A DNA stretch of 64,000 nt, taken from Clostridia bacterium. Lineage in GTDB: Bacteria; Bacillota; Clostridia; Oscillospirales; CAG-272. Position numbers and translations under genes: made by a program. Of the stretch, positions 1-64,000 are shown in pieces. Location of the stretch: contig JAGASL010000040.1 in assembly GCA_017621755.1 (NCBI GenBank), forward strand, positions 1 to 64,000, in the 5' to 3' direction. The notes under the pieces are model-generated. The model did no database searches, had not been told where the DNA came from, and worked only from the letters and a program-made list of their open reading frames with translations. The stretch's first letter is position 1; each line of letters starts with the position of its first letter.

Positions 1-183
1 GCCTGCGGCATGCGCGTGCTCGCCCTGACCGGCGAGAGTGGCGGCGCGCTGCGCGCCCTTTCCGACCTGACCTTAGCGGTGCCGGAGCGCGATACCTACC
101 GCGTGCAGGAGCTGCATTTGCCGATCTACCACGCGCTATGCCTGGCGCTTGAGGAGGAGCTTTTCGGGGGCGAGGCAGGATGA
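1..183 (+). CDS. gmhA: Phosphosugar isomerase (SIS/GmhA-like), 3' end only
   Basis: The first 60 codons of the window are the C-terminal end of an open frame that continues to the left. It reads as the last part of a SIS-fold sugar isomerase: a hydrophobic strand followed by the typical 'TGESGG' turn, a 'LTLAVP' strand and a final acidic helix that ends in LEEELFGGEAG. In sedoheptulose-7-phosphate isomerase (GmhA) this region makes ADP-heptose or GDP-heptose precursors. The stop codon overlaps the start of the next gene by four bases (ATGA), so the two are translationally coupled, and the next gene carries the two later steps of the same pathway. The pathway context is the main reason for the GmhA call; another SIS isomerase cannot be excluded. 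Confidence 0.6.
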   Translation, partial: ACGMRVLALTGESGGALRALSDLTLAVPERDTYRVQELHLPIYHALCLALEEELFGGEAG

Positions 184-1382
184 AGGCCGTTATCATGGCC
201 GGCGGCCGCGGCACACGCATCGCCGCGGTGCGGGCCGACATCCCCAAGCCAATGATCCCGGTCTGCGGCAAGCCGATCTTAGAATGGCAGATCGAGTGCC
301 TTGCGCGCCAGGGCATTACCGAGCTGATCCTGGTGATCGGCCACCTGGGCGAGGCCATTACCGATTATTTGGGAGACGGGAGCCGCTTTGGCGTTTCTAT
401 CCGCTACCTGACCGAGCGCGAGCCGCTGGGCACCGCGGGGGCGCTGTACCTGCTGAAGGATGACCTGCGCGAGGATTTTCTGCTGCTTAATGGCGACCTG
501 ATCTTTGACGTGGATATTTCCCGCCTGCTTGCCCGCCACAGGGAGGCTGGGGGGCTGGCCACCATTCTCACCCACCCCAACGATCACCCCTATGATAGCG
601 GCCTGATCGAGGCAGACGAGGGGGGGCGTGTGTTGCGCTGGCTGCACAAGGAGGACGTGCGCGGCGACCACAAGAACCGCGTGAACGCGGGCATCCACCT
701 GCTTTCCCCAGCTATCCTTACCCGCCTGCGTGAGCTAAAAAGGACTGACCTTGACCGCGAGATACTGCGCCCGCTGATCGAGGAGGGGGAGTTATACGTT
801 TACGATTCACCCGAATATATCAAGGACATGGGCACGCCCGAGCGCCTACACGAGGTAGAAGAGGACATCCGGCGTGGGATCGTAGCAAGAAAGAACCTAA
901 AAAACAAGCAGCGCGCCGTCTTTTTTGACCGTGACGGCACGCTGAACCGTTATATCGGCTTTCTGCGCCGGCCGGAGGAGCTGGTGCTGACCAGCCGCGC
1001 GATCGAGGCCGTGCGCCGGGCAAACCGCGCCGGCTACCTGGCCATTTTGGTGACCAACCAGCCGGTGATCGCGCGTGGCGAGGTCACGCACGAGGAGCTT
1101 TCTGCCATTCACAACCGATTAGAGACCCTACTTGGCGAGGGTGGTGCCTATTTAGACGATATTTTTTACTGCCCACACCACCCGGACAAGGGCTTTCCCG
1201 GTGAGCGACCGGAATACAAGATCGATTGCACCTGCCGCAAGCCAAGGCCGGGGCTTTTGCTGGCGGCGGCTGAGAAATACAACATTGACCTGAGGGAAAG
1301 CTATATGGTAGGCGACAGCGAAAGCGACAGGCAAGCGGGCCTGGCGGCCGGCTGCCACGTCTGCCTTTGGGAGAGAGAATAA
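180..1382 (+). CDS. hddC-gmhB: Fused heptose-1-phosphate nucleotidyltransferase / heptose bisphosphatase (HddC-GmhB)
   Basis: This 400-residue protein joins two enzymes. Residues 1-235 are a sugar nucleotidyltransferase with the nucleotide loop MAGGRGTR and PKPMIPVCGKPI near the start. Residues 245-400 are a HAD phosphatase with the catalytic pair D250/D252 in FFDRDGTLN, a GmhB-type zinc knot (YCPHHP followed by CTCRKP) and the acidic HAD motif GDSESD. GmhB removes the 7-phosphate of manno-heptose 1,7-bisphosphate and HddC then transfers a nucleotide to the 1-phosphate, so one chain would carry out consecutive steps. Translationally coupled to the upstream isomerase and followed 19 bases later by a flippase, it probably supplies activated heptose for a surface glycan. 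Family assignment is firm; the nucleotide used (GDP is usual for HddC) is inferred. Confidence 0.85.
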   Translation: MKAVIMAGGRGTRIAAVRADIPKPMIPVCGKPILEWQIECLARQGITELILVIGHLGEAITDYLGDGSRFGVSIRYLTEREPLGTAGALYLLKDDLREDFLLLNGDLIFDVDISRLLARHREAGGLATILTHPNDHPYDSGLIEADEGGRVLRWLHKEDVRGDHKNRVNAGIHLLSPAILTRLRELKRTDLDREILRPLIEEGELYVYDSPEYIKDMGTPERLHEVEEDIRRGIVARKNLKNKQRAVFFDRDGTLNRYIGFLRRPEELVLTSRAIEAVRRANRAGYLAILVTNQPVIARGEVTHEELSAIHNRLETLLGEGGAYLDDIFYCPHHPDKGFPGERPEYKIDCTCRKPRPGLLLAAAEKYNIDLRESYMVGDSESDRQAGLAAGCHVCLWERE

Positions 1383-1401
1383 GAAAACACACGGAGGCGC
1401 T

Positions 1402-2820
1402 ATGCAAGAAGCGGGAAAATCGCATAAATACCGGCGCCTGGCAGGCGACACGCTGCTGTTTGGCATCAGCAGCTTTGGCTCGCGCCTGCTGCTTCTGCTG
1501 CTGACGCCGCTATACACCAGCCTGCTAAGCGAGGCGGAATACGGCACGGCCGACCTGGTGCAGACCACGGTGAATTTTATCTACCCGGTGCTGACCCTGG
1601 CCATGGCCGATGCGGCGCTTCGCTTTGCCATGGACAAGACCTGCCGCCGCGAGGCGGTGCTGGGCAATGCCCTGCTCTTTACGCTGCTTTCCACGCTGCT
1701 GCTATTGCCGGTCTACCCACTGATAGCGCTGTGGCAGCCGGGGCTTACCGAATATTTTGGCATTTTTTTGCTAATCTTTACGCTCTTTAACCTGCACAAC
1801 ACGCTGGCCTGCTTTCTAAAGGGGCTTGGCAAAACGCGGCTGTTTGCCGTGCAGGCCATTGTGCAAACCGCCTCTATCATTGCCGGCAACCTGATTCTGC
1901 TGCTGGGGCTCGGCTGGCGGCTGGAGGGCTACCTGTACAGCATAGCCCTTGGCTATCTGCTACCCATTCTGCTGATGTTTTTCGGTGGGCGGCTGTGGCG
2001 CTACCTGGCGCCGCCACGGCTGGAAAAGAGCCTTTTGCGCGCCATGCTGCGCTACAGCCTGCCCATCATACCGGCGCTGCTGGCCTGGGAGGTAAACAGC
2101 CACATCGACCGCTATATGATCATCGGCATGCTGGGGCTTTCGCAAAACGGCCTGTACAGCGCGGCGCACAAGATCCCCACCATGCTGACGGCGGTGTTGA
2201 CGATCTTTTTGCAGGCCTGGCAGCTTTCGGCCATTGAAAACCACGGCGAGCGGGAGGAAAGCGATTACCACACCGAGATGTACGCCGCCTTTGAGGCGGT
2301 GGGGCTGCTGACCTGCACGGGGCTGATCCTGCTGGCAAGACCGGTCTCTTATCTGCTGCTGGCCGGGGATTTCTTTATCGCCTGGCAGTACGTACCGCTT
2401 TTGCTCGTTTCTGCCCTGTTTTCAGCCCTTTCCGGCTTTTTGGCGGCCGCCTTCCGTGCTGAGAAAAGGACGGGCGGGCTGCTTGTCTCCGTCCTGCTGG
2501 GGGCGGCGATCAATATCCTCTTGAACCTGCTGCTGCTGCCCACGATGGGCCTGCAGGGCGCGGCGCTGGCAACCGCCCTCAGCTTTTTCGGCGTGTGGCT
2601 TGTCCGCTTGCTTTCCGTACAGCGGCTGGTGCGCATCCGCGTGCCGGTGCTGCGCACGGTGCTTGCCTATCTGCTGCTTGGCGGCGGCGTGCTGCTTTCG
2701 CTGCACGAGAGCCCGTATGCCTACCCTGCCCTGGCACTTGTACTGCTGATGATGCTGGCCCTACGCGCCAAGGAGATCCTGGCGCTCTGCCGCCTTGGCC
2801 GGCGCTTGATCAAAAAGTGA
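1402..2820 (+). CDS. Polysaccharide/oligosaccharide flippase (MVF/PST superfamily)
   Basis: The 472-residue product is almost entirely hydrophobic, with about 12-14 membrane segments, and starts with the 'LLFGISSFGSRLL' helix typical of Wzx/PST-type lipid-linked oligosaccharide flippases. It would move undecaprenyl-linked glycan units across the membrane. It lies 19 bases after the heptose-synthesis gene and has a GGAGG ribosome site, so the two are probably one transcript whose glycan contains heptose. A long perfect hairpin ends the unit directly after the stop codon. The substrate cannot be read from the sequence. Confidence 0.85.
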   Translation: MQEAGKSHKYRRLAGDTLLFGISSFGSRLLLLLLTPLYTSLLSEAEYGTADLVQTTVNFIYPVLTLAMADAALRFAMDKTCRREAVLGNALLFTLLSTLLLLPVYPLIALWQPGLTEYFGIFLLIFTLFNLHNTLACFLKGLGKTRLFAVQAIVQTASIIAGNLILLLGLGWRLEGYLYSIALGYLLPILLMFFGGRLWRYLAPPRLEKSLLRAMLRYSLPIIPALLAWEVNSHIDRYMIIGMLGLSQNGLYSAAHKIPTMLTAVLTIFLQAWQLSAIENHGEREESDYHTEMYAAFEAVGLLTCTGLILLARPVSYLLLAGDFFIAWQYVPLLLVSALFSALSGFLAAAFRAEKRTGGLLVSVLLGAAINILLNLLLLPTMGLQGAALATALSFFGVWLVRLLSVQRLVRIRVPVLRTVLAYLLLGGGVLLSLHESPYAYPALALVLLMMLALRAKEILALCRLGRRLIKK

Positions 2821-2821
2821 T

Positions 2822-2862
2822 AAAGAAAGCGGGTCGGACATGGTGTCCGACCCGCTTTCTTT
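2822..2862. terminator. Bidirectional terminator between convergent genes
   Basis: A perfect 19-bp inverted repeat with a three-base loop begins with AAAGAAAGCGGG and ends with its complement CCCGCTTTCTTT. The A-run and T-run at the two ends let it work for both the flippase operon and the convergent AraC gene. Confidence 0.9.
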
Positions 2863-2866
2863 GCGG

Positions 2867-3733
2867 TCATGCTTCCCCGGCCTCCTTGCGGTAGTGGCGG
2901 GGAGAGCGGCCGAATTTGGCCGCAAATGCGCGGCTGAATACGTAGACCGAGGCATAGCCCAGCGCTTCGGCGATCTCGGTGATCGAGAGGCGCTGCTCCA
3001 GCAGCAGCAGGCGGGCCGTCTCTAGCCTTTTTTCATGGTAATAGCCGGCCAGCGTTTCACCGGTGGTTTTTTTGAAGAGGGTGGAAAGGTAGCCGTAGCT
3101 GTAGCCCATGACCTCGCCAAGCTCCCCCAACCCCTTCATGGAATAGACGTGCGTATCGATATAGTTCATCAGGCGGTAGCAGAGCGCCTCGGCCGGCATA
3201 ACGGTATGCGACTGCGGCGCAGGTGCCTCGCCAGAAAGATCACGGAAGAGGTAGACAAGGATCTGGGTGAAGATGGCGCTAAGCAGCTCGTGCGTGTATA
3301 GCCCGTCACGCCCGAATTCGGCAATGGCATCCCCGATCAGGGCGCGGATGCGATCATCGCGGAACACGCGCCGCGTAGGTGAAAGATACTCCGCCACGAT
3401 ACGCTCCTGTTCGCGCCTTTGCTCCTCACGCTCGGAAAAGAAGGAAAAGAAATCGTATTTCAGCGGCGCCTCGCTATCCGAGACGATCTGGTGCGCATCA
3501 CACGGTAGCGAAAGATAGATATCCCCCCGCCCAACCGGGCAAGAAACGCCGTTGGTGATCACGCTGCCACGGCCATCGGTGACCACGGTCAGCTCCAGCC
3601 AATTCAGATGCACGTGGGTGGGCACAACCGCACCCGGGCGGCAATATAGGCGCCCGATCTGGCACAGGCGTATGCCGTAAAAGTCCAAAGGGGCTGAGAG
3701 ATAGCTTTTGTCTAAATGATACTGTGCCTCCAT
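2867..3733 (-). CDS. AraC-family regulator with cupin sensor domain
   Basis: The 288-residue protein has an N-terminal cupin-like half (histidines and small beta strands around 'VPTHVHLNWLELTVV', residues about 35-50) and a C-terminal double helix-turn-helix (about 190-288; 'GYLSTLFKKTTGET' and 'YASVYVFSRAFAAKFG'). The start is fixed by GGAGGTGACGAT-ATG. It is transcribed away from two Gfo/Idh/MocA dehydrogenase genes, and both promoters lie in the 186-base gap, so it most likely controls that pair in response to a sugar or polyol. The ligand is unknown. Confidence 0.9.
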   Translation of the reverse strand: MEAQYHLDKSYLSAPLDFYGIRLCQIGRLYCRPGAVVPTHVHLNWLELTVVTDGRGSVITNGVSCPVGRGDIYLSLPCDAHQIVSDSEAPLKYDFFSFFSEREEQRREQERIVAEYLSPTRRVFRDDRIRALIGDAIAEFGRDGLYTHELLSAIFTQILVYLFRDLSGEAPAPQSHTVMPAEALCYRLMNYIDTHVYSMKGLGELGEVMGYSYGYLSTLFKKTTGETLAGYYHEKRLETARLLLLEQRLSITEIAEALGYASVYVFSRAFAAKFGRSPRHYRKEAGEA

Positions 3734-3751
3734 ATCGTCACCTCCAGGTCT

Positions 3752-3780
3752 ATTATACCGCCACTTTTATCACCCGTCAA
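3752..3780 (-). promoter_or_regulatory. Sigma-A promoter of the AraC gene
   Basis: On the minus strand TTGACG is followed, after 17 bases, by TATAAT. It lies about 20 bases upstream of the AraC start codon, leaving a very short leader. Confidence 0.75.
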
Positions 3781-3845
3781 GAATAAATATAAGTTTTTAT
3801 GAGCTTTATATGAAAAAATGATATCTTTTTGCTAAAAAACTGCCA

Positions 3846-3874
3846 TTTACAAGTAGCCGGTAGCGGGCTATAAT
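3846..3874 (+). promoter_or_regulatory. Sigma-A promoter of the dehydrogenase pair
   Basis: TTTACA and TATAAT are separated by 17 bases, about 45 bases before the ATG of the first dehydrogenase. An AraC operator would be expected in the roughly 65 bases between this and the divergent promoter. Confidence 0.75.
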
Positions 3875-3919
3875 GAAAGCAAGAAATTGCCTGCGGGCAT
3901 CAAGAAAGGAAGCATTCCT

Positions 3920-4984
3920 ATGAAACAGCACGTTATCGCCGTGATCGGCTGCGGCCGCATCGCCAAAGGCGCCCATTTCCCCGCCCTGACTCAGATCGAG
4001 GGCGTTCGCATCAAGTATGCCTGCGACCTGATCGAGGAAAAGGCCGCTAAGATGAAGGAAACCTACCCTGACGTGGTAGAAAACGTGATCACCGATTATC
4101 AGGTAGCCCTCGCTGACCCGGAGGTTGACACCGTATATGTGCTGACCCCGAACTACGCCCACTACACCGTTACGATGGACGCGCTGCGTGCCGGCAAGCA
4201 CGTATTCTGCGAAAAGCCCATTACCGTTAACTATGCCCTTTCCTGCGAGATGGCCGAGGAGGCCAACCGTCGCGGCCTGATGCTGAACATCGGCGTTTGC
4301 AACCGTTTCCACCGCTCGGTTGAGAAGCTGGAGCAGATGGTGCGCGAGGGCAAGTTCGGCAACCTGTACCACGTTTACTGCTCCTTCCGCTCCTTCCGCT
4401 CGATCCCCGGGCTTGGCGGTGCCTTTACCACCAAGGCGCAATCCGGCGGCGGCGTGCTGATCGACTGGGGCGTACACTTCTTTGACCTGATCCTTTACAT
4501 TCTGGGCGGTGCCAAGCTGCAGAACCTGACCTGCGACGCCTACTGCGAGATGGCCAAGGACATGAAGAGCTATCGCTACACCGACATGTGGGCCGAGGAT
4601 ACCGCCGACGTCGAAAACGGTGTCAACGACGTAGACGATTTTATTACCGGCTATATCCGTACCGACAAGGCCAGCATCTCCTTTAACGGCGCTTGGGCGC
4701 AGAACATCAACAAGAACGAGATGTTTATTGATTTTCTAGGTGACAAGGGCGGTGCCCGCCTGACCTACGGCCAGCTGTTTGAGTACTATAATGGCGAAAC
4801 GCTGGAGACCACCAAGGAGGAATACGAGATCCCCAACATGTATCTGTGCGAGGATCGCGCCTTCTTTGAGGAGATTGACACCGGCACCAAGAACCGCAGC
4901 CACATTGACAACGTTCTGGAAAGTGCTAAGCTGCTGGATGCCCTGTACGCCTCGGCCGCCGAAAGAAAGGAGCTTTCCTTCTGA
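3920..4984 (+). CDS. Gfo/Idh/MocA-family NAD(P)-dependent sugar dehydrogenase
   Basis: Starting at the ATG preceded by AAAGGA (an upstream TTG in frame at 3887 has no ribosome site), the protein is 354 residues, the usual family length. It opens with a Rossmann nucleotide loop (IGCGRIA) and has the conserved EKP lysine motif (CEKPITVNYA) and a C-terminal beta-sheet domain with a likely catalytic 'DWGVHFFDLI' segment carrying the family histidine. Members oxidise or reduce ring hydroxyls of sugars and inositols. It overlaps the next dehydrogenase-like gene by one base and is divergent from an AraC regulator. Substrate unknown. Confidence 0.9.
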   Translation: MKQHVIAVIGCGRIAKGAHFPALTQIEGVRIKYACDLIEEKAAKMKETYPDVVENVITDYQVALADPEVDTVYVLTPNYAHYTVTMDALRAGKHVFCEKPITVNYALSCEMAEEANRRGLMLNIGVCNRFHRSVEKLEQMVREGKFGNLYHVYCSFRSFRSIPGLGGAFTTKAQSGGGVLIDWGVHFFDLILYILGGAKLQNLTCDAYCEMAKDMKSYRYTDMWAEDTADVENGVNDVDDFITGYIRTDKASISFNGAWAQNINKNEMFIDFLGDKGGARLTYGQLFEYYNGETLETTKEEYEIPNMYLCEDRAFFEEIDTGTKNRSHIDNVLESAKLLDALYASAAERKELSF

Positions 4985-5826
4985 TGAAGACCATCGGCCT
5001 GATCGATCTGTATATCAGCGAGTGGCACGCCAACAATTACCCGGGCTGGATCGAGCGGCTGAACGAGACCGCCGGCACCGATTATAAGGTGGCCTACGCC
5101 TGGGCTGAGCAGGATATTTCCCCCGTTGACGGGGTAGATACCGCCACCTGGTGCCAGCAGCATGCCGTTACCCCCTGCCAAAGCATTGCCGAGGTATGTG
5201 AGAAGAGCGACGCGCTGATCATTTTAGCCCCCTCGAACCCCGAAACGCACCTTGGCTATGCCAAGGCCGTGCTGCCCTACGGCAAGCCGACCTATATTGA
5301 TAAGACCTTTGCGCCCGACCTGGCCACGGCCGAGGAGATCGTTGCCCTGGCCAAGGAGCACGGCACGCCCTTTTTCAGCACCTCGGCGCTGCGCTACGCA
5401 TCCGCGCTGCAGGAGCTTTCTGCCCCCCGGCATCTGATGCTCACGGGTGGCGGCTCGAACCTGCCGGAATACGTCATCCACCTGGTGGAAATGGTAATCT
5501 GCCTGCAAAAGGCCCCTGCCACGGCCGTTTCGGTGGTCAAGCAGGGCAGCCAGCGCATCTGCCATATCACGCATGAGGGCGGCGCCATGACCACCCTGCT
5601 CTATTCCCCCGCGCTTGGCTATGCCATCACGGCAGAGGATGCACAAGGCGCGGCCAAGCACGCGCCGGTTGCCTCTGGCTTTTTTGACGGGCTGATGGTG
5701 GATATGCTACGCTTCTTTGAAAGCGGCACCCCACCCGTGGCCGCAGCCGACACGCTGGCCGTGATGCGCCTGCGTGACGCGATTCTCGCCGCCGATGAAA
5801 GGCCCGGCAGCACCGTTTCTCTATGA
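4984..5826 (+). CDS. Short, divergent Gfo/Idh/MocA-like protein
   Basis: The 280-residue protein follows the previous gene with a TGATG overlap, so the two are made together. It resembles the Gfo/Idh/MocA fold: the strand 'DALIILAPSNPETHLGYAKAVL' and 'KPTYIDKTFAPDLATAEEIV' match the region that normally holds the EKP motif, with the lysine retained as DKT. The N-terminus reads IGLIDLYISEWHANNYPGW, so the glycine-rich nucleotide loop is missing, and the C-terminal domain is about 70 residues shorter than in its neighbour. It may be a non-catalytic partner of the dehydrogenase or use another cofactor mode. Confidence 0.7.
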   Translation: MKTIGLIDLYISEWHANNYPGWIERLNETAGTDYKVAYAWAEQDISPVDGVDTATWCQQHAVTPCQSIAEVCEKSDALIILAPSNPETHLGYAKAVLPYGKPTYIDKTFAPDLATAEEIVALAKEHGTPFFSTSALRYASALQELSAPRHLMLTGGGSNLPEYVIHLVEMVICLQKAPATAVSVVKQGSQRICHITHEGGAMTTLLYSPALGYAITAEDAQGAAKHAPVASGFFDGLMVDMLRFFESGTPPVAAADTLAVMRLRDAILAADERPGSTVSL

Positions 5827-5836
5827 TTCTTCCTGT

Positions 5837-5867
5837 AAAACCGGGCGCGTGCGCCCGGTTTTTTTGT
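5837..5867 (+). terminator. Rho-independent terminator of the dehydrogenase pair
   Basis: A hairpin of CCGGGCGC and GCGCCCGG-type arms is followed by seven T residues, eleven bases after the stop codon. Confidence 0.9.
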
Positions 5868-5965
5868 TACGGCCCTTGACCGTTTGTTTATTTTCTGCAA
5901 AAAATACAAGTGCTGTTTTCAAAAATTTTGTCGAACATGCCGATGGGTTTTTTTGGTAAATTCTC

Positions 5966-5994
5966 TTCACTTTTTTCGACTTTTATGGTAGAAT
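5966..5994 (+). promoter_or_regulatory. Probable promoter of the Na/Pi cotransporter gene
   Basis: TTCACT and TAGAAT are spaced by 17 bases. The leader to the ATG is about 130 bases and includes a GC-rich hairpin (GGGGC-AAGA-GCCCC near 6075), but I recognise no riboswitch in it. Confidence 0.5.
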
Positions 5995-6128
5995 ATCATC
6001 GAAGCAGTTTGGGCTTGCTATCCATATAACCAACCCGTTCGCCCATGGGGCGGCTTTATATAGAAAATTGCCAAGGGGCAAGAGCCCCGCGGCAGGATGT
6101 CAGACGTTGTGAAAAGGAGAAAAAACAA

Positions 6129-7871
6129 ATGGATCTATTTAACGTACTCGCCCTGGTGGGCGGCCTGGCCCTGTTTCTGTTCGGCATGAACGTAATGGGT
6201 GAATCGCTTGAACGCCGTGCCGGCAGCAGCCTGCGCGGTCTGTTGGCGAAATTCACCACCAAAAGATCGGCCGGCTTTTTGACCGGTCTGGCCATTACCG
6301 CCGTCATTCAAAGCTCGTCTGCGACCACGGTCATGGTCGTTGGCTTTGTCAACTCTGGCCTGATGGCGCTGCGCCAGGCCATTAACGTGATCATGGGTGC
6401 CAACGTGGGTACCACCGTTACCGCCTGGCTGCTCAGCCTGGGCGGCATTGATGGCGATGCCCTGTGGCTTAAGCTGCTTAAGCCCACCAGCTTTACGCCG
6501 GTGCTGGCGCTGATCGGCATCGTGCTTTACATGTTCTGCAAGAGTGATAAGAAAAAGGACGTGGGCATGATCCTATTAGGCTTTGCCACACTGATGTTCG
6601 GCATGGATGCCATGTCGGATGCGGTTGCCGGGCTGAGAGACGTGCCCGCCTTCCAGCAGATGTTTATTATGTTCACCAACCCGGTGCTGGGCGTGCTGGT
6701 GGGCGCCATCTTAACGGCGATCATTCAATCCAGCTCTGCCTCTGTGGGTATTCTGCAGGCGCTGGCTACCACCGGCTCTGTCACCTACGGTGCCGCCATT
6801 CCCATCATCATGGGTCAGAACATCGGCACCTGCGTGACCGCCCTGCTCTCCTCGATCGGGGCCAACCGCAACGCCAAGCGCGCTGCGCTGGTGCACCTTT
6901 CCTTTAACGTGATCGGTACGGTTTTCTGGCTGACGATATTCTGCATCGTCAAGGCCATCTTTGCGCCGGTGCTGCTCTCGCAATCGGCCTCGCTTTTCGG
7001 CATTGCCGTGGCACACTCGATCTTCAACGTGCTGTGCACGCTGCTGCTGCTGCCCATGACCGGCTTGCTTGAAAAGCTGGTCACGGTCCTGCTGCCCGAG
7101 CCGAAGAAGGTAGAGGACAACAGTGAGCTGGACGAGCGTCTCTTCAACACCCCGGCCATCGCGCTGGAGCGCTGCCGCATCGTGGCTGACGAAATGGCCC
7201 ATTGCGCGGTAAATTGCCTGCACGGCGCCGTGCGCTGCCTGTACGATTACACGCCTGAGCTGGCCACCGAGGTGCGCGAGGGCGAGGACAAGACCGACCA
7301 TTACGAGGATATTTTAGGCACCTACCTGGTCAAGCTGAGCGCCCTGCGCATCGGCGAAAGCGATAGCGCTGAGGCAGCCATGCTGCTGAAGGTGATCGGC
7401 GATTTTGAGCGCATCTCTGACCTGGGTGTAGACCTGCTCTGCTCGGCCGAGGAGATCAGGGAAAAATCCATCATCCTGACCGATGCCGCCACGCGCGAGC
7501 TGCGCACCATGACGACCGCGGTAGAGGAGATCGTTGACCTGGCGCTTTCTGCCTTTGGCCAAAACGAGGCTGAGGCCATTGCCGCCGTAGAGCCGCTGGA
7601 GCAGGTGATCGACCGCCTGAAGGAGACCCTGCGCTCTAACCACATTGCCCGCCTGCAAAAGGGCAACTGCACCATTGAGGCCGGGTTTGTCTGGTCGGAT
7701 ATGCTGACCGCCTTAGAGCGCACGGCAGACCATTGCTCGAACGTGGCCGGCTACATGATGGAGCTGTGCAAGAAGGATATGAACCTGCATGAGGCGCTTC
7801 GCGCCATCAAGGCCGGCGCCGGCAACTTTGATGAGCGCTACGCCGCCTACGAGAAAAAATACGCAATTTGA
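6129..7871 (+). CDS. Na+/phosphate cotransporter with C-terminal PhoU-like domain
   Basis: The start is the ATG after AAAAGGAG; the frame is open upstream but has no ribosome site there. The 580-residue protein has two inverted Na/Pi-cotransporter repeats, each with the diagnostic QSSSA motif (VIQSSSATTVMVVGF and IIQSSSASVGILQAL), in about the first 340 residues with eight or more membrane helices. The last 220 residues are a helical PhoU-like cytoplasmic domain. Such proteins import phosphate with sodium; the PhoU tail is thought to sense phosphate status. It is a single-gene unit with its own terminator. Confidence 0.9.
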   Translation: MDLFNVLALVGGLALFLFGMNVMGESLERRAGSSLRGLLAKFTTKRSAGFLTGLAITAVIQSSSATTVMVVGFVNSGLMALRQAINVIMGANVGTTVTAWLLSLGGIDGDALWLKLLKPTSFTPVLALIGIVLYMFCKSDKKKDVGMILLGFATLMFGMDAMSDAVAGLRDVPAFQQMFIMFTNPVLGVLVGAILTAIIQSSSASVGILQALATTGSVTYGAAIPIIMGQNIGTCVTALLSSIGANRNAKRAALVHLSFNVIGTVFWLTIFCIVKAIFAPVLLSQSASLFGIAVAHSIFNVLCTLLLLPMTGLLEKLVTVLLPEPKKVEDNSELDERLFNTPAIALERCRIVADEMAHCAVNCLHGAVRCLYDYTPELATEVREGEDKTDHYEDILGTYLVKLSALRIGESDSAEAAMLLKVIGDFERISDLGVDLLCSAEEIREKSIILTDAATRELRTMTTAVEEIVDLALSAFGQNEAEAIAAVEPLEQVIDRLKETLRSNHIARLQKGNCTIEAGFVWSDMLTALERTADHCSNVAGYMMELCKKDMNLHEALRAIKAGAGNFDERYAAYEKKYAI

Positions 7872-7885
7872 TCCCCAAAAAGCTT

Positions 7886-7915
7886 GTGGCACCCGTGCCG
7901 GGTGCCACTTTTTTC
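7886..7915 (+). terminator. Terminator of the Na/Pi cotransporter gene
   Basis: A 10-bp perfect stem (GTGGCACCCG / CGGGTGCCAC, loop TGC) is followed by TTTTTT. Confidence 0.9.
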
Positions 7916-7995
7916 TAAAATTTTTATTTTCCCTCTTGAAAAATCTACCGTTTTCTGCTATATAATGAATGTAGATCGTGACCTCAAAAAATTTT

Positions 7996-8010
7996 TTAGA
8001 ATAATTCTAA
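7996..8010. promoter_or_regulatory. PerR/Fur box 1
   Basis: TTAGAATAATTCTAA is a perfect 7-1-7 inverted repeat matching the PerR box pattern (TTATAATNATTATAA) except for the symmetric G/C pair. It lies just upstream of the -35 element of the perR-like gene. Confidence 0.85.
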
Positions 8011-8017
8011 AAAACTA

Positions 8018-8046
8018 TTGACAAATTGCTTTGTATGGTGTAAAAT
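8018..8046 (+). promoter_or_regulatory. Consensus promoter of the perR-rubrerythrin operon
   Basis: TTGACA, 17 bases, then TAAAAT. PerR/Fur boxes lie immediately upstream and downstream, so bound repressor would cover the whole promoter. Confidence 0.9.
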
Positions 8047-8050
8047 ATTT

Positions 8051-8065
8051 TTAGAACAATTCTAA
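8051..8065. promoter_or_regulatory. PerR/Fur box 2
   Basis: TTAGAACAATTCTAA differs from box 1 by a single base and starts 55 bp after it, covering the expected transcription start. Confidence 0.85.
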
Positions 8066-8084
8066 TTCCAAAATTTGAGGGCCT

Positions 8085-8453
8085 ATGACCAAGAATCAAT
8101 CGCTGATACTGGACATTATCCGCGCGGCACCGCGGCATATGACAGCAGAGCAGATCTTTCTTTCCGCGAAGGAAGCGCGGCCGGGCATCGCTATGGCCAC
8201 GGTATACAATAGCTTGGGGGCGCTGGCATCAGCCGGGCTGATACGCCGCCTGCACATCGTGGGCCATGCAGATCGCTATGACCGCAATATTGACCAGCAC
8301 GAGCACCTGGTGTGCGATGGCTGCGGCAGGATCACGGATGAGAAATTTGAGGATTTTCTTGCCGAGCTTTCCGCCCGGGCGGGCATCGCCGTTTCCTCTT
8401 ACGAGCTGAACATGCATTACCTATGTGCCGATTGTAGAAAAGACCAACAATAA
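8085..8453 (+). CDS. perR: Fur-family peroxide/metal regulator (PerR-like)
   Basis: The 122-residue protein has the Fur-family winged helix (residues 1-75, recognition region 'MATVYNSLGALASAGLI') and a short metal-binding C-terminal half with HEHLVCDGCG and a closing CADC, the two Cys pairs that hold structural zinc. The gene is preceded by two matching inverted repeats and is followed, 30 bases on, by rubrerythrin, the usual PerR target in clostridia. That context favours PerR over Fur or Zur. It would repress itself and rubrerythrin until peroxide oxidises the metal-site histidines. Confidence 0.85.
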   Translation: MTKNQSLILDIIRAAPRHMTAEQIFLSAKEARPGIAMATVYNSLGALASAGLIRRLHIVGHADRYDRNIDQHEHLVCDGCGRITDEKFEDFLAELSARAGIAVSSYELNMHYLCADCRKDQQ

Positions 8454-8483
8454 AAAATTTATCATAAACAAAAAGGAGAACAC

Positions 8484-9020
8484 ATGATGGAACTCAAGGG
8501 ATCGAAGACCGAAAAAAATCTGGCCACCGCATTTGCAGGTGAGAGCCAGGCAAGAAACAAGTACACCTACTTCGCTTCGGTAGCAAGAAAGGAAGGCTAC
8601 GAGCAGATCGCCGCCATCTTTGAGCAGACCGCCAACAACGAGAAGGAGCACGCTAAGCTGTGGTTCAAGGCGCTGGGCGAGCTGGGCAATACCGCCGAGA
8701 ATCTGCTGGCCGCTGCCGAGGGCGAGAACTATGAGTGGACTGACATGTACGATCAGTTCGCACGCGAAGCTGAGGAAGAGGGCTTTACCCGTCTGGCTTA
8801 TCAGTTCCGCGCTGTTGCCGCTATCGAGAAGACGCACGAGGAGCGCTATCGCGCCCTGCTTTCGAACGTAGAGATGCAGCAGGTATTTGAGAAGGCTGAG
8901 GAGACCATGTGGGAGTGCCGCAACTGCGGTCACCTGGTGATCGGCAAGAAGGCACCCGAGGTTTGCCCGGTCTGCACGCATCCGAAGAGCTACTTCGAGG
9001 TTCGCAAGGAAAATTATTAA
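8484..9020 (+). CDS. rbr: Rubrerythrin
   Basis: This 178-residue protein has the four-helix diiron domain (residues 1-140; ligands in [11 protein letters not shown], the ExxH pair in [10 protein letters not shown], and '[10 protein letters not shown]') and a C-terminal rubredoxin-like iron centre with CRNCG and CPVC. Rubrerythrin reduces hydrogen peroxide to water in anaerobes. A strong AAAAAGGAG site precedes the ATG-ATG start. It shares a promoter with the PerR-like gene and is closed by a strong terminator, giving a self-contained peroxide-response operon. Confidence 0.95.
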
Positions 9021-9037
9021 TTCGCATATCGCCATCA

Positions 9038-9076
9038 AGCGGGGTGCTTTCCCTCCAAAGCACCCCGCTCTTTTTA
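9038..9076 (+). terminator. Terminator of the perR-rbr operon
   Basis: A 13-bp stem (AGCGGGGTGCTTT and its complement) with a six-base loop is followed by a T-rich run. Confidence 0.9.
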
Positions 9077-9079
9077 TGC

Positions 9080-9215
9080 CGTGAGACGGACGGTTAGGGG
9101 ATGTCTGCCCCTACGAAGCCCTCTCCGTCACGCCACCTGGCGGAGCCGCGACACCTCCCCCAAAAGGGGGAGGCTGCGTGCCGCACCCATAACCGGTAGG
9201 GGAGGGGCTTGTTTT
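9080..9215. repeat. GC-rich intergenic repeat segment
   Basis: This non-coding stretch contains a perfect hairpin of CCTCCCCC and GGGGGAGG arms (9154-9173) and a 31-base segment (9181-9211) that recurs at 13234-13264 with one mismatch. Sequences of this style are scattered between genes in many Clostridia genomes; no function is known to me. Confidence 0.65.
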
Positions 9216-9259
9216 TTTGTATAAAAGCGAGAAAAATTGCATTTTTTTGATGTTACCTA

Positions 9260-9289
9260 TTGATTTTTCATAACTTATCGTGCTATAAT
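9260..9289 (+). promoter_or_regulatory. Promoter of the secreted repeat protein gene
   Basis: TTGATT, 18 bases, then TATAAT, about 60 bases before the ATG. Confidence 0.7.
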
Positions 9290-9349
9290 GAAAATGGATA
9301 GAACTCTCTCTATATATATTGTAGAAAAAACGCGAAAGGAATGAGAATC

Positions 9350-12300
9350 ATGCGTAACAGAATCCTATCCCTTCTTTTGGTGGCATGCATGCTGCTGGCG
9401 GCCGTGCCGGCGCTGCTGTTACCCACCACGGCGGCAGATGCAGCTGCGGCCGCAGAAATCGTTGCAGAAACAACGCTTTCAAAGACCTCAAATATGCCTA
9501 CAAAAACGACCGATGCGTTCGTTTATAACGGCAATTGGAGCGTTGGCTACAAAACGGCGGCAAACAATTTTACCGCGTACCCGACCACCATCCGCACGGA
9601 CGACTCGAACCTGATCGCCGCCTCCCCCTGGAGCGCCGCTGACGGCGGCGGCGGTATGTACATCGACCCGGACCGCCGCGGCAATCTGCTGGCTACCAAG
9701 TCGGGTAGTGCCTACCGCTATATGGTGCCCTATTACCAGGCAAAGGCAGACATTGTGATCAACGAGCTGATCTTTCAGAAATACGTAAAATCTGATGCTG
9801 AGGATAAGGCTACCGTTACCAGCGCCAATTACTCCTATTTTGCCGTCATCGTTGACGGCGTGATCGTATGGCCGAAAAACGCGACCTACGAGGATGTAGA
9901 GACCTGGTGGAACGGCGCTGAGGATGGTGACATTACCACCGGCTTTACCGCCGCCGAGAACGTTTCCGTCAGCTACGGTAGCTCGATCGAGTTCGTTGCC
10001 AGAACCACGGCAAACCGTTCGGGTGAGTATACGCGCTCGATCGCCTACCCCAATTTTACCGTGCGCATTACCGACGGCCAGCTGATCTCGCAGCACACCT
10101 CTTCGTCCATGAAGGCGGACATGAGCTACAAGGTCATGTATGGCGAAGAAGATAAGACCGGCATTGACCCGCGCCAACAGTCGAATCCTACCACGGGCTA
10201 TATCAAAAGTGCAAAGGCCTTGAAAGACGAAGGAAAGACGGATGCCGAGATTTATGCTTACGTAACCCAGGAGATCGGCAAGATCAAACTGGATTATGGC
10301 AGCTCTGCCTGGCAGCTGGGCGTGCTCAACACGGCCGACGGTGCCAAGGCCGGCATCTTTGAGCCGTTTGTACGCTGGTATGCCTTTGCCGGCCAAAACC
10401 TATCGTATTGGAAAGAAAAGGACTGGGATGGACAGTGGTACTCCACGGAGGAGCACTTCCAGAGCGGCATGACTACGTTCCTTGCCGGTGGTGTCCCCAA
10501 TGTATGGGGCTTTGGCAGTACGGCCGGTGCCGCCATGCATTCCGGCGTAACCGGTAACGTTATGGCGTGTGATAAATCTACCACCTGTGCCACGGCGTAC
10601 CAGTACACCGTTCCGCATGACGGTTATCTGGAGCTCCAGTTAGCAAGCTTTGACGACCGCGATTGCTATGCGCGTATTTGCATTGCCATTAACGGCGTTG
10701 TGATCTGGCCTGCAAATGCTAAGCTGACCGATACGGCCACCTGGTTCGCCCAGGGCAGCATTATGCAACCTGCTGAATATTTGCTTGCCGTTAATGCCGA
10801 GCTTTCTACACTGAGCAACTACGTAAAGGCCGGCTCGCACGTACAGGTTTGCGTTTCGCGTGGTAATTGGGGCAGCAATGCCGGCATTACGGTAGATCCC
10901 TGCATCAACATTTACAAGCCGGCAGATACTCTGCCTGTCTGCGAGGTCATTTTCACCAAGGCAAATACCCTTCCCTTTGAGCGCCTGCTTGCCTACGAAG
11001 GCGCACCAATGAGCGACCTGATCCAGGGTACGGTTGCCTCTATCAACGGCGTAGCCACCACCACGCTGCCTGACTACGTGACCGAGGATATGACCATCGT
11101 GATGAGCGAGATCACCTTTGCCGGCACGAGCGCCTTTGCCAATTACGCGCCGAACGCCAGCAGCCCGGTTGACGAGGATAGCAATATCATCTACAACACC
11201 TCGGGTGATCATCAATGGACGATCGGCCGTGTAGACACCACCGAAGGGTTCCATGCCTTTGCCGAGGGCAAGACCTGGGATACCTTTGACAAAATTGCTA
11301 CCAGTAGCCGAACGATTGACGATGGTAGTCTTTGGGGTGCTGCCGGCGGCGGTATGTATTACGCTGACCAGCGCTTTGCTATCCGTAACCTGACGGATAC
11401 TGATGCGCCCACGATCGTAGGTGCCCAGTATACGGCAGACCGCGACGGCCTTGTGCAGCTTGGCTTTGACACCTTGGCCGTTAACCGTGATATGAACCCC
11501 ACGCACGATGCTGCCCGTTATACGATAACAGCGGCAGACGGGGAAAAATATTACGCATACTTCGTGGTCGGCAATACGTCTACCATGTATTATTCCAAGA
11601 GCTACTCCTACACCGACTATACCAACAACTACAACGTGGTGGCGACCACTCTTGCCGATCACGGCACGATGTACACCTATGACAAGGCCACCAACACGAT
11701 GACGGCAGTTACCGATGAGGCCAAGCTGACCGAGCTGGGGGCGCTTTCGTTCAAGGCTGCCTATAGCCTGCGCAAGCTGTACGAGCGCCTGTATATCTAC
11801 CAAAACGGCGTGCAGATCTGGCCGGAAAACAACGGCACCTTTACCTATGAAGCTACCTTCACCAACTACACGACTAGTGGCGGTGCTGATGCCGGCATGA
11901 AGGCTGCCGTAGGCACCTTGCCCACTATCATCGTCAACAAGGGTGACACCATTACCTTTGGCCTGGTGGGTGAGGATGCCATGTCGAACCAGGTGTTCAT
12001 GAAGCCGACGGTAAAATACGTTACCGAGGCACCTACCGTGACCGCCGAGGTCGTGCTGAAAGAGAAGTTCAACATTGATATGGAGATCTACGCCAGCCCG
12101 CTGGCTGAGGAGAGCGGCGTATACATCAACGGTGTAAAGAATGATTACGCTGCCCTGCGTGATCTGGCAGCCAAGGAGATCTGCGAGGAATTTACCTACG
12201 CCACCTACCAGGTCATCAACGGTGTAGAGATCAAATCCTCGACCAAGACCTATACCGGCAAGCAGGTGCTGGCACAGCACCAGGCAAGCACCAATGACAG

Positions 12301-12835
12301 CGTAGTAGCGCTGGCAAACGCCACCATCCACTATGCCGAGGCTGCCGCCTCCTACTTCAAGGGTGATGCCCTTTCTGCCGAGGCAAGTGCCGCCATCGCG
12401 GCGCTGGCTGCCCCGCAGGAGGCAAGCGCTTCGATCACCGATACGATCGAGGAGCAGATCACCTTCCAGGGTGCTAATCTGCTACTGAAGGATACCATTC
12501 AGCTTAAGATCACCTTTAAGAAGGTAGCGGGTGCCGGCGATATCGCCCCCTCGCTGCAGGTAGTCAGTTCCGGCATGACGGTCAAGGGCATGTTTGACGT
12601 AACGCTGGTAGGTGACACCTACGAGGCGGTTATTGAGATCCCGATGAGCGCCTATAACGAGACACTGGAAATCAGCGTTTGGAACAACACGGAGCAGATC
12701 AGCGAAACGCTGACCTACGGCGTAGGCGTATATGCCTACCGCGTATACCAGGCAAATGCCGGTAATACCGCACTGCAGAACGTACTGAAGACCATCATCG
12801 CCTTGGGCGACAAGGCAATTGCCTATCAACCCTGA
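9350..12835 (+). CDS. Large secreted protein of three related modules, no known function
   Basis: The second ATG of the frame is preferred because AAAGGA sits nine bases before it. The product is 1,161 residues with a clear Sec signal peptide (MRNRILSLLLVACMLLA to about residue 33). Three modules of about 200-300 residues follow, each with a '[NW]..G' opening and a strand of the form NG/DG-x-x-[IV][VW]WP-x-N (VDGVIVWPKNA, INGVVIWPANA, QNGVQIWPEN). The last 260 residues form a different module ending in YAYRVYQ...IALGDKAIAYQP. The same module types occur in the giant minus-strand protein at 58551-64000, so the two are paralogues. There is no LPXTG or other anchor that I can see. A short peptide gene follows in the same transcript. 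I do not recognise a named domain; an adhesin or glycan-binding role is only a guess. Confidence 0.85.
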   Translation: MRNRILSLLLVACMLLAAVPALLLPTTAADAAAAAEIVAETTLSKTSNMPTKTTDAFVYNGNWSVGYKTAANNFTAYPTTIRTDDSNLIAASPWSAADGGGGMYIDPDRRGNLLATKSGSAYRYMVPYYQAKADIVINELIFQKYVKSDAEDKATVTSANYSYFAVIVDGVIVWPKNATYEDVETWWNGAEDGDITTGFTAAENVSVSYGSSIEFVARTTANRSGEYTRSIAYPNFTVRITDGQLISQHTSSSMKADMSYKVMYGEEDKTGIDPRQQSNPTTGYIKSAKALKDEGKTDAEIYAYVTQEIGKIKLDYGSSAWQLGVLNTADGAKAGIFEPFVRWYAFAGQNLSYWKEKDWDGQWYSTEEHFQSGMTTFLAGGVPNVWGFGSTAGAAMHSGVTGNVMACDKSTTCATAYQYTVPHDGYLELQLASFDDRDCYARICIAINGVVIWPANAKLTDTATWFAQGSIMQPAEYLLAVNAELSTLSNYVKAGSHVQVCVSRGNWGSNAGITVDPCINIYKPADTLPVCEVIFTKANTLPFERLLAYEGAPMSDLIQGTVASINGVATTTLPDYVTEDMTIVMSEITFAGTSAFANYAPNASSPVDEDSNIIYNTSGDHQWTIGRVDTTEGFHAFAEGKTWDTFDKIATSSRTIDDGSLWGAAGGGMYYADQRFAIRNLTDTDAPTIVGAQYTADRDGLVQLGFDTLAVNRDMNPTHDAARYTITAADGEKYYAYFVVGNTSTMYYSKSYSYTDYTNNYNVVATTLADHGTMYTYDKATNTMTAVTDEAKLTELGALSFKAAYSLRKLYERLYIYQNGVQIWPENNGTFTYEATFTNYTTSGGADAGMKAAVGTLPTIIVNKGDTITFGLVGEDAMSNQVFMKPTVKYVTEAPTVTAEVVLKEKFNIDMEIYASPLAEESGVYINGVKNDYAALRDLAAKEICEEFTYATYQVINGVEIKSSTKTYTGKQVLAQHQASTNDSVVALANATIHYAEAAASYFKGDALSAEASAAIAALAAPQEASASITDTIEEQITFQGANLLLKDTIQLKITFKKVAGAGDIAPSLQVVSSGMTVKGMFDVTLVGDTYEAVIEIPMSAYNETLEISVWNNTEQISETLTYGVGVYAYRVYQANAGNTALQNVLKTIIALGDKAIAYQP

Positions 12836-12853
12836 TAAGGAGGTTTACGATTT

Positions 12854-12997
12854 ATGAGAATGTATGAAGCACCGATCTGCGATCTCCATATCTTTGGCGC
12901 AAGCGACCTGCTGATGGATTCCAATGGTCTGGTCGTGGACGATCTAACCAGCATCACCAAGTCGGTTAAAAACGCATTAGAGCAGGAAAACGCTTAA
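12854..12997 (+). CDS. 47-residue YEAP/DLLM peptide, paired with the secreted protein
   Basis: A short frame starts 18 bases after the secreted protein's stop, behind a full AAGGAGG site. It begins MRMYEAPICDLHIF and continues with ASDLLMDSNG and an acidic-to-basic tail ending in EQENA. It has no signal peptide or long hydrophobic helix. A 39-residue peptide after the paralogous giant protein (58418-58537) has the same pattern (YEAP near the start, DLLM plus an acidic residue and serine about ten residues later). Same position, strong ribosome site and shared pattern make it a real gene. Function unknown. Confidence 0.8.
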   Translation: MRMYEAPICDLHIFGASDLLMDSNGLVVDDLTSITKSVKNALEQENA

Positions 12998-13012
12998 ATT
13001 CGCTACGTTTCC

Positions 13013-13046
13013 CCCCGCCCTGGGTCTCCCCCCGGGGCGGGTTTTT
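13013..13046 (+). terminator. Terminator after the secreted protein and peptide genes
   Basis: CCCCGCCC and GGGGCGGG arms with a 13-base loop are followed by TTTTT, 16 bases after the peptide stop codon. Confidence 0.85.
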
Positions 13047-13074
13047 CATGCCGTAGCACGGACATACTGCCGTG

Positions 13075-13347
13075 AGGGGCTTATGGGTGCGGGAGGAGCA
13101 AGCCCCTCCCCTACGAGGCGCGCCGTACACACTACCGTAGGGCGGGGGCTTGCTCCCGCCGGGGGAACAATCCCTCACCGCCTACGGCGGAGCTCCCTTG
13201 TGTAAAGGGAGCCTTTTGCCCCTACAAGGCGAGCCGCACCTATAACCGGTAGGGGAGGGGCTTGCTCCTCCCGCACCAATCTTATTCAACCTTTTATCTG
13301 TAGGGACAGGCGTCCCCGACTGTCCGCGCCAATCTTATTCAACCTTG
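13075..13347. repeat. Cluster of GC-rich intergenic repeats
   Basis: No gene is visible here. A unit of the form GGGGAGGGGCTTGCTCCTCC occurs in inverted form at 13089-13115, as a variant at 13133-13160 and in direct form at 13244-13277. A separate hairpin of GGCTCCCTT type lies at about 13189-13213. A 22-base segment containing CCAATCTTATTCAACC is present twice (13272-13293 and 13325-13346). Part of the cluster also matches 9181-9211. Confidence 0.75.
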
Positions 13348-13371
13348 TCAGCCTTTCCCCCATGGCATGAC

Positions 13372-13424
13372 AAAAAGCGCCCATAGCGTGATGCTCCGCT
13401 TGGAGTATCGCGCTATGGGCGCTT
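13372..13424 (-). terminator. Terminator of the sugar catabolic operon
   Basis: A 14-bp perfect stem (AAGCGCCCATAGCG) with an additional inner stem lies just after the GH36 stop codon; the A-run at its left gives a U-run on the minus-strand transcript. Confidence 0.85.
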
Positions 13425-13436
13425 CATTATTTTGTT

Positions 13437-15506
13437 TTAAGCCTGCTCGACCAGCAGGTATACGGCCGTCTGCTTGCGCGGCAGGGTCACGCTGAGGCCA
13501 CCCTCCACCACCGTGGCGGTAGCATCGCTTGCTGCCGGGTAAAGCACGCGCACGCTCTTGGCACCGGGCAGGGGGATATGACAGGTATCGCTCTCCCCTT
13601 CCATGCGCCAGGCAACCAGGCGGGCGGTCTTTTCGTTTTGGTAGGCGGTAGCCAGCCAGCCGTCACCCGGCTGGGGCAGACCAAGCGGGTAGGTAGGCAG
13701 CGCCGTTTTGATCTCGTGGCGCCATTCCTTATAGCAACGCACGCCCTCCTTGATCAGGGCGATCTGCTCGTCGCTCATCTTCATGATCTCGCCGCTGAGG
13801 TGCATGCGCGCGGGCAGGGCGTTGATCATATTCAGGGCAACGGTATCGGTGCTATCCTTGGCCATGGGGTAAGACCAGATGGCTGCCTGCTCGGGCAGCA
13901 GGGCGGTGGCGCAGGCGGCCGCAATGGGCACCATCTGCATGACGTTTGACTGGTCGGTCACCGACATGATGGGGTGCAGCGAAAGCATGCCGTACTCCAT
14001 ACGCATACCGCCGGAGGAGCAGCTTTCAATGACCAGATCGGGATATTTATCCATGATGCTCTGCATCCAGGAGCGGTAGGCGCGGTTGTGGCCAAGCAGG
14101 CCATCGCCAAAGCTATCGCTATCTACCTCGGTACCGATGCCACCGTCGATGTTATAGTCCATCTTGATATAGCCGATGCCGTACTCGTTTACCACGCGGT
14201 CGATGACCGAGGTGGCAAAATCGCGCACACGCTGGGAGCGGAAATCAAGCTGGTAGCGGCCGTTATCGATCACGCGCTTGCCGTGGCGCATAAAGAAATC
14301 GCTATCCTCAAACTGAGAGAGGATGGGGCAATTCACACCCATGACCTCAATTTCCAGCCACAGGCCGGGCACCATGCCGCGCTCGCGCACGCGGTCAAAC
14401 ACCTCGCGGATCCCGTTCGGGAAGCGCCAAGAGCAGGGCATCCATTCACCAACCGTTTCCCACCAGGTGCCATCGGCATACCAGCCGGCATCCATGCAGT
14501 AGTATTCGGCACCCATTTCGGCCGCCAGGTCGATCACGGGCAGCTCCTTTTCGGTGGTGGGGTCTGCCCACAGGCAGTTCATGTAATCGTTGAAGATGAC
14601 GGGCAGGCCGCAATCCGCACGGTTCCTGCGCACGATGTGGCGGCGATATTTGGTCATCTCGCCCAGGGCACTATCAAAATAGGTACCAACGGCGACACCG
14701 GCCGTGACAGAGACAAAGCTCTCGCCGGGGGCAAGCTCCTTATACCAGTGGTTTTCCCGCTCGGTGGGGCCGCTGAGCTGCACGTAGAACTGCGTGGCCG
14801 GCGGGGCGGCGCTGAATTCCCACTGCCAGGAGCCGTTATGCTCGATCTGGAAGAAGATGGCCCGGCGAAGGCCGCGATCCTCGATCACGCCGGCCGGGAG
14901 AAACTCCTTGGTCGACCAGGTGCCGTTGTTAGAGATCGTATGGCGATCAAGCGTGTTGTTATAGCCGGCGGTGGCATGCAGACCAAGATCAGAAAGGGAA
15001 CGGGTTCTCCATTCCACCTCCTGCGCCCAGGAATTGTAGGGCAGGTGGAGAAGAAGATCCTTTTCAAGACGGTCCTCGCCTACCACGCCAAAGCCACCAA
15101 GGGCTAAGGAGGCAACGTATTCCAGACCTACGTTTTCTTCCGAAACGTTCTTTACCTCGACCCACGTGCGCAGACCGCCCACGCCGGTATAGAAGCGGTA
15201 GTGCAGGTCAGCCGTGATCTGCGCCTCGCGCAGGGTAAAGATCCATTCGCTGCCGTCTGCCTGCTCCTCTACGCGGTGGCTTTCATAGCGCAAGGTACCG
15301 CGGCCGCAGTTGCCGGCCTGCTTACCACCGTGGTGCATGGCCGAGTTGCGGCCGGCAATATGCACGGCGGCTGCCGGATAGGCATTCGGGCAGCTTTCCC
15401 CTTCCCCGGTATAGGGATAGGGGGCAAGATGGCAGAGCGAGAGCGTGCCTGCCTCGTCTACCGAAAAGGTGGCATACATGTTGCCTTCATGAACATGAAA
15501 CAGCAT
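13437..15506 (-). CDS. GH36-family alpha-galactosidase-like glycosidase
   Basis: Translation should start at the ATG behind AAAGGAG (the frame opens a few codons earlier, but that part contains the ribosome site). The 689-residue protein has the GH36 order: N-terminal beta-supersandwich (1-300), TIM barrel (300-600) and C-terminal beta domain. The predicted nucleophile is D450 in KMDYN and the acid/base D518 in SVTDQSN; 'YYCMDAGWY' and 'GLWLEIEVMG' are other barrel strands. There is no signal peptide, so it acts on imported oligosaccharides. It is the last gene of the operon, which would metabolise the released sugar. GH36 includes alpha-galactosidases and alpha-N-acetylgalactosaminidases; the exact bond is not readable. 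Confidence 0.88.
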   Translation of the reverse strand: MLFHVHEGNMYATFSVDEAGTLSLCHLAPYPYTGEGESCPNAYPAAAVHIAGRNSAMHHGGKQAGNCGRGTLRYESHRVEEQADGSEWIFTLREAQITADLHYRFYTGVGGLRTWVEVKNVSEENVGLEYVASLALGGFGVVGEDRLEKDLLLHLPYNSWAQEVEWRTRSLSDLGLHATAGYNNTLDRHTISNNGTWSTKEFLPAGVIEDRGLRRAIFFQIEHNGSWQWEFSAAPPATQFYVQLSGPTERENHWYKELAPGESFVSVTAGVAVGTYFDSALGEMTKYRRHIVRRNRADCGLPVIFNDYMNCLWADPTTEKELPVIDLAAEMGAEYYCMDAGWYADGTWWETVGEWMPCSWRFPNGIREVFDRVRERGMVPGLWLEIEVMGVNCPILSQFEDSDFFMRHGKRVIDNGRYQLDFRSQRVRDFATSVIDRVVNEYGIGYIKMDYNIDGGIGTEVDSDSFGDGLLGHNRAYRSWMQSIMDKYPDLVIESCSSGGMRMEYGMLSLHPIMSVTDQSNVMQMVPIAAACATALLPEQAAIWSYPMAKDSTDTVALNMINALPARMHLSGEIMKMSDEQIALIKEGVRCYKEWRHEIKTALPTYPLGLPQPGDGWLATAYQNEKTARLVAWRMEGESDTCHIPLPGAKSVRVLYPAASDATATVVEGGLSVTLPRKQTAVYLLVEQA

Positions 15507-15529
15507 GGCTTTCTCCTTTTTCAATCAAA

Positions 15530-16372
15530 TCAGACCAGGGTGCGGCCGGTAAAGACGCCCATAGCGCCCATTACGTCAGCCTTCATGCCGGCGATGGCGG
15601 CAACCTCCATATCGTGGAAGAAGGTCTTATCAGCCAGGGCGGCAACGGCGTTGGCACCGGCCTTGGCCATGTAGGTGTAGTAGTTGATCTTGCGAATACC
15701 GAGGTCGATCACGCGGCGGTAATCCTCGTGGCTGACGCCCGAGCCACCGTGCATAACCAGCGGAACCGAAACGAGAGACTTGATCCTTTCCAGGCGTGGG
15801 AAGTCCAGCTTCGGCTGCTTGAGGTACACGCCGTGCGCGGTGCCAAAGGCACAGGCCAGCGCGTCGATACCGGTCTCCTCTACGAAGTGCTTTGCCTCCT
15901 CCGGGTCGGTATAGATGCTCTCATCCGAGCCGCCGGCACCCGATTCGCGCGCGCCCATCGAGCCAATCTCGGCCTCTACCGAGGCACCGTAGCGAGCAGC
16001 CAGCGAAACGGCGATAGACGTATTGGCATAGTTGAGCGCGGTATCGCCGGCCGAGCCATCGTACATGACCGAGGTAAAGCCCAGCTCTAGACCGCGAGCA
16101 ACGTAATCAAGATCCTCACCGTGGTCGAGATGCACGCAGACCGGCACGGTCGCGCGCTCTGCCATCATCAGCATGATGGGGGCGATCTCATCCATGCGGC
16201 AAAGGCCCATCTGCTCGTGCACCTGGGCGTGCATGATGATCACAGGCTCGCCGAGCTCCTCAGCGGCGGAAAGGATCGCCTTCAGCGAGGTGAGGTTGGG
16301 GGTGTTGAAGGAGCCGATGGCGATCTTTCTTGCCTCGGCGATCTTTAAGATATCGGTTAAGGTGACCAGCAT
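15530..16372 (-). CDS. Class II (zinc) ketose-bisphosphate aldolase
   Basis: The 280-residue protein belongs to the FbaA/GatY/KbaY family. It shows the zinc and catalytic residues in VHLDHGEDLD, the 'VEAEIGSMGARE' strand, FGTAHGVY and VMHGGSGVSHED. It cleaves a ketose phosphate into dihydroxyacetone phosphate and an aldehyde. In this operon it follows isomerase and kinase genes, so it probably performs the last step on the sugar released by GH36. Its start is three bases after the stop of the DUF4432 gene, with GGAGGAA overlapping that stop. Fructose, tagatose or a less usual phosphate are all possible substrates. Confidence 0.88.
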   Translation of the reverse strand: MLVTLTDILKIAEARKIAIGSFNTPNLTSLKAILSAAEELGEPVIIMHAQVHEQMGLCRMDEIAPIMLMMAERATVPVCVHLDHGEDLDYVARGLELGFTSVMYDGSAGDTALNYANTSIAVSLAARYGASVEAEIGSMGARESGAGGSDESIYTDPEEAKHFVEETGIDALACAFGTAHGVYLKQPKLDFPRLERIKSLVSVPLVMHGGSGVSHEDYRRVIDLGIRKINYYTYMAKAGANAVAALADKTFFHDMEVAAIAGMKADVMGAMGVFTGRTLV

Positions 16373-16375
16373 AAT

Positions 16376-17341
16376 TTATTCCTCCGTCATGATAAATGTA
16401 ATATGGTGCTGCTTTTCGGCGCCGGGGGCCAGGATCTCCAGCTTGCCCTGCTTGCGCATCACGTCGCGGCCGTCCGGCTCGCAGTTGCCGGGCTCAAGAC
16501 CCAGCACGTAATCGCCCTCGCCCATCATCTTCCATTCGGTAAAGAAGGGCAGCTCGGCAGTATCGTAGGAGATGGCAAGCGCCTTGTTCTTGACAGGGTT
16601 CTTTGCCTTTACGGTCGTCTTGCCCTGCATCTTGTGGTAGAAGCACATTTCCTCATAGCCGCGCTGGGGCTTTTCCATCTTGGCCCAATCGGCAATGCCG
16701 CTCTGCGCGTGGGCGTTTCTTGCCTCTACGCCGGTAGAGGGGATCGAGAGCTGCAGATTTTCATCTAACAGCGGGTAGCCCAGGTTGCAATGATAAAGCA
16801 CCTCTAACGGGCAATCGGCCGAGCCGATGTTGCGAATGGTATCGCACATACGAATGGTGTTTTCATACAGCGGGCAGATATACTCACGCTCGAGAAGCAG
16901 CTTATCGCCAAACAGGCGCGCATCACGCACCGTAGCGCGGATGTGGATCTCATCGTTTTCGATGAAGTGATAGATATTCTCGCACGGGATGTGCGAAACG
17001 GTGCCGTGCAGGGGCAGCTCCTCTCCCTCGTCCACGCAGGGCGAGCCAACGGCGCGCAGGCCGCAGGTGGTCATAAACCCGGCGGTGAAGGATTTTAAGA
17101 AGCCGGCGCCTACGTGGTCATAGTAGGCCGGGGCCACGAAGCCGCAGGCGGCAAAATAGCCGTAGTTGACACCGTTGAGAGAAAGGCGCACGATATCCGC
17201 GCAGCGGTCAGCCGATACGGTAAAGGCCAGGCCGGTCGCGTTACGCACCTCGAAAAGGCGCATGCCGTCGCCACGGCCGCCAACCAGGCGAACCTCCTCT
17301 ACCCCGTAGATCTGGGCGGGATGGCCGATATAATTATTCAT
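16376..17341 (-). CDS. DUF4432 aldose-1-epimerase-like protein
   Basis: The 321-residue beta-rich protein resembles the DUF4432 branch of the aldose 1-epimerase (mutarotase) superfamily: 'FTVSADRCADIVRLSLNGVNYGY' near residue 40, 'GLRAVGSPCVDEGEELPLHG' near 95 and 'LYHCNLGYPLL' near 195. It would interconvert anomers of the sugar released by the glycosidase before the isomerase. It starts inside the last codons of the kinase gene (eight-base overlap), so expression is coupled. Confidence 0.8.
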   Translation of the reverse strand: MNNYIGHPAQIYGVEEVRLVGGRGDGMRLFEVRNATGLAFTVSADRCADIVRLSLNGVNYGYFAACGFVAPAYYDHVGAGFLKSFTAGFMTTCGLRAVGSPCVDEGEELPLHGTVSHIPCENIYHFIENDEIHIRATVRDARLFGDKLLLEREYICPLYENTIRMCDTIRNIGSADCPLEVLYHCNLGYPLLDENLQLSIPSTGVEARNAHAQSGIADWAKMEKPQRGYEEMCFYHKMQGKTTVKAKNPVKNKALAISYDTAELPFFTEWKMMGEGDYVLGLEPGNCEPDGRDVMRKQGKLEILAPGAEKQHHITFIMTEE

Positions 17342-18842
17342 TGGTTACCTCCGCAATGATGGGCCGCATAGCGGCGTACATCTTCTGATATGCCTTGTAA
17401 TTCTTTTCATAGATCACGCTGTTTTCCGCGTTCGGCGTATGCGTTTCCTTTTGCTTGACGAATCGGCTCTTTGCCTCGTAAAGATCGGCACACGCGCCCA
17501 TGGCCACGGCACACATCATGGCGGTGCCGCAGGCACCTACCTCACGCGCCTCCAGCGCCGTTACCGGGCGGCCAAGCACGTCTGCCTTGATTGATAGCCA
17601 CAGGGGCGAGGAGGCACCGCCACCCACCGCGTACAGAACGCGCGGGCGGATGCCAAAGCTTTCAAGCTGCTCAATATTGATGCGGATCTCGTAGGTCACG
17701 CCCTCCATCAGCGCACGGTAGATATCTACGTTCGTGTGCGAAAGAGTCAGGCCGGCGATCACCGCGCGGGCACCGTTATCCATATAGGGCGTAGCGGCAC
17801 CGGCAAAATGCGGCAGGATCAGAATATCCGTAGGCGCCTTGGGCGCAGCGGCATCCAGCTCGGCATAGATCTTCTTGCCTGCCTCTCTTGCCAGCTGCTC
17901 CTCATACCGGGCAAAATTGTCGCGGTACCATTTCAGCGTGGCGCCGCCGGTAAACGAGAAGGCATAGCAAACGTAGGTGCCGGGGAACACGTAGGGAACG
18001 ACCGAGTAGCCGCCCTCATACAGGCGCGGGTCCTCGGGGATATGATCGAACACGGGGGTAATGCACTCTACCGTGCCGGTACCGTCTACCGCCTCACCGG
18101 GGGTAAACACGCCAGAGCCAACGGCGGCGGCAACCTGGTCATGGCAGCCGCAGACGATGCGTGTCTCGGGCGAGAGACCAAGCTCCTTGGCCAGCGCGGG
18201 GCGGATCAGGCCGGCCACGCTACCGGTGGGCACGGGGGTAGAAAAGAGAGAAGGATCCACGCCGGCAGCGGCAAAGATCTCCTTGCTCCATTGTCTTTCC
18301 CGAATATCCAGCGCCATGGTACGCGCGGCAAGCGAATAATCGATCTTCGCCTCGCCCGAGAGGCGATAGACCACGTAGTCCTCTGCCAGCAGCACGCGCT
18401 TGATCCTTTCATAGATCTCAGGGCGGTTGTTCTTGATCCACATCAGCTTAGGCAGGCTGAACATGGCGTGGGGCTTTACCCCAGCGATATAGGTCAGCTT
18501 CTCCTCACCCAGTGAGGCGATCAGCTCCTTGACCTCGTCCTCACCGCGCGGGTCAGTATACAGCATAGAGGGAAGAAGCACCTCATCATGCTCGTCGAGC
18601 GCCACAAAGGTCTCACCAAAGGTGGTAACGCCAATGGCGGCGGGGGAATACCCCCGCCGTCCTACCTCGGTAATGACGGCAAGAACCGCCTCCCAGATCA
18701 CATTGGCGTCGATCTCGTGCGCGCCGTGGGCGCGCGTGACGTCGTATTCACGATAGGCGCTATCTAAAAAGCGACCGTCGCTTTCATACACCGTTATTTT
18801 GGTACCGGTGGTACCAACGTCAAGACCGGCAATCTGCATCAT
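17334..18842 (-). CDS. FGGY-family sugar kinase
   Basis: The 502-residue protein has the FGGY/ASKHA fold: phosphate loop 'GLDVGTTGTKI' at the start, 'GVTTFGETFV' near 75, 'CGCHDQVAAAVGSG' near 240 and the FGGY-like nucleotide region 'AVGGGASSPLWLSIKADVLG' near 410. It phosphorylates a ketose or polyol. The start could be the second ATG, three bases later, which is better spaced from AAGGAGG. Placed between an isomerase and an aldolase, it most likely makes the ketose phosphate that the aldolase cleaves. It is related to xylulo-, fuculo- and gluconokinases and the substrate is unresolved. Confidence 0.9.
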   Translation of the reverse strand: MMQIAGLDVGTTGTKITVYESDGRFLDSAYREYDVTRAHGAHEIDANVIWEAVLAVITEVGRRGYSPAAIGVTTFGETFVALDEHDEVLLPSMLYTDPRGEDEVKELIASLGEEKLTYIAGVKPHAMFSLPKLMWIKNNRPEIYERIKRVLLAEDYVVYRLSGEAKIDYSLAARTMALDIRERQWSKEIFAAAGVDPSLFSTPVPTGSVAGLIRPALAKELGLSPETRIVCGCHDQVAAAVGSGVFTPGEAVDGTGTVECITPVFDHIPEDPRLYEGGYSVVPYVFPGTYVCYAFSFTGGATLKWYRDNFARYEEQLAREAGKKIYAELDAAAPKAPTDILILPHFAGAATPYMDNGARAVIAGLTLSHTNVDIYRALMEGVTYEIRINIEQLESFGIRPRVLYAVGGGASSPLWLSIKADVLGRPVTALEAREVGACGTAMMCAVAMGACADLYEAKSRFVKQKETHTPNAENSVIYEKNYKAYQKMYAAMRPIIAEVTNE

Positions 18843-18849
18843 GTCCTCC

Positions 18850-20238
18850 TTACAGGTCCATTACGTCGTAGCCCAGGTAATATACAAAGGCCTCGCGCAG
18901 TACCTTTGCCATATGGCCAACGCCAACCGTGGTGTGGTGGCGGAAGCCCTCACGGCCGAGCTTGATGAGCTTTCTCTGCAGGTCATCGATCACGGCAACG
19001 CCGCCGCAGCCGAAGAATTCCTTCTCGATATCGTCATCGGTAAAGGCACCCTCGTCTACGTAGAAGGTCAGCTTGCCATCCTCGGTCTTGCAGTTCGAGA
19101 AGGTCATGGGGAAGGATGCGATGCGCCCCTCGTTGGCACCCCAACCGCAGCCGGGGCAGCCCTTAGCGAACATCTTGTGGTCGGTAACCAGACCCTTTTC
19201 CTTCATCAGCTTCTGGGCGGTAGAGCCGCAGTGGAAGAGGATGACCTTGTTCGGGTCGTCACCGTAGTTGTTGTTCCAGTCAAGGCAGGCAGTAGGCTTC
19301 TCAGAGGCCAGCTGCATCGAGTACATGTTGATGGCCGAGCAGAGGTCGATCTCGCAGGATGCTACGATGCCGCGGTCATTCAGCTCGGAAAGCAGCACGC
19401 AGGGAGCCACGCCCAGGTCGGTCTGCATCTCTTCCCAGCAGCGCAGGGTGATGCAGTCAAGACGGAACTCGCGCATATAATCGTCGATAACCACGCTGAC
19501 CTTGGCCAGGGTGTTCATCTTATCCTCCGGCACGAGGCCGCAGTTGGTGTAGTTCTTCAGGTGCTCCTTGCGGGCAACTACCTTTTCATCGTTGTCGGCA
19601 TACTGTCTGACGCGCCAGAACAGGTCGGACAGGTCAAAGGTCTCGCAGGTGATGCCGTACTTCTGCAGGGTGATCTCATCATAGCGCACGGTCTTGAACT
19701 TCGAGGTGCGGGCGCCCAGCACGCCGATAGAGAAGTGGCGCATGCCGTTAACAACGCGGCAAATGGCGGCGAAATCATCAATGTTCTGACGGAATTCGGG
19801 GGTCAGGGGATGAACCACGTGGGGCTCGAGCACGGTAAACGGGATGCCATACTGATGGAACACGTCCTCAATGCTGAACTTACCGCAGTAGGAGTCACGA
19901 CGATGGGCAAAATCCATCAGACCGATCTCATCCGGGTAGGCCTGGATCAGAATCGGCTTGCCGCAATGCTCAAGGGCGGCAACGGCACCGTTTTCATCGC
20001 TGAAGTTCGGCAGGGACATGATGACACCGTCATACTGCCCCTCATAGCCCTTCAGCCACTCGGCATACTTCCAGCCCTCCTGGCGGGTCTCAACAGCGCC
20101 GTAGCGGGTCATGTCTGCCGGGGGCATGATGTACTCGTGGCCGGCATCGGTCACCGCCTTGGCAACCTCCTCACGCGCACCGGCGATCAGGGTCTCCGGG
20201 AAAAAGCCTCTGTTACCAAAATATAATGCAAATTTCAT
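18850..20238 (-). CDS. L-fucose/L-arabinose isomerase-like sugar isomerase
   Basis: The first gene of the operon starts at the ATG after CAGGAGGAAATTT and encodes 462 residues. The C-terminal half carries the FucI/AraA-type signature: an acidic ligand in 'ASCEIDLCSAINMYSM', then 'LDWNNNYGDDPNKVILFHCGS' containing the aspartate and histidine positions of the metal site, and a closing GVGHMAKVL. It would convert an aldose to a ketose. The protein is shorter than true L-fucose isomerase (about 590), fitting the broader FucI-like family of uncertain specificity. The divergent neighbour is the PocR-AraC regulator. Confidence 0.85.
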   Translation of the reverse strand: MKFALYFGNRGFFPETLIAGAREEVAKAVTDAGHEYIMPPADMTRYGAVETRQEGWKYAEWLKGYEGQYDGVIMSLPNFSDENGAVAALEHCGKPILIQAYPDEIGLMDFAHRRDSYCGKFSIEDVFHQYGIPFTVLEPHVVHPLTPEFRQNIDDFAAICRVVNGMRHFSIGVLGARTSKFKTVRYDEITLQKYGITCETFDLSDLFWRVRQYADNDEKVVARKEHLKNYTNCGLVPEDKMNTLAKVSVVIDDYMREFRLDCITLRCWEEMQTDLGVAPCVLLSELNDRGIVASCEIDLCSAINMYSMQLASEKPTACLDWNNNYGDDPNKVILFHCGSTAQKLMKEKGLVTDHKMFAKGCPGCGWGANEGRIASFPMTFSNCKTEDGKLTFYVDEGAFTDDDIEKEFFGCGGVAVIDDLQRKLIKLGREGFRHHTTVGVGHMAKVLREAFVYYLGYDVMDL

Positions 20239-20269
20239 AAATTTCCTCCTGCCTTTCTGCAGTTTTTTC

Positions 20270-20297
20270 TTGATTTTACCATAAAATGTGCTAAAAT
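20270..20297 (+). promoter_or_regulatory. Promoter of the PocR-AraC regulator
   Basis: TTGATT, 16 bases, then TAAAAT. The 114-base gap to the divergent operon must also hold the operon promoter (a TAAAAT on the minus strand at 20275-20280 is the best -10 candidate, with a weak -35). Confidence 0.55.
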
Positions 20298-20352
20298 AAT
20301 AGTAAAGAACATCCAAAAAATATGTAAAAACGTACAGAATGGTGGTGCTATT

Positions 20353-21171
20353 ATGCCATTATACATCAATCAGGATCTGACTACGCTGATGGAGCACTTT
20401 CACGTGCTGACCGGGCTGCGCATGGTTCTCTTTGATGAAAACTATCACGAGCTGCTCTCTTACCCTGCCGAAGGTATTCCCTTTTGCGTATGCATGCGGC
20501 AGAACGCCGCCTTTGACGAGCAGTGCCGGGAAAGCGACCGCATCTCGTTTGAGCGCTGCCGCAAAACGCACGAGCTGACGGTGTATAAGTGCCACGCCGG
20601 GCTGATCGAGGCGACCGCGCCGCTGATGGCGGACGGAAAGATCATCGGCTACGTGATGTTTGGCCAAATCACCGACATTAAGGATAAGGATGAGCTGCTC
20701 CTCACCCTGCGGGCGCTGGTGAACATGTATGCCGACGGGCAGGATCTTGACGATGCCATTCGCCACATCAGGTGCAAAAACACGCGCCAGATCTTAGCCG
20801 CCTCTAAAATCTTAGAGGCTTGTGCCAACTATATTCTGCTAAAGGAAATGATCAAGCCGGCCGATAAGGAGTTTTTCGACACGGTAGAAAAATACATCCG
20901 CGACCACATCGGCGAGGATATTACCGTAGAGCGGCTGTGCCGCGAATTTCACATCAGCCGCACCAACCTTTACGCGGCCCTGCGGCCGCACGTGGACGGC
21001 GGTATTGCCGCCTACATCCGCCATTGCCGGCTGACCGTAGCGCGCGAGCTGGTCAAGAGCACCGACCTGCCCATTGCCGATATTGCCGCCCGCGTGGGCT
21101 TTGACGATTATAACTATTTTCTTCGCGTATTCAAAAAGGCCTACGGCACCTCGCCGAAGAGGCTGAGGTAA
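20353..21171 (+). CDS. AraC-family regulator with PocR sensory domain
   Basis: The 272-residue protein has an N-terminal PocR-type ligand domain (1-165): 'FHVLTGLRMVLFDENYHEL', the cysteine-bearing FCVCMRQN and CRESD, then 'YKCHAGLIEATAPLMADGKI' and 'GYVMFGQI'. The last 100 residues are the AraC double helix-turn-helix (LCREFHISRTNLYAAL and VGFDDYNYFLRVFKKAYG). It is divergent from the five-gene sugar operon, whose promoter region it shares, so it is the likely activator. PocR domains are known to sense small diols and related compounds; here a sugar or its breakdown product is probable. Confidence 0.9.
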   Translation: MPLYINQDLTTLMEHFHVLTGLRMVLFDENYHELLSYPAEGIPFCVCMRQNAAFDEQCRESDRISFERCRKTHELTVYKCHAGLIEATAPLMADGKIIGYVMFGQITDIKDKDELLLTLRALVNMYADGQDLDDAIRHIRCKNTRQILAASKILEACANYILLKEMIKPADKEFFDTVEKYIRDHIGEDITVERLCREFHISRTNLYAALRPHVDGGIAAYIRHCRLTVARELVKSTDLPIADIAARVGFDDYNYFLRVFKKAYGTSPKRLR

Positions 21172-21175
21172 CGAT

Positions 21176-21691
21176 ATGAAGCAACCGTTAGAGATCGAGC
21201 GAAAGTTTCTCATCCGCATGCCGGATGTGTCCCTTCTTGCCGCGCAGCCGGGGGCGCGGATCAAGCATATCACGCAGACCTATCTGCTCTCCCCCGCCGG
21301 CATGACCGCTCGTGTTCGCCGCGTGAGGGAGGACGGGGTGGTGCGCTATATCCGCACCGAAAAAAGTCGCCTTTCCGACCTCACCGCCATCGAGCGTGAA
21401 CAGGAGCTGGACGAGGAGGGCTATCGCGCTGCCCTGCGCGTAGCAGACCCAGAGCGACTGCCCATCAAGAAAACGCGCTATGCCCTACCATATGAGGGAC
21501 ACGTGATGGAGGTGGATATTTACACCTTCTGGGATGACCGCGCCACCTTAGAGGTGGAGCTTGCAAGCGAGGACGAGTCATTTTCTCTCCCCTCTTACTT
21601 ATCAGTAGTGGCCGAGGTGACAAGCGACCGCCGCTATAAAAACGCGCAGCTGGCAAGGGTGGTACCAAACGACCCCTTGCCGGAGGAATAA
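21176..21691 (+). CDS. CYTH-domain protein (triphosphate-tunnel enzyme)
   Basis: The 171-residue protein begins with the CYTH signature EIERKFLIR and shows alternating charged strands (VRRVREDGVVRYIRTEK, DLTAIEREQELDEEGY, 'MEVDIYTFWDDRATLEVEL') that build the triphosphate tunnel. Stand-alone bacterial members hydrolyse inorganic triphosphate or make cyclic AMP. It lies four bases after the regulator gene and two bases before the methionine aminopeptidase gene, so the three are probably co-transcribed. Confidence 0.85.
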   Translation: MKQPLEIERKFLIRMPDVSLLAAQPGARIKHITQTYLLSPAGMTARVRRVREDGVVRYIRTEKSRLSDLTAIEREQELDEEGYRAALRVADPERLPIKKTRYALPYEGHVMEVDIYTFWDDRATLEVELASEDESFSLPSYLSVVAEVTSDRRYKNAQLARVVPNDPLPEE

Positions 21692-21693
21692 CG

Positions 21694-22527
21694 ATGGAGC
21701 AAGCAAGCCCCCTGCGCGAGCGGGCGGCTGCCTTGATCCACATGCTGCGGGCAGAGGGTAAGCGCACCCCCTCTCTTGCCATGATCAAAAGCGAGCGCGA
21801 GATCGCCGGCATACGCGAGGCGGGGCGTGTCAATTCCCTGGTGCTGGATGCGGTAGCCGCCATGATCGGTGAGGGGGTCAGCACCGCCGAAATCGACAAC
21901 GTGGTGATGCGAGAGACCAAGCGCCTGGGCGGCAAGCCCACCTGCCTTGGCTTTCAGGGCTTTCCACGCGCGGTATGCACCTCGGTCAACGAGGTGATAT
22001 GCCACGGCATCCCGGATGAAAGGGTTATCCTGCGCAAGGGGGATATCGTCAACGTGGATTGCACCACCACCTACGGTGGCTACGTGGGGGATGCCTCGCG
22101 CATGTTTATCATCGGACAGGCGGATGCCGCTGCCCGCCGCCTGGTGCGTGTGACAGAGGAATGCCTGGCGCTAGCTCTTGCCGGCCTGGGACCGATGATG
22201 CCGCTCGGCGATATCGGCTACCGCATTGCGCGCCACGCACATGAAAACGGCTATACCGTGGTGCGCGAGATCGGTGGGCACGGCGTGGGGCTTTCGATGC
22301 ATGAGGAGCCCTTTGTCAGCCACGTAACAGCCAAGGAGGGCCAGGGCATGCTGCTGTTGCCCGGCATGGTCTTTACCATCGAGCCGATGGTCAACGAGGG
22401 CAGTCGCTTTTTTACCTGCGACAAGCGCGATGGCTGGACGGTCCGCACGGCGGATGGCCGCCGTTCTGCCCAGGTAGAGCATATGCTGCTGATCACCGAG
22501 GGCGGCTATGAGATCTTATCAAGGTAA
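21694..22527 (+). CDS. map: Methionine aminopeptidase, type I
   Basis: The 277-residue protein has the pita-bread fold with the five metal ligands visible: two aspartates in 'NVDCTTTYGGYVGDASRMF', the histidine in GGHGVGLSMHEEP, the glutamate in FTIEPMVNEG and the last glutamate in QVEHMLLITEGG. It removes initiator methionine from new proteins. The first 30 residues before 'SLAMIKSEREIAGIREAG' are an extension of unknown role. A GGAGGAA site precedes the ATG. Confidence 0.93.
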   Translation: MEQASPLRERAAALIHMLRAEGKRTPSLAMIKSEREIAGIREAGRVNSLVLDAVAAMIGEGVSTAEIDNVVMRETKRLGGKPTCLGFQGFPRAVCTSVNEVICHGIPDERVILRKGDIVNVDCTTTYGGYVGDASRMFIIGQADAAARRLVRVTEECLALALAGLGPMMPLGDIGYRIARHAHENGYTVVREIGGHGVGLSMHEEPFVSHVTAKEGQGMLLLPGMVFTIEPMVNEGSRFFTCDKRDGWTVRTADGRRSAQVEHMLLITEGGYEILSR

Positions 22528-22532
22528 CTGCT

Positions 22533-23207
22533 ATGATGATACTGTATGAGGACGCATACCTGATCGTATGCGAGAAGGAGCCAGGGGTCCTTTCCGCCCC
22601 CAAGGGAAACGGCGAGGGCAAGGATATGCTTTCCCTGCTTGCTGCCCTGTTTGCCGAACGCGGTGAAAGCACGGTACCCTACCCCGTTCACCGCTTAGAC
22701 CGGCCAACCGGCGGCCTGATGGTCTTTGCTAAAGACCAAAAAAGCGCGGCTTCGCTTTCCACCGCCGCAGCAGGCGAGGGGATGAAAAAGGAATACCTGG
22801 CCGTTTTAGAGGGCGTGCCGGACAAGGCGCAGGGGGAGCTGTGCGACCTGCTGTTTTTTGACAGGCAGCGGGATAAAAGCTACGTGGTGCAGCGTCAGCG
22901 CACCGGGGTAAAGGAGGCGCGCCTGACCTACGAGGTGCTGGCCACACGCCTGCCGGACGAGGCCTGCCCCATCCCACTTTCGCTTGTGCGCGTGCGGCTA
23001 TTGACCGGGCGCACGCACCAGATCCGCGCCCAGTTTGCCGCACGCCGCCTGCCGCTGTATGGTGACGCGCGCTACGGTGCTACCACGCGCGGGCGCATGG
23101 GGCTGCTGGCCGCCACGCTCACCTTCCCCCATCCGAAGGACGGGCAGACGATGCGCTTTGCGTTACCAATGCCGAAGGAGTCGCCCTTTTCACTCTTCGA
23201 AGATTGA
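22533..23207 (+). CDS. RluA-family RNA pseudouridine synthase
   Basis: The 224-residue protein carries the catalytic HRLDRPTGGLMVFAK motif near residue 50 and the later RLLTGRTHQIRAQFA and 'LYGDARYG' motifs of RluA enzymes. It has no S4 domain, so it is the short RluC/RluD-like catalytic form. It converts uridine to pseudouridine in rRNA or tRNA; the site is unknown. It follows map by five bases and ends the unit. Confidence 0.9.
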   Translation: MMILYEDAYLIVCEKEPGVLSAPKGNGEGKDMLSLLAALFAERGESTVPYPVHRLDRPTGGLMVFAKDQKSAASLSTAAAGEGMKKEYLAVLEGVPDKAQGELCDLLFFDRQRDKSYVVQRQRTGVKEARLTYEVLATRLPDEACPIPLSLVRVRLLTGRTHQIRAQFAARRLPLYGDARYGATTRGRMGLLAATLTFPHPKDGQTMRFALPMPKESPFSLFED

Positions 23208-23242
23208 CCGATCGTGCAAAAAACGAAACGGATATGGTAAAT

Positions 23243-23262
23243 ACAGGTCTTCCTGTTTTTTC
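23243..23262 (+). terminator. Weak terminator after the pseudouridine synthase gene
   Basis: A 5-bp stem (ACAGG-TCTT-CCTGT) is followed by a T-run. It directly abuts the TATAAT (23263-23268) that probably serves the next gene. Confidence 0.4.
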
Positions 23263-23310
23263 TATAATATAATTACCATGCGGCTACGGCCGAAAGAAAG
23301 GATGTCTGCT

Positions 23311-24954
23311 ATGTTCAAATTAACTGCTGTCAGTGCCGGCGAAAAGGTCTATCGCACCGGTGCCCCCGTAGCACTGGAGACCCCGCTTTACCTCTTTGAG
23401 GGGGAAAGCGTATCCCTTCAGCTGAATTTGTTTGCCGATTACGATTACCGCAACGTATCCGTTCGCCTGGTGGGTGGCCCGGTTGCCCGCGCGACCCAGG
23501 TGCGCCGCGTAGGCCTGGTGCCCGCCGTACTGGATGCCAGCCCTTGGCATGACGATTATTATGAGATCCGCGAGGATCATTTGTACCCTGACGTGCTGGA
23601 AAAGTGCAATCCCCTTTTGCTGCACGGCATGGCCAACGCCAACCAGACCCTGTTCCTGACCATTCAGGATAGTGATAAGATCGCCCCCGGTAAGCACAAG
23701 ATCATTGCCAGACTGTACGATAATGGCAAATATCTCACCCGTGCGACCTTTGAGGTGATCAAGCTGCCGGCCCGCCTGCCCGCGCAGAAGTGGGCACTGA
23801 CCACCTGGATGCATTATGACAGCTTTGTTGACCAGCACCACGTAAAGCTCTTTACCAAGGATTTCTACAAGCTGTTTACCTCTTACTTAGAGAAGGCGGC
23901 CATCGGCGGCCAGAACATGCTGCTGGTGCCCCTCTTTACCCCCGCCTTTGATACCCAGATCGGCGGTGAGCGCCACACGGCACAGCTGCTGGACATCCGC
24001 GAGCCGGAGCCGGGCGTTTTCACCTTTGATTTTGAAAAAACCAACGAGTTTATCCGTTTTGCCCTCTCGCACGGTATGAAGTACCTGGAGATGCCCCCCT
24101 GCTATACCCAGTGGGGTGCCAAGAACGCGCCCAAGATCCTGGTTCGCGACCAAAAGGGCCGTCTGCGCCGCCGCTTTGGCTGGGAGACGGATGCCCTTTC
24201 TGACGAGTATAAGGACTTTTTGCGCCAGATGCTGACCGCGCTGAACGCCAACCTGCGCGAGAACGGCTGGGAGGAGATCTCCTTCTTCCACGTCTCAGAC
24301 GAGCCGAACCTGGAGCAGTACGATCAGTACATGGCCTGCAAGAACTTTATCATGCCCCTGATCGGCAAGAGCCGCACGCTGGATGCCTGCTCGCACCTCG
24401 AGTTTGCCGGCAAGACCGACCGCGAATATTCCGTTTGCGTGATCAACACCGTGCAGAACTACATTGATGCCAACGTTCGCCCGCTGTGCACCTACTACTG
24501 CTGCGGCCCGGTGAACAACCACTACACCAACCGCTTCCTTTCTATGCCGCTGCCGCGCGTTTCGGTGCTGGGTCTGCAGATGTTCCGCTACGATATGGAC
24601 CTGTTCCTGCACTGGGGCTTTAACTTCTACAACAGCATGCATTCCCGCCGCCCGATCAACCCGTATAACAACACGGATGCCGATGCCGTATTCTCGGCCG
24701 GCGACGCCTTTATCGTGTACCCGGATTACGCCGGCTTTGGCGCCAACGCCTCGCTGCGCCTGCACGCAATGGAGACCGGTATGCGCGTAGCGCGTATGCT
24801 GTACCTCTACCAGTCGCTTACCTCGCGTGAGACGGCGCTGGCATTCTTAGACGAGGAGGGTGTTACGGGGCTGAACGTATACCCCCTGGAGCACGGCTGG
24901 CTTGACCGCCTGACCGCGCGCCTGTGCGAGAAGATCGCCGAAAAGCTCGCTTGA
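23311..24954 (+). CDS. DUF4091-type glycoside hydrolase-like protein
   Basis: Starting at the ATG nine bases after AAAGGA, the protein is 547 residues without a signal peptide. An N-terminal beta domain (1-165) is followed by a TIM-barrel region with 'TTWMHYDSFVDQHHVKLFT', the adjacent acid pair in FFHVSDEPN (near residue 330) and 'LHWGFNFYNSMHSRRPINPY', matching the DUF4091/GH123-related catalytic domain, where neighbouring Asp and Glu act in substrate-assisted hydrolysis of N-acetyl-hexosaminides. A cytoplasmic exo-glycosidase is the best reading; activity is inferred from family only. A composite hairpin element follows the gene. Confidence 0.78.
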   Translation: MFKLTAVSAGEKVYRTGAPVALETPLYLFEGESVSLQLNLFADYDYRNVSVRLVGGPVARATQVRRVGLVPAVLDASPWHDDYYEIREDHLYPDVLEKCNPLLLHGMANANQTLFLTIQDSDKIAPGKHKIIARLYDNGKYLTRATFEVIKLPARLPAQKWALTTWMHYDSFVDQHHVKLFTKDFYKLFTSYLEKAAIGGQNMLLVPLFTPAFDTQIGGERHTAQLLDIREPEPGVFTFDFEKTNEFIRFALSHGMKYLEMPPCYTQWGAKNAPKILVRDQKGRLRRRFGWETDALSDEYKDFLRQMLTALNANLRENGWEEISFFHVSDEPNLEQYDQYMACKNFIMPLIGKSRTLDACSHLEFAGKTDREYSVCVINTVQNYIDANVRPLCTYYCCGPVNNHYTNRFLSMPLPRVSVLGLQMFRYDMDLFLHWGFNFYNSMHSRRPINPYNNTDADAVFSAGDAFIVYPDYAGFGANASLRLHAMETGMRVARMLYLYQSLTSRETALAFLDEEGVTGLNVYPLEHGWLDRLTARLCEKIAEKLA

Positions 24955-24985
24955 TCATCAGATAACCAACACACGGGTGCCCCCA

Positions 24986-25291
24986 TATGGGCGCGTCCAA
25001 TAACGAAGATTTGAAATAAAAACAACAACGCGCCCATAACGAAATTCGCCTGACGGCGAGTGAAATAGCTTCGCTGTGAAATATTTGCTTCGCAAATGTG
25101 AAATGTTTGCTGATGCAAACGTGGCGAATTTCATTTCACATTCGGCAACGCCGAATATTTCACAATTCACAAGGTGAATTATTTCACTTCCGATTGGGAG
25201 AAAAATGCCAAAGCAACGCAAAAGCACTCATGTCAGACGATTTTATCGTTCATCATAAGTGCTTTTCTGCTATTCTGTCAAAACTGCGTTG
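24986..25291. repeat. Composite multi-hairpin element A
   Basis: This 306-base non-coding stretch is built of hairpins. An 11-bp stem (24986-24996 with 25028-25038) is followed by a 10-bp long-range stem (GAAATTCGCC at 25041-25050 with 25123-25132) enclosing small hairpins at 25067-25075, 25083-25097 and 25105-25120. Two more follow at 25140-25156 and 25164-25180. Loops are mostly three bases and GTGAAAT or its complement ATTTCAC separates the units. A final two-part hairpin (25214-25220 with 25285-25291, inner stem AAAAGCACT) closes the element. It lies between two co-directional genes. Confidence 0.85.
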
Positions 25292-25346
25292 TCGGGCATA
25301 AACATATGGATAGACACCCGTTTTTTCAAAAAGGAGGAAACGAAAG

Positions 25347-26261
25347 ATGGAACGAGAACTGCACTTTGGTATGTTTCACACCGGGTTAGAAAAAGGACGC
25401 AAGGGCTTTGATTTTGCGCTAAAAAACCCCTCGCTTGACCTGTTTATCTGCGAATGTGATTATCGCGGCGAGGTGTTTGAGAGTCAGCTGACTGAGATCG
25501 CGGCTGCCGGCAAAAAGGCCTTTATCACCTTCTCCTACCTGCTATTTCGCCGGGTAAGCCGCGAGGAGCAGATGGTAGACGTGGGCGGCGAATATTACGC
25601 CAAGTGCGTGCTGCAGCCCGACTACCGCGAGCGCCTGGTCGCCATGAAGGCCGTGCTGGACGAAAAGCCGTATAAGGACGCCATTCTCGGCTTTTACGTA
25701 GACGAGCCCTTTTTGCAGGGCATCTCGGCTGCCGATTTCACCGTGGCCACCAAGGCCATGCGCGAGATCTTGCCCGAAATGCGCATTATCCCCTGCTTCT
25801 GCATTGCGCCGGTAGCACCGAATTACTGGACCATTCCGCACGTAGACAGCATCACGCCGGACTGTATTCGCTACATTACCGACATTGCCTACGATCTCTA
25901 CCACCCCTACAAGTCCGAGACCTATGACAAGATCCACGCCGAGATGCATGAGCGCATGGGCGACCTGGTTGACAAGATCCGTGTTTGGTACGTGCCCGGC
26001 ACGATGAACTATCGCGGTGACAAGGAGGAGACGTACGCCCTAGAGCACCTATACAACTTTGCCCGTTGCTTGGAAAAGGAAAAGAACCCGGGCGGCCTGC
26101 TCTTCTATACCTGGATCACCTTTCCGAACGATAGCATTGGCAACGTAGGGCTGGAGGTCATGACCGAGCAGCACGGGTGGGATCACATCTTCCCGGCAAT
26201 CGACACGGTGGTTGACCGCCTGCGCCGCGGCGAGCCGGTAGGCGAGGATTACATGGCATAA
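25347..26261 (+). CDS. Putative TIM-barrel glycosidase-like protein of unknown family
   Basis: The 304-residue protein starts after AAAAAGGAGG. I do not recognise a family. Its pattern of strands and helices fits a TIM barrel, and 'AILGFYVDEPFLQG' near residue 115 resembles an acid-bearing barrel strand like the VSDEP strand of the upstream DUF4091 protein. 'YDLYHPYKSETYDKIHAEMH' and 'GGLLFYTWITFPND' would be later strands. There is no signal peptide. It lies downstream of the DUF4091 gene across element A, and element B follows its stop. Confidence 0.6.
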   Translation: MERELHFGMFHTGLEKGRKGFDFALKNPSLDLFICECDYRGEVFESQLTEIAAAGKKAFITFSYLLFRRVSREEQMVDVGGEYYAKCVLQPDYRERLVAMKAVLDEKPYKDAILGFYVDEPFLQGISAADFTVATKAMREILPEMRIIPCFCIAPVAPNYWTIPHVDSITPDCIRYITDIAYDLYHPYKSETYDKIHAEMHERMGDLVDKIRVWYVPGTMNYRGDKEETYALEHLYNFARCLEKEKNPGGLLFYTWITFPNDSIGNVGLEVMTEQHGWDHIFPAIDTVVDRLRRGEPVGEDYMA

Positions 26262-26266
26262 TAACA

Positions 26267-26526
26267 GAAGAGAGAGCAACACGGAATCAAATTGCCGTGA
26301 AGCTCTCTCTTCTCTGCTTTCTATGAGTGATATTCTTTGCTTTCGCAAAGAGTGATATTGCCCTTCGGGCAGTAGTATTGTTCGGCTTCGCCTCACAGTG
26401 ATATTCTATTCGCCCTAAAACTCGCGAAGCGAATATCACTTGGACGAAGTCCAAATATCACTGCGTAGCAATATCTCTCGCCAAGGGCGAATAGAACTGG
26501 CGTTGTGTTCTTTAGAACACAACGCC
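26267..26526. repeat. Composite multi-hairpin element B
   Basis: Placed between convergent genes. It opens with a terminator-like 12-bp stem (26267-26278 with 26302-26313). Small hairpins follow at 26335-26350, 26360-26370, 26384-26392, 26422-26432, 26441-26453 and 26462-26470, separated by AGTGATATT on the left side and AATATCACT on the right side. A perfect 13-bp long-range stem joins 26404-26416 to 26484-26496, and its right arm overlaps a local hairpin at 26478-26490. A 12-bp hairpin with loop TTTA (26499-26526) ends it. The part 26326-26440 is nearly identical to 58207-58322. Confidence 0.88.
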
Positions 26527-26548
26527 ATGCCGCTTGGCTTCCTTCTTT

Positions 26549-27841
26549 TTATCTCTTAAACTGCACAGCGGGCAGGCCCTCGCCGTTAAAGAGGTGCATG
26601 GTGGAAAAGACCTCCATGCCCAGCTCGGCGCCTACGGCGCGCTCGATCGGCGCGGTGGCTACCAGCGTCTCTCCCTCTAAGCGGCAGGTGGCGAGGTGCT
26701 TGTTCCCTGCCTCGTCCAGCAGGTAGAGGTTATCGATCTCGCCGTCGGTTACAAGGCCGCCCTCAGTATGGGTAAAGGTGATGCGGGCGGTGCCCCCCTC
26801 GTAGGTGACGGTATGCACCATCGGGCCAAGATAGGGGATCTCGGTCTCGCCGAATACGGTGTGTCGCACGGCACGCACCAGGCGGTCAGCGATCTCCTCC
26901 TTATGCGAGGGGTGGATCTGCGCCTCTTCCCCGATATCACCGATGGTAACGGTGGCCAGGCCGGGCGTGATGTCTGAAGCGATCATCTGTGCCTCGCGGA
27001 TCAGGCCAAGCGCCGCGCAGCCCGAGCCGAAGGGCGCGATCTGCACCTGCACGAAGGGCAGCGTGGGATCGCGGAAGGTCTTGCGGAAGTTCTCAACGAA
27101 CAGCTTCATCAGCTGGGGGAAGAAGGTCGCCTCCTCAAAGCTGTTATTGCTCTCGCCCTGGTACCAAAGCACCGCGCGCATGGAATAGGGGGCAAGACGC
27201 TTGATCATAAAGTCATACAGGGCGCCGTCCTCGCCCCAGGCAGGATAGATGCGCTGGCTGACGGCGTGGTGGTCAGAAAAATGCTGCCCCATGGGCGTGG
27301 CCATCAGCACGTCACGCTCTACAAAGCTTTGCAGGTTGGCAGCGCCCTGATAGGCCGTCACGATGCCAACGGCAACATCGCGCAGCGCGGCCCATTTGGT
27401 GGCGAACATCCAGCCAAGCGCCGACATGGCCGGAGCAAGCTCCTTCGCCGCCACCGTCCAGCTCGCACCAAGCCGCTCGCCGCGCTCAGGCCGCTGGGTG
27501 TTATAATAGCGAACCATCGGATAATCGGCAATGCCGTCACGCGGCGGCACAACCTCTGACAGCTTCATCTGCATATTCGACTGGCCGCCGGCCAAGAACA
27601 CCTCGCCGATCATGATGTCGGTAATGGTGCGTGCCTCGCCGTCTAAATCCACCTGCATCTCATACGGCCCGCCGGCGGGCTGCGGCGGCAGGGTGAGGCA
27701 GAAATCGCCGCCGTAGTTGGTCATTTCATAGGTCTTGCCGAGAAAGGTGACGGCAATATGCCCAGCCCCCATGCCGAAGATGTAGATCGGCTTTTCGCGC
27801 TGCAGCACCATGTGGTCAGAAATCAGATTGTGTAAGATCAT
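26549..27841 (-). CDS. Sialate O-acetylesterase-like SGNH hydrolase
   Basis: The 430-residue protein shows the SGNH esterase blocks of the sialate O-acetylesterase family: GQSNMQM with nucleophile S88, 'GIVTAYQGAANLQSFV', the block 'VLWYQGESN' near 215, and HPSHKEEIADRL near 310 carrying the catalytic histidine. Such enzymes remove acetyl groups from sialic acid or from plant glycans. No signal peptide is present, so it works in the cytoplasm. It follows the dut gene by 12 bases and ends opposite the glycosidase-like gene with element B between. Confidence 0.85.
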   Translation of the reverse strand: MILHNLISDHMVLQREKPIYIFGMGAGHIAVTFLGKTYEMTNYGGDFCLTLPPQPAGGPYEMQVDLDGEARTITDIMIGEVFLAGGQSNMQMKLSEVVPPRDGIADYPMVRYYNTQRPERGERLGASWTVAAKELAPAMSALGWMFATKWAALRDVAVGIVTAYQGAANLQSFVERDVLMATPMGQHFSDHHAVSQRIYPAWGEDGALYDFMIKRLAPYSMRAVLWYQGESNNSFEEATFFPQLMKLFVENFRKTFRDPTLPFVQVQIAPFGSGCAALGLIREAQMIASDITPGLATVTIGDIGEEAQIHPSHKEEIADRLVRAVRHTVFGETEIPYLGPMVHTVTYEGGTARITFTHTEGGLVTDGEIDNLYLLDEAGNKHLATCRLEGETLVATAPIERAVGAELGMEVFSTMHLFNGEGLPAVQFKR

Positions 27842-27853
27842 ATCTCTTCTCCT

Positions 27854-28291
27854 TTATTTGTTGCCGGTAGAGCCAAAGCCGCCCTCACCGCGTGCGGTAT
27901 CCGAAAGCGACTCGCTTTCGCTAAAATCGGCCTGTAAGAACGGGGTAATCACCAGCTGGGCAACCCGCTCGCCGCTCTCTACCATTTGGGGGGCGGTTGA
28001 CTGGTTATACAGCGCCACCATGATCTCGCCGCGGTAGTCGGCATCGATCACGCCTACCTTGTTGGCCGGCGCCAGGCCGCGCTTGGTGGCCAGGCCGCTG
28101 CGGGCAAAGATCAGCCCCACGTAGCCCTCTGGGATCTCAAGTGCCAGGCCGGTGTGTACCAGCGCGGTCTCGCCCGGTGCGAGTGTCAGCGCATCCAGCG
28201 CGTAAAGATCGGCCCCGGCGGCAGCGGCGGTACCATAGGTGGGCGCCACGGCGCGTGGGTCTAACCTTTGAAAACGAACGCTTGCTTTCAT
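27854..28291 (-). CDS. dut: dUTP diphosphatase
   Basis: The 145-residue protein has all five trimeric dUTPase motifs in order: AGADLYAL, RSGLATKRGL, NKVGVIDADYRGEIMV, ERVAQLVI and the C-terminal RGEGGFGSTG. It hydrolyses dUTP to dUMP, keeping uracil out of DNA and feeding dTMP synthesis. The length is standard. An AGAGGTG site and a minus-strand TATAAT at about 28320-28325 lie upstream. The downstream esterase gene is probably on the same transcript. Confidence 0.96.
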   Translation of the reverse strand: MKASVRFQRLDPRAVAPTYGTAAAAGADLYALDALTLAPGETALVHTGLALEIPEGYVGLIFARSGLATKRGLAPANKVGVIDADYRGEIMVALYNQSTAPQMVESGERVAQLVITPFLQADFSESESLSDTARGEGGFGSTGNK

Positions 28292-28374
28292 AAGACACCT
28301 CTTTTTTGTCTTTTTTTCTATTATACAGCAAACCTTTCCAAAAAGAAAGCCTTTTTTAGGAAAATATATTTCGC

Positions 28375-28403
28375 TTGACAGAGTAAGCGTTATTGAGTAT
28401 AAT
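28375..28403 (+). promoter_or_regulatory. Full-consensus promoter of the kinase-like gene
   Basis: TTGACA, 17 bases, TATAAT: both hexamers are perfect. Confidence 0.9.
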
Positions 28404-28433
28404 AGTAGATATCAAGCATAACGGAGGACAACC

Positions 28434-29249
28434 ATGCACGCAAAGATCTCGTTAGCCGGCGACCTGGGCAGCGGAAAAAGCACCGTAGCCAAAATTCTAG
28501 TCGATCAGCTGGGTATGGAATATTATTCCACCGGCACCATCTGCCGCCAGGTGGCCGCCCGCCATCACATGACGGTGGTGGAAATGAATCAATATATGGA
28601 AACGCACCCCGAATTGGATCACGAGATCGACGATGGGCTTGTTGCCCTTTCGGAAGAGGACAGGCCGCTTCTCATTGATTCGCGCATGGCCTGGCACTTT
28701 GTGCGCGGCACCTTTCGCGTTTATCTGTCTACCGAGACGGCCGTGAGCGCCGCGCGCATCTTTGGCGCCGGCCGTGCCGAGGAGCATTTTGCCACGGTGG
28801 AGGAGACAGAGGCCAACATCCGCACCCGCCGCGAAAGCGAAAAAAAGCGCTATATGGAGCTTTACGGTGTGAACAACAAGGATCTTCTGAACTACGATCT
28901 GGTCTTAGACACGACCTATGCCTCGCCCACCGAGATCGCCGATTGCCTGCGCGATGCCTTTGCCGCCTGGCAAAAGGATCACACCATGCGCGCCTGCTAT
29001 CTTTCCCCGCTGCGGCTCTACTACCCGGCCGAGATCGAGGAGGGTGGCCGCCCCGACCTGCTGGCCGAGCGCATTGAGGCCGGCGAGCGCCCCGTGGTAG
29101 ACGTGCGCTTTGACGGCGACCGCTTCTGCGTAGCAAGCGACCCGCTCGTGGCGCTTGGCTACTCGCTTTCCTCGCTGCCCTTTATCCCCTGCCGTCTGCT
29201 GCCCGGCGAACCGGAGGGGGAATACGTTCGCATGAGCGATACGCTGTAA
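28434..29249 (+). CDS. Cytidylate kinase-like P-loop protein with C-terminal extension
   Basis: The 271-residue protein starts with a Walker A loop in 'KISLAGDLGSGKSTVAKIL' and keeps the CMP-kinase layout over about 180 residues (YYSTGTICRQVA for substrate binding, 'LLIDSRMAWHFV', R-rich lid 'ANIRTRRESEKKRY'). The last 90 residues, 'YLSPLRLYYPAEIEE' onward, are an extension not found in cytidylate kinase and look like a small substrate-recognition domain. It may therefore phosphorylate a nucleotide-like substrate other than CMP. The gene has its own strong promoter. Confidence 0.75.
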   Translation: MHAKISLAGDLGSGKSTVAKILVDQLGMEYYSTGTICRQVAARHHMTVVEMNQYMETHPELDHEIDDGLVALSEEDRPLLIDSRMAWHFVRGTFRVYLSTETAVSAARIFGAGRAEEHFATVEETEANIRTRRESEKKRYMELYGVNNKDLLNYDLVLDTTYASPTEIADCLRDAFAAWQKDHTMRACYLSPLRLYYPAEIEEGGRPDLLAERIEAGERPVVDVRFDGDRFCVASDPLVALGYSLSSLPFIPCRLLPGEPEGEYVRMSDTL

Positions 29250-29289
29250 CGGAGCAGAAAACATCCCCCGAGAAAAAGGAGGTTCTACC

Positions 29290-30912
29290 ATGAAAAAGAA
29301 AATCCTGATTGCCGCATTGATTCTGCTTGCCATCCTGCTGGTGGCGGGCGGCATACTGGCCGCTTGGCTACTGACGCCAAAAAAGATCACCAAGGCAAGG
29401 CTGATCAACACGGTGAACCAAGCCGTTGATTTTTTGAACGCCGAGGGCTCTGCCGAACGCCCGGATTTTTATACCCAGCTTGAGGAATGGCTTGCCGGGC
29501 ACGAGATGAGCATGACCTGCCATGCCGAGCAAAAAGCAGACAGCTCGTTCACACCCGCCTGGGACTACATTTTTGCCCGAAAGGACGGCAATTTGTATGT
29601 CCACCAAAAGCTGCCTCACCAAAACGACGAGCATTATCTCTACACCTTGCGAGATAATATTTTCATACAAGCGGAGCTGTACAGCGGCGATCTTGACCCC
29701 TTTATAAAAAGAATAGAAGAAATAAAAAAATCAGAAGCAAGCCGCCTACAGCTTGATCTGCCGGCTATGACAGAGGAGGACGTGACCGAAGCGGAGGGCG
29801 AGCTGATTATCAGCAACGATTACATCAGCCGTGTATTGACCGCCGTTATCAATGCCATACCAAGCGAGGCGCTTGATGCGCAAGCGCTGGCTACCATCAA
29901 GACCGCTATCCCCGGAGTCATAGAAAAACTCGGTCTGCGCGTGGCGATCAAAACTGCCGGGGATTTTCAATATGCCGTTTCCCTCTCCTTTTCCGCGAAC
30001 GAGGAGCTATTAAGCATTCTTGGCCTACCAACCGAGACAGACCTCAGCGGCGAGCTGCTTTACATCGTCAAGAGCAAGCAGGAAAGCACCCTAACTCTTC
30101 GTATTGCCGACCGCATAACGGCAGAGGCAAGTGCGAAGATGACCTATACGCGCGGCAAACCACAGTCCTGTCATCTTTCGCTTGACATGACGGAAAAATC
30201 GTTTTACTCCCATTCTTTTACATGTAACATGAAGGGCGAGGAAGCATACATATCCCTTCTCGCCGACAAAAAAACAAGCTTTACTGTCACCATAGACTTG
30301 TCGGAGCCGGACAAGGTGAAGCGCCTTCCACCGATAGAAGGCCGCATTCTTGTCACGCGCACGGCCAACCGCATTATCGTGAACGAAGAAGAGATCCCCT
30401 ATGCCGATCTGAAGGGTGTCTTACGGCACAAGGTCGACGTGATGCTTGCTGAAAAAGAACAGGCTACCTTCACAATCGCGCACACCGACTCTGCATGCGA
30501 TACCTTTACCTGGGAATCTGACCTTGCAAGCATTCCGTGGGCGACAGCCACGATCACGTTCCGATGGGAGGATGGATCTCTCTTTTACCCCGTCGAACCG
30601 ACAGACAACCTGTACACACTGCTACATAATCCGCGTATGTATTGGGAACGTGGCATTGCGATCAGAGATGCTCTTGAAGCACGCATCCAGGAGGATGCTG
30701 CCAACAATCTGCACTATTCCGTCTCCTATGCTGTCTATCACCGTATGGGAGACTATACGCTTGTCATCAGTTATGAAAATCCCCCTTGGTCAACATCCCC
30801 ACCCAACTTTTATTTTTGCATCCAAGAGAGCCGGGATCAAGTGATATGGCCCACCTACTATTATGAGGTCGTTTTAGAGGACGGCGTTTTTCGATTGGTC
30901 AAGCCAGCTTAA
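29290..30912 (+). CDS. Membrane-anchored extracellular protein of unknown function
   Basis: The 540-residue protein has an uncleaved signal-anchor helix (IAALILLAILLVAGGILAAW) directly after MKKKIL, and the remainder is hydrophilic with alternating strands. No domain is recognised. The end, 'SVSYAVYHRMGDYTLVISYENPPW', suggests a beta-rich fold. The strong AAAAGGAGG site and same direction as the kinase-like gene 40 bases upstream suggest one transcript. The next gene is a tiny lipoprotein. Confidence 0.7.
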   Translation: MKKKILIAALILLAILLVAGGILAAWLLTPKKITKARLINTVNQAVDFLNAEGSAERPDFYTQLEEWLAGHEMSMTCHAEQKADSSFTPAWDYIFARKDGNLYVHQKLPHQNDEHYLYTLRDNIFIQAELYSGDLDPFIKRIEEIKKSEASRLQLDLPAMTEEDVTEAEGELIISNDYISRVLTAVINAIPSEALDAQALATIKTAIPGVIEKLGLRVAIKTAGDFQYAVSLSFSANEELLSILGLPTETDLSGELLYIVKSKQESTLTLRIADRITAEASAKMTYTRGKPQSCHLSLDMTEKSFYSHSFTCNMKGEEAYISLLADKKTSFTVTIDLSEPDKVKRLPPIEGRILVTRTANRIIVNEEEIPYADLKGVLRHKVDVMLAEKEQATFTIAHTDSACDTFTWESDLASIPWATATITFRWEDGSLFYPVEPTDNLYTLLHNPRMYWERGIAIRDALEARIQEDAANNLHYSVSYAVYHRMGDYTLVISYENPPWSTSPPNFYFCIQESRDQVIWPTYYYEVVLEDGVFRLVKPA

Positions 30913-30942
30913 TACTGTCATAACAAAAAAAGAGATATACCC

Positions 30943-31113
30943 ATGAAAAAACTACTCTACTTACTACTTGTGCTTGTCATGTGCTTTGCCTGCCTTACCG
31001 GTTGCTTTGGTGACGCGCCAAGCAACGACAATGGCAACGGCAATGGCGGTGAGAACGGTGGCGAGAGCGGCGGCGAAAACGGTGCGTACGTGCCGCAATT
31101 CTCGGAAGACTGA
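30943..31113 (+). CDS. 56-residue lipoprotein with Gly/Asn/Glu-rich linker
   Basis: A short frame codes for a lipoprotein signal (KKLLYLLLVLVMCFACLTGC, lipobox LTGC) followed by a low-complexity stretch of N, G and E and the ending YVPQFSED. The mature part is only about 35 residues, so it may be a surface spacer or small secreted signal rather than an enzyme. It lies 30 bases after the anchored protein and is closed by a terminator. Its ribosome site (AAAAAAAGAGA) is weak. Confidence 0.6.
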   Translation: MKKLLYLLLVLVMCFACLTGCFGDAPSNDNGNGNGGENGGESGGENGAYVPQFSED

Positions 31114-31120
31114 TCTTGCA

Positions 31121-31152
31121 AAAAGAAAAACGCCTGCGGGCGTTTTTCTTTT
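31121..31152 (+). terminator. Terminator after the small lipoprotein gene
   Basis: AAAGAAAAACGCC-TGCG-GGCGTTTTTCTTT forms a long A/T-sided stem with a T-run. Confidence 0.9.
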
Positions 31153-31172
31153 TTCGTTTTGCCCGTTTCGGC

Positions 31173-31201
31173 TTGACAAGAATGGCGCGGTGTACTATAA
31201 T
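31173..31201 (+). promoter_or_regulatory. Full-consensus promoter of the MATE-HD-AAC unit
   Basis: TTGACA, 17 bases, TATAAT, 36 bases before the MATE start codon. Confidence 0.92.
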
Positions 31202-31237
31202 TACCTTATCAACCATAAGCGAGGCGAGGCAAGCACC

Positions 31238-32638
31238 ATGGCACCAGCAGCAAGCAAAAAATATACCATTGATCTGACAGAGGGACCCCTGCTGAAAAAG
31301 ATCTTGGCCTTTGCGATACCGATGATGCTTTCCAGCATTCTGCAATCGCTGTACAACGCAGCAGATATTATCGTGGTGGGGCGCTTTGCCGGCCCACAGC
31401 CGCTGGCGGCGGTGGGGGCCACCGGCGCAGTCATTGCGCTGTTTGTGAATTTGTTTATCGCCCTTTCGGTGGGCACCAGCGTTACCGTTTCGGTGGCGAT
31501 TGGCGCCCGCGACCATGCGCGGATCCACCGCCTGGTGCACACCAGCATCGCGCTGGCGCTGCTTTGCGGCGTGGGTATTACCATCACCGGCATGGTGGGC
31601 GCGGAATGGATGCTTAGCCTGCTGGATACCCCGGCCGACATTCTGCCCATGGCCACCAAATACATGCGCATTTATTTTGCCGGCTCTATCTTTTCTATGC
31701 TGTATAACTTTGGCGGTGCCGTGCTGCGCGCGGCAGGTGATTCCCGCCGCCCGCTCTACTTCCTAGCCATCGCCGGCCTGCTGAACGTGGGGCTGAACCT
31801 GATCTTTGTGATCTGCCTGGGTATGGATGCCGATGGCGTGGCCCTGGCCACGGCGATCTCGCAATGTCTATCTGCCCTGCTGGTTATGATCACCCTGATG
31901 CGCATGCCGGGTGACTGCCATTTTTCGCTGCGCCATATGCGCTTTTACCGGCGCGAAACGCTGGATGTTCTAAAGACCGGCCTGCCCGCCGGTCTGCAAA
32001 GCGTGGTCTTTAACTTCTCGAACTCGATCATTCAAAAGGCCATCAACTCGTTTGATACCCTTGCCATTGCCGGCAATACCGCGGCCGGCAACCTAGATGG
32101 CTTTGTGTATACCGGTATGTACGCCATGCACACCACCGCCGTCACGGCCGCGGGGCAAAACGTGGGGGCCAAAAAATTCAGGTCGCTGAACAAGATCATC
32201 GGCATCTGCTTGCTGCTGGTCACCCTGATCGGCATCGTTCTTGGCGGTCTTTTGCTGCTGTTTGCCGAGCCGCTGCTCTCGCTCTACCTGCCGGACACGC
32301 CAGAGGCGATCAAGTTCGGCGTTCTTCGCATGTCGATCACTACGGCCACCTACTTTCTCTGCGGCTGGATGGACACCCTGGTCGGTGTCAGCCGCGGCAT
32401 GGGCAACACGCTGCTGCCCATGATCGTCTCGGTGGTCGGCGTTTGCGGCATCCGCTTAGGCTGGGTGTATACCGTATTTGCGGCTTACCACGATCTGCGC
32501 GTTTTATATCTTTCCTATACCGCCTCGTGGGCGGTAACGGCGCTGCTGCAGCTGCTCTTATGCCTGTGGATCAAGCACCGCCTGATACGCCGCGTATGGG
32601 AAACAACGCCACAAGCTGAAAGGAGCACCATATCATGA
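31238..32638 (+). CDS. MATE-family cation-driven exporter
   Basis: The 466-residue protein starts at the ATG after AGGCGAGG; the longer frame upstream runs through the promoter and is not translated. It has about 12 membrane helices in two halves and the MATE N-terminal pattern (GPLLKKILAFAIPMMLSSIL, 'LYNAADIIVVGRFAGPQPLAAVGATG'). MATE proteins expel drugs or metabolites using sodium or protons. It overlaps the HD-protein gene by four bases (ATGA). Confidence 0.92.
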   Translation: MAPAASKKYTIDLTEGPLLKKILAFAIPMMLSSILQSLYNAADIIVVGRFAGPQPLAAVGATGAVIALFVNLFIALSVGTSVTVSVAIGARDHARIHRLVHTSIALALLCGVGITITGMVGAEWMLSLLDTPADILPMATKYMRIYFAGSIFSMLYNFGGAVLRAAGDSRRPLYFLAIAGLLNVGLNLIFVICLGMDADGVALATAISQCLSALLVMITLMRMPGDCHFSLRHMRFYRRETLDVLKTGLPAGLQSVVFNFSNSIIQKAINSFDTLAIAGNTAAGNLDGFVYTGMYAMHTTAVTAAGQNVGAKKFRSLNKIIGICLLLVTLIGIVLGGLLLLFAEPLLSLYLPDTPEAIKFGVLRMSITTATYFLCGWMDTLVGVSRGMGNTLLPMIVSVVGVCGIRLGWVYTVFAAYHDLRVLYLSYTASWAVTALLQLLLCLWIKHRLIRRVWETTPQAERSTIS

Positions 32639-33234
32639 CAGCAAGAGAAGAATTTCTTTCCATCTACCGCACCCACATCCACCGCGAGGGGGCAGACAAG
32701 CTGCTGGAATATTTAGATTCCCCCGCTTCAGACTTTTTTACCGCGCCGGCCAGCACGCGCTACCACGGCTCGCGCGAGGGGGGGCTGTGCGAGCACAGCA
32801 TCAACGTATACAAATGTCTGAAGAATTATCTGGCGCGGCCGGAGGTGCAGGCGGAATACGGCCTCTCCTACGATGAGGAAACGATCGCCATTGCCGCCCT
32901 TTTGCACGACATCTGCAAGGTGAACTGCTACAAGGTCAGTCAGCGCAACGTCAAGGGGCCGGATGGCAAGTGGCAGAGCGTGCCCTACTATGAATTTGAC
33001 GATCAGCTGCCCTACGGGCACGGCGAAAAATCGGTGTATATTGCCAGCGGCTATATGCGCCTGACGCGGGAGGAGGCCTTTGCCATTCGCTATCACATGG
33101 GCTTTTCTACCGAAATGGATGCCCGCAACGTGGGCAATGCCTTTGCCGCCTATCCGCTGGCCATCGCGCTGTATATTTCAGACATGGAAGCGACCTATTT
33201 CGTAGACGATAAAAAGGAGAGTAAGCCATGCTGA
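32635..33234 (+). CDS. HD-domain phosphohydrolase
   Basis: The 199-residue protein carries the HD metal motif: CEHSINVYK near residue 50, then ALLHDICKVN near 90, and a later 'HGEKSVYIASGYM'. This is the short metal-dependent hydrolase type (YhaM or 5'-nucleotidase-like). The natural substrate is probably a nucleotide. It is coupled to the MATE gene by a four-base overlap and to the acetyltransferase gene by seven bases. Confidence 0.85.
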   Translation: MTAREEFLSIYRTHIHREGADKLLEYLDSPASDFFTAPASTRYHGSREGGLCEHSINVYKCLKNYLARPEVQAEYGLSYDEETIAIAALLHDICKVNCYKVSQRNVKGPDGKWQSVPYYEFDDQLPYGHGEKSVYIASGYMRLTREEAFAIRYHMGFSTEMDARNVGNAFAAYPLAIALYISDMEATYFVDDKKESKPC

Positions 33235-34007
33235 CAAGAGAGCAGATACACAAGGATCTTGAGGCACTGGGCATCCGGCCGGATGACACGGTGCTGATGC
33301 ACACCTCGATGCGCGCTTTAGGCAAGGTAGAGGGGGGCTGCGACGGGCTGATCGATGCCTTTTGCGCCTATCTGACCGATGGGCTGTACCTCATTCCCAC
33401 CCATACCTGGGCAAACGTGGATAAGGAGAACCCGGTCTATAACGTAAGAGAGACCATGCCCTGCATCGGCGCCCTGCCCTGCGCAGCGGCCTTCCGCGTG
33501 GACGGCGTGCGCTCACTGCACCCGACCCATTCGATCACCGCCTTTGGCCGGGGGGCAGCCGCCTTTGTAGCCGGCGAAGAGAAAGCCACCTCGCCCTGCA
33601 CGCCGGGCGGCTGCTGGGCCAGATTGCCCGAGGTGGGCGCTAAGATCCTGCTGGTGGGCGTGGGGTTAAACCGCAACACCTTCATTCACGCAATAGACGA
33701 GATGCTGGATCTGCCCGATCGCTTAAAGGAGCCCATTCCTCTGACGGTGATCGACCGTGAGGGAAAGGCGCACGCGCTCTCCTTCCGCAAGCACGGCTTT
33801 ACCGGCTCAGAAAATTTTGGCGTTTATCGCGAGGCCTTAGAGGCATGCGGCGTGCTGACCTACGGCAGGCTGGGGGAGGCAGACGTCATTTGCTGTGACG
33901 CGGCAAAATGCACCGCGGTGATCAAGCACCTGTGGCAGATGGCCGATTACGATCTGTGCAAGGAGCCACGCGAGATCCCCCGCGCCTATTACGAGGCGCT
34001 ACTGTAA
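33228..34007 (+). CDS. AAC(3)-family N-acetyltransferase
   Basis: The 259-residue protein matches the antibiotic N3-acetyltransferase family: 'LMHTSMRALGKVEGGCDGLIDAF' near 30, 'LIPTHTWANVD' near 58, HPTHSITAFG near 103 and 'SPCTPGGCWARL' near 123, where family members bind acetyl-CoA. True AAC(3) enzymes give aminoglycoside resistance, but many close relatives act on other amines, so resistance is not implied. An ATG within the HD gene's final codons starts it. Confidence 0.85.
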   Translation: MLTREQIHKDLEALGIRPDDTVLMHTSMRALGKVEGGCDGLIDAFCAYLTDGLYLIPTHTWANVDKENPVYNVRETMPCIGALPCAAAFRVDGVRSLHPTHSITAFGRGAAAFVAGEEKATSPCTPGGCWARLPEVGAKILLVGVGLNRNTFIHAIDEMLDLPDRLKEPIPLTVIDREGKAHALSFRKHGFTGSENFGVYREALEACGVLTYGRLGEADVICCDAAKCTAVIKHLWQMADYDLCKEPREIPRAYYEALL

Positions 34008-34009
34008 TA

Positions 34010-34049
34010 CAAGTGAGGGCGAGAGGAATTTTCCTCTCGCCCTCGCTTG
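34010..34049. terminator. Bidirectional terminator between AAC-like and AraC genes
   Basis: An approximately 17-bp stem (CAAGTGAGGGCGAGAGG with CCTCTCGCCCTCGCTTG, one mismatch) with a six-base AT-rich loop lies between two convergent genes. Confidence 0.85.
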
Positions 34050-34895
34050 TTAGTGATATCTTGCCCGGTATTCGCCGGGGGTCAGCCCGGTCTGCTTTTT
34101 GAACACGCGCTGAAAATACAGGCGGTCACCGTAGCCACACAGCTCGGCCACGCGGGCAAGCGATGGGCTGCCCTGCTCTAAAAGGTCACAGGCCAGGTGG
34201 ATGCGCTGGCGCGTGATGTATTCAACGGGAGAAAGCCCGGTGGTTTTTCGAAACAGCTCACGGTAGCGCGAGGGGCTGAAAAACTCCATCTCGGCCAAGG
34301 CCTTGACCGACAGCGGCTTGGCAATGTGGGTGTGGATGTAGCGGATCGAGCGATCCAGCTTTTCACGCTCCTGTCCTTCGGCACGGTCGAGCCGGGCAGC
34401 CAGCTGCAGCAGGATATACTGCACCCGCAGCGCAGCCGAAAAGACAAAATTTTCCCGGCGGGAGCGGAACTCTGAAAACAGCTCCTCCATCGCGTGGGCG
34501 ATCCGGTAATCGAGCCCGATATCAATCGGCTGCCCCACCGGCAGCCCGCAGGCGGCAAGGATCTGCCCGCAATCCCGCCCGGTAAAGTGGATCCAATAAT
34601 AGCGTATTTTTTCTGTCGATTCGGCATTGTGATATTGATACGGCGTATGCGGCGGAATGCAGATCATCACCCCCGGGGTAAGCAGCAGGGGGCGGCCACC
34701 GACCTTGGCATCCAGCCGGCCGCTTTGCATATACATCAGGTAATAATCGTTTCTTCCCCGCGGCGAAACGGTGCGAAACTGCTTGCCGATCACCACCTCG
34801 CCCACGCAGTTGACAAAAAATGGCTCCTCGGTATTCTCTCGATCCCCCTCGGCGTAGTAGGATTGGGGGGTGTTTTTTCGTTCCTCGCTGATCAT
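34050..34895 (-). CDS. AraC-family regulator with cupin domain
   Basis: The 281-residue protein has an N-terminal cupin-like sensing half ('NDYYLMYMQSGRLDAKVGGRPL', 'GVMICIPPHTPYQYHN', 'YYWIHFTG') and a C-terminal AraC double helix-turn-helix (LAEMEFFSPSRYRELFRKTTG, 'LCGYGDRLYFQRVFKKQTGLTP'). The start is fixed by GGAGGTTTGC-ATG. It is divergent from an isomerase/epimerase and dehydrogenase pair and probably activates it in response to a sugar. Confidence 0.9.
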   Translation of the reverse strand: MISEERKNTPQSYYAEGDRENTEEPFFVNCVGEVVIGKQFRTVSPRGRNDYYLMYMQSGRLDAKVGGRPLLLTPGVMICIPPHTPYQYHNAESTEKIRYYWIHFTGRDCGQILAACGLPVGQPIDIGLDYRIAHAMEELFSEFRSRRENFVFSAALRVQYILLQLAARLDRAEGQEREKLDRSIRYIHTHIAKPLSVKALAEMEFFSPSRYRELFRKTTGLSPVEYITRQRIHLACDLLEQGSPSLARVAELCGYGDRLYFQRVFKKQTGLTPGEYRARYH

Positions 34896-34944
34896 GCAAA
34901 CCTCCAGACAGGCGTTTTGTCCATAAACGGCGGCGTTTTTTACA

Positions 34945-34973
34945 TTGAAAGACGGCAGAATTTATTGTACACT
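34945..34973 (+). promoter_or_regulatory. Probable promoter of the isomerase-dehydrogenase pair
   Basis: TTGAAA, 17 bases, TACACT; the -10 is imperfect, as expected for an activator-dependent promoter. Confidence 0.55.
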
Positions 34974-35035
34974 TAGGCTAAGAAAAAGTCAATGGCTTTT
35001 TCGCAAATGACAAAAAATCCAATCAAAGAGGTGGT

Positions 35036-35887
35036 ATGATCTTGAAAAAATCCATCAATGCATGGAGCTTCCCCGCTGAATACAGTTTTGAGGAGTGCAT
35101 CGCAGCGGCAAAAAAAGCCGGCTTTGACGCGGTGGAATTTAATCTGGATGCGGGGAACGCGGGCCACGCCTTTACCATGGAAACGACAGCGGAGGAGATC
35201 CTTGCCGTCCGGGCGCTGTGCGAGCGCTACGGCATTTGCCCGGTCAGCATCTCCAGCTCGCTGCACGGCGGCCGCTGGGCCAAAGCAGACGAGGAATCTG
35301 TCGCCGCAGCGATGGCTATTCTTGAAAAGCAGCTGCAGATCGCCCGCCTGATGGGGGCGGATACCATTCTGCTGGTGCCGGGCGGCATGCCCGAGGGCAT
35401 CACGCTGGCCGTGTCGCGCGAAAATTCGCTGCGCAACCTAAGGGCCGCCATTCCCCTGATCGAAGGATCGGGGGTGACGGTGGGACTTGAAAACGTGTGG
35501 AACGGCTTTTTCCTCTCGCCCTACGATATGCTCTCCTTTCTTGAAGAGCTGGGCAGCCCGGTCTTTTCACTCTATTTCGATATGGGCAACATGATCGCCT
35601 TTTCGACCTCGGCCTTCTGGTGCGAGATCGTGGGCAAGCATATTGCCAAACTGCATATCAAGGATTTTAAGCGAAACGGCGGCATCAACAGCGGCGGCCG
35701 CTTCTGCAATCTCTTAGAGGGCGATGCCGATTTCCCCGCCGTGATGGCCGCGCTGAAGAAGCAGGGCTTTGACGGCTATCTGACCGCCGAGGTCTTCCGC
35801 ACCGACGAGGCGCAGCCGTGGGGGGCCTTCTTCCAAAGTGTGTCTGAAGCAGAGGACACCATCATCGACTACTATAACAAGGCATAA
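35036..35887 (+). CDS. Sugar phosphate isomerase/epimerase (AP-endonuclease-like TIM barrel)
   Basis: The 283-residue protein has the barrel layout of the IolE/xylose-isomerase-like family: 'KSINAWSFPAEYSFEECIAAAKKAGFDAVEF' at the start, 'TILLVPGG' near 105, metal-ligand acids in 'VTVGLENVW' and 'SLYFDMGNM', HIAKLHIKDFK near 200 and 'GYLTAEVFR' near the end. These enzymes epimerise or isomerise sugars and inositols. It is 13 bases upstream of a dehydrogenase gene and probably acts in the same pathway. AAAGAGGTGG precedes the ATG. Confidence 0.88.
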   Translation: MILKKSINAWSFPAEYSFEECIAAAKKAGFDAVEFNLDAGNAGHAFTMETTAEEILAVRALCERYGICPVSISSSLHGGRWAKADEESVAAAMAILEKQLQIARLMGADTILLVPGGMPEGITLAVSRENSLRNLRAAIPLIEGSGVTVGLENVWNGFFLSPYDMLSFLEELGSPVFSLYFDMGNMIAFSTSAFWCEIVGKHIAKLHIKDFKRNGGINSGGRFCNLLEGDADFPAVMAALKKQGFDGYLTAEVFRTDEAQPWGAFFQSVSEAEDTIIDYYNKA

Positions 35888-35900
35888 GGGAGGAGCTATT

Positions 35901-36983
35901 ATGGAAAGCAAGAAAGCAAAATTGGCCCTGATCGGCTGTGGCGGCATTGGCGGCTATCACCTGGGGCATTTTATGGGTTTTACCGATATCATCGACATGG
36001 TTGGCTTTTGCGACCTGATCCCCGAGCGGGCACAGGCCTTTTGTGAAAAGGCCGGCATGGGCGAGGCCTTTACCGACTATAAGGAAATGCTGGACAAGAC
36101 CAAGCCGGACATGGTGTTCGTCTGCATCCCGCCCTATTGCCACGGCGAGATCGAGTATACGCTGATCGAGCGCGGCATCCACTTTTTCGTAGAAAAGCCG
36201 CTTGCGCTGGATATCGAGCTGGCGAAGGACATTTTGCGCCGCGCAGAAGCGGCCGGCCTGGTCACGGCCAGCGGCTTTCAATGCCGGTACAGCAATCTGG
36301 TAGAGCCGAATATCGATTTTATCAAGCGAAACAAGATCTTTTTCGTCTCCTGCGAGCGGATGGGCGGTATTCCTATGGTGGAATGGTGGCGCGACAAGGC
36401 GCGCTCCGGCGGCCAGGCCGTAGAGCAGACCATTCACCAGTTTGACATTATTCGCTACGTATACGGCGAACCGGACGTGGTATTTTCGATGAACGCCACC
36501 GGCCTGATGCAGAACGTGCCCGAAGGCTATCAGACAGACGATCTGTCAGTAACCTGTGTCAAATTCAAGGACGGATCTCTTGGCACCATTTCGACCGGCT
36601 GCTACGTCACCGGCGGTGACGCCTATGATAGCAAGGTGGTCTTTAGCGCGGCTGATCGCCGTGCGGAGCTGAAGATCCTTGGCACGCTGAATATCTTTGG
36701 CGAGACGGAAAGCGAGGCCGCAGGCGACGAGGGCGGCTTTGTAGTCAAGGGCGACGGCGCTGTGGCCAAGGGCTCGAATAATGCCAAGACCTACCACCAG
36801 CAGGGGGATGCGGGCATTCTGTGCGACCGCACCTTTATTGAGGCGGTCATCAACAAGACGCCGGCGGCCGTACGCTCGCCCTACCGCGATGCCCTACGCT
36901 CACTGGCCTTTACCATGGCCTGCAACCAGTCTATGGAGACCGGCCTGCCCATTCGCATCGACGATCTGCTGCAAGGCATCTGA
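35901..36983 (+). CDS. Gfo/Idh/MocA-family dehydrogenase
   Basis: The start is the ATG after GGGAGGAG; the longer frame reads into the previous gene. The 360-residue protein has the Rossmann loop IGCGGIGGYH, the FVEKPLALDIE lysine motif near 95 and a C-terminal domain with 'AVEQTIHQFDIIRYVYG' carrying the family histidine/aspartate. It oxidises or reduces a sugar hydroxyl with NAD(P). Together with the isomerase/epimerase gene, this resembles inositol- or ketosugar-type pathways. Confidence 0.92.
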   Translation: MESKKAKLALIGCGGIGGYHLGHFMGFTDIIDMVGFCDLIPERAQAFCEKAGMGEAFTDYKEMLDKTKPDMVFVCIPPYCHGEIEYTLIERGIHFFVEKPLALDIELAKDILRRAEAAGLVTASGFQCRYSNLVEPNIDFIKRNKIFFVSCERMGGIPMVEWWRDKARSGGQAVEQTIHQFDIIRYVYGEPDVVFSMNATGLMQNVPEGYQTDDLSVTCVKFKDGSLGTISTGCYVTGGDAYDSKVVFSAADRRAELKILGTLNIFGETESEAAGDEGGFVVKGDGAVAKGSNNAKTYHQQGDAGILCDRTFIEAVINKTPAAVRSPYRDALRSLAFTMACNQSMETGLPIRIDDLLQGI

Positions 36984-36990
36984 TAATAAA

Positions 36991-37028
36991 AAGCACCCCG
37001 TGTGTTCAGAACACACGGGGTTTGCTTG
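36991..37028 (+). terminator. Terminator of the isomerase-dehydrogenase pair
   Basis: CACCCCGTGTGTTC and GAACACACGGGG form a 12-bp stem, with flanking A-rich and T-rich bases. Confidence 0.8.
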
Positions 37029-37061
37029 ATAGATCAACAGGCGGATGGTTGTCAGAAAAGG

Positions 37062-37259
37062 TCATGTAGGCAGACCATTTACCAAGCGCCACGTGCACGC
37101 GCCGAAGCCGTAGTCAAGCTCTGCCACCGTTCGGCTGCCGGCGTAGAGCGCCGTTAAAATGATAGAAAGGGCCAGGCAAAGCGCCAGAATACCCCACAGA
37201 AGATACCGCCGGCGCTTGATGCGCGTGCGTAGCGCCTGCTCTAATACGGTTTGCTGCAT
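37062..37259 (-). CDS. 65-residue single-helix membrane protein
   Basis: A short gene behind AAGGGGAGA codes for a basic start (RTRIKRRRY), one membrane helix (LLWGILALCLALSIILTALY) and a C-terminal outside segment with one cysteine. It follows the P-loop membrane gene by 15 bases on the same strand, which supports a real gene. Function unknown. Confidence 0.6.
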   Translation of the reverse strand: MQQTVLEQALRTRIKRRRYLLWGILALCLALSIILTALYAGSRTVAELDYGFGACTWRLVNGLPT

Positions 37260-37274
37260 AGGTCTCCCCTTTCG

Positions 37275-38144
37275 TTATTTATTTTTCTCCCCCGCGGCAA
37301 GAAACGCATCTGCCTCCTCCCGCGTGTGAAAGACGACGGTCTGCTTTTTGGGGTAGGCCTTTAGCAGCGTAAGGATCCTTGGCCGGCTTTCCCCCGGGAA
37401 GGCACGCACGAAGGAAAGAAATTCCTCGTCTGCCTCTGTCTCTACCCACGGCATGTCCGGCCGGGGCTTGCCCTGCCGTTCAGCGATCCCCGCAAGGCAG
37501 ACCTCGGTCGGGTAATCAAGAAAGAACACCGTATCGGCTGCCGCCAGGCGCCTTTCCATCGTGCGCAGGTAATTGCCGTCTATGATCCAGCGCTCGCCGG
37601 CAAGCTCACCCGCCAGCGCCTTGTCAAATTCCTCGTGTGAGACGGTGGTCTTATCGGCGCGCCAGTACAGCCTGTCAAGATAGACCAGCGGCAGACCGCT
37701 GATCTCCTGCAGGCGGCGCGCAAAGCAGCTTTTACCGCTGCCGGGGCAGCCAACCACGATGGCGCGCCTCATGCGGCGCAGGGTACGCCTTGCCCGCCGT
37801 GTCACCAGCATGCGTGAAACGGCCGCCCGGGCCAGGTGGTATTCCTTTTCCAGCACGGAAAGGGTGGCCTTATCGTGCGGAAACAGCAGGCGCAGGAGAA
37901 AGATGGAAATGGGCACGGTAATCAGCTTTTCAGGCGTAAAGGGGAGCCAAAGAAAGGCCGCATAGGTGCCGCCGACCGCCGCCATCCAAGGGATGCCCAG
38001 CGCCGCGCCAAGAATAACGAACAGATAGCACCAGCCGTTGGTGATCATCCACGCGATGCCAAAGCACAGCAAGAGGCGCGGATTCAGAAAAAAGGCCAGC
38101 ACGCGCCGCACCAGCGCCCAAAGCCGTAAAACAAGGCGTTTCAT
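37275..38144 (-). CDS. Membrane domain fused to FlaR-like P-loop kinase
   Basis: Residues 1-95 hold two or three hydrophobic helices (VLAFFLNPRLLLCFGIAW; CYLFVILGAALGIPWMAAV; 'TVPISIFLLRLLF'). From residue 125 there is a Walker A loop in 'AIVVGCPGSGKSCFARRL', then LVYLDRLYWR, RWIIDGNY and 'TVFFLDYPTEV', which is the topology-modulation/FlaR adenylate-kinase-like family. Stand-alone FlaR-type proteins are cytoplasmic and about 180 residues, so the membrane part is an addition. The nucleotide substrate is unknown. Confidence 0.75.
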   Translation of the reverse strand: MKRLVLRLWALVRRVLAFFLNPRLLLCFGIAWMITNGWCYLFVILGAALGIPWMAAVGGTYAAFLWLPFTPEKLITVPISIFLLRLLFPHDKATLSVLEKEYHLARAAVSRMLVTRRARRTLRRMRRAIVVGCPGSGKSCFARRLQEISGLPLVYLDRLYWRADKTTVSHEEFDKALAGELAGERWIIDGNYLRTMERRLAAADTVFFLDYPTEVCLAGIAERQGKPRPDMPWVETEADEEFLSFVRAFPGESRPRILTLLKAYPKKQTVVFHTREEADAFLAAGEKNK

Positions 38145-38182
38145 AGATATGCTCCCCCCTCTCGCCCTTCAAATAAGAACCA

Positions 38183-40738
38183 TTACCAAACAATAGGCAC
38201 ACCATCTTCATAGTGCCACCAATGCCCAGCAGCACCTGGTGCCTGCTCCGTATAAGAATACCAAGTGCTTTTTTTCGTTAGCTGATCATTAGAAATAGCA
38301 AAGCTGCAGCGTTTCATGGGATCCCCTTCGCCGCTGTAATATACCGTATACAGCTCGTTACAGTGGTAAAACGCGCCCTCGGCAAAGGATACGCCGGCAG
38401 GCACCACGATCCACTTGATGGCATAGCAGCGGTGAAACGCCCTGCTTCCCACCCGCTGCACGCTGCTGGGCAAAATTACCCAAGGGGTAGCCGCGCAGCT
38501 GCTAAAGGCCTCGTCACCGATCTCGACGATCCCCTCTGCCAGGGTCAGCTCAGCCAGTGCCATGCAGCCGGCAAAGCACCGATCGCCAATGCGCTCAACA
38601 GCTGGTATATGCAGCTTGGTGATCAACACGCATCCCTCAAAGGCTGAGTCACCCAGCTTTCGCAATGCCAAAGGCAGCTCAACATCGCCCATTTTCTCAC
38701 ACAGATAAAAGGCGCGGTCACCAATTTCGGTAATCGTATTAGGCAGGGTTAGTGTGTGTAGGCTGCCACATCCCTCAAACGTGGAGGGTGCAATGATCGA
38801 AACGCCCTGCGGAATATGCGCCTGCTCTAACCGCTCGCAACCATAAAAGGCCTGCTGCCCCAGCGTAGAAAGCGTGCGCGGCCATATGACCGTTTGCAGC
38901 GCCTTGTTTTCGAAAAAGGCTTGACTACCGATCTCCTCCATCGTGTCGGGAAGTCGCACGCTCCTTAGGGCGGAGCACTTGTAAAAGGCGCCTATTCCCA
39001 GGGAAAGCACGCCATTCTCCAGCACGGCGCTTTCTAACTGTGTACATCCAACAAAGGCCCATTCGCCTATCTGCTGCACATGGCCGGGAACGGTTACCGT
39101 CTTAAGTGCCGTGCAGCCGGAAAACATATGATCGCTGATCTTGTTTAATCCCTCTCCGAAAGAAATCTCACGCAGAGATGTGCAACCGGCAAATTCATAG
39201 GAGGAAAGCAGGGTCACATCCTTGCCCAATGTAGCCTTCTCCAAGGAGGTGCAGCCGGCAAAGATATGGTTTTCCATACGAACGCCGTCCGGCACCGCAA
39301 TGCTGCTGAGGCTTATGCAGCCGGCAAAGGCATAGCTCTCCATGAACTCCAGCTCAGGCCCCAGCACGACCTCCTCGAGGCTCGTGCAATTCGCAAAAGC
39401 ATCTTGACCAAGTGATCGCACACCTCTCAGCTCTACACGGCGCAGGCTTTGGCAGTTGTTCCAGGCACCATCCGGCATATCGAAGTAATAGCGCGACAGG
39501 GTGAGCTCCTCGACCAATTCACCCTGGCAATATAGTGTATAAGGCCGGTAGTGAAAGCCCCGATATTGCTGCTCCATCCAGGAGATCGCATCTCCGGCAA
39601 AATAGATATCTATAGCGAACTGAAAATCACCAAGGATGTTAAAGGTCTGAGCCTCCTCGTCTAGTTCCGGCACGATCAAGGACTGTAGACCGGTGCAGCC
39701 TAAAAGAGAGCCTAGTCCAAAATCCTTTATGCTGCTACTAAATTCCAAATATTTAATATTCTTACAGCCATACAGCCCCTCAGGAGCGATGCGCTCGCAA
39801 TCCAAAACCACGCGCTCAATGCTCGGCTCGGAAAGAATGCTCTTTCCTTTGGCGTGGAAGAACGAGGAGCGATAAATGACCTCACGCAGGCTTGTACAGC
39901 CCTTAAAGATCTCCACGCCCATGTCCGTTATCGAGGCGGGAATGGTAAAGCTTTCAAGAGAAGTGCACCCCTCAAAGGCGCGATAGCCAATGCGCGTGAC
40001 CGTTTCCGGCAACACGATGCGCTGTACCTTTTGCTGGCCGCTAAAGGCTCGGTTGGCAATTTCTACTACGATATATCCGTTTATTCGTTTGGGAACCGCT
40101 ATCTCACTATCCTTGCAGCTGCCTATATCTACGATCCGACAGGTGCCGGGCTGGCCCGAAATTGGCTCATAAGCCAAGCCCCGCGAGCCGGTGGCCGGCA
40201 GGGTCTTCAGCCGTTCCCCTACGGCGCCGCACAAATAACATTGTTTCTCCTCATACCCGTCCTCCCACACGGTGGCCGGAACTCTTACGATTTTATAAGA
40301 GTGCAAAAACGGCGTTACCTCTTGCCACGTTTCGCCACACTCATCACAGGTGTATTGATGCAATCCCTCTTGGGTACAGCTCTCATTGCGCAAAACGATT
40401 TCGCACGACTTTTGGTGCCCCAGCGGATCGTGATGGTCGATTCTTTCCCACCCGCACACGGTGCAGGTGCGCTTGGTCATACCAGGCTCCTGACAGGTAA
40501 CCTCTTGCAGGCTCACCGCCTCACCCAGCGTATGCTCGATCAGCGGGATCTCTGCCTGCAACGTTTTTCCACACAGTTCGCATGCCCGCTGCTCTCGCCC
40601 CGGAGTGTCACAAGTGGCAGCAAGCGTGGTTTCCCATTTGCCCCATACGTGCGAGCAGGGCTCTGCGCAGCCGGTAAGCGTCAGGAAAAACAAGAGACAT
40701 ACCATTACCAACAAAACACAAATACGAATACATTTCAT
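38183..40738 (-). CDS. BspA-type leucine-rich repeat lipoprotein
   Basis: The 851-residue protein has a lipoprotein signal (LLVMVCLLFFLTLTGC). Residues 25-190 contain three or four repeats of the type HxxGxW...ATCxxxGxxxRxCxxCG (for example CDTPGREQRACELCG and CQEPGMTKRTCTVCG), each with a CxxC pair. Residues 205-800 are about 25 LRR_5 (BspA) repeats with 'AFxGCxSLxxVxLPxxVxxIGxxAF' logic. The end, 'HWWHYEDGVPIVW', is the usual closing segment of these Clostridia surface proteins. It is likely an adhesin or glycan/host binding protein on the cell surface. Confidence 0.9.
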   Translation of the reverse strand: MKCIRICVLLVMVCLLFFLTLTGCAEPCSHVWGKWETTLAATCDTPGREQRACELCGKTLQAEIPLIEHTLGEAVSLQEVTCQEPGMTKRTCTVCGWERIDHHDPLGHQKSCEIVLRNESCTQEGLHQYTCDECGETWQEVTPFLHSYKIVRVPATVWEDGYEEKQCYLCGAVGERLKTLPATGSRGLAYEPISGQPGTCRIVDIGSCKDSEIAVPKRINGYIVVEIANRAFSGQQKVQRIVLPETVTRIGYRAFEGCTSLESFTIPASITDMGVEIFKGCTSLREVIYRSSFFHAKGKSILSEPSIERVVLDCERIAPEGLYGCKNIKYLEFSSSIKDFGLGSLLGCTGLQSLIVPELDEEAQTFNILGDFQFAIDIYFAGDAISWMEQQYRGFHYRPYTLYCQGELVEELTLSRYYFDMPDGAWNNCQSLRRVELRGVRSLGQDAFANCTSLEEVVLGPELEFMESYAFAGCISLSSIAVPDGVRMENHIFAGCTSLEKATLGKDVTLLSSYEFAGCTSLREISFGEGLNKISDHMFSGCTALKTVTVPGHVQQIGEWAFVGCTQLESAVLENGVLSLGIGAFYKCSALRSVRLPDTMEEIGSQAFFENKALQTVIWPRTLSTLGQQAFYGCERLEQAHIPQGVSIIAPSTFEGCGSLHTLTLPNTITEIGDRAFYLCEKMGDVELPLALRKLGDSAFEGCVLITKLHIPAVERIGDRCFAGCMALAELTLAEGIVEIGDEAFSSCAATPWVILPSSVQRVGSRAFHRCYAIKWIVVPAGVSFAEGAFYHCNELYTVYYSGEGDPMKRCSFAISNDQLTKKSTWYSYTEQAPGAAGHWWHYEDGVPIVW

Positions 40739-40808
40739 TCTTACTACCTCCTTTATACATAATACACAGTTTTTTCATACCGGGGTTACGGGGCGGGCCC
40801 CTGTTTTT

Positions 40809-40837
40809 ATTATAGCATAGATGGTAATAGGCTGTAA
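40809..40837 (-). promoter_or_regulatory. Promoter of the LRR lipoprotein gene
   Basis: Minus strand TTACAG, 17 bases, TATAAT. The leader contains a GGGGC-rich inverted repeat near 40783-40802. Confidence 0.6.
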
Positions 40838-40871
40838 AGAGGCTTTTTCTGCCTGTTTTTCAGAAAGCCGC

Positions 40872-40900
40872 TTGCTTTTTTGCGGGGGGTGTGCTATACT
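40872..40900 (+). promoter_or_regulatory. Promoter of the PHP phosphoesterase gene
   Basis: TTGCTT, 17 bases, TATACT, about 50 bases before the ATG. Confidence 0.6.
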
Positions 40901-40953
40901 GAGGCCAAAGCCCGCACGGGCAAAATTTTTGACAGAACTAAAGGAGAATTGCC

Positions 40954-41988
40954 ATGAAGACCTACCTGCTACCCAAGGAGGGGCAATTTTACAAGGCGAA
41001 CCTGCACATGCACACCACCATCTCAGACGGGCAGATGACCCCGGCCGAGGTCAAGGAGGAATATATGAAGCGCGGCTACTCGATCGTGGCCTTTACCGAT
41101 CACGAGGCGCTGGTGCCGCACGAGGAGCTGACAGACGAGCATTTCGTAGCCATCACCTCTTACGAGATCGCCACCAACCGGGGCGCGGTGCCCGGCGGCT
41201 TTCCCTTTGAGCAGACCTACCACATCAACCTGTACGCCAAGGACCCCAAAAAGAATATTTCCCCCGTTTTTACCATGTCTCGCCTTTGGCCGGCACATGC
41301 GGGCAATTACATGAGCGACGAGGCCAAGGCCGTAGAGTGGCCGCGCGAATATTCGACAGACTCACTCAACGCCTTGATCGCCCGCGCCAACGAGGACGGC
41401 TTTCTTGTTTCCTACAACCACCCGAACTGGTCGCTGCAGAATTATGCCGACTACGCTAGGCTGCAGGGCATTTGGGGCGTGGAATACTATAACACCGGCT
41501 GCATGCGCGCCGGCTATCCGGATACCATGCAGCCCATTGATGACCTCTTGCACCTGGGCAAGCGGGTATTCCCCCTGGCGACAGACGATGCGCACGCCGG
41601 CAAGGACAACCCGCACGATTGCTTTGGCGGTTTTGTGATGGTCAAGGCAGAGGGGCTGGAATACGGCAAGGTGATGGATGCCTTGGAAAAGGGCAACTTC
41701 TACGCCTCCAGCGGCCCCGAGATCAAGGAGCTGTATTTAGAGGACGGCATTCTGCACGTCACCACCTCGCCGGCGGCAAAGGTAGAGGTGATCACCGAGC
41801 GGCGCGCGCGCTGGTGCCGTCGCGGCGAGAACCTGACCGAGCTGACCTTTGATTTGAGCGGATACCTGCGCACCTCGCGCGAGGTCAAGGAAAAGCGCTG
41901 CATGCCCTACTTCCGCATCACGGTGACCGATGCCCGGGGCGAGACGGCACAATCCTGCCCCTACACCGAGGAGACCTGGGGCGAGTAA
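40954..41988 (+). CDS. PHP-domain metal phosphoesterase
   Basis: The 344-residue protein shows the PHP metal motifs in order: NLHMHTTISDG, IVAFTDHEALV, 'FLVSYNHPNW' and PLATDDAHAG. The last 80 residues are a small beta domain. Related proteins hydrolyse phosphoesters of sugars or nucleotides. AAAGGAG precedes the ATG, and the gene is a single unit with its own promoter and terminator. The substrate is unknown. Confidence 0.88.
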   Translation: MKTYLLPKEGQFYKANLHMHTTISDGQMTPAEVKEEYMKRGYSIVAFTDHEALVPHEELTDEHFVAITSYEIATNRGAVPGGFPFEQTYHINLYAKDPKKNISPVFTMSRLWPAHAGNYMSDEAKAVEWPREYSTDSLNALIARANEDGFLVSYNHPNWSLQNYADYARLQGIWGVEYYNTGCMRAGYPDTMQPIDDLLHLGKRVFPLATDDAHAGKDNPHDCFGGFVMVKAEGLEYGKVMDALEKGNFYASSGPEIKELYLEDGILHVTTSPAAKVEVITERRARWCRRGENLTELTFDLSGYLRTSREVKEKRCMPYFRITVTDARGETAQSCPYTEETWGE

Positions 41989-41995
41989 ACAAACA

Positions 41996-42031
41996 GAAAA
42001 GAACAGAGATCGTTGATCTCTGTTCTTTTTC
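41996..42031. terminator. Bidirectional terminator between PHP and glycyl radical genes
   Basis: GAACAGAGATC-GTT-GATCTCTGTTC is an 11-bp perfect stem flanked by A-run and T-run. Confidence 0.92.
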
Positions 42032-42043
42032 TATTCCCTTGCA

Positions 42044-44101
42044 CTATACCGCTTTTTCATCAAAGCGGCGGATAAATTCTTCCTTTTCCCGCTCGGAAAG
42101 CGTTGAAAACAGCACGTTCCACCCGCACAGGCGCACCTGCAGGTGCGGGTAGGCGGCGGGGTCTGCCTTGGCGGCGCGCAGGGTATCGGCATCCAGCACG
42201 TTATAATGCACGGCAAAGCCGCCCCGCGCAAAATACGCGCGCAGCGCGCTGGCCATCACGGCGGGGCCATCCTCTCCCTGCACGGCCGAGCGGTGAAGAT
42301 CAAGATCCAGAATACTACCGTTTGGCGTTAGCACACCGCCAAGCGAAGCGACCGAGCGCATATGCGCCGTGACCCCCTTGCGGTCAGCACCAAAGGTGGC
42401 ACCGGTGTTTTGCGAAAGCACCTCACCCGCATGGCGGCCGTCAGCCGAGGCGGCAGTATGCTCGCCAAGCGCCCAGCGCCAATCGATAGAGAAGGTTCCT
42501 AACCGGTATACCCCGCCCCGTGTGTTCGGGTGGCCGTTTACCAGCCGGTCTAACAGGGCAATCGTGCCCTGCGCCAAAGCATCGGTAGCCGCATCGCCCA
42601 TGCCGTACTTTGGGCATTTTTGCCGGGCAAAAAGACGCAGCGCCTCGCCACCTGCCCAATCGGCACGCAGCAGCGCGATCAGCTCGCCCATGCTTAGCTT
42701 CTTTTCTTCATACACCAAATAGCGGATAGCCGCCAGCGAATCGATCACCGTAGCAAGGCCAACGGCGTTGAGCGAGGAGTTGTTGTACCGCGCGCCGTGA
42801 CCGGCGTACAGGTCTCTTCCCTGCTCTACGGCAATTTGGTAGGTAGTGGAAAAAATGGGCGAGGCATGCCACTCACCAAAATGGCGCTCGTGCAGGTCGG
42901 TCACCGCGATGGCACAGGCCACCAAGTGCGCAAGCTGCTGCTCGTAGGCGGCCACAAGGCTTTCAAAGCTTGGAAAGCTCGTCTCTGTAGCAATGCCGAT
43001 CTGCTCACCCGTCAGCATATCGCATCCACCCCCCAGCGCCAGCTCTAAGGCCTTGGGCAGATTGACACGGGTGCTGCAGGAGCAGGTCAGCTCTTCCTCT
43101 GCGCCACATTCATAGCAGCCCACCACGTGATAGGCAGCGGCATCGGCCGGGCGCGCACCAAGGCGCACAAGCGAGGCGCGCACGGTTTCATCCCCAAGGA
43201 ACACGATGCTGTTTTTGCCATCCCGCACGCCACGCAGGGCTAACTGCAACAGCCCCGCAGGCATATCCTGCGTGACCAGCAGATGCAGCTTGATGTACGC
43301 ATACTGCCCCGCCTGATAGGCTTGCAGCAGCGCCTCGGTCAATGCGTTGGCCGCACAGGCGCCATCATCTCCCACGCCGCCCAGGGCAAAGGGGATATTA
43401 GCATCGGCACGCAGAGCGTCCAGCGCGCAAAGGAAATCGCCGAGCAGCGCGTTCTCTTCCTCGCTACCGTGATAAAAGGAGGCAAGCAGCCTGTCAAGCC
43501 GACCAAGGGTACGCAGATTGGTCCCCTCAATATCATGCTGTAGGCGGTAATAGACCAGCATCAGCTGCATGGCCTCATACAGGCTCTGTGGCGGCTGTTT
43601 TTCTAAGGAAAAAAGGCCCCTTGCCATTTCCTGGCGGCCGGCCGCGCTTGCCTGCTCTGCCGCGCGGTGCACAAAGGCCAGCGCCGCATCCAGCACACGG
43701 CCTGCGCCACGGTAAAACGAGAGCGCCTGGACATCTGCGGCGCTTGCCTCACGCTCGGCAAGGCTTTGCCGCAGCCCGGGCAAACCAAGGCGCAGAATAC
43801 GCGCCCACCCCGGGCAGGTATGGCCAAAATCCGCATCCCCCGTATAGGCCAGCGTGCGCAGCCCGGCGGCATACGGCCCCTCTGCCAGCGACTCCTGCAT
43901 GGCATGCTTATCTATTTCGTAGGCGCCGTTTAGCAGCCCCCTGGTATTGACATCACCAAAAAAGCGATTCTCTTTTGGCAGCGTAAGCTCACAATTCGCG
44001 AGCAGGTAAACGATCAGCTCGCAGCTCGTTTCCCACACTGCGCCTCCTCGCGCCGCCTCACGTGCCGCCGCCACGTGGGCGCCCATTTCCTCTTTCTTCA
44101 T
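42044..44101 (-). CDS. Glycyl radical enzyme (pyruvate formate-lyase superfamily)
   Basis: Starting at the ATG behind GGAGGTGTCTT, the protein is 685 residues; the frame is open further upstream but has no ribosome site. The radical cysteine is C329 in GCYECGAEEE, with a glutamate two residues later as in the dehydratase/lyase branch (GCVEP type). The glycyl radical loop is near the C-terminus: G660 in VRLCGWNVLF, where most members have R-V-[AS]-G-[YF]. Known family members include glycerol, propanediol, choline and hydroxyproline enzymes. It is shorter than those (about 800). No radical-SAM activating enzyme gene lies within the window. Substrate unknown. Confidence 0.82.
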   Translation of the reverse strand: MKKEEMGAHVAAAREAARGGAVWETSCELIVYLLANCELTLPKENRFFGDVNTRGLLNGAYEIDKHAMQESLAEGPYAAGLRTLAYTGDADFGHTCPGWARILRLGLPGLRQSLAEREASAADVQALSFYRGAGRVLDAALAFVHRAAEQASAAGRQEMARGLFSLEKQPPQSLYEAMQLMLVYYRLQHDIEGTNLRTLGRLDRLLASFYHGSEEENALLGDFLCALDALRADANIPFALGGVGDDGACAANALTEALLQAYQAGQYAYIKLHLLVTQDMPAGLLQLALRGVRDGKNSIVFLGDETVRASLVRLGARPADAAAYHVVGCYECGAEEELTCSCSTRVNLPKALELALGGGCDMLTGEQIGIATETSFPSFESLVAAYEQQLAHLVACAIAVTDLHERHFGEWHASPIFSTTYQIAVEQGRDLYAGHGARYNNSSLNAVGLATVIDSLAAIRYLVYEEKKLSMGELIALLRADWAGGEALRLFARQKCPKYGMGDAATDALAQGTIALLDRLVNGHPNTRGGVYRLGTFSIDWRWALGEHTAASADGRHAGEVLSQNTGATFGADRKGVTAHMRSVASLGGVLTPNGSILDLDLHRSAVQGEDGPAVMASALRAYFARGGFAVHYNVLDADTLRAAKADPAAYPHLQVRLCGWNVLFSTLSEREKEEFIRRFDEKAV

Positions 44102-44122
44102 AAGACACCTCCGATTTTCTTT

Positions 44123-44151
44123 AGTATAGCACGGCCACCCCGCCAGGTAAA
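44123..44151 (-). promoter_or_regulatory. Promoter of the glycyl radical enzyme gene
   Basis: Minus strand TTTACC, 17 bases, TATACT, about 20 bases before the start codon. Confidence 0.6.
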
Positions 44152-44216
44152 GGGAGAAATGAAACATTTGTGAAAATCGAAACGCTTTTTCTGCGAAAAG
44201 AATATCGCATTCCCCC

Positions 44217-44245
44217 TGTACAAATCGGGGAATATATGGTATAAT
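44217..44245 (+). promoter_or_regulatory. Promoter of the HAD phosphatase gene
   Basis: TGTACA, 17 bases, TATAAT. The -35 lies inside a short inverted repeat with ATTCCCC and GGGGAAT arms (44209-44233), a possible operator. Confidence 0.55.
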
Positions 44246-44278
44246 AATTTTGTATGTCATTATGGAAAGGAAGAAAAT

Positions 44279-45085
44279 ATGGAGCTTTCACACGAAAATC
44301 TTGACCTGACCGCTCTGCGCGAGAAAAAGGCCTTTCTCTGCGATATGGACGGCGTAATCTACCACGGCAATTCGCTGATCCCGCACGTGGATCGCTTTGT
44401 TCGCTGGCTGGAGCGTGAGGGCAAGGATTACTTATTTTTGACCAACGGCTCTGGCAAATCCCCGCGCGAGCTTTCTGAAAAGCTGGCACGCATGGGGCTT
44501 TCTGTCTCAGAAGATCATTTTTACACCAGCGCGCTGGCTACTGCCTCCTTTCTTGCCGGGCAGTGCCCGGGCGGCACGGCCTACGTGATTGGCGAGCCGG
44601 GGCTGGTGAACGCGATGTACGAAGCCGGCTTCAGCATGAACAGCCACGACCCGGATTACGTGGTATTCGGCAAATCCGGCTCACTGAGCTATGCCGAGAT
44701 CGAGCGGGCGGTAACCCTGATCAACCGCGGCGCCAAGCTGATCGGCACCAACCCTGACCTGACAGACCCCGCGGAAAACGGCTTTGTACCCGCCTGCCGC
44801 GCGCTGATCGCCCCGATCGAGCTGACAACCGGCAAAAAGGCCTACTATATCGGCAAGCCCAACCCCCTGATGATGCGCCACGGTCTGAAAAAGCTGAATT
44901 GCAGCCGGCGCGATGCCGCCATCATCGGCGACCGCATGGATACCGACATCATTGCCGGTATCGAGAGTGAGTTAGACACCGTGCTGGTGCTTTCCGGCGT
45001 GAGCTCGCTTGAAACGGTGCGGCAGTTTGCCTACCGCCCCAACTATATCTTAAAGGACGTTGGCGAGATCGCTGGTGAGGAATAA
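44279..45085 (+). CDS. HAD subclass IIA sugar phosphatase (NagD-like)
   Basis: The 268-residue protein carries the HAD nucleophile motif CDMDGVIYHG near residue 22, the cap region 'YLFLTNGSGKSPRELSEKL', the lysine strand 'YYIGKPNPLMM' and the acidic motif IIGDRMDTDIIAG. Such enzymes dephosphorylate sugars, glycerol phosphate or nucleotides. It lies seven bases before a MATE exporter gene. The start is fixed by AAAGGAAG. Confidence 0.9.
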   Translation: MELSHENLDLTALREKKAFLCDMDGVIYHGNSLIPHVDRFVRWLEREGKDYLFLTNGSGKSPRELSEKLARMGLSVSEDHFYTSALATASFLAGQCPGGTAYVIGEPGLVNAMYEAGFSMNSHDPDYVVFGKSGSLSYAEIERAVTLINRGAKLIGTNPDLTDPAENGFVPACRALIAPIELTTGKKAYYIGKPNPLMMRHGLKKLNCSRRDAAIIGDRMDTDIIAGIESELDTVLVLSGVSSLETVRQFAYRPNYILKDVGEIAGEE

Positions 45086-45091
45086 GCGACC

Positions 45092-46498
45092 ATGAGATCC
45101 CTGCTTAAAAAGATCGACATTTCCTTTTACCGCGAGGCGCTGGCCTTAGCCCTTCCAATCGCCTTTCAGAACCTGCTGACCTCCTGCGCCACGCTGATCG
45201 ATACGGCGATGGTGGTTGGCCTTGGCAATGCCGAGACATCGGCCATGGGTGTGGCAGCGCGCTTTACCTTTCTGCTCAACATCGTTTGCTTTGGTATCTC
45301 CAGCGGGTGTGCCGCCCTGCTTTCGCAATATTGGGGCGCCAAGGATCTGCCAAACGCGCGCCGCTCGCTAGGCTTAGCGCTGGTGCTGGCACTTTCGTTT
45401 GGCTTCGTATACATGGGGGCTATGATCCTGTTCCCCGCGCAGCTTTTGCGAATCTTTAACGATGACCCTGTTATTATCGCGCTGGCGGCTGACTACATGC
45501 GCACCTTTGCCATCGGCATTCCCTTTTTGGTCTTTTCCCAGATCCTGTGCGTGGCGCTGCGCGCGGTAGAGAACGTGAAGGTGCCGCTGCTTTCCTCAGC
45601 GGTTTCGGTGGTGGTAAACACCTCGCTGAACTATTGCCTGATCAACGGTCATTTCGGATTTCCGCGCTTGGAGCTGCGCGGCGCGGCACTAGCCTCAGCC
45701 ATTGGCTGCGGTGTGCAGGCGCTGATCATTCTGCTGGCGCTGATGCTTTCGGGCAACCCCTTCCGCACCGCACCTGCCAACCTCTTTCGCTTTGACCGCC
45801 CCTTTTGCCGCAAGTATATCAAGATCGCCTCGCCCGTTTTGCTGAATGAAACGATGTGGGGCATCGGCACCAACATCTACGCCATGGTGCTGGCACGGCA
45901 GGGGGTTGAGAACCACGCCGGCTACACGCTGTATGAGAATATGCAGCAGCTGTTTTTCGTATTCTTCGTGGGCATTTGCGGCGCCTGCTCGATCATGGTG
46001 GGCATGCGCATTGGCCGCGGCGACCACGAGGGTGGCTACCAGGCGGCTAAGCGCTTTGCCGTGATGACCCCGATCATGGGTGTGATCTTGGGCGCGCTGC
46101 TGATTCTGGTACGCAACCCGTTGCTCTCCCTCTTCCCGGTGGAGACCGAGGCGGCGCGGTTAGTTGCCTCGCAATGCATGCTCTTTTACGGCTTTTGGAT
46201 CGCGGTGCGCATGATCCCCTACACCATGATCTGCGGCATCTTCCGCGCGGGGGGCGACACCAAGGCCGGCTGCATTCTCGACCTGCTTGGCCTGTATGCC
46301 TTTGGTATCCCGGCGGTGCTGATCGTGGGTCTCATCATCAAGCCCTCGCTGTTCGTGGTGCTGATCGCCACCATGTTTATTGGTGAAGACACGGTCAAGG
46401 GCATTCTGTGCGTGAAGCATTTTATCTCTCGCAAATGGATCAAGCAATTGACAAAAAGCGAAGAACCGGCAGATGCTGCCGTTATTACAGAATCATAA
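45092..46498 (+). CDS. MATE-family exporter
   Basis: The 468-residue protein has the MATE start (LALALPIAFQNLLTSCATLIDTAMVVGLG) and about 12 membrane helices in two homologous halves. It is a second exporter of this kind in the window but not closely similar to that at 31238-32638. It is probably co-transcribed with the HAD phosphatase and the parvulin gene that begins 22 bases after it. Substrate unknown. Confidence 0.92.
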   Translation: MRSLLKKIDISFYREALALALPIAFQNLLTSCATLIDTAMVVGLGNAETSAMGVAARFTFLLNIVCFGISSGCAALLSQYWGAKDLPNARRSLGLALVLALSFGFVYMGAMILFPAQLLRIFNDDPVIIALAADYMRTFAIGIPFLVFSQILCVALRAVENVKVPLLSSAVSVVVNTSLNYCLINGHFGFPRLELRGAALASAIGCGVQALIILLALMLSGNPFRTAPANLFRFDRPFCRKYIKIASPVLLNETMWGIGTNIYAMVLARQGVENHAGYTLYENMQQLFFVFFVGICGACSIMVGMRIGRGDHEGGYQAAKRFAVMTPIMGVILGALLILVRNPLLSLFPVETEAARLVASQCMLFYGFWIAVRMIPYTMICGIFRAGGDTKAGCILDLLGLYAFGIPAVLIVGLIIKPSLFVVLIATMFIGEDTVKGILCVKHFISRKWIKQLTKSEEPADAAVITES

Positions 46499-46520
46499 TG
46501 GAAAGGAAGTATATATAACC

Positions 46521-47264
46521 ATGGATGCACGTATTCTTGCCACCGTTGGTGGCCAAAACATTACCGAGGCTGACGTTGACATGTTTCTTGCCGGCCTTGG
46601 CCAGCGCGGCGAGGCATACCGCTCGCCCGAGGGCAGAGCCGCTATTTTAGAGGAGCTGATCAACCGCCGCCTGTTCCTGTTAGAGGCAACGCGCGGCCTG
46701 TTTGAGGCAGAGCCGACCTTTAAGGCGCAGCTGAAGCAAGCAAAGGAGACCCTGCTGGTCAGCTACGCGATGGAAAAGGCACTTTCCACCGTTACCGTAA
46801 AGGATGACGAGGTTGCCAAGTTCTATGAGGACAACAAGGACAAGCTGATGGGTGGTGACACCGTAAACGCCAGCCACATTCTGGTAGCGGAGGAGGGCGA
46901 GGCTGCCCGCATTCGCGAGGAGATCGTGAGTGGCGCGATCAGCTTTGAGGAGGCTGCCAAGAAGTACAGCTCCTGCCCCTCGCGCGAGGAGGGCGGCAGC
47001 CTTGGCGATTTTGGCCGTGGCCAGATGGTGCCCGAGTTTGAAGCAGCCTGCTACGCGATGAACGAGGGCGAGATCTCGGCCCCGGTCAAGACCCAGTTTG
47101 GCTACCACCTGATCCGCCTGAACGGCAAAAAGGCCGGCGAGGTGGCCCCCTTAGATGCCGTGCGTGACGAGCTGAAGGCAAAGCTGATGCGCGACAAGCA
47201 GCAGGCCGCCTACCAGAGCAAGGTCAACCAGCTGAAGATCCTGTTCCCGGTAGACCGGTTTTAA
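46521..47264 (+). CDS. Parvulin-type peptidyl-prolyl isomerase
   Basis: The 247-residue protein begins at the ATG after AAAGGAAG. An N-terminal SurA-like chaperone helix region ('NITEADVDMFLAGLGQRGEAY') is followed by a parvulin domain at about 115-210 with ASHILVAEEG, 'SFEEAAKKYSSCPSREEGGSLGDFGRGQM' and 'FGYHLIRLNG'. No signal peptide is present, unlike PrsA, so it acts in the cytoplasm or on nascent chains. Confidence 0.92.
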   Translation: MDARILATVGGQNITEADVDMFLAGLGQRGEAYRSPEGRAAILEELINRRLFLLEATRGLFEAEPTFKAQLKQAKETLLVSYAMEKALSTVTVKDDEVAKFYEDNKDKLMGGDTVNASHILVAEEGEAARIREEIVSGAISFEEAAKKYSSCPSREEGGSLGDFGRGQMVPEFEAACYAMNEGEISAPVKTQFGYHLIRLNGKKAGEVAPLDAVRDELKAKLMRDKQQAAYQSKVNQLKILFPVDRF

Positions 47265-47280
47265 TATAAAAGAATTGCAG

Positions 47281-47312
47281 AAAAAAGGCGCCCCGTGTAG
47301 GGCGCCTTTTTT
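47281..47312. terminator. Bidirectional terminator
   Basis: AAAAAAGGCGCC and GGCGCCTTTTTT flank an eight-base loop. It serves the parvulin unit and the convergent small RHH gene. Confidence 0.9.
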
Positions 47313-47315
47313 GTT

Positions 47316-47486
47316 TCATCGTTTTCCCGTTTGTATTTCGCCATGTTTTTGTTCGTATGCCTCGATGCAATCGCGGATGAGAATTAAGATCTGGCTGTTC
47401 GCGCTTCTCCCCTCATAGTCGGCAATCACGTGCAGCTTGTCCAGCGTTTTTTCTTCAATCCTAATCGATAAGCTTTTTGTAGCCAT
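47316..47486 (-). CDS. 56-residue ribbon-helix-helix (Arc/CopG-type) DNA-binding protein
   Basis: The start is an ATG preceded by GAGGTTG. The protein reads MATKSLSIRIEEKTLDKLHV, a beta strand of alternating residues, then 'IADYEGRSANSQILILIRDCI', the two helices of the Arc/CopG fold, and a basic tail. It should dimerise and bind palindromic DNA. The divergent gene encodes a SLOG-fold protein, and the AT-rich gap between them has an inverted repeat that is a probable operator. The pair is noticeably AT-richer than its surroundings. Confidence 0.8.
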   Translation of the reverse strand: MATKSLSIRIEEKTLDKLHVIADYEGRSANSQILILIRDCIEAYEQKHGEIQTGKR

Positions 47487-47550
47487 AACAACCTCATTTA
47501 GATGTAATTTTGTATTTACTTTATACCTATTTTGTGTTAAAATGTGGTTG

Positions 47551-47571
47551 TTAGATACATTATATATCTAA
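47551..47571. promoter_or_regulatory. Candidate operator for the RHH protein
   Basis: TTAGATA and TATCTAA are perfect 7-bp arms separated by seven bases; the half-site TTAGAT recurs at 47498-47503 close to the RHH start codon. The position between two divergent genes fits autoregulation. Confidence 0.55.
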
Positions 47572-47599
47572 AATATGTTCGTTTCTGTTAGGAGAAGAT

Positions 47600-47950
47600 A
47601 TGAAACTTGCGATTATAGGATCGAGAACACTATCCGTTGAAAACATGGGGCAATTCGTGCCTGCCAACACGACAGAAATCGTATCTGGTGGCGCAAGAGG
47701 AATAGATCGGCAAGCAGCCGTTTATGCGAAAGAAAACCATATCGCGTTAACGGAATTTTTGCCCGATTATGCCCGATACGGCAAGGGCGCAACCTTTCGG
47801 CGCAACAGGCAGATTGCAGAATATGCAGAAACGGCTTTAATTTTCTGGGATGGCAGTTCTAAAGGAACGCAATATATGATTTCGCTTTTTGAGCGGCTCG
47901 GCAAGAAGGTCACCATTATCAAAATGGGAAAAAACTCGATATGTGATTAA
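47600..47950 (+). CDS. SLOG-superfamily Rossmann protein (DprA/YpsA-like)
   Basis: The 116-residue protein has the SLOG nucleotide loop: KLAIIGSRTL at the start, VSGGARGIDRQAAVYA near 30 and 'RNRQIAEYAETALIFWDG' near 70, with the final strand 'KGTQYMISLFERLGKKVTII'. Such proteins bind nucleotides or cyclic ligands and often act with mobile or defence genes. It is preceded by TTAGGAGAAG and is divergent from the RHH gene. The AT-rich base composition suggests acquisition by transfer. Confidence 0.82.
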   Translation: MKLAIIGSRTLSVENMGQFVPANTTEIVSGGARGIDRQAAVYAKENHIALTEFLPDYARYGKGATFRRNRQIAEYAETALIFWDGSSKGTQYMISLFERLGKKVTIIKMGKNSICD

Positions 47951-48041
47951 CTCGCTCTTTTACATTTTTCCCTTTGATGCATAAACCATCTCTCAGCCGT
48001 CAACACTACCTCTGTAATTTTCTTGAAAGGAACAACAAGAG

Positions 48042-48734
48042 ATGGAAAAAAAGACAAATCCCCTGAAGAACAGCCGTATTCTGTATATCGCCGTGGTGGC
48101 GGTGCTTTGCGTGACCGCGATCATTATTGGTATTGTGGCGGCCACCAGCCGCGCAAAGCCCAACCCCGATGATGGCAGCGGCACGCAGCCCCCTGCGGGT
48201 GACACCCAGCAGCCGGGCGGCGACACCACCCAGCCACCCGCAGGCGGCAATGAGAAGCCTACGGACGCCAAGCCGCAGTACCTTTGCCCCTTAGCCGGCG
48301 TTGTATCGAAGAAGCACGATACCGAAACGCTGGTCTTTTCCTCTACCATGGGGGACTGGCGCGTGCACGCCGGCCTTGATATTGCCTCCTCACTTGGCGA
48401 GACCGTGCGCGCCAGCGCCGCCGGCACGGTGAAGGAGGTGTGGGAGGACCCGATGATGGGTACCTGCCTTTCGATCGACCACGGTGACGAGGTGATCACC
48501 GTTTATAAGAACCTGAACGAGGTGCTGCCGGACGGCATTGTGGCCGGCGCCACGGTCAAGGCGGGCGATGCGATCGGCGCGGTGGGCGAGAGTGCCCTGT
48601 TAGAGCTGGCAGACGAGCCGCACCTGCACTTTGAAATGACGGTAGGCGGCCAGGCGGTCGACCCGCTTGCCTATCTTTCTGAGGAGAGCCTTTCTGCCTC
48701 GCTGACCTTTGACGAAGAGGTATACGAGGATTAG
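48042..48734 (+). CDS. Membrane-anchored M23 (LytM) peptidase
   Basis: The 230-residue protein has a membrane helix (ILYIAVVAVLCVTAIIIGIV) near the start, a proline/glycine-rich linker, and a LytM domain at about 90-215. The zinc ligands look complete: HAGLDIA for His/Asp and HLHFEM near the end. It resembles the SpoIIQ/peptidoglycan endopeptidase group but, unlike SpoIIQ, its active site is intact. It probably cleaves peptidoglycan cross-links at the cell surface or in the sporulation septum. The tail is acidic. Confidence 0.88.
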   Translation: MEKKTNPLKNSRILYIAVVAVLCVTAIIIGIVAATSRAKPNPDDGSGTQPPAGDTQQPGGDTTQPPAGGNEKPTDAKPQYLCPLAGVVSKKHDTETLVFSSTMGDWRVHAGLDIASSLGETVRASAAGTVKEVWEDPMMGTCLSIDHGDEVITVYKNLNEVLPDGIVAGATVKAGDAIGAVGESALLELADEPHLHFEMTVGGQAVDPLAYLSEESLSASLTFDEEVYED

Positions 48735-48736
48735 AG

Positions 48737-48770
48737 AAAAGCCTGTATGGAAATTCCATACAGGCTTTTT
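48737..48770. terminator. Bidirectional terminator after the M23 peptidase gene
   Basis: AAAAGCCTGTATGGAA pairs with TTCCATACAGGCTTTT around a one-base loop; a T-run follows. Confidence 0.85.
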
Positions 48771-48785
48771 GCGTGAAAAGCACGC

Positions 48786-48947
48786 TTATTCCTCGCTTGT
48801 GTTCTTCGGCTTACCGGCCATGGCCTTGTTGAGTAGCACCATGCCGGCGATGATAATGGCGGTAATGACAAAAATACCGGCCATGCCAAACAGCATATAT
48901 TTCAGCGACTGAATAACGTTGCCGCCTACCATTTCCCAATATCCCAT
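48786..48947 (-). CDS. OadG-like small membrane subunit
   Basis: This 53-residue protein is preceded by AAGGAGG. It has one membrane helix (MLFGMAGIFVITAIIIAGMV) and a charged tail, and lies 13 bases after the decarboxylase beta subunit gene. This matches the gamma subunit (OadG) of the sodium-pumping decarboxylases, which holds the complex together. The tail lacks the histidine-rich zinc site of classical OadG, so the call rests on position and topology. Confidence 0.65.
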   Translation of the reverse strand: MGYWEMVGGNVIQSLKYMLFGMAGIFVITAIIIAGMVLLNKAMAGKPKNTSEE

Positions 48948-48960
48948 TTGAAATACCTCC

Positions 48961-50076
48961 TTACAGCATAAAGCTGAGAATCAGACCGCCGGCGATGGCA
49001 GACGAGATCTGACCGGCTACGTTGGCGCCGGCTGCGTGCATGAGCAGGAAGTTCTGCGGATCCTCCTCCAGCCCCATCTTATGCACCACGCGGGATGCCA
49101 TGGGGAAGGCCGAGATACCGGCTGCGCCGATCATGGGGTTGACCTTATTCTTCGAGAACAGGTTGATAAACTTGGCAAACATCACGCCGCCGATGATATC
49201 GAAGATAAAGGCAACCAGGCCAAGACCAATGATGATGAATGTTTCCAGCTTGACAAACTTCTCAGCCTGCATCTGGAAGGCGATGGTAATGCCGAGGAAG
49301 AGGGTGATGAGGTTGGCCAGCACCTTCTGTGCCGTTTCAGACAGAGAGCCAAGCACACCGCACTCGCGGATCAGGTTACCAAACATCAGGAAGCCGATCA
49401 GGGATGCCGCCTCCGGCGCGATGCAGCCGGCAACGATGGTAACCAGGATCGGGAACAGGATCTTGGTGCTCTGCTTGACCTGGGTGGTCGAATAGGCCAT
49501 GCGGATCTGCCGCTCCTTCTTGGTGGTGACCAGCTTAACGACCGGCGGGATGATGACCGGCACCAGCGCCATGTAGGAGTAGGCAGCCACGGCGATCGAG
49601 CCGGCAAACTGCGTGCCCAGGGAGTTGGCCACCTTGATCGAGGTGGGGCCGTCGGCTGCGCCGATGATGGCGATCGAGGCGGCATCGTGCAGCTCGAAGA
49701 GCGGTATGAAGGATGCCATGGTAAAGGTGAAGAAAATGCCGAACTGGGCGGCAGCACCGAAAAGCATCAGCTTCGGGTTAGAAAGCAGAGGGGTAAAATC
49801 GATCATCGCGCCAATGCCGACAAACAGCAGAAGCGGGAACAGATCGTTAGCGATGCCGGCATTGTAGAGCACCTCGATCGGCTCCAGCGCGCCGGACATG
49901 GGCAGGTTGAGCAGGATGGCGCCAAAGCCCATCGGCAGAAGGAGCGTAGGCTCCATTTCCTTTTTTACGGCCAGATAGATCAGAATAGCACCGATCAGCC
50001 ACATCACAACCTGGCGCCAATCAAAATTGGCCAGGTTGCCAAATACGTTTTGAAGAAATTCGTTGATAAAATCCAT
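48961..50076 (-). CDS. oadB: Sodium-translocating decarboxylase, beta subunit
   Basis: The 371-residue membrane protein matches OadB/GcdB: 'MGFGAILLNLPMSGAL', 'LLLFVGIGAMIDFTPLLSNP', 'IIGAADGPTSIKVANSL' with the conserved DGPTS motif, and 'GNLIRECGVLGSLSE'. In the complex it uses decarboxylation of oxaloacetate or methylmalonyl-type intermediates to pump Na+ outward. The alpha and biotin subunits are not in this window. The ribosome site (AAAAGATC) is weak. It starts 27 bases after hpt. Confidence 0.93.
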   Translation of the reverse strand: MDFINEFLQNVFGNLANFDWRQVVMWLIGAILIYLAVKKEMEPTLLLPMGFGAILLNLPMSGALEPIEVLYNAGIANDLFPLLLFVGIGAMIDFTPLLSNPKLMLFGAAAQFGIFFTFTMASFIPLFELHDAASIAIIGAADGPTSIKVANSLGTQFAGSIAVAAYSYMALVPVIIPPVVKLVTTKKERQIRMAYSTTQVKQSTKILFPILVTIVAGCIAPEAASLIGFLMFGNLIRECGVLGSLSETAQKVLANLITLFLGITIAFQMQAEKFVKLETFIIIGLGLVAFIFDIIGGVMFAKFINLFSKNKVNPMIGAAGISAFPMASRVVHKMGLEEDPQNFLLMHAAGANVAGQISSAIAGGLILSFML

Positions 50077-50102
50077 GATAGTTATTAGATCTTTTCACGA
50101 GG

Positions 50103-50639
50103 TCACTTTTCGTAGACAGAGCGGTCTAAAATGCGAACGTCCGGCAGAACGCGATAGCGCTCGGCATAGTCGAGCCCGTAGCCAACGACGAACTCATCCG
50201 GCACCTCGAAGCCGAGGTAGTCGATATCCACCGGCGTTTTGCGCCGCGAGGGCTTGCTGAGCAGGGCGCAGATGGCGATAGAGGCCGGCTCACGCGTGGC
50301 AAGCACCTCCTTCAGGTGGGCAAGCGTGGTACCGCTATCCACCATGTCCTCTACGATGACCACGTGGCGACCGTTGATGTGGCGGTCAAGATCCTTAATG
50401 ATACGCACGTAGCCGGAGGAGGTGGTGCCGGCACCGTAGCTGGAGATGGCCATAAAATCCATCTCTGCCTCTATGTGCAGCTTCTGCAGCAGGTCGGAGA
50501 AGAAGAAAATACTTCCCTTCAATATGCCGATGAAAAGCGGATTTTTACCGGCATAATCGCGGTCGAGCTGGGCAGCCAGCTCGCTCTCGCGCTGGTCAAG
50601 CTCTTCTTTGGAAATCAAAACACGTTCAAATTCTGACAT
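50103..50639 (-). CDS. hpt: Hypoxanthine phosphoribosyltransferase
   Basis: The 178-residue protein has the PRTase motif VVIVEDMVDSGTTLAHL near residue 100 and 'LFIGILKGSIFFFSDLL' near 38, as in HPRT. It salvages hypoxanthine and guanine with PRPP. The usual length and motif order make the call secure. It stands before the oadB pair and after pfkA, with a weak hairpin between it and pfkA. Confidence 0.95.
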   Translation of the reverse strand: MSEFERVLISKEELDQRESELAAQLDRDYAGKNPLFIGILKGSIFFFSDLLQKLHIEAEMDFMAISSYGAGTTSSGYVRIIKDLDRHINGRHVVIVEDMVDSGTTLAHLKEVLATREPASIAICALLSKPSRRKTPVDIDYLGFEVPDEFVVGYGLDYAERYRVLPDVRILDRSVYEK

Positions 50640-50660
50640 CTATACAATATCCTCATGGCA

Positions 50661-50690
50661 AAGGGGCTGTCTTTTGTGGGCAGCCCCTTC
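50661..50690 (-). terminator. Weak hairpin between pfkA and hpt
   Basis: GGGGCTG and CAGCCCC arms enclose a loop of about ten bases. The following U-run on the minus-strand transcript is poor, so read-through into hpt is possible. Confidence 0.45.
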
Positions 50691-50695
50691 GTTTA

Positions 50696-51760
50696 TTACA
50701 GATTCATGCGGTTAACGGTGGCGTACAGCGATTCGATGCTGGCGCGGCGGCGTGCGCAGGCAGCCTGCATCTCTGCGATCTGGGCAGCGGTAAAGCGATC
50801 AAGATCGCCTTCCTTGAGCTTGTTCTTATACATACGGTCTAAGATCAGCGAATAGTCGATATCCACCGCGCAGATCTCGTTGTTTATGTCGCAAATGACC
50901 TCGTTAGAGCGGCCGGCCAGCAGCTCGTCTACGGCAAACTCGCCCATGCGGGTAGCAAGCAGACGGTCACGCAGGCTGGGCACGCCACCGCGGATCACGT
51001 GGGCCAGGCGGGCAAAGCGGGATTCCACACCGGTCTCCTTCTCAATACGCTTGGTCAGCTCCTCACCGAAGGTAGAGCCAAGGCCCTCGGCCACGATGAC
51101 GATAAAGTTACGCTTGCCAAGCGCGCGCGAGGCGCGGATCTTTTCGATCAGGGCCGCCTCGTCAAAGGGCAGCTCGGGCACTACCACGCCGGTCGCGCCG
51201 GTGGCAATGGCGGTCTGCAGGGCGATATCGCCGGCGTCACGCCCCATGACCTCTACCACGCTGCAGCGGGCGTGCGATTCGCAGGTATCGCGCAGGCGGT
51301 CGATCATCTCGATGGCGGTGTTCATGGCCGTATCAAAGCCGATGGTGTAATCGGTAGCGGTAATATCGTTATCAATGGTGCCGGGCAGGCCGATGCAGGA
51401 AACGCCGTGGGCGGTCAGATCGGTGGCACCGCGGAAGGTACCATCACCCCCGATGGCCACAATACCGTCGATCGCGTGGCGGCGGCAGGTCTCCAGCGCG
51501 GCGTTCATACCCTCTGCAGTCTTAAAAAGCGGCGAGCGGGCAGAAAACAGCACGGTACCGCCGTGGTTGACGATGTTAGACACGTCGCGCACGGTAAAAT
51601 CCTTTACGTCGTCATGGATCAGGCCCTCGTAGCCCGAATAAATACCTACGACCTGTACCCCATTCGAGATAGCGGCGCGGGTAACGGCACGGATCGCCGC
51701 GTTCATACCCGGTGCATCGCCCCCGGAGGTCAGGACACCAATTTTACGAAAAACCTTCAT
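50696..51760 (-). CDS. pfkA: ATP-dependent 6-phosphofructokinase
   Basis: The 354-residue protein carries 'IGVLTSGGDAPGMNAAIRAV' at the start, AIGGDGTFRGA, LPGTIDNDI and 'EVMGRDAGDIAL'. A glycine in GGDG and in PGTIDND indicates ATP rather than pyrophosphate as donor. It commits fructose 6-phosphate to glycolysis. It follows pncC by 19 bases. Confidence 0.95.
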   Translation of the reverse strand: MKVFRKIGVLTSGGDAPGMNAAIRAVTRAAISNGVQVVGIYSGYEGLIHDDVKDFTVRDVSNIVNHGGTVLFSARSPLFKTAEGMNAALETCRRHAIDGIVAIGGDGTFRGATDLTAHGVSCIGLPGTIDNDITATDYTIGFDTAMNTAIEMIDRLRDTCESHARCSVVEVMGRDAGDIALQTAIATGATGVVVPELPFDEAALIEKIRASRALGKRNFIVIVAEGLGSTFGEELTKRIEKETGVESRFARLAHVIRGGVPSLRDRLLATRMGEFAVDELLAGRSNEVICDINNEICAVDIDYSLILDRMYKNKLKEGDLDRFTAAQIAEMQAACARRRASIESLYATVNRMNL

Positions 51761-51779
51761 GTTATTTCCCCCTTTTGAT

Positions 51780-52265
51780 TTATATGGATCTTTTTGTTAT
51801 TTCCTTTATCATGCACAGCACCGCCTGCGCGCGCACCTCGTCGCGCGTGCCGGATAGGTCAAGCGGGATGACCGTGCTGCCCCCCTTATCGCAAAGGCCG
51901 ATATACACACGGCCAACCGGAATTTCGGCCGTGCCGCCGCCGGGGCCGGCCAGGCCGGTAACCGAAACGGCGATATCTGCCCCTGTCAGCTTTTGGGCAC
52001 CTATGGCCATTGCCTCTGCCACCGGGGCAGAAACGGCCGTATATTGATCAAGCAGCGCGCGTGGAACGCCAAGCACCTGCTCCTTGATCCTGTTCACGTA
52101 AGAAACCACACCGCCCAAGAACACCTCGCTGGCGCCGGGCACGTCCACCACCGATTTGGCAAACCAGCCGCCGGTGCAGGACTCGGCAGCCGCCAGCGTA
52201 AGACCGCGCTCGCGCAGCGCCGCTACCAGGGCCGTGGCTGACACGCGCAGCTCTGCCTCAACCAT
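51780..52265 (-). CDS. pncC: CinA C-terminal/PncC amidase
   Basis: The 161-residue protein matches the NMN-amidohydrolase family: LTLAAAESCTGGWFAKSVVD near 25, 'LGGVVSYVNRIKEQVLGVP' near 50 and 'VSVTGLAGPGGGTAEIPVGRVYIGL' near 110. It deamidates nicotinamide mononucleotide to nicotinate mononucleotide. It begins inside the last codons of the LysR gene, with AAGGAGGTG before it. Confidence 0.92.
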   Translation of the reverse strand: MVEAELRVSATALVAALRERGLTLAAAESCTGGWFAKSVVDVPGASEVFLGGVVSYVNRIKEQVLGVPRALLDQYTAVSAPVAEAMAIGAQKLTGADIAVSVTGLAGPGGGTAEIPVGRVYIGLCDKGGSTVIPLDLSGTRDEVRAQAVLCMIKEITKRSI

Positions 52266-53157
52266 CTAAGCGCACCTCCTTGAGCTGATCCAGCATGCAG
52301 CGTGCCGCCGCGCTAACGGGCAGGCGCCGCAGGTAGGCGACGTAGAAGCGGCGGGGCGGTATCTCCTCGCGCAGGGGCAGGCGCACCACGCGCCCAGCAT
52401 CGATCGCCTCGCGCGCAAAATCCTCGGTGATCGAGCAAACGCCAATGCCGCGCTCGGCAAATTCCATCAGCATATCGCTTGTGGCCAGCTCAATGGCCGG
52501 CTCCGGAAAGCCCTCGCCAAGCCAAGAGGAAACGTATTGCCTGGTAGAGGTTGCCCTCTCCAGCATGATAAGCGGGTATTCGGCCAGGTCGGCCTTTTCT
52601 ACCACCGCCTGGTGGGCGATCTCAAATTCCTCGCTGGCGATGAACACGTCTTGAATTTCGCGCACGGGAACCAGCTCGAAATCCGCGTGATCGGCCGCAG
52701 GGAGCGGACCGCTGATCACACCGAAATCGATCTGCCCTGCCCGCAGTGCCTCCAGCGTTTTGGGGGTGGAGGCGCTGAGCACGTGCAAATGCACGTCCGG
52801 GTAGCGCTGGCGAAAATCGGCAATGTAATCAAGCAGGAAGAAGCGCAGCGTCATATCCGAGGCGCCGATACGCAGCATACCGCTGCGCAGGCCGCTGAAT
52901 TCGCGCATCTTTTCTTCACCCGCGCGGATGAAGGAAAAGCCCTTGGAAACGTGCTCGTAAAGCACCTGCCCCTCTGGGGTCAGGCTTACGCCGCGGTTGG
53001 TGCGGAAAAAGAGGCGCACCTTGAGCGACCGCTCTAAAAGGGCTATTTCGGCGCTGATGGCCGGCTGGGTGACATACAGGCGCTTTGCCGCACCGGAGAT
53101 GCTGCCGCACTCTGCCACCGCCAAAAAGCTTTCATAATGGGCGATCGTATCGTTCAT
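52258..53157 (-). CDS. LysR-family regulator
   Basis: The 299-residue protein has the LysR helix-turn-helix at the start (YESFLAVAECGSISGAAKRLYVTQPAISAEIALLE) and the periplasmic-binding-like effector domain from about 90 onward. It is first in a minus-strand unit with pncC and pfkA, coupled by an eight-base overlap. No divergent target other than the SPOCS-LysM gene is adjacent, so the regulated genes are uncertain. Confidence 0.92.
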   Translation of the reverse strand: MNDTIAHYESFLAVAECGSISGAAKRLYVTQPAISAEIALLERSLKVRLFFRTNRGVSLTPEGQVLYEHVSKGFSFIRAGEEKMREFSGLRSGMLRIGASDMTLRFFLLDYIADFRQRYPDVHLHVLSASTPKTLEALRAGQIDFGVISGPLPAADHADFELVPVREIQDVFIASEEFEIAHQAVVEKADLAEYPLIMLERATSTRQYVSSWLGEGFPEPAIELATSDMLMEFAERGIGVCSITEDFAREAIDAGRVVRLPLREEIPPRRFYVAYLRRLPVSAAARCMLDQLKEVRLDG

Positions 53158-53194
53158 ATTCCTCTTCCGTTTGCAAAAAATACGTGATCATCTT

Positions 53195-53223
53195 ATTATA
53201 CATCACAACAGCAAATTTTACAA
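53195..53223 (-). promoter_or_regulatory. Promoter of the LysR-pncC-pfkA unit
   Basis: Minus strand TTGTAA, 17 bases, TATAAT, about 38 bases before the LysR start. Confidence 0.65.
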
Positions 53224-53337
53224 TATCTAACAGGAAAAAAACAACAAAACTTTTCGCTTTTTTCCTACTTGTTCTAAAAGCGGGGGCCCGCGCATAGGAT
53301 GCAGCAAAAGAATTTTTACCAAGCAAAGGAGACCGAT

Positions 53338-54927
53338 ATGCACGAAGAAATGAAGGAACAGCTGTTGCCGCGGGAAAGCGTCTTGCGTGACCTGAGCCCC
53401 GAGCCCATCGTTTGTGAGGCGCAGGGGGATTATACCCTGCCCGACTACCAGCCTGAGATCCGCAAGATCCTGCACGTGCGCGCCACGGCACTGCCGGCCG
53501 GGCGCTATATGAGCGCAACGCGGGCAGAATTTGCCGGCACGGTGAGCCATACCATCGTATATGCCGATGCCGAGGGCAAGCTGGCCGCGGTGACCTTAGA
53601 CGCCGATTACGAATTTAACACCCCCCTGCCGGAGGAGGGCGACTATACCGCCATCTCTGACAGCATGGCCGAAAGCACATCCTGCCGGCTGGCCGGGCCG
53701 CGCAAGCTGACCCTGCGCACCAAGGTGCGCAGCCTGGTGCGCCTTTATCGGGAGGAGACGATCACCCCCGTCATCCGCGGGATGGGCAGCGAGCAAGACC
53801 TGGCCTCGCTGGAGATACAGAGTGAGAAGGCCGAGAGCATGACCCAGACCTGCGGCTCCTCTGGCCCCTTTACCCTCAGCGGCAGCGTGCGGCTGGATGA
53901 GCCGGGCGTAGGGCTGGAGGCGGTGTGGGCAGGTGGCAATCTGCTGGTCAGCGAATGCCGCATGCAGGAGGGGGGCTGCCTGTGCCGCGGCCACGCCTGG
54001 GTGCGTTGCCTTTTGCGGCGCGGGGATGAGCCGCCCTACGCCGTGCGAGAAAAGCTGCCCTTTGAGCAGCTGGTGCCGCTGGCCGGCGCCGGCGAGCGGG
54101 ATGCCTGCATCGGCTACGGCCGCCTGCTGGCGGCCGAGGTAGAGCTGCTGCCGGGCGAGGGAGAGGAAAACGGCAGTCTTTCCTTTACCGTGAGCGCCGA
54201 GGTAGATGCCTGTGCCACCGGCACCAAGGCCTGCCGCCCGGTAGGTGATCTTTATTCCACCGATTATGAGATGACCTGCGCCTATCGCCCGCTGCAGCTA
54301 ACACGCCCCTTGGGCGCGGTGATGGGTAGCTACACGATCAGCGGCAGCCGCGCGCGCAGCGAATGCGAGGCTGAGAATGCCGCCACCGTGGTGGATACAG
54401 ATGGCCGGCTGGAGATCCATAGCGTGAGCGTGGAGCGTGGCCGGGCGGTGGTGTGCGGCAAGCTGCTCTCTACCGTGATCTTTACCGCGGCCGAGGAGGG
54501 GGGCGCGCCGCTGCTGGCGGCCGAGGTGCCCACCCCCTTCCGCATAGAGACTGAGCTGCGCCCAGCACCGGGCAGCACGCCCCGCTTTGATTGCCACGGC
54601 GAGTTGATCGCCGCCCGCGCGCGCATCGAGCCGGGGGTACTGAGCGTGGATGCCGAGATCGCGCTTTGCCTTTCGGCCTACGAGGATGGCGAGCGTCGTA
54701 TTCTGGCCGAAGCAGAGCCTGATCGCAGCCTGCCGGTAGAGCACCGGGGCAACCGCATATTCGTGGTCTACCCGCGCGAGGAGGATACCCTCTTTTCTCT
54801 TGCGGCGCGCTACCACAAGCCGCGCGCGGCCATTGCCGCGCAAAACGGGCTGGGCGAGGGCGTGCTGGCCGTTTCGCACCTGCCGGCCTCGCTGGACGGT
54901 GTGCACCATCTGCTGATCGAGGATTGA
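53338..54927 (+). CDS. SPOCS (DUF3794)-LysM spore-coat-type protein
   Basis: Starting after AAAGGAG, the protein is 529 residues. It has three SPOCS-type beta-domains with DUF3794 style (for example 'VCEAQGDYTLPDYQPEIRKIL' near 25 and 'CAYRPLQLTRPLGAVMGSYT' near 320) and a C-terminal LysM domain ('VYPREEDTLFSLAARYHKPRAAIAAQNGL' near 480) that binds peptidoglycan. DUF3794 proteins are found in endospore formers and are linked to spore coat/cortex assembly. It is the main sign that the organism sporulates. Confidence 0.88.
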   Translation: MHEEMKEQLLPRESVLRDLSPEPIVCEAQGDYTLPDYQPEIRKILHVRATALPAGRYMSATRAEFAGTVSHTIVYADAEGKLAAVTLDADYEFNTPLPEEGDYTAISDSMAESTSCRLAGPRKLTLRTKVRSLVRLYREETITPVIRGMGSEQDLASLEIQSEKAESMTQTCGSSGPFTLSGSVRLDEPGVGLEAVWAGGNLLVSECRMQEGGCLCRGHAWVRCLLRRGDEPPYAVREKLPFEQLVPLAGAGERDACIGYGRLLAAEVELLPGEGEENGSLSFTVSAEVDACATGTKACRPVGDLYSTDYEMTCAYRPLQLTRPLGAVMGSYTISGSRARSECEAENAATVVDTDGRLEIHSVSVERGRAVVCGKLLSTVIFTAAEEGGAPLLAAEVPTPFRIETELRPAPGSTPRFDCHGELIAARARIEPGVLSVDAEIALCLSAYEDGERRILAEAEPDRSLPVEHRGNRIFVVYPREEDTLFSLAARYHKPRAAIAAQNGLGEGVLAVSHLPASLDGVHHLLIED

Positions 54928-54951
54928 GCCCTTCCAATTTTTCAAAGGGGC

Positions 54952-54980
54952 TTGACACCAAGAAAAGGGCGTGATAAAAT
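54952..54980 (+). promoter_or_regulatory. Promoter of the beta-helix gene
   Basis: TTGACA, 17 bases, TAAAAT. The -10 is 26 bases before the ATG. Confidence 0.85.
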
Positions 54981-55006
54981 GGTCAAAAAAACAGGAGGCC
55001 CCTTTG

Positions 55007-56005
55007 ATGGAAAAGGCATTTCTGAGCGTGACTGATTTTATCCCGGCGGACGGTAGCCGTGACGTGGCTGACGAGCTGCAAGCGATCATTGACGAAAACC
55101 CCAACCGCACCCTGTACTTTCCAGACGGCGTGTACCTTCTTGGCAAGCCGCTCTTAACCCCGGCAGCGCCGAAAAAGAGCGTTTCTCTTTCGCTTTCCTG
55201 CTACGCGATCCTACGCGCCACCGCCGATTGGGCAAGCGACGAGGCCATGGTGCGCCTGGGTGCCAAGGATACGGCAAACGACATCGTGACCGAGGGCAGC
55301 AACTATTTCTTTGAGGGTGGCATCATTGACGGCAGCGGCCGCGCAAACGGTATTTCGGTCGACGGTGGGCGCGAGACGGTGATCCGCGACGTGTCGATCA
55401 AGCATACACGCGTGGGCGTGCATATCAAGCGCGGTATCAATGGCGGCTCCTCTGATGCAGATATTTCGGGCGTGAACATCGTGGGCACCGGCGGCACCGA
55501 TTCGATCGGCGTGCTGGTAGAGGGGTGGGATAACACCTTTACCAAGATGCGCATTGCCAACGTTTTTATCGGGGTAGATATTTATTCGGCCGGCAACCAG
55601 CTTCGTGCCATTCACCCACTCTACACCTCGGACTATACCGATTACGAAAACAGCTGCGGCTTTCGTTTTTCGCAATCAAACAACTGGTTTCTCAATTGCT
55701 ACAGCGACCAGTTTGCCAACGGCTTCCGCGCAACCGAAAGCGCCTGCTGTGTTTTGGACAGCTGCTTTGCCTGGTGGTATTCGCCCCGGCAGGGCAAGCA
55801 CGTGGCCTTCCGCGCTGACGGGCAATTCTGCTCGGTGGTCAAGGATATGACCATGGGCGGCCAGCACGGTACCGAGACTGAGGTGCACGTGCTGCTTTCC
55901 GGCAAGGAGGGCGGGCACGGCGTGATCGACCGTGTGATAGCCGACCCCACCACCGTAACGGGAAAAGACCACGAGCCCTACATGCAAGGGGAATTTATCT
56001 ATTAA
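55007..56005 (+). CDS. Right-handed beta-helix (pectate-lyase-like) protein
   Basis: The 332-residue protein opens with the 'GSRDVADELQAIIDENPNRTLYFPDGVYLL' start of pectate-lyase-like/GH28-type helices, followed by repeated strands (GGIIDGSGRANGISVDGG, 'VIRDVSIKHTRVGVHI', 'DADISGVNIVGT', 'VFIGVDIYSAGNQL'). It likely binds or cleaves a polysaccharide. There is no signal peptide, so it works inside the cell or is exported another way. The start is after ACAGGAGG. Element C follows the stop. Confidence 0.8.
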   Translation: MEKAFLSVTDFIPADGSRDVADELQAIIDENPNRTLYFPDGVYLLGKPLLTPAAPKKSVSLSLSCYAILRATADWASDEAMVRLGAKDTANDIVTEGSNYFFEGGIIDGSGRANGISVDGGRETVIRDVSIKHTRVGVHIKRGINGGSSDADISGVNIVGTGGTDSIGVLVEGWDNTFTKMRIANVFIGVDIYSAGNQLRAIHPLYTSDYTDYENSCGFRFSQSNNWFLNCYSDQFANGFRATESACCVLDSCFAWWYSPRQGKHVAFRADGQFCSVVKDMTMGGQHGTETEVHVLLSGKEGGHGVIDRVIADPTTVTGKDHEPYMQGEFIY

Positions 56006-56133
56006 CCAATGGAAAGCGCCGCTGGGTAACGTGTGATGTTCTTAGCGGAGAATTTGAAAAGCGCCGCTGCGTGCGAGCATCGCATTTGACCGGCCAAATA
56101 CGAATTGGACTAAGCCCAAGCCCCTATACAAGC

Positions 56134-56349
56134 AGAAAGAGATAACAAATCGGTTTTCTTGCACCGAAATGTTATCTCTTTTTTCTGTCTGTTTCATGAA
56201 ATCGCGGCAAGCCGCGATGAAATCAAATCCGTCTACATACAACCCTGCGAAGCAGGATTTCATCGCAAAAGCGATTTCATCCACCAAAGGTGGATTTCGC
56301 CCGTTGAAGACGGATTTGACTGCGTGATACTCCGTTAAGAGTATCACGC
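56134..56349. repeat. Composite multi-hairpin element C
   Basis: Between convergent genes. A terminator-like stem (AGAAAGAGATAACA with 56170-56183) opens it. Small hairpins at 56202-56217, 56244-56256, 56263-56274 and 56280-56294 are separated by ATGAAATC or its complement GATTTCAT. A 10-bp long-range stem joins 56224-56233 to 56309-56318. A local stem CCGT/ACGG at about 56301-56313 competes with its right arm. The last hairpin (56322-56349, stem GCGTGATACTC, loop CGTTAA) matches that of element D and overlaps the stop of the adjacent minus-strand gene. Confidence 0.85.
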
Positions 56350-58038
56350 TAACCAGGCGGCGCGTTCTTCTGATTTCTTTCTATTCGGGTTCTTCCAAAA
56401 TTCCTCGGCGGCGTAGCGCTCCTTGACCAGAGGCAGATAGTCCTTTAGCCGGTACAGGGTCACGAACATGCCGTCATGGTAATCCTTGGTGTAGCCGACC
56501 GCCTCGCGCACCACGTAAAGCAGATCGTCACCATCCCAGTCCCACATCACGTACTGAAAGCCGTGCGCACGGGCTGATGAAACGGCGTTCATCACCTCGC
56601 GATCGCAAAGCAGGATGTCGATGACCTTCCAGTTGATCAGGTCGGGCGAGGCGGCCAGGCAGAGCACGTTGCGGTGGCCGGCCACGGGGGCGCTGGCGCG
56701 GCTGGGGAACGGCATGGGGATAGAGGGGTAGCTGGGCATGGCCAGGTACAGGCCGCTTCGTTGGTCATAGCGCACCTGGAATTTCGATACGGTGGTGGGC
56801 ATTTCCACCAGGCCGTTGGTGCTTTCCTCAAACGAGAGCTGCTTGCCATCCTCGGAAAGGTTCATCAGCAGGGCGTAGCCGTTATTCGGCTGGATCTCTA
56901 AGCGCATGATGACCTGCAGGCGGCCACCGGGGCCGATGAGAATATTATTTTCCAGCGGCCAGAAGTTTTCTACCGTCTCTGCCCCGGTCTCGCGCAAAAA
57001 CCATTTCTTGGTGACAAATTCCCGGATGTTGTTGGAATAGGTCCAGGAGGCAGAATCCAGCAGGTCGCTGCCCACCGGTGCAGACATCAGATACGGATAG
57101 GTAGGCAGATACACGCGCCCGTTATGCACCAGCATCTCGTTTGGGCAGGTGTCGGTATGCGGCCCCTCCAGCACGCGGGAGGAAAGGCTGCCATCCGGCT
57201 CTAAGCGGGCCATCACAACCGTCTGCTGTGGCTCGATCAGCGTGCCGGCCAAGTAGATCACGCCCTCTACCTCAAACAGGGTGGCCCAGCGGGCGTTTTC
57301 TAAGGTGGCGATCTCTTCATAGCGCTCGCCCCCGTCGGTGCTGCGCAGCAGCACGGTAACGGTAGAGACCTCGCGCCAATCGTGAAAGAGCGAGCGCTCG
57401 TGGGCGATATAGATGACCTTGCTCCCTGCCTTGTCACGGGTGAGTAGAATGGTGGGGGAATAGAGATTGATATAATCCTTATCCTCAAAGCTCTTGTATT
57501 CATCTGAGAATGAGGAGGAGGCGATGACCTTGCGCGTTGCCTCTGACGCGTTGTAGCGCGGCTCGGGCATCATGGGGTCGCGGAAGGCATGCGCCATGCG
57601 GGCAAGAAAGCCGGCATCCTCTTCACGCGTGATGGGGCGGCCGGGCTTGGGCATGGCAATGGCCAGGCCTGTCTCGGCATCGTAGGTAAAGGCAAGCCCC
57701 CTCTCGGCACAGATGGCGCCAAGATCGGCGTAGCCCTGTCCGTCATCCGGCAGATCCTCGCCAAAATACAAGCGCAAATAAGACACGGGTACCATCACGC
57801 GCCCATCCCTTTCATAGGCTGCCTTGCTGTAATCGGCCGGGTCGAGCTTGTGGAAGGCACGGTCAAAGATCGCCTTTGCCTCTCCCACGCGCAGCACGGT
57901 GCCCGCGCCCAGTCTTTCTAAATGAACGTCTAATATTGCCTGATCCAATCGGTATTCCTCGGGCGTGCAGCCGCGGCAGGAAAACATCATCTCGCTTGAC
58001 CGCTGCGGATAGATCGGCAGCTTAAAATCACGGTACAT
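56344..58038 (-). CDS. Beta-propeller (sialidase/GH43-like) protein with copper-amine-oxidase-N-like start
   Basis: Translation is taken from the ATG behind GGGAGGGGCCCT (the frame is open further upstream without a site). The 564-residue protein begins with a segment resembling the copper amine oxidase N-like stalk ('DGRVMVPVSYLRLYFG' near 85). It then shows repeated four-strand blades such as 'TVTVLLRSTDGGERYEEIATLE', 'GVIYLAGTLIEPQQTVVMARLE', 'LVHNGRVYLPTYPYLMSAP', 'NVLCLAASPDLINWKVIDIL' and 'FQYVMWDWDGDDLLYVVR'. This fits a five- or six-bladed glycosidase-like propeller. No signal peptide is visible. Substrate unknown. Confidence 0.72.
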   Translation of the reverse strand: MYRDFKLPIYPQRSSEMMFSCRGCTPEEYRLDQAILDVHLERLGAGTVLRVGEAKAIFDRAFHKLDPADYSKAAYERDGRVMVPVSYLRLYFGEDLPDDGQGYADLGAICAERGLAFTYDAETGLAIAMPKPGRPITREEDAGFLARMAHAFRDPMMPEPRYNASEATRKVIASSSFSDEYKSFEDKDYINLYSPTILLTRDKAGSKVIYIAHERSLFHDWREVSTVTVLLRSTDGGERYEEIATLENARWATLFEVEGVIYLAGTLIEPQQTVVMARLEPDGSLSSRVLEGPHTDTCPNEMLVHNGRVYLPTYPYLMSAPVGSDLLDSASWTYSNNIREFVTKKWFLRETGAETVENFWPLENNILIGPGGRLQVIMRLEIQPNNGYALLMNLSEDGKQLSFEESTNGLVEMPTTVSKFQVRYDQRSGLYLAMPSYPSIPMPFPSRASAPVAGHRNVLCLAASPDLINWKVIDILLCDREVMNAVSSARAHGFQYVMWDWDGDDLLYVVREAVGYTKDYHDGMFVTLYRLKDYLPLVKERYAAEEFWKNPNRKKSEERAAWLA

Positions 58039-58151
58039 AGGGCCCCTCCCATTTTCAAAATTCAATTCATTGTAGCATGCTGCCCAGCAAAAAGCAATAT
58101 CAGAAGCGGTCACGCAGCATATCATTTTGCGACAGCGAAAACTTCACTATC

Positions 58152-58409
58152 AGAAAAAGAGAGAACATTACGGATTAAACCGATTTGTTCTCCCTTTCTG
58201 CTTTTTAGTGATATTCTTTGCTTTCGCAAAGAGTGATATTGCCCTTCGGGCAGTGATATTGTTCGGCTTCGCCTCACAGTGGTATTCTATTCGCCCTTAA
58301 AACTCGCGAAGCGAATATCACTCGGCGTAAGCCGAATATCACTGCGTAGCAATATCACTCGCCGCAGGCGAATAGAACTGGCGTGATACTCCGTTAAGAG
58401 TATCACGCC
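58152..58409. repeat. Composite multi-hairpin element D
   Basis: Between two minus-strand genes. A terminator-like stem (58156-58167 with 58186-58197) is followed by small hairpins separated by AGTGATATT and AATATCACT, and by a long-range stem (TTCTATTCGCC with GGCGAATAGAA) that competes with a local TCGCC-GCA-GGCGA hairpin. The terminal 12-bp hairpin (58380-58409, loop CGTTAA) shares its 11-bp core stem and loop with element C. Positions 58207-58322 repeat 26326-26440 in the same orientation with a few differences. The stem can terminate the peptide operon on the minus strand. Confidence 0.88.
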
Positions 58410-58417
58410 AAGGCCTA

Positions 58418-58537
58418 TCAGGTGATCTCTAACAGATCCTTAAAGCTATCTATGATGGTCTGGTTCTCATCCGATTCCATCAGCAGGTCGGCTGAGAGCA
58501 GCAGCAGCGTATATTGCGGGGCTTCATACTTTTTCAT
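58418..58537 (-). CDS. 39-residue YEAP/DLLM peptide, paired with the giant secreted protein
   Basis: The frame starts 13 bases after the stop of the giant protein, behind GAGGAGA. It reads MKKYEAPQYTLLLLSADLLM followed by ESDENQ, an acidic tail with IIDSFKDLLEIT, and a stop. It has no signal peptide. Against the 47-residue peptide at 12854-12997 the shared positions are YEAP, a leucine-rich core, the (S)ADLLM or ASDLLM stretch and then an acidic residue plus serine. The repeat of this arrangement at a second, paralogous locus supports translation. Function unknown. Confidence 0.8.
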   Translation of the reverse strand: MKKYEAPQYTLLLLSADLLMESDENQTIIDSFKDLLEIT

Positions 58538-58550
58538 ATGGCTTCTCCTC

Positions 58551-61500
58551 TCAATCAACCTGCACCGTTACGGGTGCGGAATAGATGTAAACGGTAATAT
58601 CCGTGCTGCCAAGCGTAACCGGCATACGGAACATGACGGTTGCCTTGCCTGCCGCGGTGGCGGAAAGCGTGCCGTTTGCGTAGGTTAGCGTCTCGTTCCC
58701 CTCAATGATGACCATCTCGGCCGCGCTGACGTCAACGCTTGCTTCAGTCGTATAGGTATCTGCCAGCAGCACAACATCGGTGCTGCCACCGGCCTCCAGG
58801 CTGTAGCTATCGTACATCGAATACAGGCTGCAGGGGATATCCGACATCTTATTGACATAGTTCAGGCAGAGCGACCAGGGGTTCTTGGCATAGGAGCCGT
58901 AAATGCCAACGTCGGAATCCGGCGTCCACAGGTTGGTGCTGATGCCACGGTGTGCCAGATCCTCCAGCAGGTCGTAATCGTAGAAATCGTACTTCGCGAA
59001 ATAGGCGGCGTTGGCATTGAGAGCACGGGAAACGATCGTGTCATACGAAAGCAGCGAGGTGCTGGAAACAAAGGCGGCGTGCACCGTGGGGCAGAGCTCG
59101 CGCATCTTCTTGATCATCTCGTCAGAGCCGCAGGCGACCCGGCATTTATCCCACAGCTCGTACTGCGCGATCTGCTCTGCAACGAGCTCAACGAGTTTTT
59201 CGCTGTAGGCCTTGATCTCGATCGTCAGCACGATGTCCTTATCCTTAGCCCATTCAAGCACGTCAAGGAAGGTCGGGATCGGCTGTGCCGGCGCGCCGGT
59301 ATGAACATCTACCTTATACTGCTGGATCTCGGCCAGCGTCATATTAGCAATGGTGCCGGTGCCGTTGGTGGTACCTTGAATGGTGGTATCGTGCATCAGA
59401 ACGAGCTTCTCGTCCTTGGTCAGGTGTACGTCAAACTCTACCGTCTTGGCACCCTTACTCATGGCCCAATCAAAGCCGTGAATGGTGTTGGGCTGGGTCT
59501 CGTTGCTGAACGTGCTGCCCTGGTGGCCGATGATGGGCACGTAGCGGGTCAGCGAGCCCTCGGCAAACCATTCGTCATTGCAGATACAGGCCTCTACGGC
59601 GGCGCGGTTTTCGGTCAGAATGCCACAGGCGCCGGCCGTCAGCAGGCGAACTGACTCGGTATCGCTGCTGCTTGCGGCCTCATACCACGGGATCAGATGG
59701 CGCAGGGTGCAATAGGTGGTATTTTCCATTGTTGCCAGCTCGGCCGGCAGCAGGCAGATGTAGGCGCCGGCGGTAGCGGCGCTGGCACGCATAGCGGGCA
59801 GCGTATCAGCCGTAGCGGTGCGGGCATCCCAGATCACGTACAGCTTGGGCTGCACTGCCTTCAGGGCGGCGATCTTTTCTACGTTATTCGAAAGCAGCAT
59901 CACGTCGCCATACTTGTTGGCCTCAAAATGTGCCTTCAGCGCGTCGTAGGCGTCTGCCGCGGGAGAGAATACGGGAATCACCTGGTGATCCAGGCAGCGC
60001 AGCGCCTCCTCCAGCGTTGCAAGCGGCTCGCCACTCTCATTCACCACGTACAGATCCTTGTTCAGGCGCAGCAGCGCGTGGGAGGGCGACTGCTTCAGAA
60101 TGTTGACAAGGATGGCGCGGCTATCCACGCTCTGCATAAGCGAGGGGTTAACGGCCAGGTTGCTTTCCATCTTGCGCACGTCTGCCACTTGCGTGTAATC
60201 GTAAGCGGTAACGGGGCGGTAGCTTGCGGCTGCCTGGCCAAGGGCCAGAACGGTATCTACCATGGTGTTGAGCTTCACGCCCTCGCTATCCGGCGTTTCG
60301 CTCTTATCGTATACGCGGCAGGCGTAGGCGCCTACGCTATAGGTGAGCACGTCGCTGACCAGGGTGCCGTTCTGGTATACGCCCAGCTTCAGGCCGGCAC
60401 GGTAGTTGACCATGGGCACGTCGATCAGGATCTTGAAATACTTGCCGCTTTCATCCTCGCCGCGGGAAACGAGCGGCCATTCGGTCTCTACGGCTACGCC
60501 GCTCTCGTTAAAGAGCTTCAGCGTCAGGCTGGCGGGGTCCGTAGCGGCATCAGCATCAATCAGCAGCTTCAGGCGCAGCACGTCATCCAGCAGCAGGGTG
60601 GCGCTGTTCCAATGCAGGGTAGCGCCCTCGGTCGCCTCGATGGCGGCGGCAGCGTTAAAGCTGCCATCCTTAATGGACGAGGCAGTTACCTGCAGGGCGG
60701 CCGGCAGGGCGGCGTTTGCCAGATTTTCGGTATTGTAGCCAAAGTAATTCTGCGCGGCGGCACCGTAATTGAGGGTGGCCACCACCAGGGCGCTTTGCTT
60801 GTTGGTGGTATCGATCTCCCCACCGTTGTAGACTAAGTACTGGCCAAGCAGCCCGGCAAGCGAGAGGCTGCCGGATTGATACACGTGACCGTCAAACTTA
60901 TTGGTGAAGGCGTACTCAACGGTATCGCTCATCTCCTTGGCGGCAATGCCGCTCTTCGTCACGATCACGTTATAGGAGTAATCTACGTTTCTCGTGGCAA
61001 CCGGGCTCACGGGCTGGCCGTTCAGGGTCAGCACGGTGTTTTGCAGCACGGTCTCGTTTTCGTACACGGCGTGCAGGTTCAGCGCGAAGGAGGCACCCAG
61101 CTCTAAGCTGCCCTCAAGCTCCTTCACGGCATCCGCCGAGGAATAGAAGGTGATGATGGGGTTCAGCTTGAGCGCTACGTTACCGTCTCCCTTTTCACGG
61201 ATGCACAGCTGCACCAGGTCGCCTGCCTGCGCATAAGGCAGCACGGTGGCAAGGGCGGCATTCAGATCAGCCACGCTGGTGTAGCTGGCCCAGCCGGTGG
61301 CCTTGGTCAGATCAAGATCCTTCTGCGGCCAAACGGTCTTGCCGTTGATGGCCACGGCCAGATACATGTTGGCGAGACCGGTCATCGTTGCGGCATCCTC
61401 ATCGATCTGCAGGCCAACGAGACCGCCGCCCGTAGCAGGGATCTCGTAAGCGTAGGCAAAGGTTCCGTCGGTTGCGCCGGTCTCCTTGCCCGCCAGGCGG

Positions 61501-64000
61501 AAGTAGTTCAGCGTATTGTCGGTGGCGTGCAGCACGTAGCCATCCGTCCAGGGGCTGATATTCGCATTGTTATCGACAAAGTTCTTAACGATGATCTCGT
61601 AGGTGGACTTATTCGTCGTCCAGACCGTGTTCGTAAAGGAGGTAGCGGTTAGGTTCTTATCCGTCATGGGGATGATGCAATCGATCTTTTCATAGCTGCC
61701 GTCCGCCAGCATAGCGCCCATCGACCAGCTACCGCCCCAGGTCACCTTGCCGGTGCCAAGCAGGTAGGTCTTGTAGGCTTCCTTCGCATCTGCCCCGGCA
61801 GTCAGACTGTTGGCCTTGCAATACGCATCGTAGGTCAGCGGGGTGCTACCCTTCACACGGGTAACGTCATCCAGATAAGCGACAGACTTTGCCACGTTGG
61901 TATACGCAACGGTGGGGTTGAGCGCGATACCAGCGCTCGACAGGCACGTACCGCAGAAATCAAGAGCCTTGCCGGCCTCTACATCAAAATGCAGGCCGTT
62001 CAGCGCCTCGTTCAGTGCGGTGATCGTGGAAAATCCAGTTGCCCAGGTAGACTGATCGTCCTTCTTAGCGCCCTCGGGCCAGATGATCACACCGTCATAC
62101 GCGATGTAGAAGCGCGCGGTGTTGGCAAGCACCGTGCCGTCTGCAAAGGTGGGCGTGATCTGCCCGGAGGCAGGCACCGTCCAGCGGTAGACAAAGGTGG
62201 CGCTGTTGTCAAGCGAGGAGCAGAGCGTCTTATCGCTCTTGCGATAGAGGGCGATGCCAGCCTGTAGCCAGATGCCGCCAAACGTACCGCCTACGTACTG
62301 GTCGATCATCTTTTCGTAGCCGCACCGGGTGGTGTACCAGGTGGTATTGCTCCAGGACGTGGCCGTCAAAATGTTGGCATTGCCTGTAAAGGGAATGCGG
62401 TAAGCGATCGGCTCAAAGGCGCCGTTTTCGCCGGTATAGCCGCCGATCTGCCAGTTGCCGGACTGCGTCAGCTTGCCGTTTTTCAAAAGATACTTGCGGT
62501 AAGCCTCACGCATCTCTTCGGTATCGGGCGCGCTGGCGGTCTCGCCATCGGTGCTGCCCTGGGCGGCTGCCCAGGCGCTATATACAGCGGGGAGAGTCGA
62601 ACGTGTATAGCGTCTTTCTCCCGCCGTTGCATCATCCTTGGCTAAAGCAAAGCCTTCCGTTGCGGTAGCGCTGGCGGCCGTCTCGCTCTCGTAGGTAGAA
62701 ACGATCGGGTCAAGACCGATCTTCGGGTCACCGGTGCCGTTTTCACAAATGCAGATCTGCACCTGCGCTCCCTGCTCTACCTGCTTGCGGCCAATACCCT
62801 CTAACGCTGCCTTTACCTCAGCAATGGTGGAATAATTGGCCCAGCTGCTACGGTCAGAAAGCGAAGCGCCGGCGGGGAAGATGACCGTATCGTTCACGCG
62901 CACCAAAAAGCGCATACTGGTGGGAGTTGCATAAGCAAAGCTAGTATCCTTTTTCGTATCGTAGCAAGTCTCGGAAACAGAGAGGCTGATATAGCCGCTC
63001 GCCGGAACGGTATAGACGTAGGCGCCTATGCCACTGGCATCACCGTTGCCGGGCATGCGGAGATTGACGGACTGAGTAGGATGGTAATTAAGCACGGCGC
63101 CAGTGGAACCCCAAATATTGCAATAGGGCTTATCCGCACCAAAGTATTTGTCCAGAATGCCTTGATAGCCAGAGGCTGTCGTCATCCAGCTGGTTTCGCT
63201 CCAGGCAGTTGCATCAATGGTTTGGTTTGTCATAGGAATAATGTAAGCCATCTTCTCGTAGCTGCCATCCACGATGGCACCCATCGACCAGTTGCCGCTC
63301 CAAGTGATCTTGCCGCTTTCCAGCAGATAAGCGCGATAGGCCTCGTAAGAGGTATCCGGTTCGGAGGGGCTCACATAACTCTCTACCCATGTTTTGTACG
63401 GGGTGGGAGCGGTCTCGTTTCTGGTATAGCGCTCTGCCTTCGACTTGGCGGTAAACTGGTTGGCGGTGCCGCTGGCAGCCTCGGCGCTTTCATAGGTGTA
63501 CACGATGGGGTCAAGACCCAGCTTCGGGTTGTTGCCCTCTGCCTTTTCCGCGATGCAGATCTGCACCTGGTCGCCGGCCTTGACCTGGAAGCGGTCAATG
63601 CTCTCCAGCGCGGCCTTCAGATCGCTCATGGTGGCATAGTTGCCCCAAGAGGCGCGGTTGTCAAACGTAGCGCCAGTCGGGAAAATAACGGTGCCGTTAA
63701 CGGCCACGGCCAGATACATGGCGGTGGGGGTATTAAAGGCAAACGCGGTGTCGTGAGAATCGGGATTCGTAAGACTGGCAGACAGGCTGATATAGCCGGC
63801 ACTCGGCACGGTGTAGCAGTAAGCACCCACACCGCTGGCGGCTACGTTGCCGGAGGGCGGCATACGCAGAATAATATTCGTGTCAGACGCATGGCCAATG
63901 TTGCCGCTTGCAGCAGTCGACCAGATGCCGCAATCAGACGCACCGGCCAAATATGCATCAATCATGCTGGAATAGCCGGAGGCGTTGGTCATCCAAACGT
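58551..64000 (-). CDS. Giant secreted repeat protein with GDPD domain; N-terminus beyond the window
   Basis: The frame is open to the window edge, so the true start is outside. At least 1,815 residues are visible: four or more modules of about 270 residues, each with [NS]GNWS[MI]G-like opening, VPASGYISLS-like strand, VNGTVIFP-like strand and QICI-E region, then a module shared with the C-terminus of the protein at 9350-12835 (ends GVGAYACRVYDKSE-like, ALGQAAASYRP). A glycerophosphodiester phosphodiesterase domain follows, with IIGHQGSTFSNETQPNTIHG, EFDVHLTKDEKLVLMHD and TIEIKAYSEK. The end is an Ig-like beta domain. It is presumably exported. The GDPD domain may hydrolyse teichoic-acid or lipid glycerophosphodiesters. 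Confidence 0.88.
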   Translation of the reverse strand, partial: VWMTNASGYSSMIDAYLAGASDCGIWSTAASGNIGHASDTNIILRMPPSGNVAASGVGAYCYTVPSAGYISLSASLTNPDSHDTAFAFNTPTAMYLAVAVNGTVIFPTGATFDNRASWGNYATMSDLKAALESIDRFQVKAGDQVQICIAEKAEGNNPKLGLDPIVYTYESAEAASGTANQFTAKSKAERYTRNETAPTPYKTWVESYVSPSEPDTSYEAYRAYLLESGKITWSGNWSMGAIVDGSYEKMAYIIPMTNQTIDATAWSETSWMTTASGYQGILDKYFGADKPYCNIWGSTGAVLNYHPTQSVNLRMPGNGDASGIGAYVYTVPASGYISLSVSETCYDTKKDTSFAYATPTSMRFLVRVNDTVIFPAGASLSDRSSWANYSTIAEVKAALEGIGRKQVEQGAQVQICICENGTGDPKIGLDPIVSTYESETAASATATEGFALAKDDATAGERRYTRSTLPAVYSAWAAAQGSTDGETASAPDTEEMREAYRKYLLKNGKLTQSGNWQIGGYTGENGAFEPIAYRIPFTGNANILTATSWSNTTWYTTRCGYEKMIDQYVGGTFGGIWLQAGIALYRKSDKTLCSSLDNSATFVYRWTVPASGQITPTFADGTVLANTARFYIAYDGVIIWPEGAKKDDQSTWATGFSTITALNEALNGLHFDVEAGKALDFCGTCLSSAGIALNPTVAYTNVAKSVAYLDDVTRVKGSTPLTYDAYCKANSLTAGADAKEAYKTYLLGTGKVTWGGSWSMGAMLADGSYEKIDCIIPMTDKNLTATSFTNTVWTTNKSTYEIIVKNFVDNNANISPWTDGYVLHATDNTLNYFRLAGKETGATDGTFAYAYEIPATGGGLVGLQIDEDAATMTGLANMYLAVAINGKTVWPQKDLDLTKATGWASYTSVADLNAALATVLPYAQAGDLVQLCIREKGDGNVALKLNPIITFYSSADAVKELEGSLELGASFALNLHAVYENETVLQNTVLTLNGQPVSPVATRNVDYSYNVIVTKSGIAAKEMSDTVEYAFTNKFDGHVYQSGSLSLAGLLGQYLVYNGGEIDTTNKQSALVVATLNYGAAAQNYFGYNTENLANAALPAALQVTASSIKDGSFNAAAAIEATEGATLHWNSATLLLDDVLRLKLLIDADAATDPASLTLKLFNESGVAVETEWPLVSRGEDESGKYFKILIDVPMVNYRAGLKLGVYQNGTLVSDVLTYSVGAYACRVYDKSETPDSEGVKLNTMVDTVLALGQAAASYRPVTAYDYTQVADVRKMESNLAVNPSLMQSVDSRAILVNILKQSPSHALLRLNKDLYVVNESGEPLATLEEALRCLDHQVIPVFSPAADAYDALKAHFEANKYGDVMLLSNNVEKIAALKAVQPKLYVIWDARTATADTLPAMRASAATAGAYICLLPAELATMENTTYCTLRHLIPWYEAASSSDTESVRLLTAGACGILTENRAAVEACICNDEWFAEGSLTRYVPIIGHQGSTFSNETQPNTIHGFDWAMSKGAKTVEFDVHLTKDEKLVLMHDTTIQGTTNGTGTIANMTLAEIQQYKVDVHTGAPAQPIPTFLDVLEWAKDKDIVLTIEIKAYSEKLVELVAEQIAQYELWDKCRVACGSDEMIKKMRELCPTVHAAFVSSTSLLSYDTIVSRALNANAAYFAKYDFYDYDLLEDLAHRGISTNLWTPDSDVGIYGSYAKNPWSLCLNYVNKMSDIPCSLYSMYDSYSLEAGGSTDVVLLADTYTTEASVDVSAAEMVIIEGNETLTYANGTLSATAAGKATVMFRMPVTLGSTDITVYIYSAPVTVQVD

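Follow-up and report, generated by a model that had tools for sequence, protein, structure and literature searches.

Short genes behind giant secreted proteins of a Clostridia bacterium are probable precursors of a clostridial branch of LPP-type peptides

The two short genes that follow giant secreted proteins in the DNA analysed here probably encode precursors belonging to a clostridial branch of the linear polyphosphorylated peptides (LPPs), a class of RiPPs, served by one central machinery, each peptide being made with, and perhaps acting on, its secreted partner. The window, i.e. the whole stretch of DNA analysed, comprises 64,000 nucleotides of a Clostridia bacterium (Oscillospirales, CAG-272; assembly GCA_017621755.1, contig JAGASL010000040.1, positions 1 to 64,000 of the forward strand). 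LPPs (LppA/K/B/S/N/D) were described from Bacilli; an RRE-dependent SpI peptidase cuts the leader and an HPrK-like kinase adds several phosphates to one Ser, with 1-3 precursors per cluster and no assigned role (Popov et al. 2026, PMC13381572).

Two giant-peptide pairs were found in the window, with the following features:

9260-9289, plus strand: promoter-like site 5′ of giant 1 (TTGATT-18-TATAAT, extended -10; consensus match only)
9341-12835, plus strand: giant secreted protein 1, signal peptide MRNRILSLLLVACMLLAAVPALLLP, 1164 aa from the first ATG and 1161 from the next
12837-12843, plus strand: Shine-Dalgarno sequence AAGGAGG of peptide gene 1 (direct reading)
12854-12997, plus strand: peptide gene 1, 47 codons, MRMYEAPICDLHIFGASDLLMDSNGLVVDDLTSITKSVKNALEQENA, candidate LPP-type precursor
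13014-13041, plus strand: strong terminator-like hairpin, 17 bases past the peptide 1 stop
58378-58411, minus strand: terminator-like hairpin 3′ of peptide gene 2, with a 15-pair stem (equal to L042:2379-2412)
58418-58537, minus strand: peptide gene 2, 39 codons, MKKYEAPQYTLLLLSADLLMESDENQTIIDSFKDLLEIT, candidate LPP-type precursor, candidate modified residue Ser22
58545-58549, minus strand: Shine-Dalgarno sequence AGGAG of peptide gene 2 (direct reading)
58551-63992, minus strand: window part of giant secreted protein 2, whose whole ORF of 1938 aa extends to about C19:64367

Peptide 1 carries the putative RRE-binding motif YEAPIC and its candidate modified residue is Ser23 (codon 12920-12922). 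The peptide genes start 18 and 13 bases past the stops of giants 1 and 2, respectively; an initial annotation of this DNA had given these spacings and the coordinates of both short ORFs exactly, and had correctly recognised good ribosome sites on both. Its size of 1161 residues for giant 1 is right when counted from the second ATG, but not from the first. As it proposed, the second giant is a paralogue of the first, with 30% identity over a C-terminal module (E 3e-14); structure prediction of this module from two sequences reached a mean pLDDT of only 45.5 and was set aside. Its statement that the giants hold no nameable domain applies to giant 1, for which a Pfam scan gave no domain above cut-off, but not to giant 2, where residues 1497-1694 of its portion in the window match a GDPD domain (E 4e-24). 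Since a terminator-like hairpin lies 3′ of each window peptide, each giant-peptide transcription unit probably ends with the peptide gene. Promoter-like sites, by consensus matching, were no more numerous than in shuffled sequence.

Searching the genome with one window peptide (peptide 1) retrieved four further copies and with the other (peptide 2) nine, and an HMM built from the own peptides (HMM A2) detected 15 in the genome, nearly all right behind a giant; the likeness of the two peptides is thus beyond chance. In total, about 15 secreted giants are each followed by a peptide ORF of 39-60 codons, the spacing ranging from an 8-bp overlap up to about 26 bp. In the stretches read around the matches, the large ORFs before the peptides encode an MKKRxLSLLLxxCMLLP-type signal peptide. 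On contig C13 the pairs form a tandem array, and at least two giants (L044:4472-8542 and L039:8662-13719) have no peptide behind them. The two window loci were initially described as not arising from local duplication. They do lie apart, but the C19 copy can be aligned with that of C54 across the giant C-terminus, the peptide and the terminator (685 bp, 76% DNA identity), so that this whole unit has been copied around the genome and spreads by duplication.

GC-rich palindromic repeats of the GGGAGGAGCAAGCCCCTCCC type occur 3′ of both the C19 and the C54 units (window 13060-13300 and L034 about 7230-7285). Directly 3′ of peptide gene 2 (window 58200-58380), tandem-like TGATATT(C/G) repeats with small hairpins were observed.

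No match above cut-off was found for the peptides in Pfam and NCBIfam. Short ORFs with no database family could have arisen by chance or belong to a conserved 3′ UTR, and so not be genes. However, the check for selection called for by the initial annotation gave dN/dS values of 0.07 for the C19/C54 pair, 0.04 and 0.21 for C13 copies and 0.11 for L246 copies, and the excess of synonymous changes was significant in all three paralogue pairs tested (p = 6e-6, 7e-4 and 1e-4). With strong ribosome sites and a 20-residue motif common to 33 of 147 genomes of the order as well, we regard the possibility that these are not genes as negligible. The claim of a conserved protein-peptide pair under selection is strongly supported, and the pairing also holds in other families.

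The KKYxxPx(h) start, which we took to resemble the leader motif of discrete RREs in lasso pathways, was the starting lead for the tests. YxxP is the leader element to which discrete PqqD-like RREs (RiPP recognition elements) bind. In the own genome the peptides share the ungapped motif M..Y..P.(h)E(h)..F.(A/T).D(V/L)(I/L)(T/M).S. When 83 peptides were counted with positions numbered from the Tyr, the leader part consisted of Y in 79, P at +3 in 76, and hydrophobic residues at +5 (in most), +7 and +8. It is followed by F or another hydrophobic residue at +10 (78/83), A or T at +12 (45/83) and D at +14 (70/83), then V, I or L at +15, I, L or M at +16 and T or M at +17, and the conserved part ends with S at +19 (65/83). 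This Ser is missing in about a fifth of the peptides, and some own peptides have Thr at the position. Beyond +19 the peptides have a variable, acidic tail, with a mean charge of -5.4 after +12, and most are 30-60 aa long. The sequences suggest two possible cleavage points, after Y+12 or around +16/+17. No solved peptide in the PDB matches the motif. One family member (L199:5756-6115) extends past the motif into a long run of (N/D)ES repeats and might serve as a Ser substrate at several sites.

The pairing with secreted proteins extends well beyond the own genome. The 83 peptides came from 154 stretches, and an upstream ORF was readable for 66 of them. Under a home-made signal-peptide rule, 53 of these upstream proteins (80%) were signal-peptide-like (p = 3e-23); among 1389 background genes, the only standard by which the rule was judged, the share was 21%. 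The median gap was 20 bp and the median length of the partner 839 aa. No domain common to the partner proteins was found; instead they carry InlB, Big_2, GLUG or LRR repeats, subtilase, GDPD, calcineurin-like phosphoesterase, GDSL lipase and other domains. Examination of 56 partners for wall anchors revealed one LPXTG-like motif and zero C-terminal membrane segments, and no fused peptide-giant form was present among 3512 long ORFs. Phosphoesterase or esterase domains (GDPD, calcineurin-like, GDSL, Exo_endo_phos) were seen in peptide-paired giants of C19, C46, C36 (L035, L043) and L177, which may be coincidence.

A modified peptide was one of several options listed in the initial annotation, which named no mechanism; the others, a secretion factor, a regulator or a surface partner, may describe roles of the mature peptide. 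The modified-peptide option is favoured by enzymes encoded outside the window: the own genome has one pair of HPrK-like kinase and RRE, an SpI/SipW-like peptidase and an NTP transferase, that is, four of the five LPP core proteins, on three contigs and mostly away from the peptide genes. The kinase (235 aa, L052:8134-8841) directly precedes the gene for the PqqD-like RRE (C46:83.9 kb), which is the only one over the family cut-off (E 1e-18). The peptidase (C13:80258-80584, E 1.4e-33) lies on the same contig as the tandem array of pairs, some 10 kb away, and the NTP transferase (NTP_transf_5, PF14907; C12:1899-2603, E 2.6e-48) adjoins two giants. No dedicated exporter was identified in the own genome.

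Alignment of 15 HPrK-like kinases showed an invariant H83, a Walker A motif G.GK.T and the sequence N.DKP, which reads NGDKP in the own kinase and NDDKP in most relatives; we take the His, the Walker A motif and the Asp-Asp to correspond to the catalytic residues of HPrK. No relative of the kinase profile was found in the PDB at E <= 0.1. HprK-related kinases A/B and ScmC (TIGR04352, TIGR04355, TIGR04249) matched at E 2e-7 to 4e-4, far below the curated cut-offs, and the kinase was not assigned to them; these systems share with it a weak kinase similarity and a PqqD partner. In the peptidase family Ser35, His75 and Asp90 are invariant, in keeping with the Ser-His-Asp of SpI/SipW-like leader peptidases, Asp90 being a candidate for the catalytic Asp, and the family matches the SEC11-type signal peptidase SEC11C. 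In the crystal structure of LppB, N33 and D70 fix the Pro and Tyr of the leader (PMC13381572). Alignment of the RRE family with LppB (A7 alignment, 9x8z_B) revealed counterparts of N33, D70, Y60 and F74, the family residues N35 and D72 being nearly invariant and Y62 invariant. Because the Tyr/Pro-binding residues are kept, the RRE is predicted to bind Tyr-type rather than Trp-type leaders. Profile scores against the TbiB1, TfuB1, PbaB1 and LppB chains did not single out LppB.

To follow the machinery in relatives, 80 named kinase loci from clostridial and other genomes were gathered with the kinase alignment. Within 4.5 kb of these kinases an RRE recurred in 51 loci, an SpI peptidase in 39 and an ABC transporter in 17, with an S24/S26-type peptidase and the transporter after the kinase and RRE, and in some (e.g. 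L172 and L155) an NTP-transferase-like protein. Most of the 80 loci have no peptide adjoining the kinase. Contiguous runs of secreted protein, peptide and cassette were found in L114, L172, L155 (Eubacterium barkeri), L188, L205 and L199. In L114, L172 and L155 the secreted protein, of 2798 aa in E. barkeri, is followed by the peptide and then by the kinase, RRE, SpI and ABC genes in varying order. For a linkage test, 12,730 short ORFs from the 80 loci were searched with an HMM trained on own peptides only, all of which lie away from the own kinase. Ten of the 15 matches at E<0.05 were located on the kinase strand and no more than 1 kb upstream, against a background of 3% (p = 2e-12).

Co-occurrence across the 147 genomes of the order points the same way. 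With the refined HMM A5, the kinase was present in 30 of 33 peptide genomes and in 10 of 114 others (p = 2e-19), and by genus in 25 of 27 with the peptide and 6 of 59 without (p = 7e-14), a count that corrects for kinship only partly. Because HMM A5 was trained in part on kinase-linked peptides, the own-only HMM provides the cleaner test; it gave the kinase in 24 of 26 peptide genomes and 16 of 121 others (p = 7e-15). The three peptide genomes without a kinase are draft assemblies, and ten kinase genomes had no detected peptide. All 12 named kinase genomes examined held peptides, seven of them outside the HMM training.

These data bear on the possibility that the peptide is an ordinary small protein, not a RiPP, acting in trans with the giant as a chaperone, inhibitor, immunity protein or regulator, and that co-occurrence with the kinase reflects ancestry. 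The tight and almost universal association with secreted proteins and the distance of the peptides from the cassette in the own genome and others would fit such a protein. However, it does not account for the linkage or for the contiguous loci in several genomes, co-occurrence persists by genus, and the partners lack the common domain that a chaperone or inhibitor dedicated to them would normally require. We therefore consider it quite improbable.

The likeness to LPPs lies in the short precursors with an N-terminal YxxPx(h) leader, a conserved Ser closing the conserved part and a variable tail, and in the HPrK-like kinase, the discrete RRE with its Tyr/Pro-binding residues, the archaeal-type/SipW-like SpI peptidase and the NTP transferase; no cyclase was found. 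LPP clusters have an MsbA-like exporter, for which the ABC transporter near the kinase in 17 of the 80 loci is a candidate counterpart. The peptides have the form of an LPP precursor, 35-200 aa with an N-terminal YxxPx(hydrophobic) segment, Y being present in 79/83 and P in 76/83. The published motif is YxxPxVLxHQxIxFETxxS (PMC13381572). By comparison, the clostridial peptides lack the HQ, their F falls three positions earlier (Y+10 against Y+13) and their conserved Ser one position later (Y+19 against Y+18). Since the published motif is not matched, they are filed as a variant and not as plain LPP members. Unlike LPP precursors, they number up to about 15 per genome and are dispersed outside the cassette, each behind a secreted protein, with no noted link to capsule loci.

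Paeninodin-type lasso clusters (PadeA/K/B1, PbaB1) share the HPrK-like kinase, a PqqD-like RRE, an NTP transferase and a [YW]xxP leader, and the peptides could accordingly be lasso precursors with the same YxxP leader, the core being cyclised by a B2 protease and the macrolactam synthetase C. This is very unlikely. In the own genome the best match to the lasso B2 family PF13471 was partial and under cut-off, and no recurrent macrolactam synthetase or B2 cluster was found within 4.5 kb of the 80 kinases. Furthermore, the leader has Tyr where that of paeninodin has Trp, and the RRE has the LPP-type Asn and Asp where PbaB1 has Gly42 and Gln79.

For the favoured LPP-type reading, we infer by homology with the Bacilli pathway a route of RRE binding, Ser phosphorylation, leader cleavage and export. 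The N-terminal YxxPx(h) segment would be bound by the PqqD-like RRE, and the neighbouring HPrK-like kinase would phosphorylate the conserved Ser at Y+19; a substrate with the change S3T was not phosphorylated by LppK (PMC13381572). The SpI/SipW-like peptidase would cut off the leader, either in the region of F-x-(A/T) at Y+12 or immediately ahead of T-x-S, the NTP transferase may decorate the phosphate, and the short acidic core would leave the cell through an ABC transporter. Some 15 precursors dispersed through the genome would share one central machinery, and the position of the precursor as last gene of a unit with the giant implies that peptide and protein are made together. In the least certain and frankly speculative step, the mature peptide may act extracellularly on or with its partner through binding, display, envelope retention or protection.

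RiPPs are often antimicrobials or signals, and the patchy gain and loss of LPPs has been taken as conflict-driven (PMC13381572). The peptides might accordingly be LPP-type precursors of antimicrobial or signalling products, with the secreted neighbour only co-expressed for convenience. Fifteen precursors, each with a different giant, in units that hold no immunity gene or sensor pair, would be unusual for a bacteriocin or pheromone, and we consider this unlikely.

Sortase/LPXTG and exosortase/PEP-CTERM sorting likewise use one processing machinery for many scattered secreted clients. In contrast to these systems, taken here as an analogy, the common element in the clostridial units is a separate ORF and not a C-terminal domain. 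A bolder extension of the LPP-type reading, which we put forward only tentatively and rate as rather unlikely, is that the peptide is a detached tag: each giant would be retained, displayed or protected at the envelope by its own co-translated LPP peptide, centrally phosphorylated, cleaved and perhaps glycosylated, which would replace a C-terminal sorting domain. If so, LPPs would be a general accessory of surface proteins and exoproteins in gut Clostridia.

The LPP class has been known since 2026. Apart from the LPP paper, the literature searched for a clostridial version yielded only reviews on lasso peptides, and by that measure the motif variant, the scale and the dispersed layout of one precursor per secreted protein appear to be new. 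Short KKYExP...DVITTS ORFs recur in gut and rumen Clostridia with no family name, and the link to kinase, RRE and peptidase gives them a likely biochemistry. About 15 precursors in one genome, each tied to a secreted protein, offer a direct and testable lead on the purpose of LPPs. RiPP finders restricted to the surroundings of modifying enzymes would miss most of these precursors.

Some genes in or next to the cassettes were also recorded. After the own kinase-RRE pair, where relatives have the peptidase, there is a 192-aa membrane protein with no Pfam match over cut-off (L052:9126-9704). In L172 a pair resembling the AbiEi/AbiEii toxin-antitoxin system by eye (L172:10950-12442) is located between the kinase and RRE genes of an otherwise complete cassette. 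In two genomes (L120:8654-11199 and L123:8314-10309) the genes after the kinase-RRE pair encode proteins that by eye resemble regulators of capsule chain length and an NTP transferase, which recalls the capsule link of the LPPs of Bacilli.
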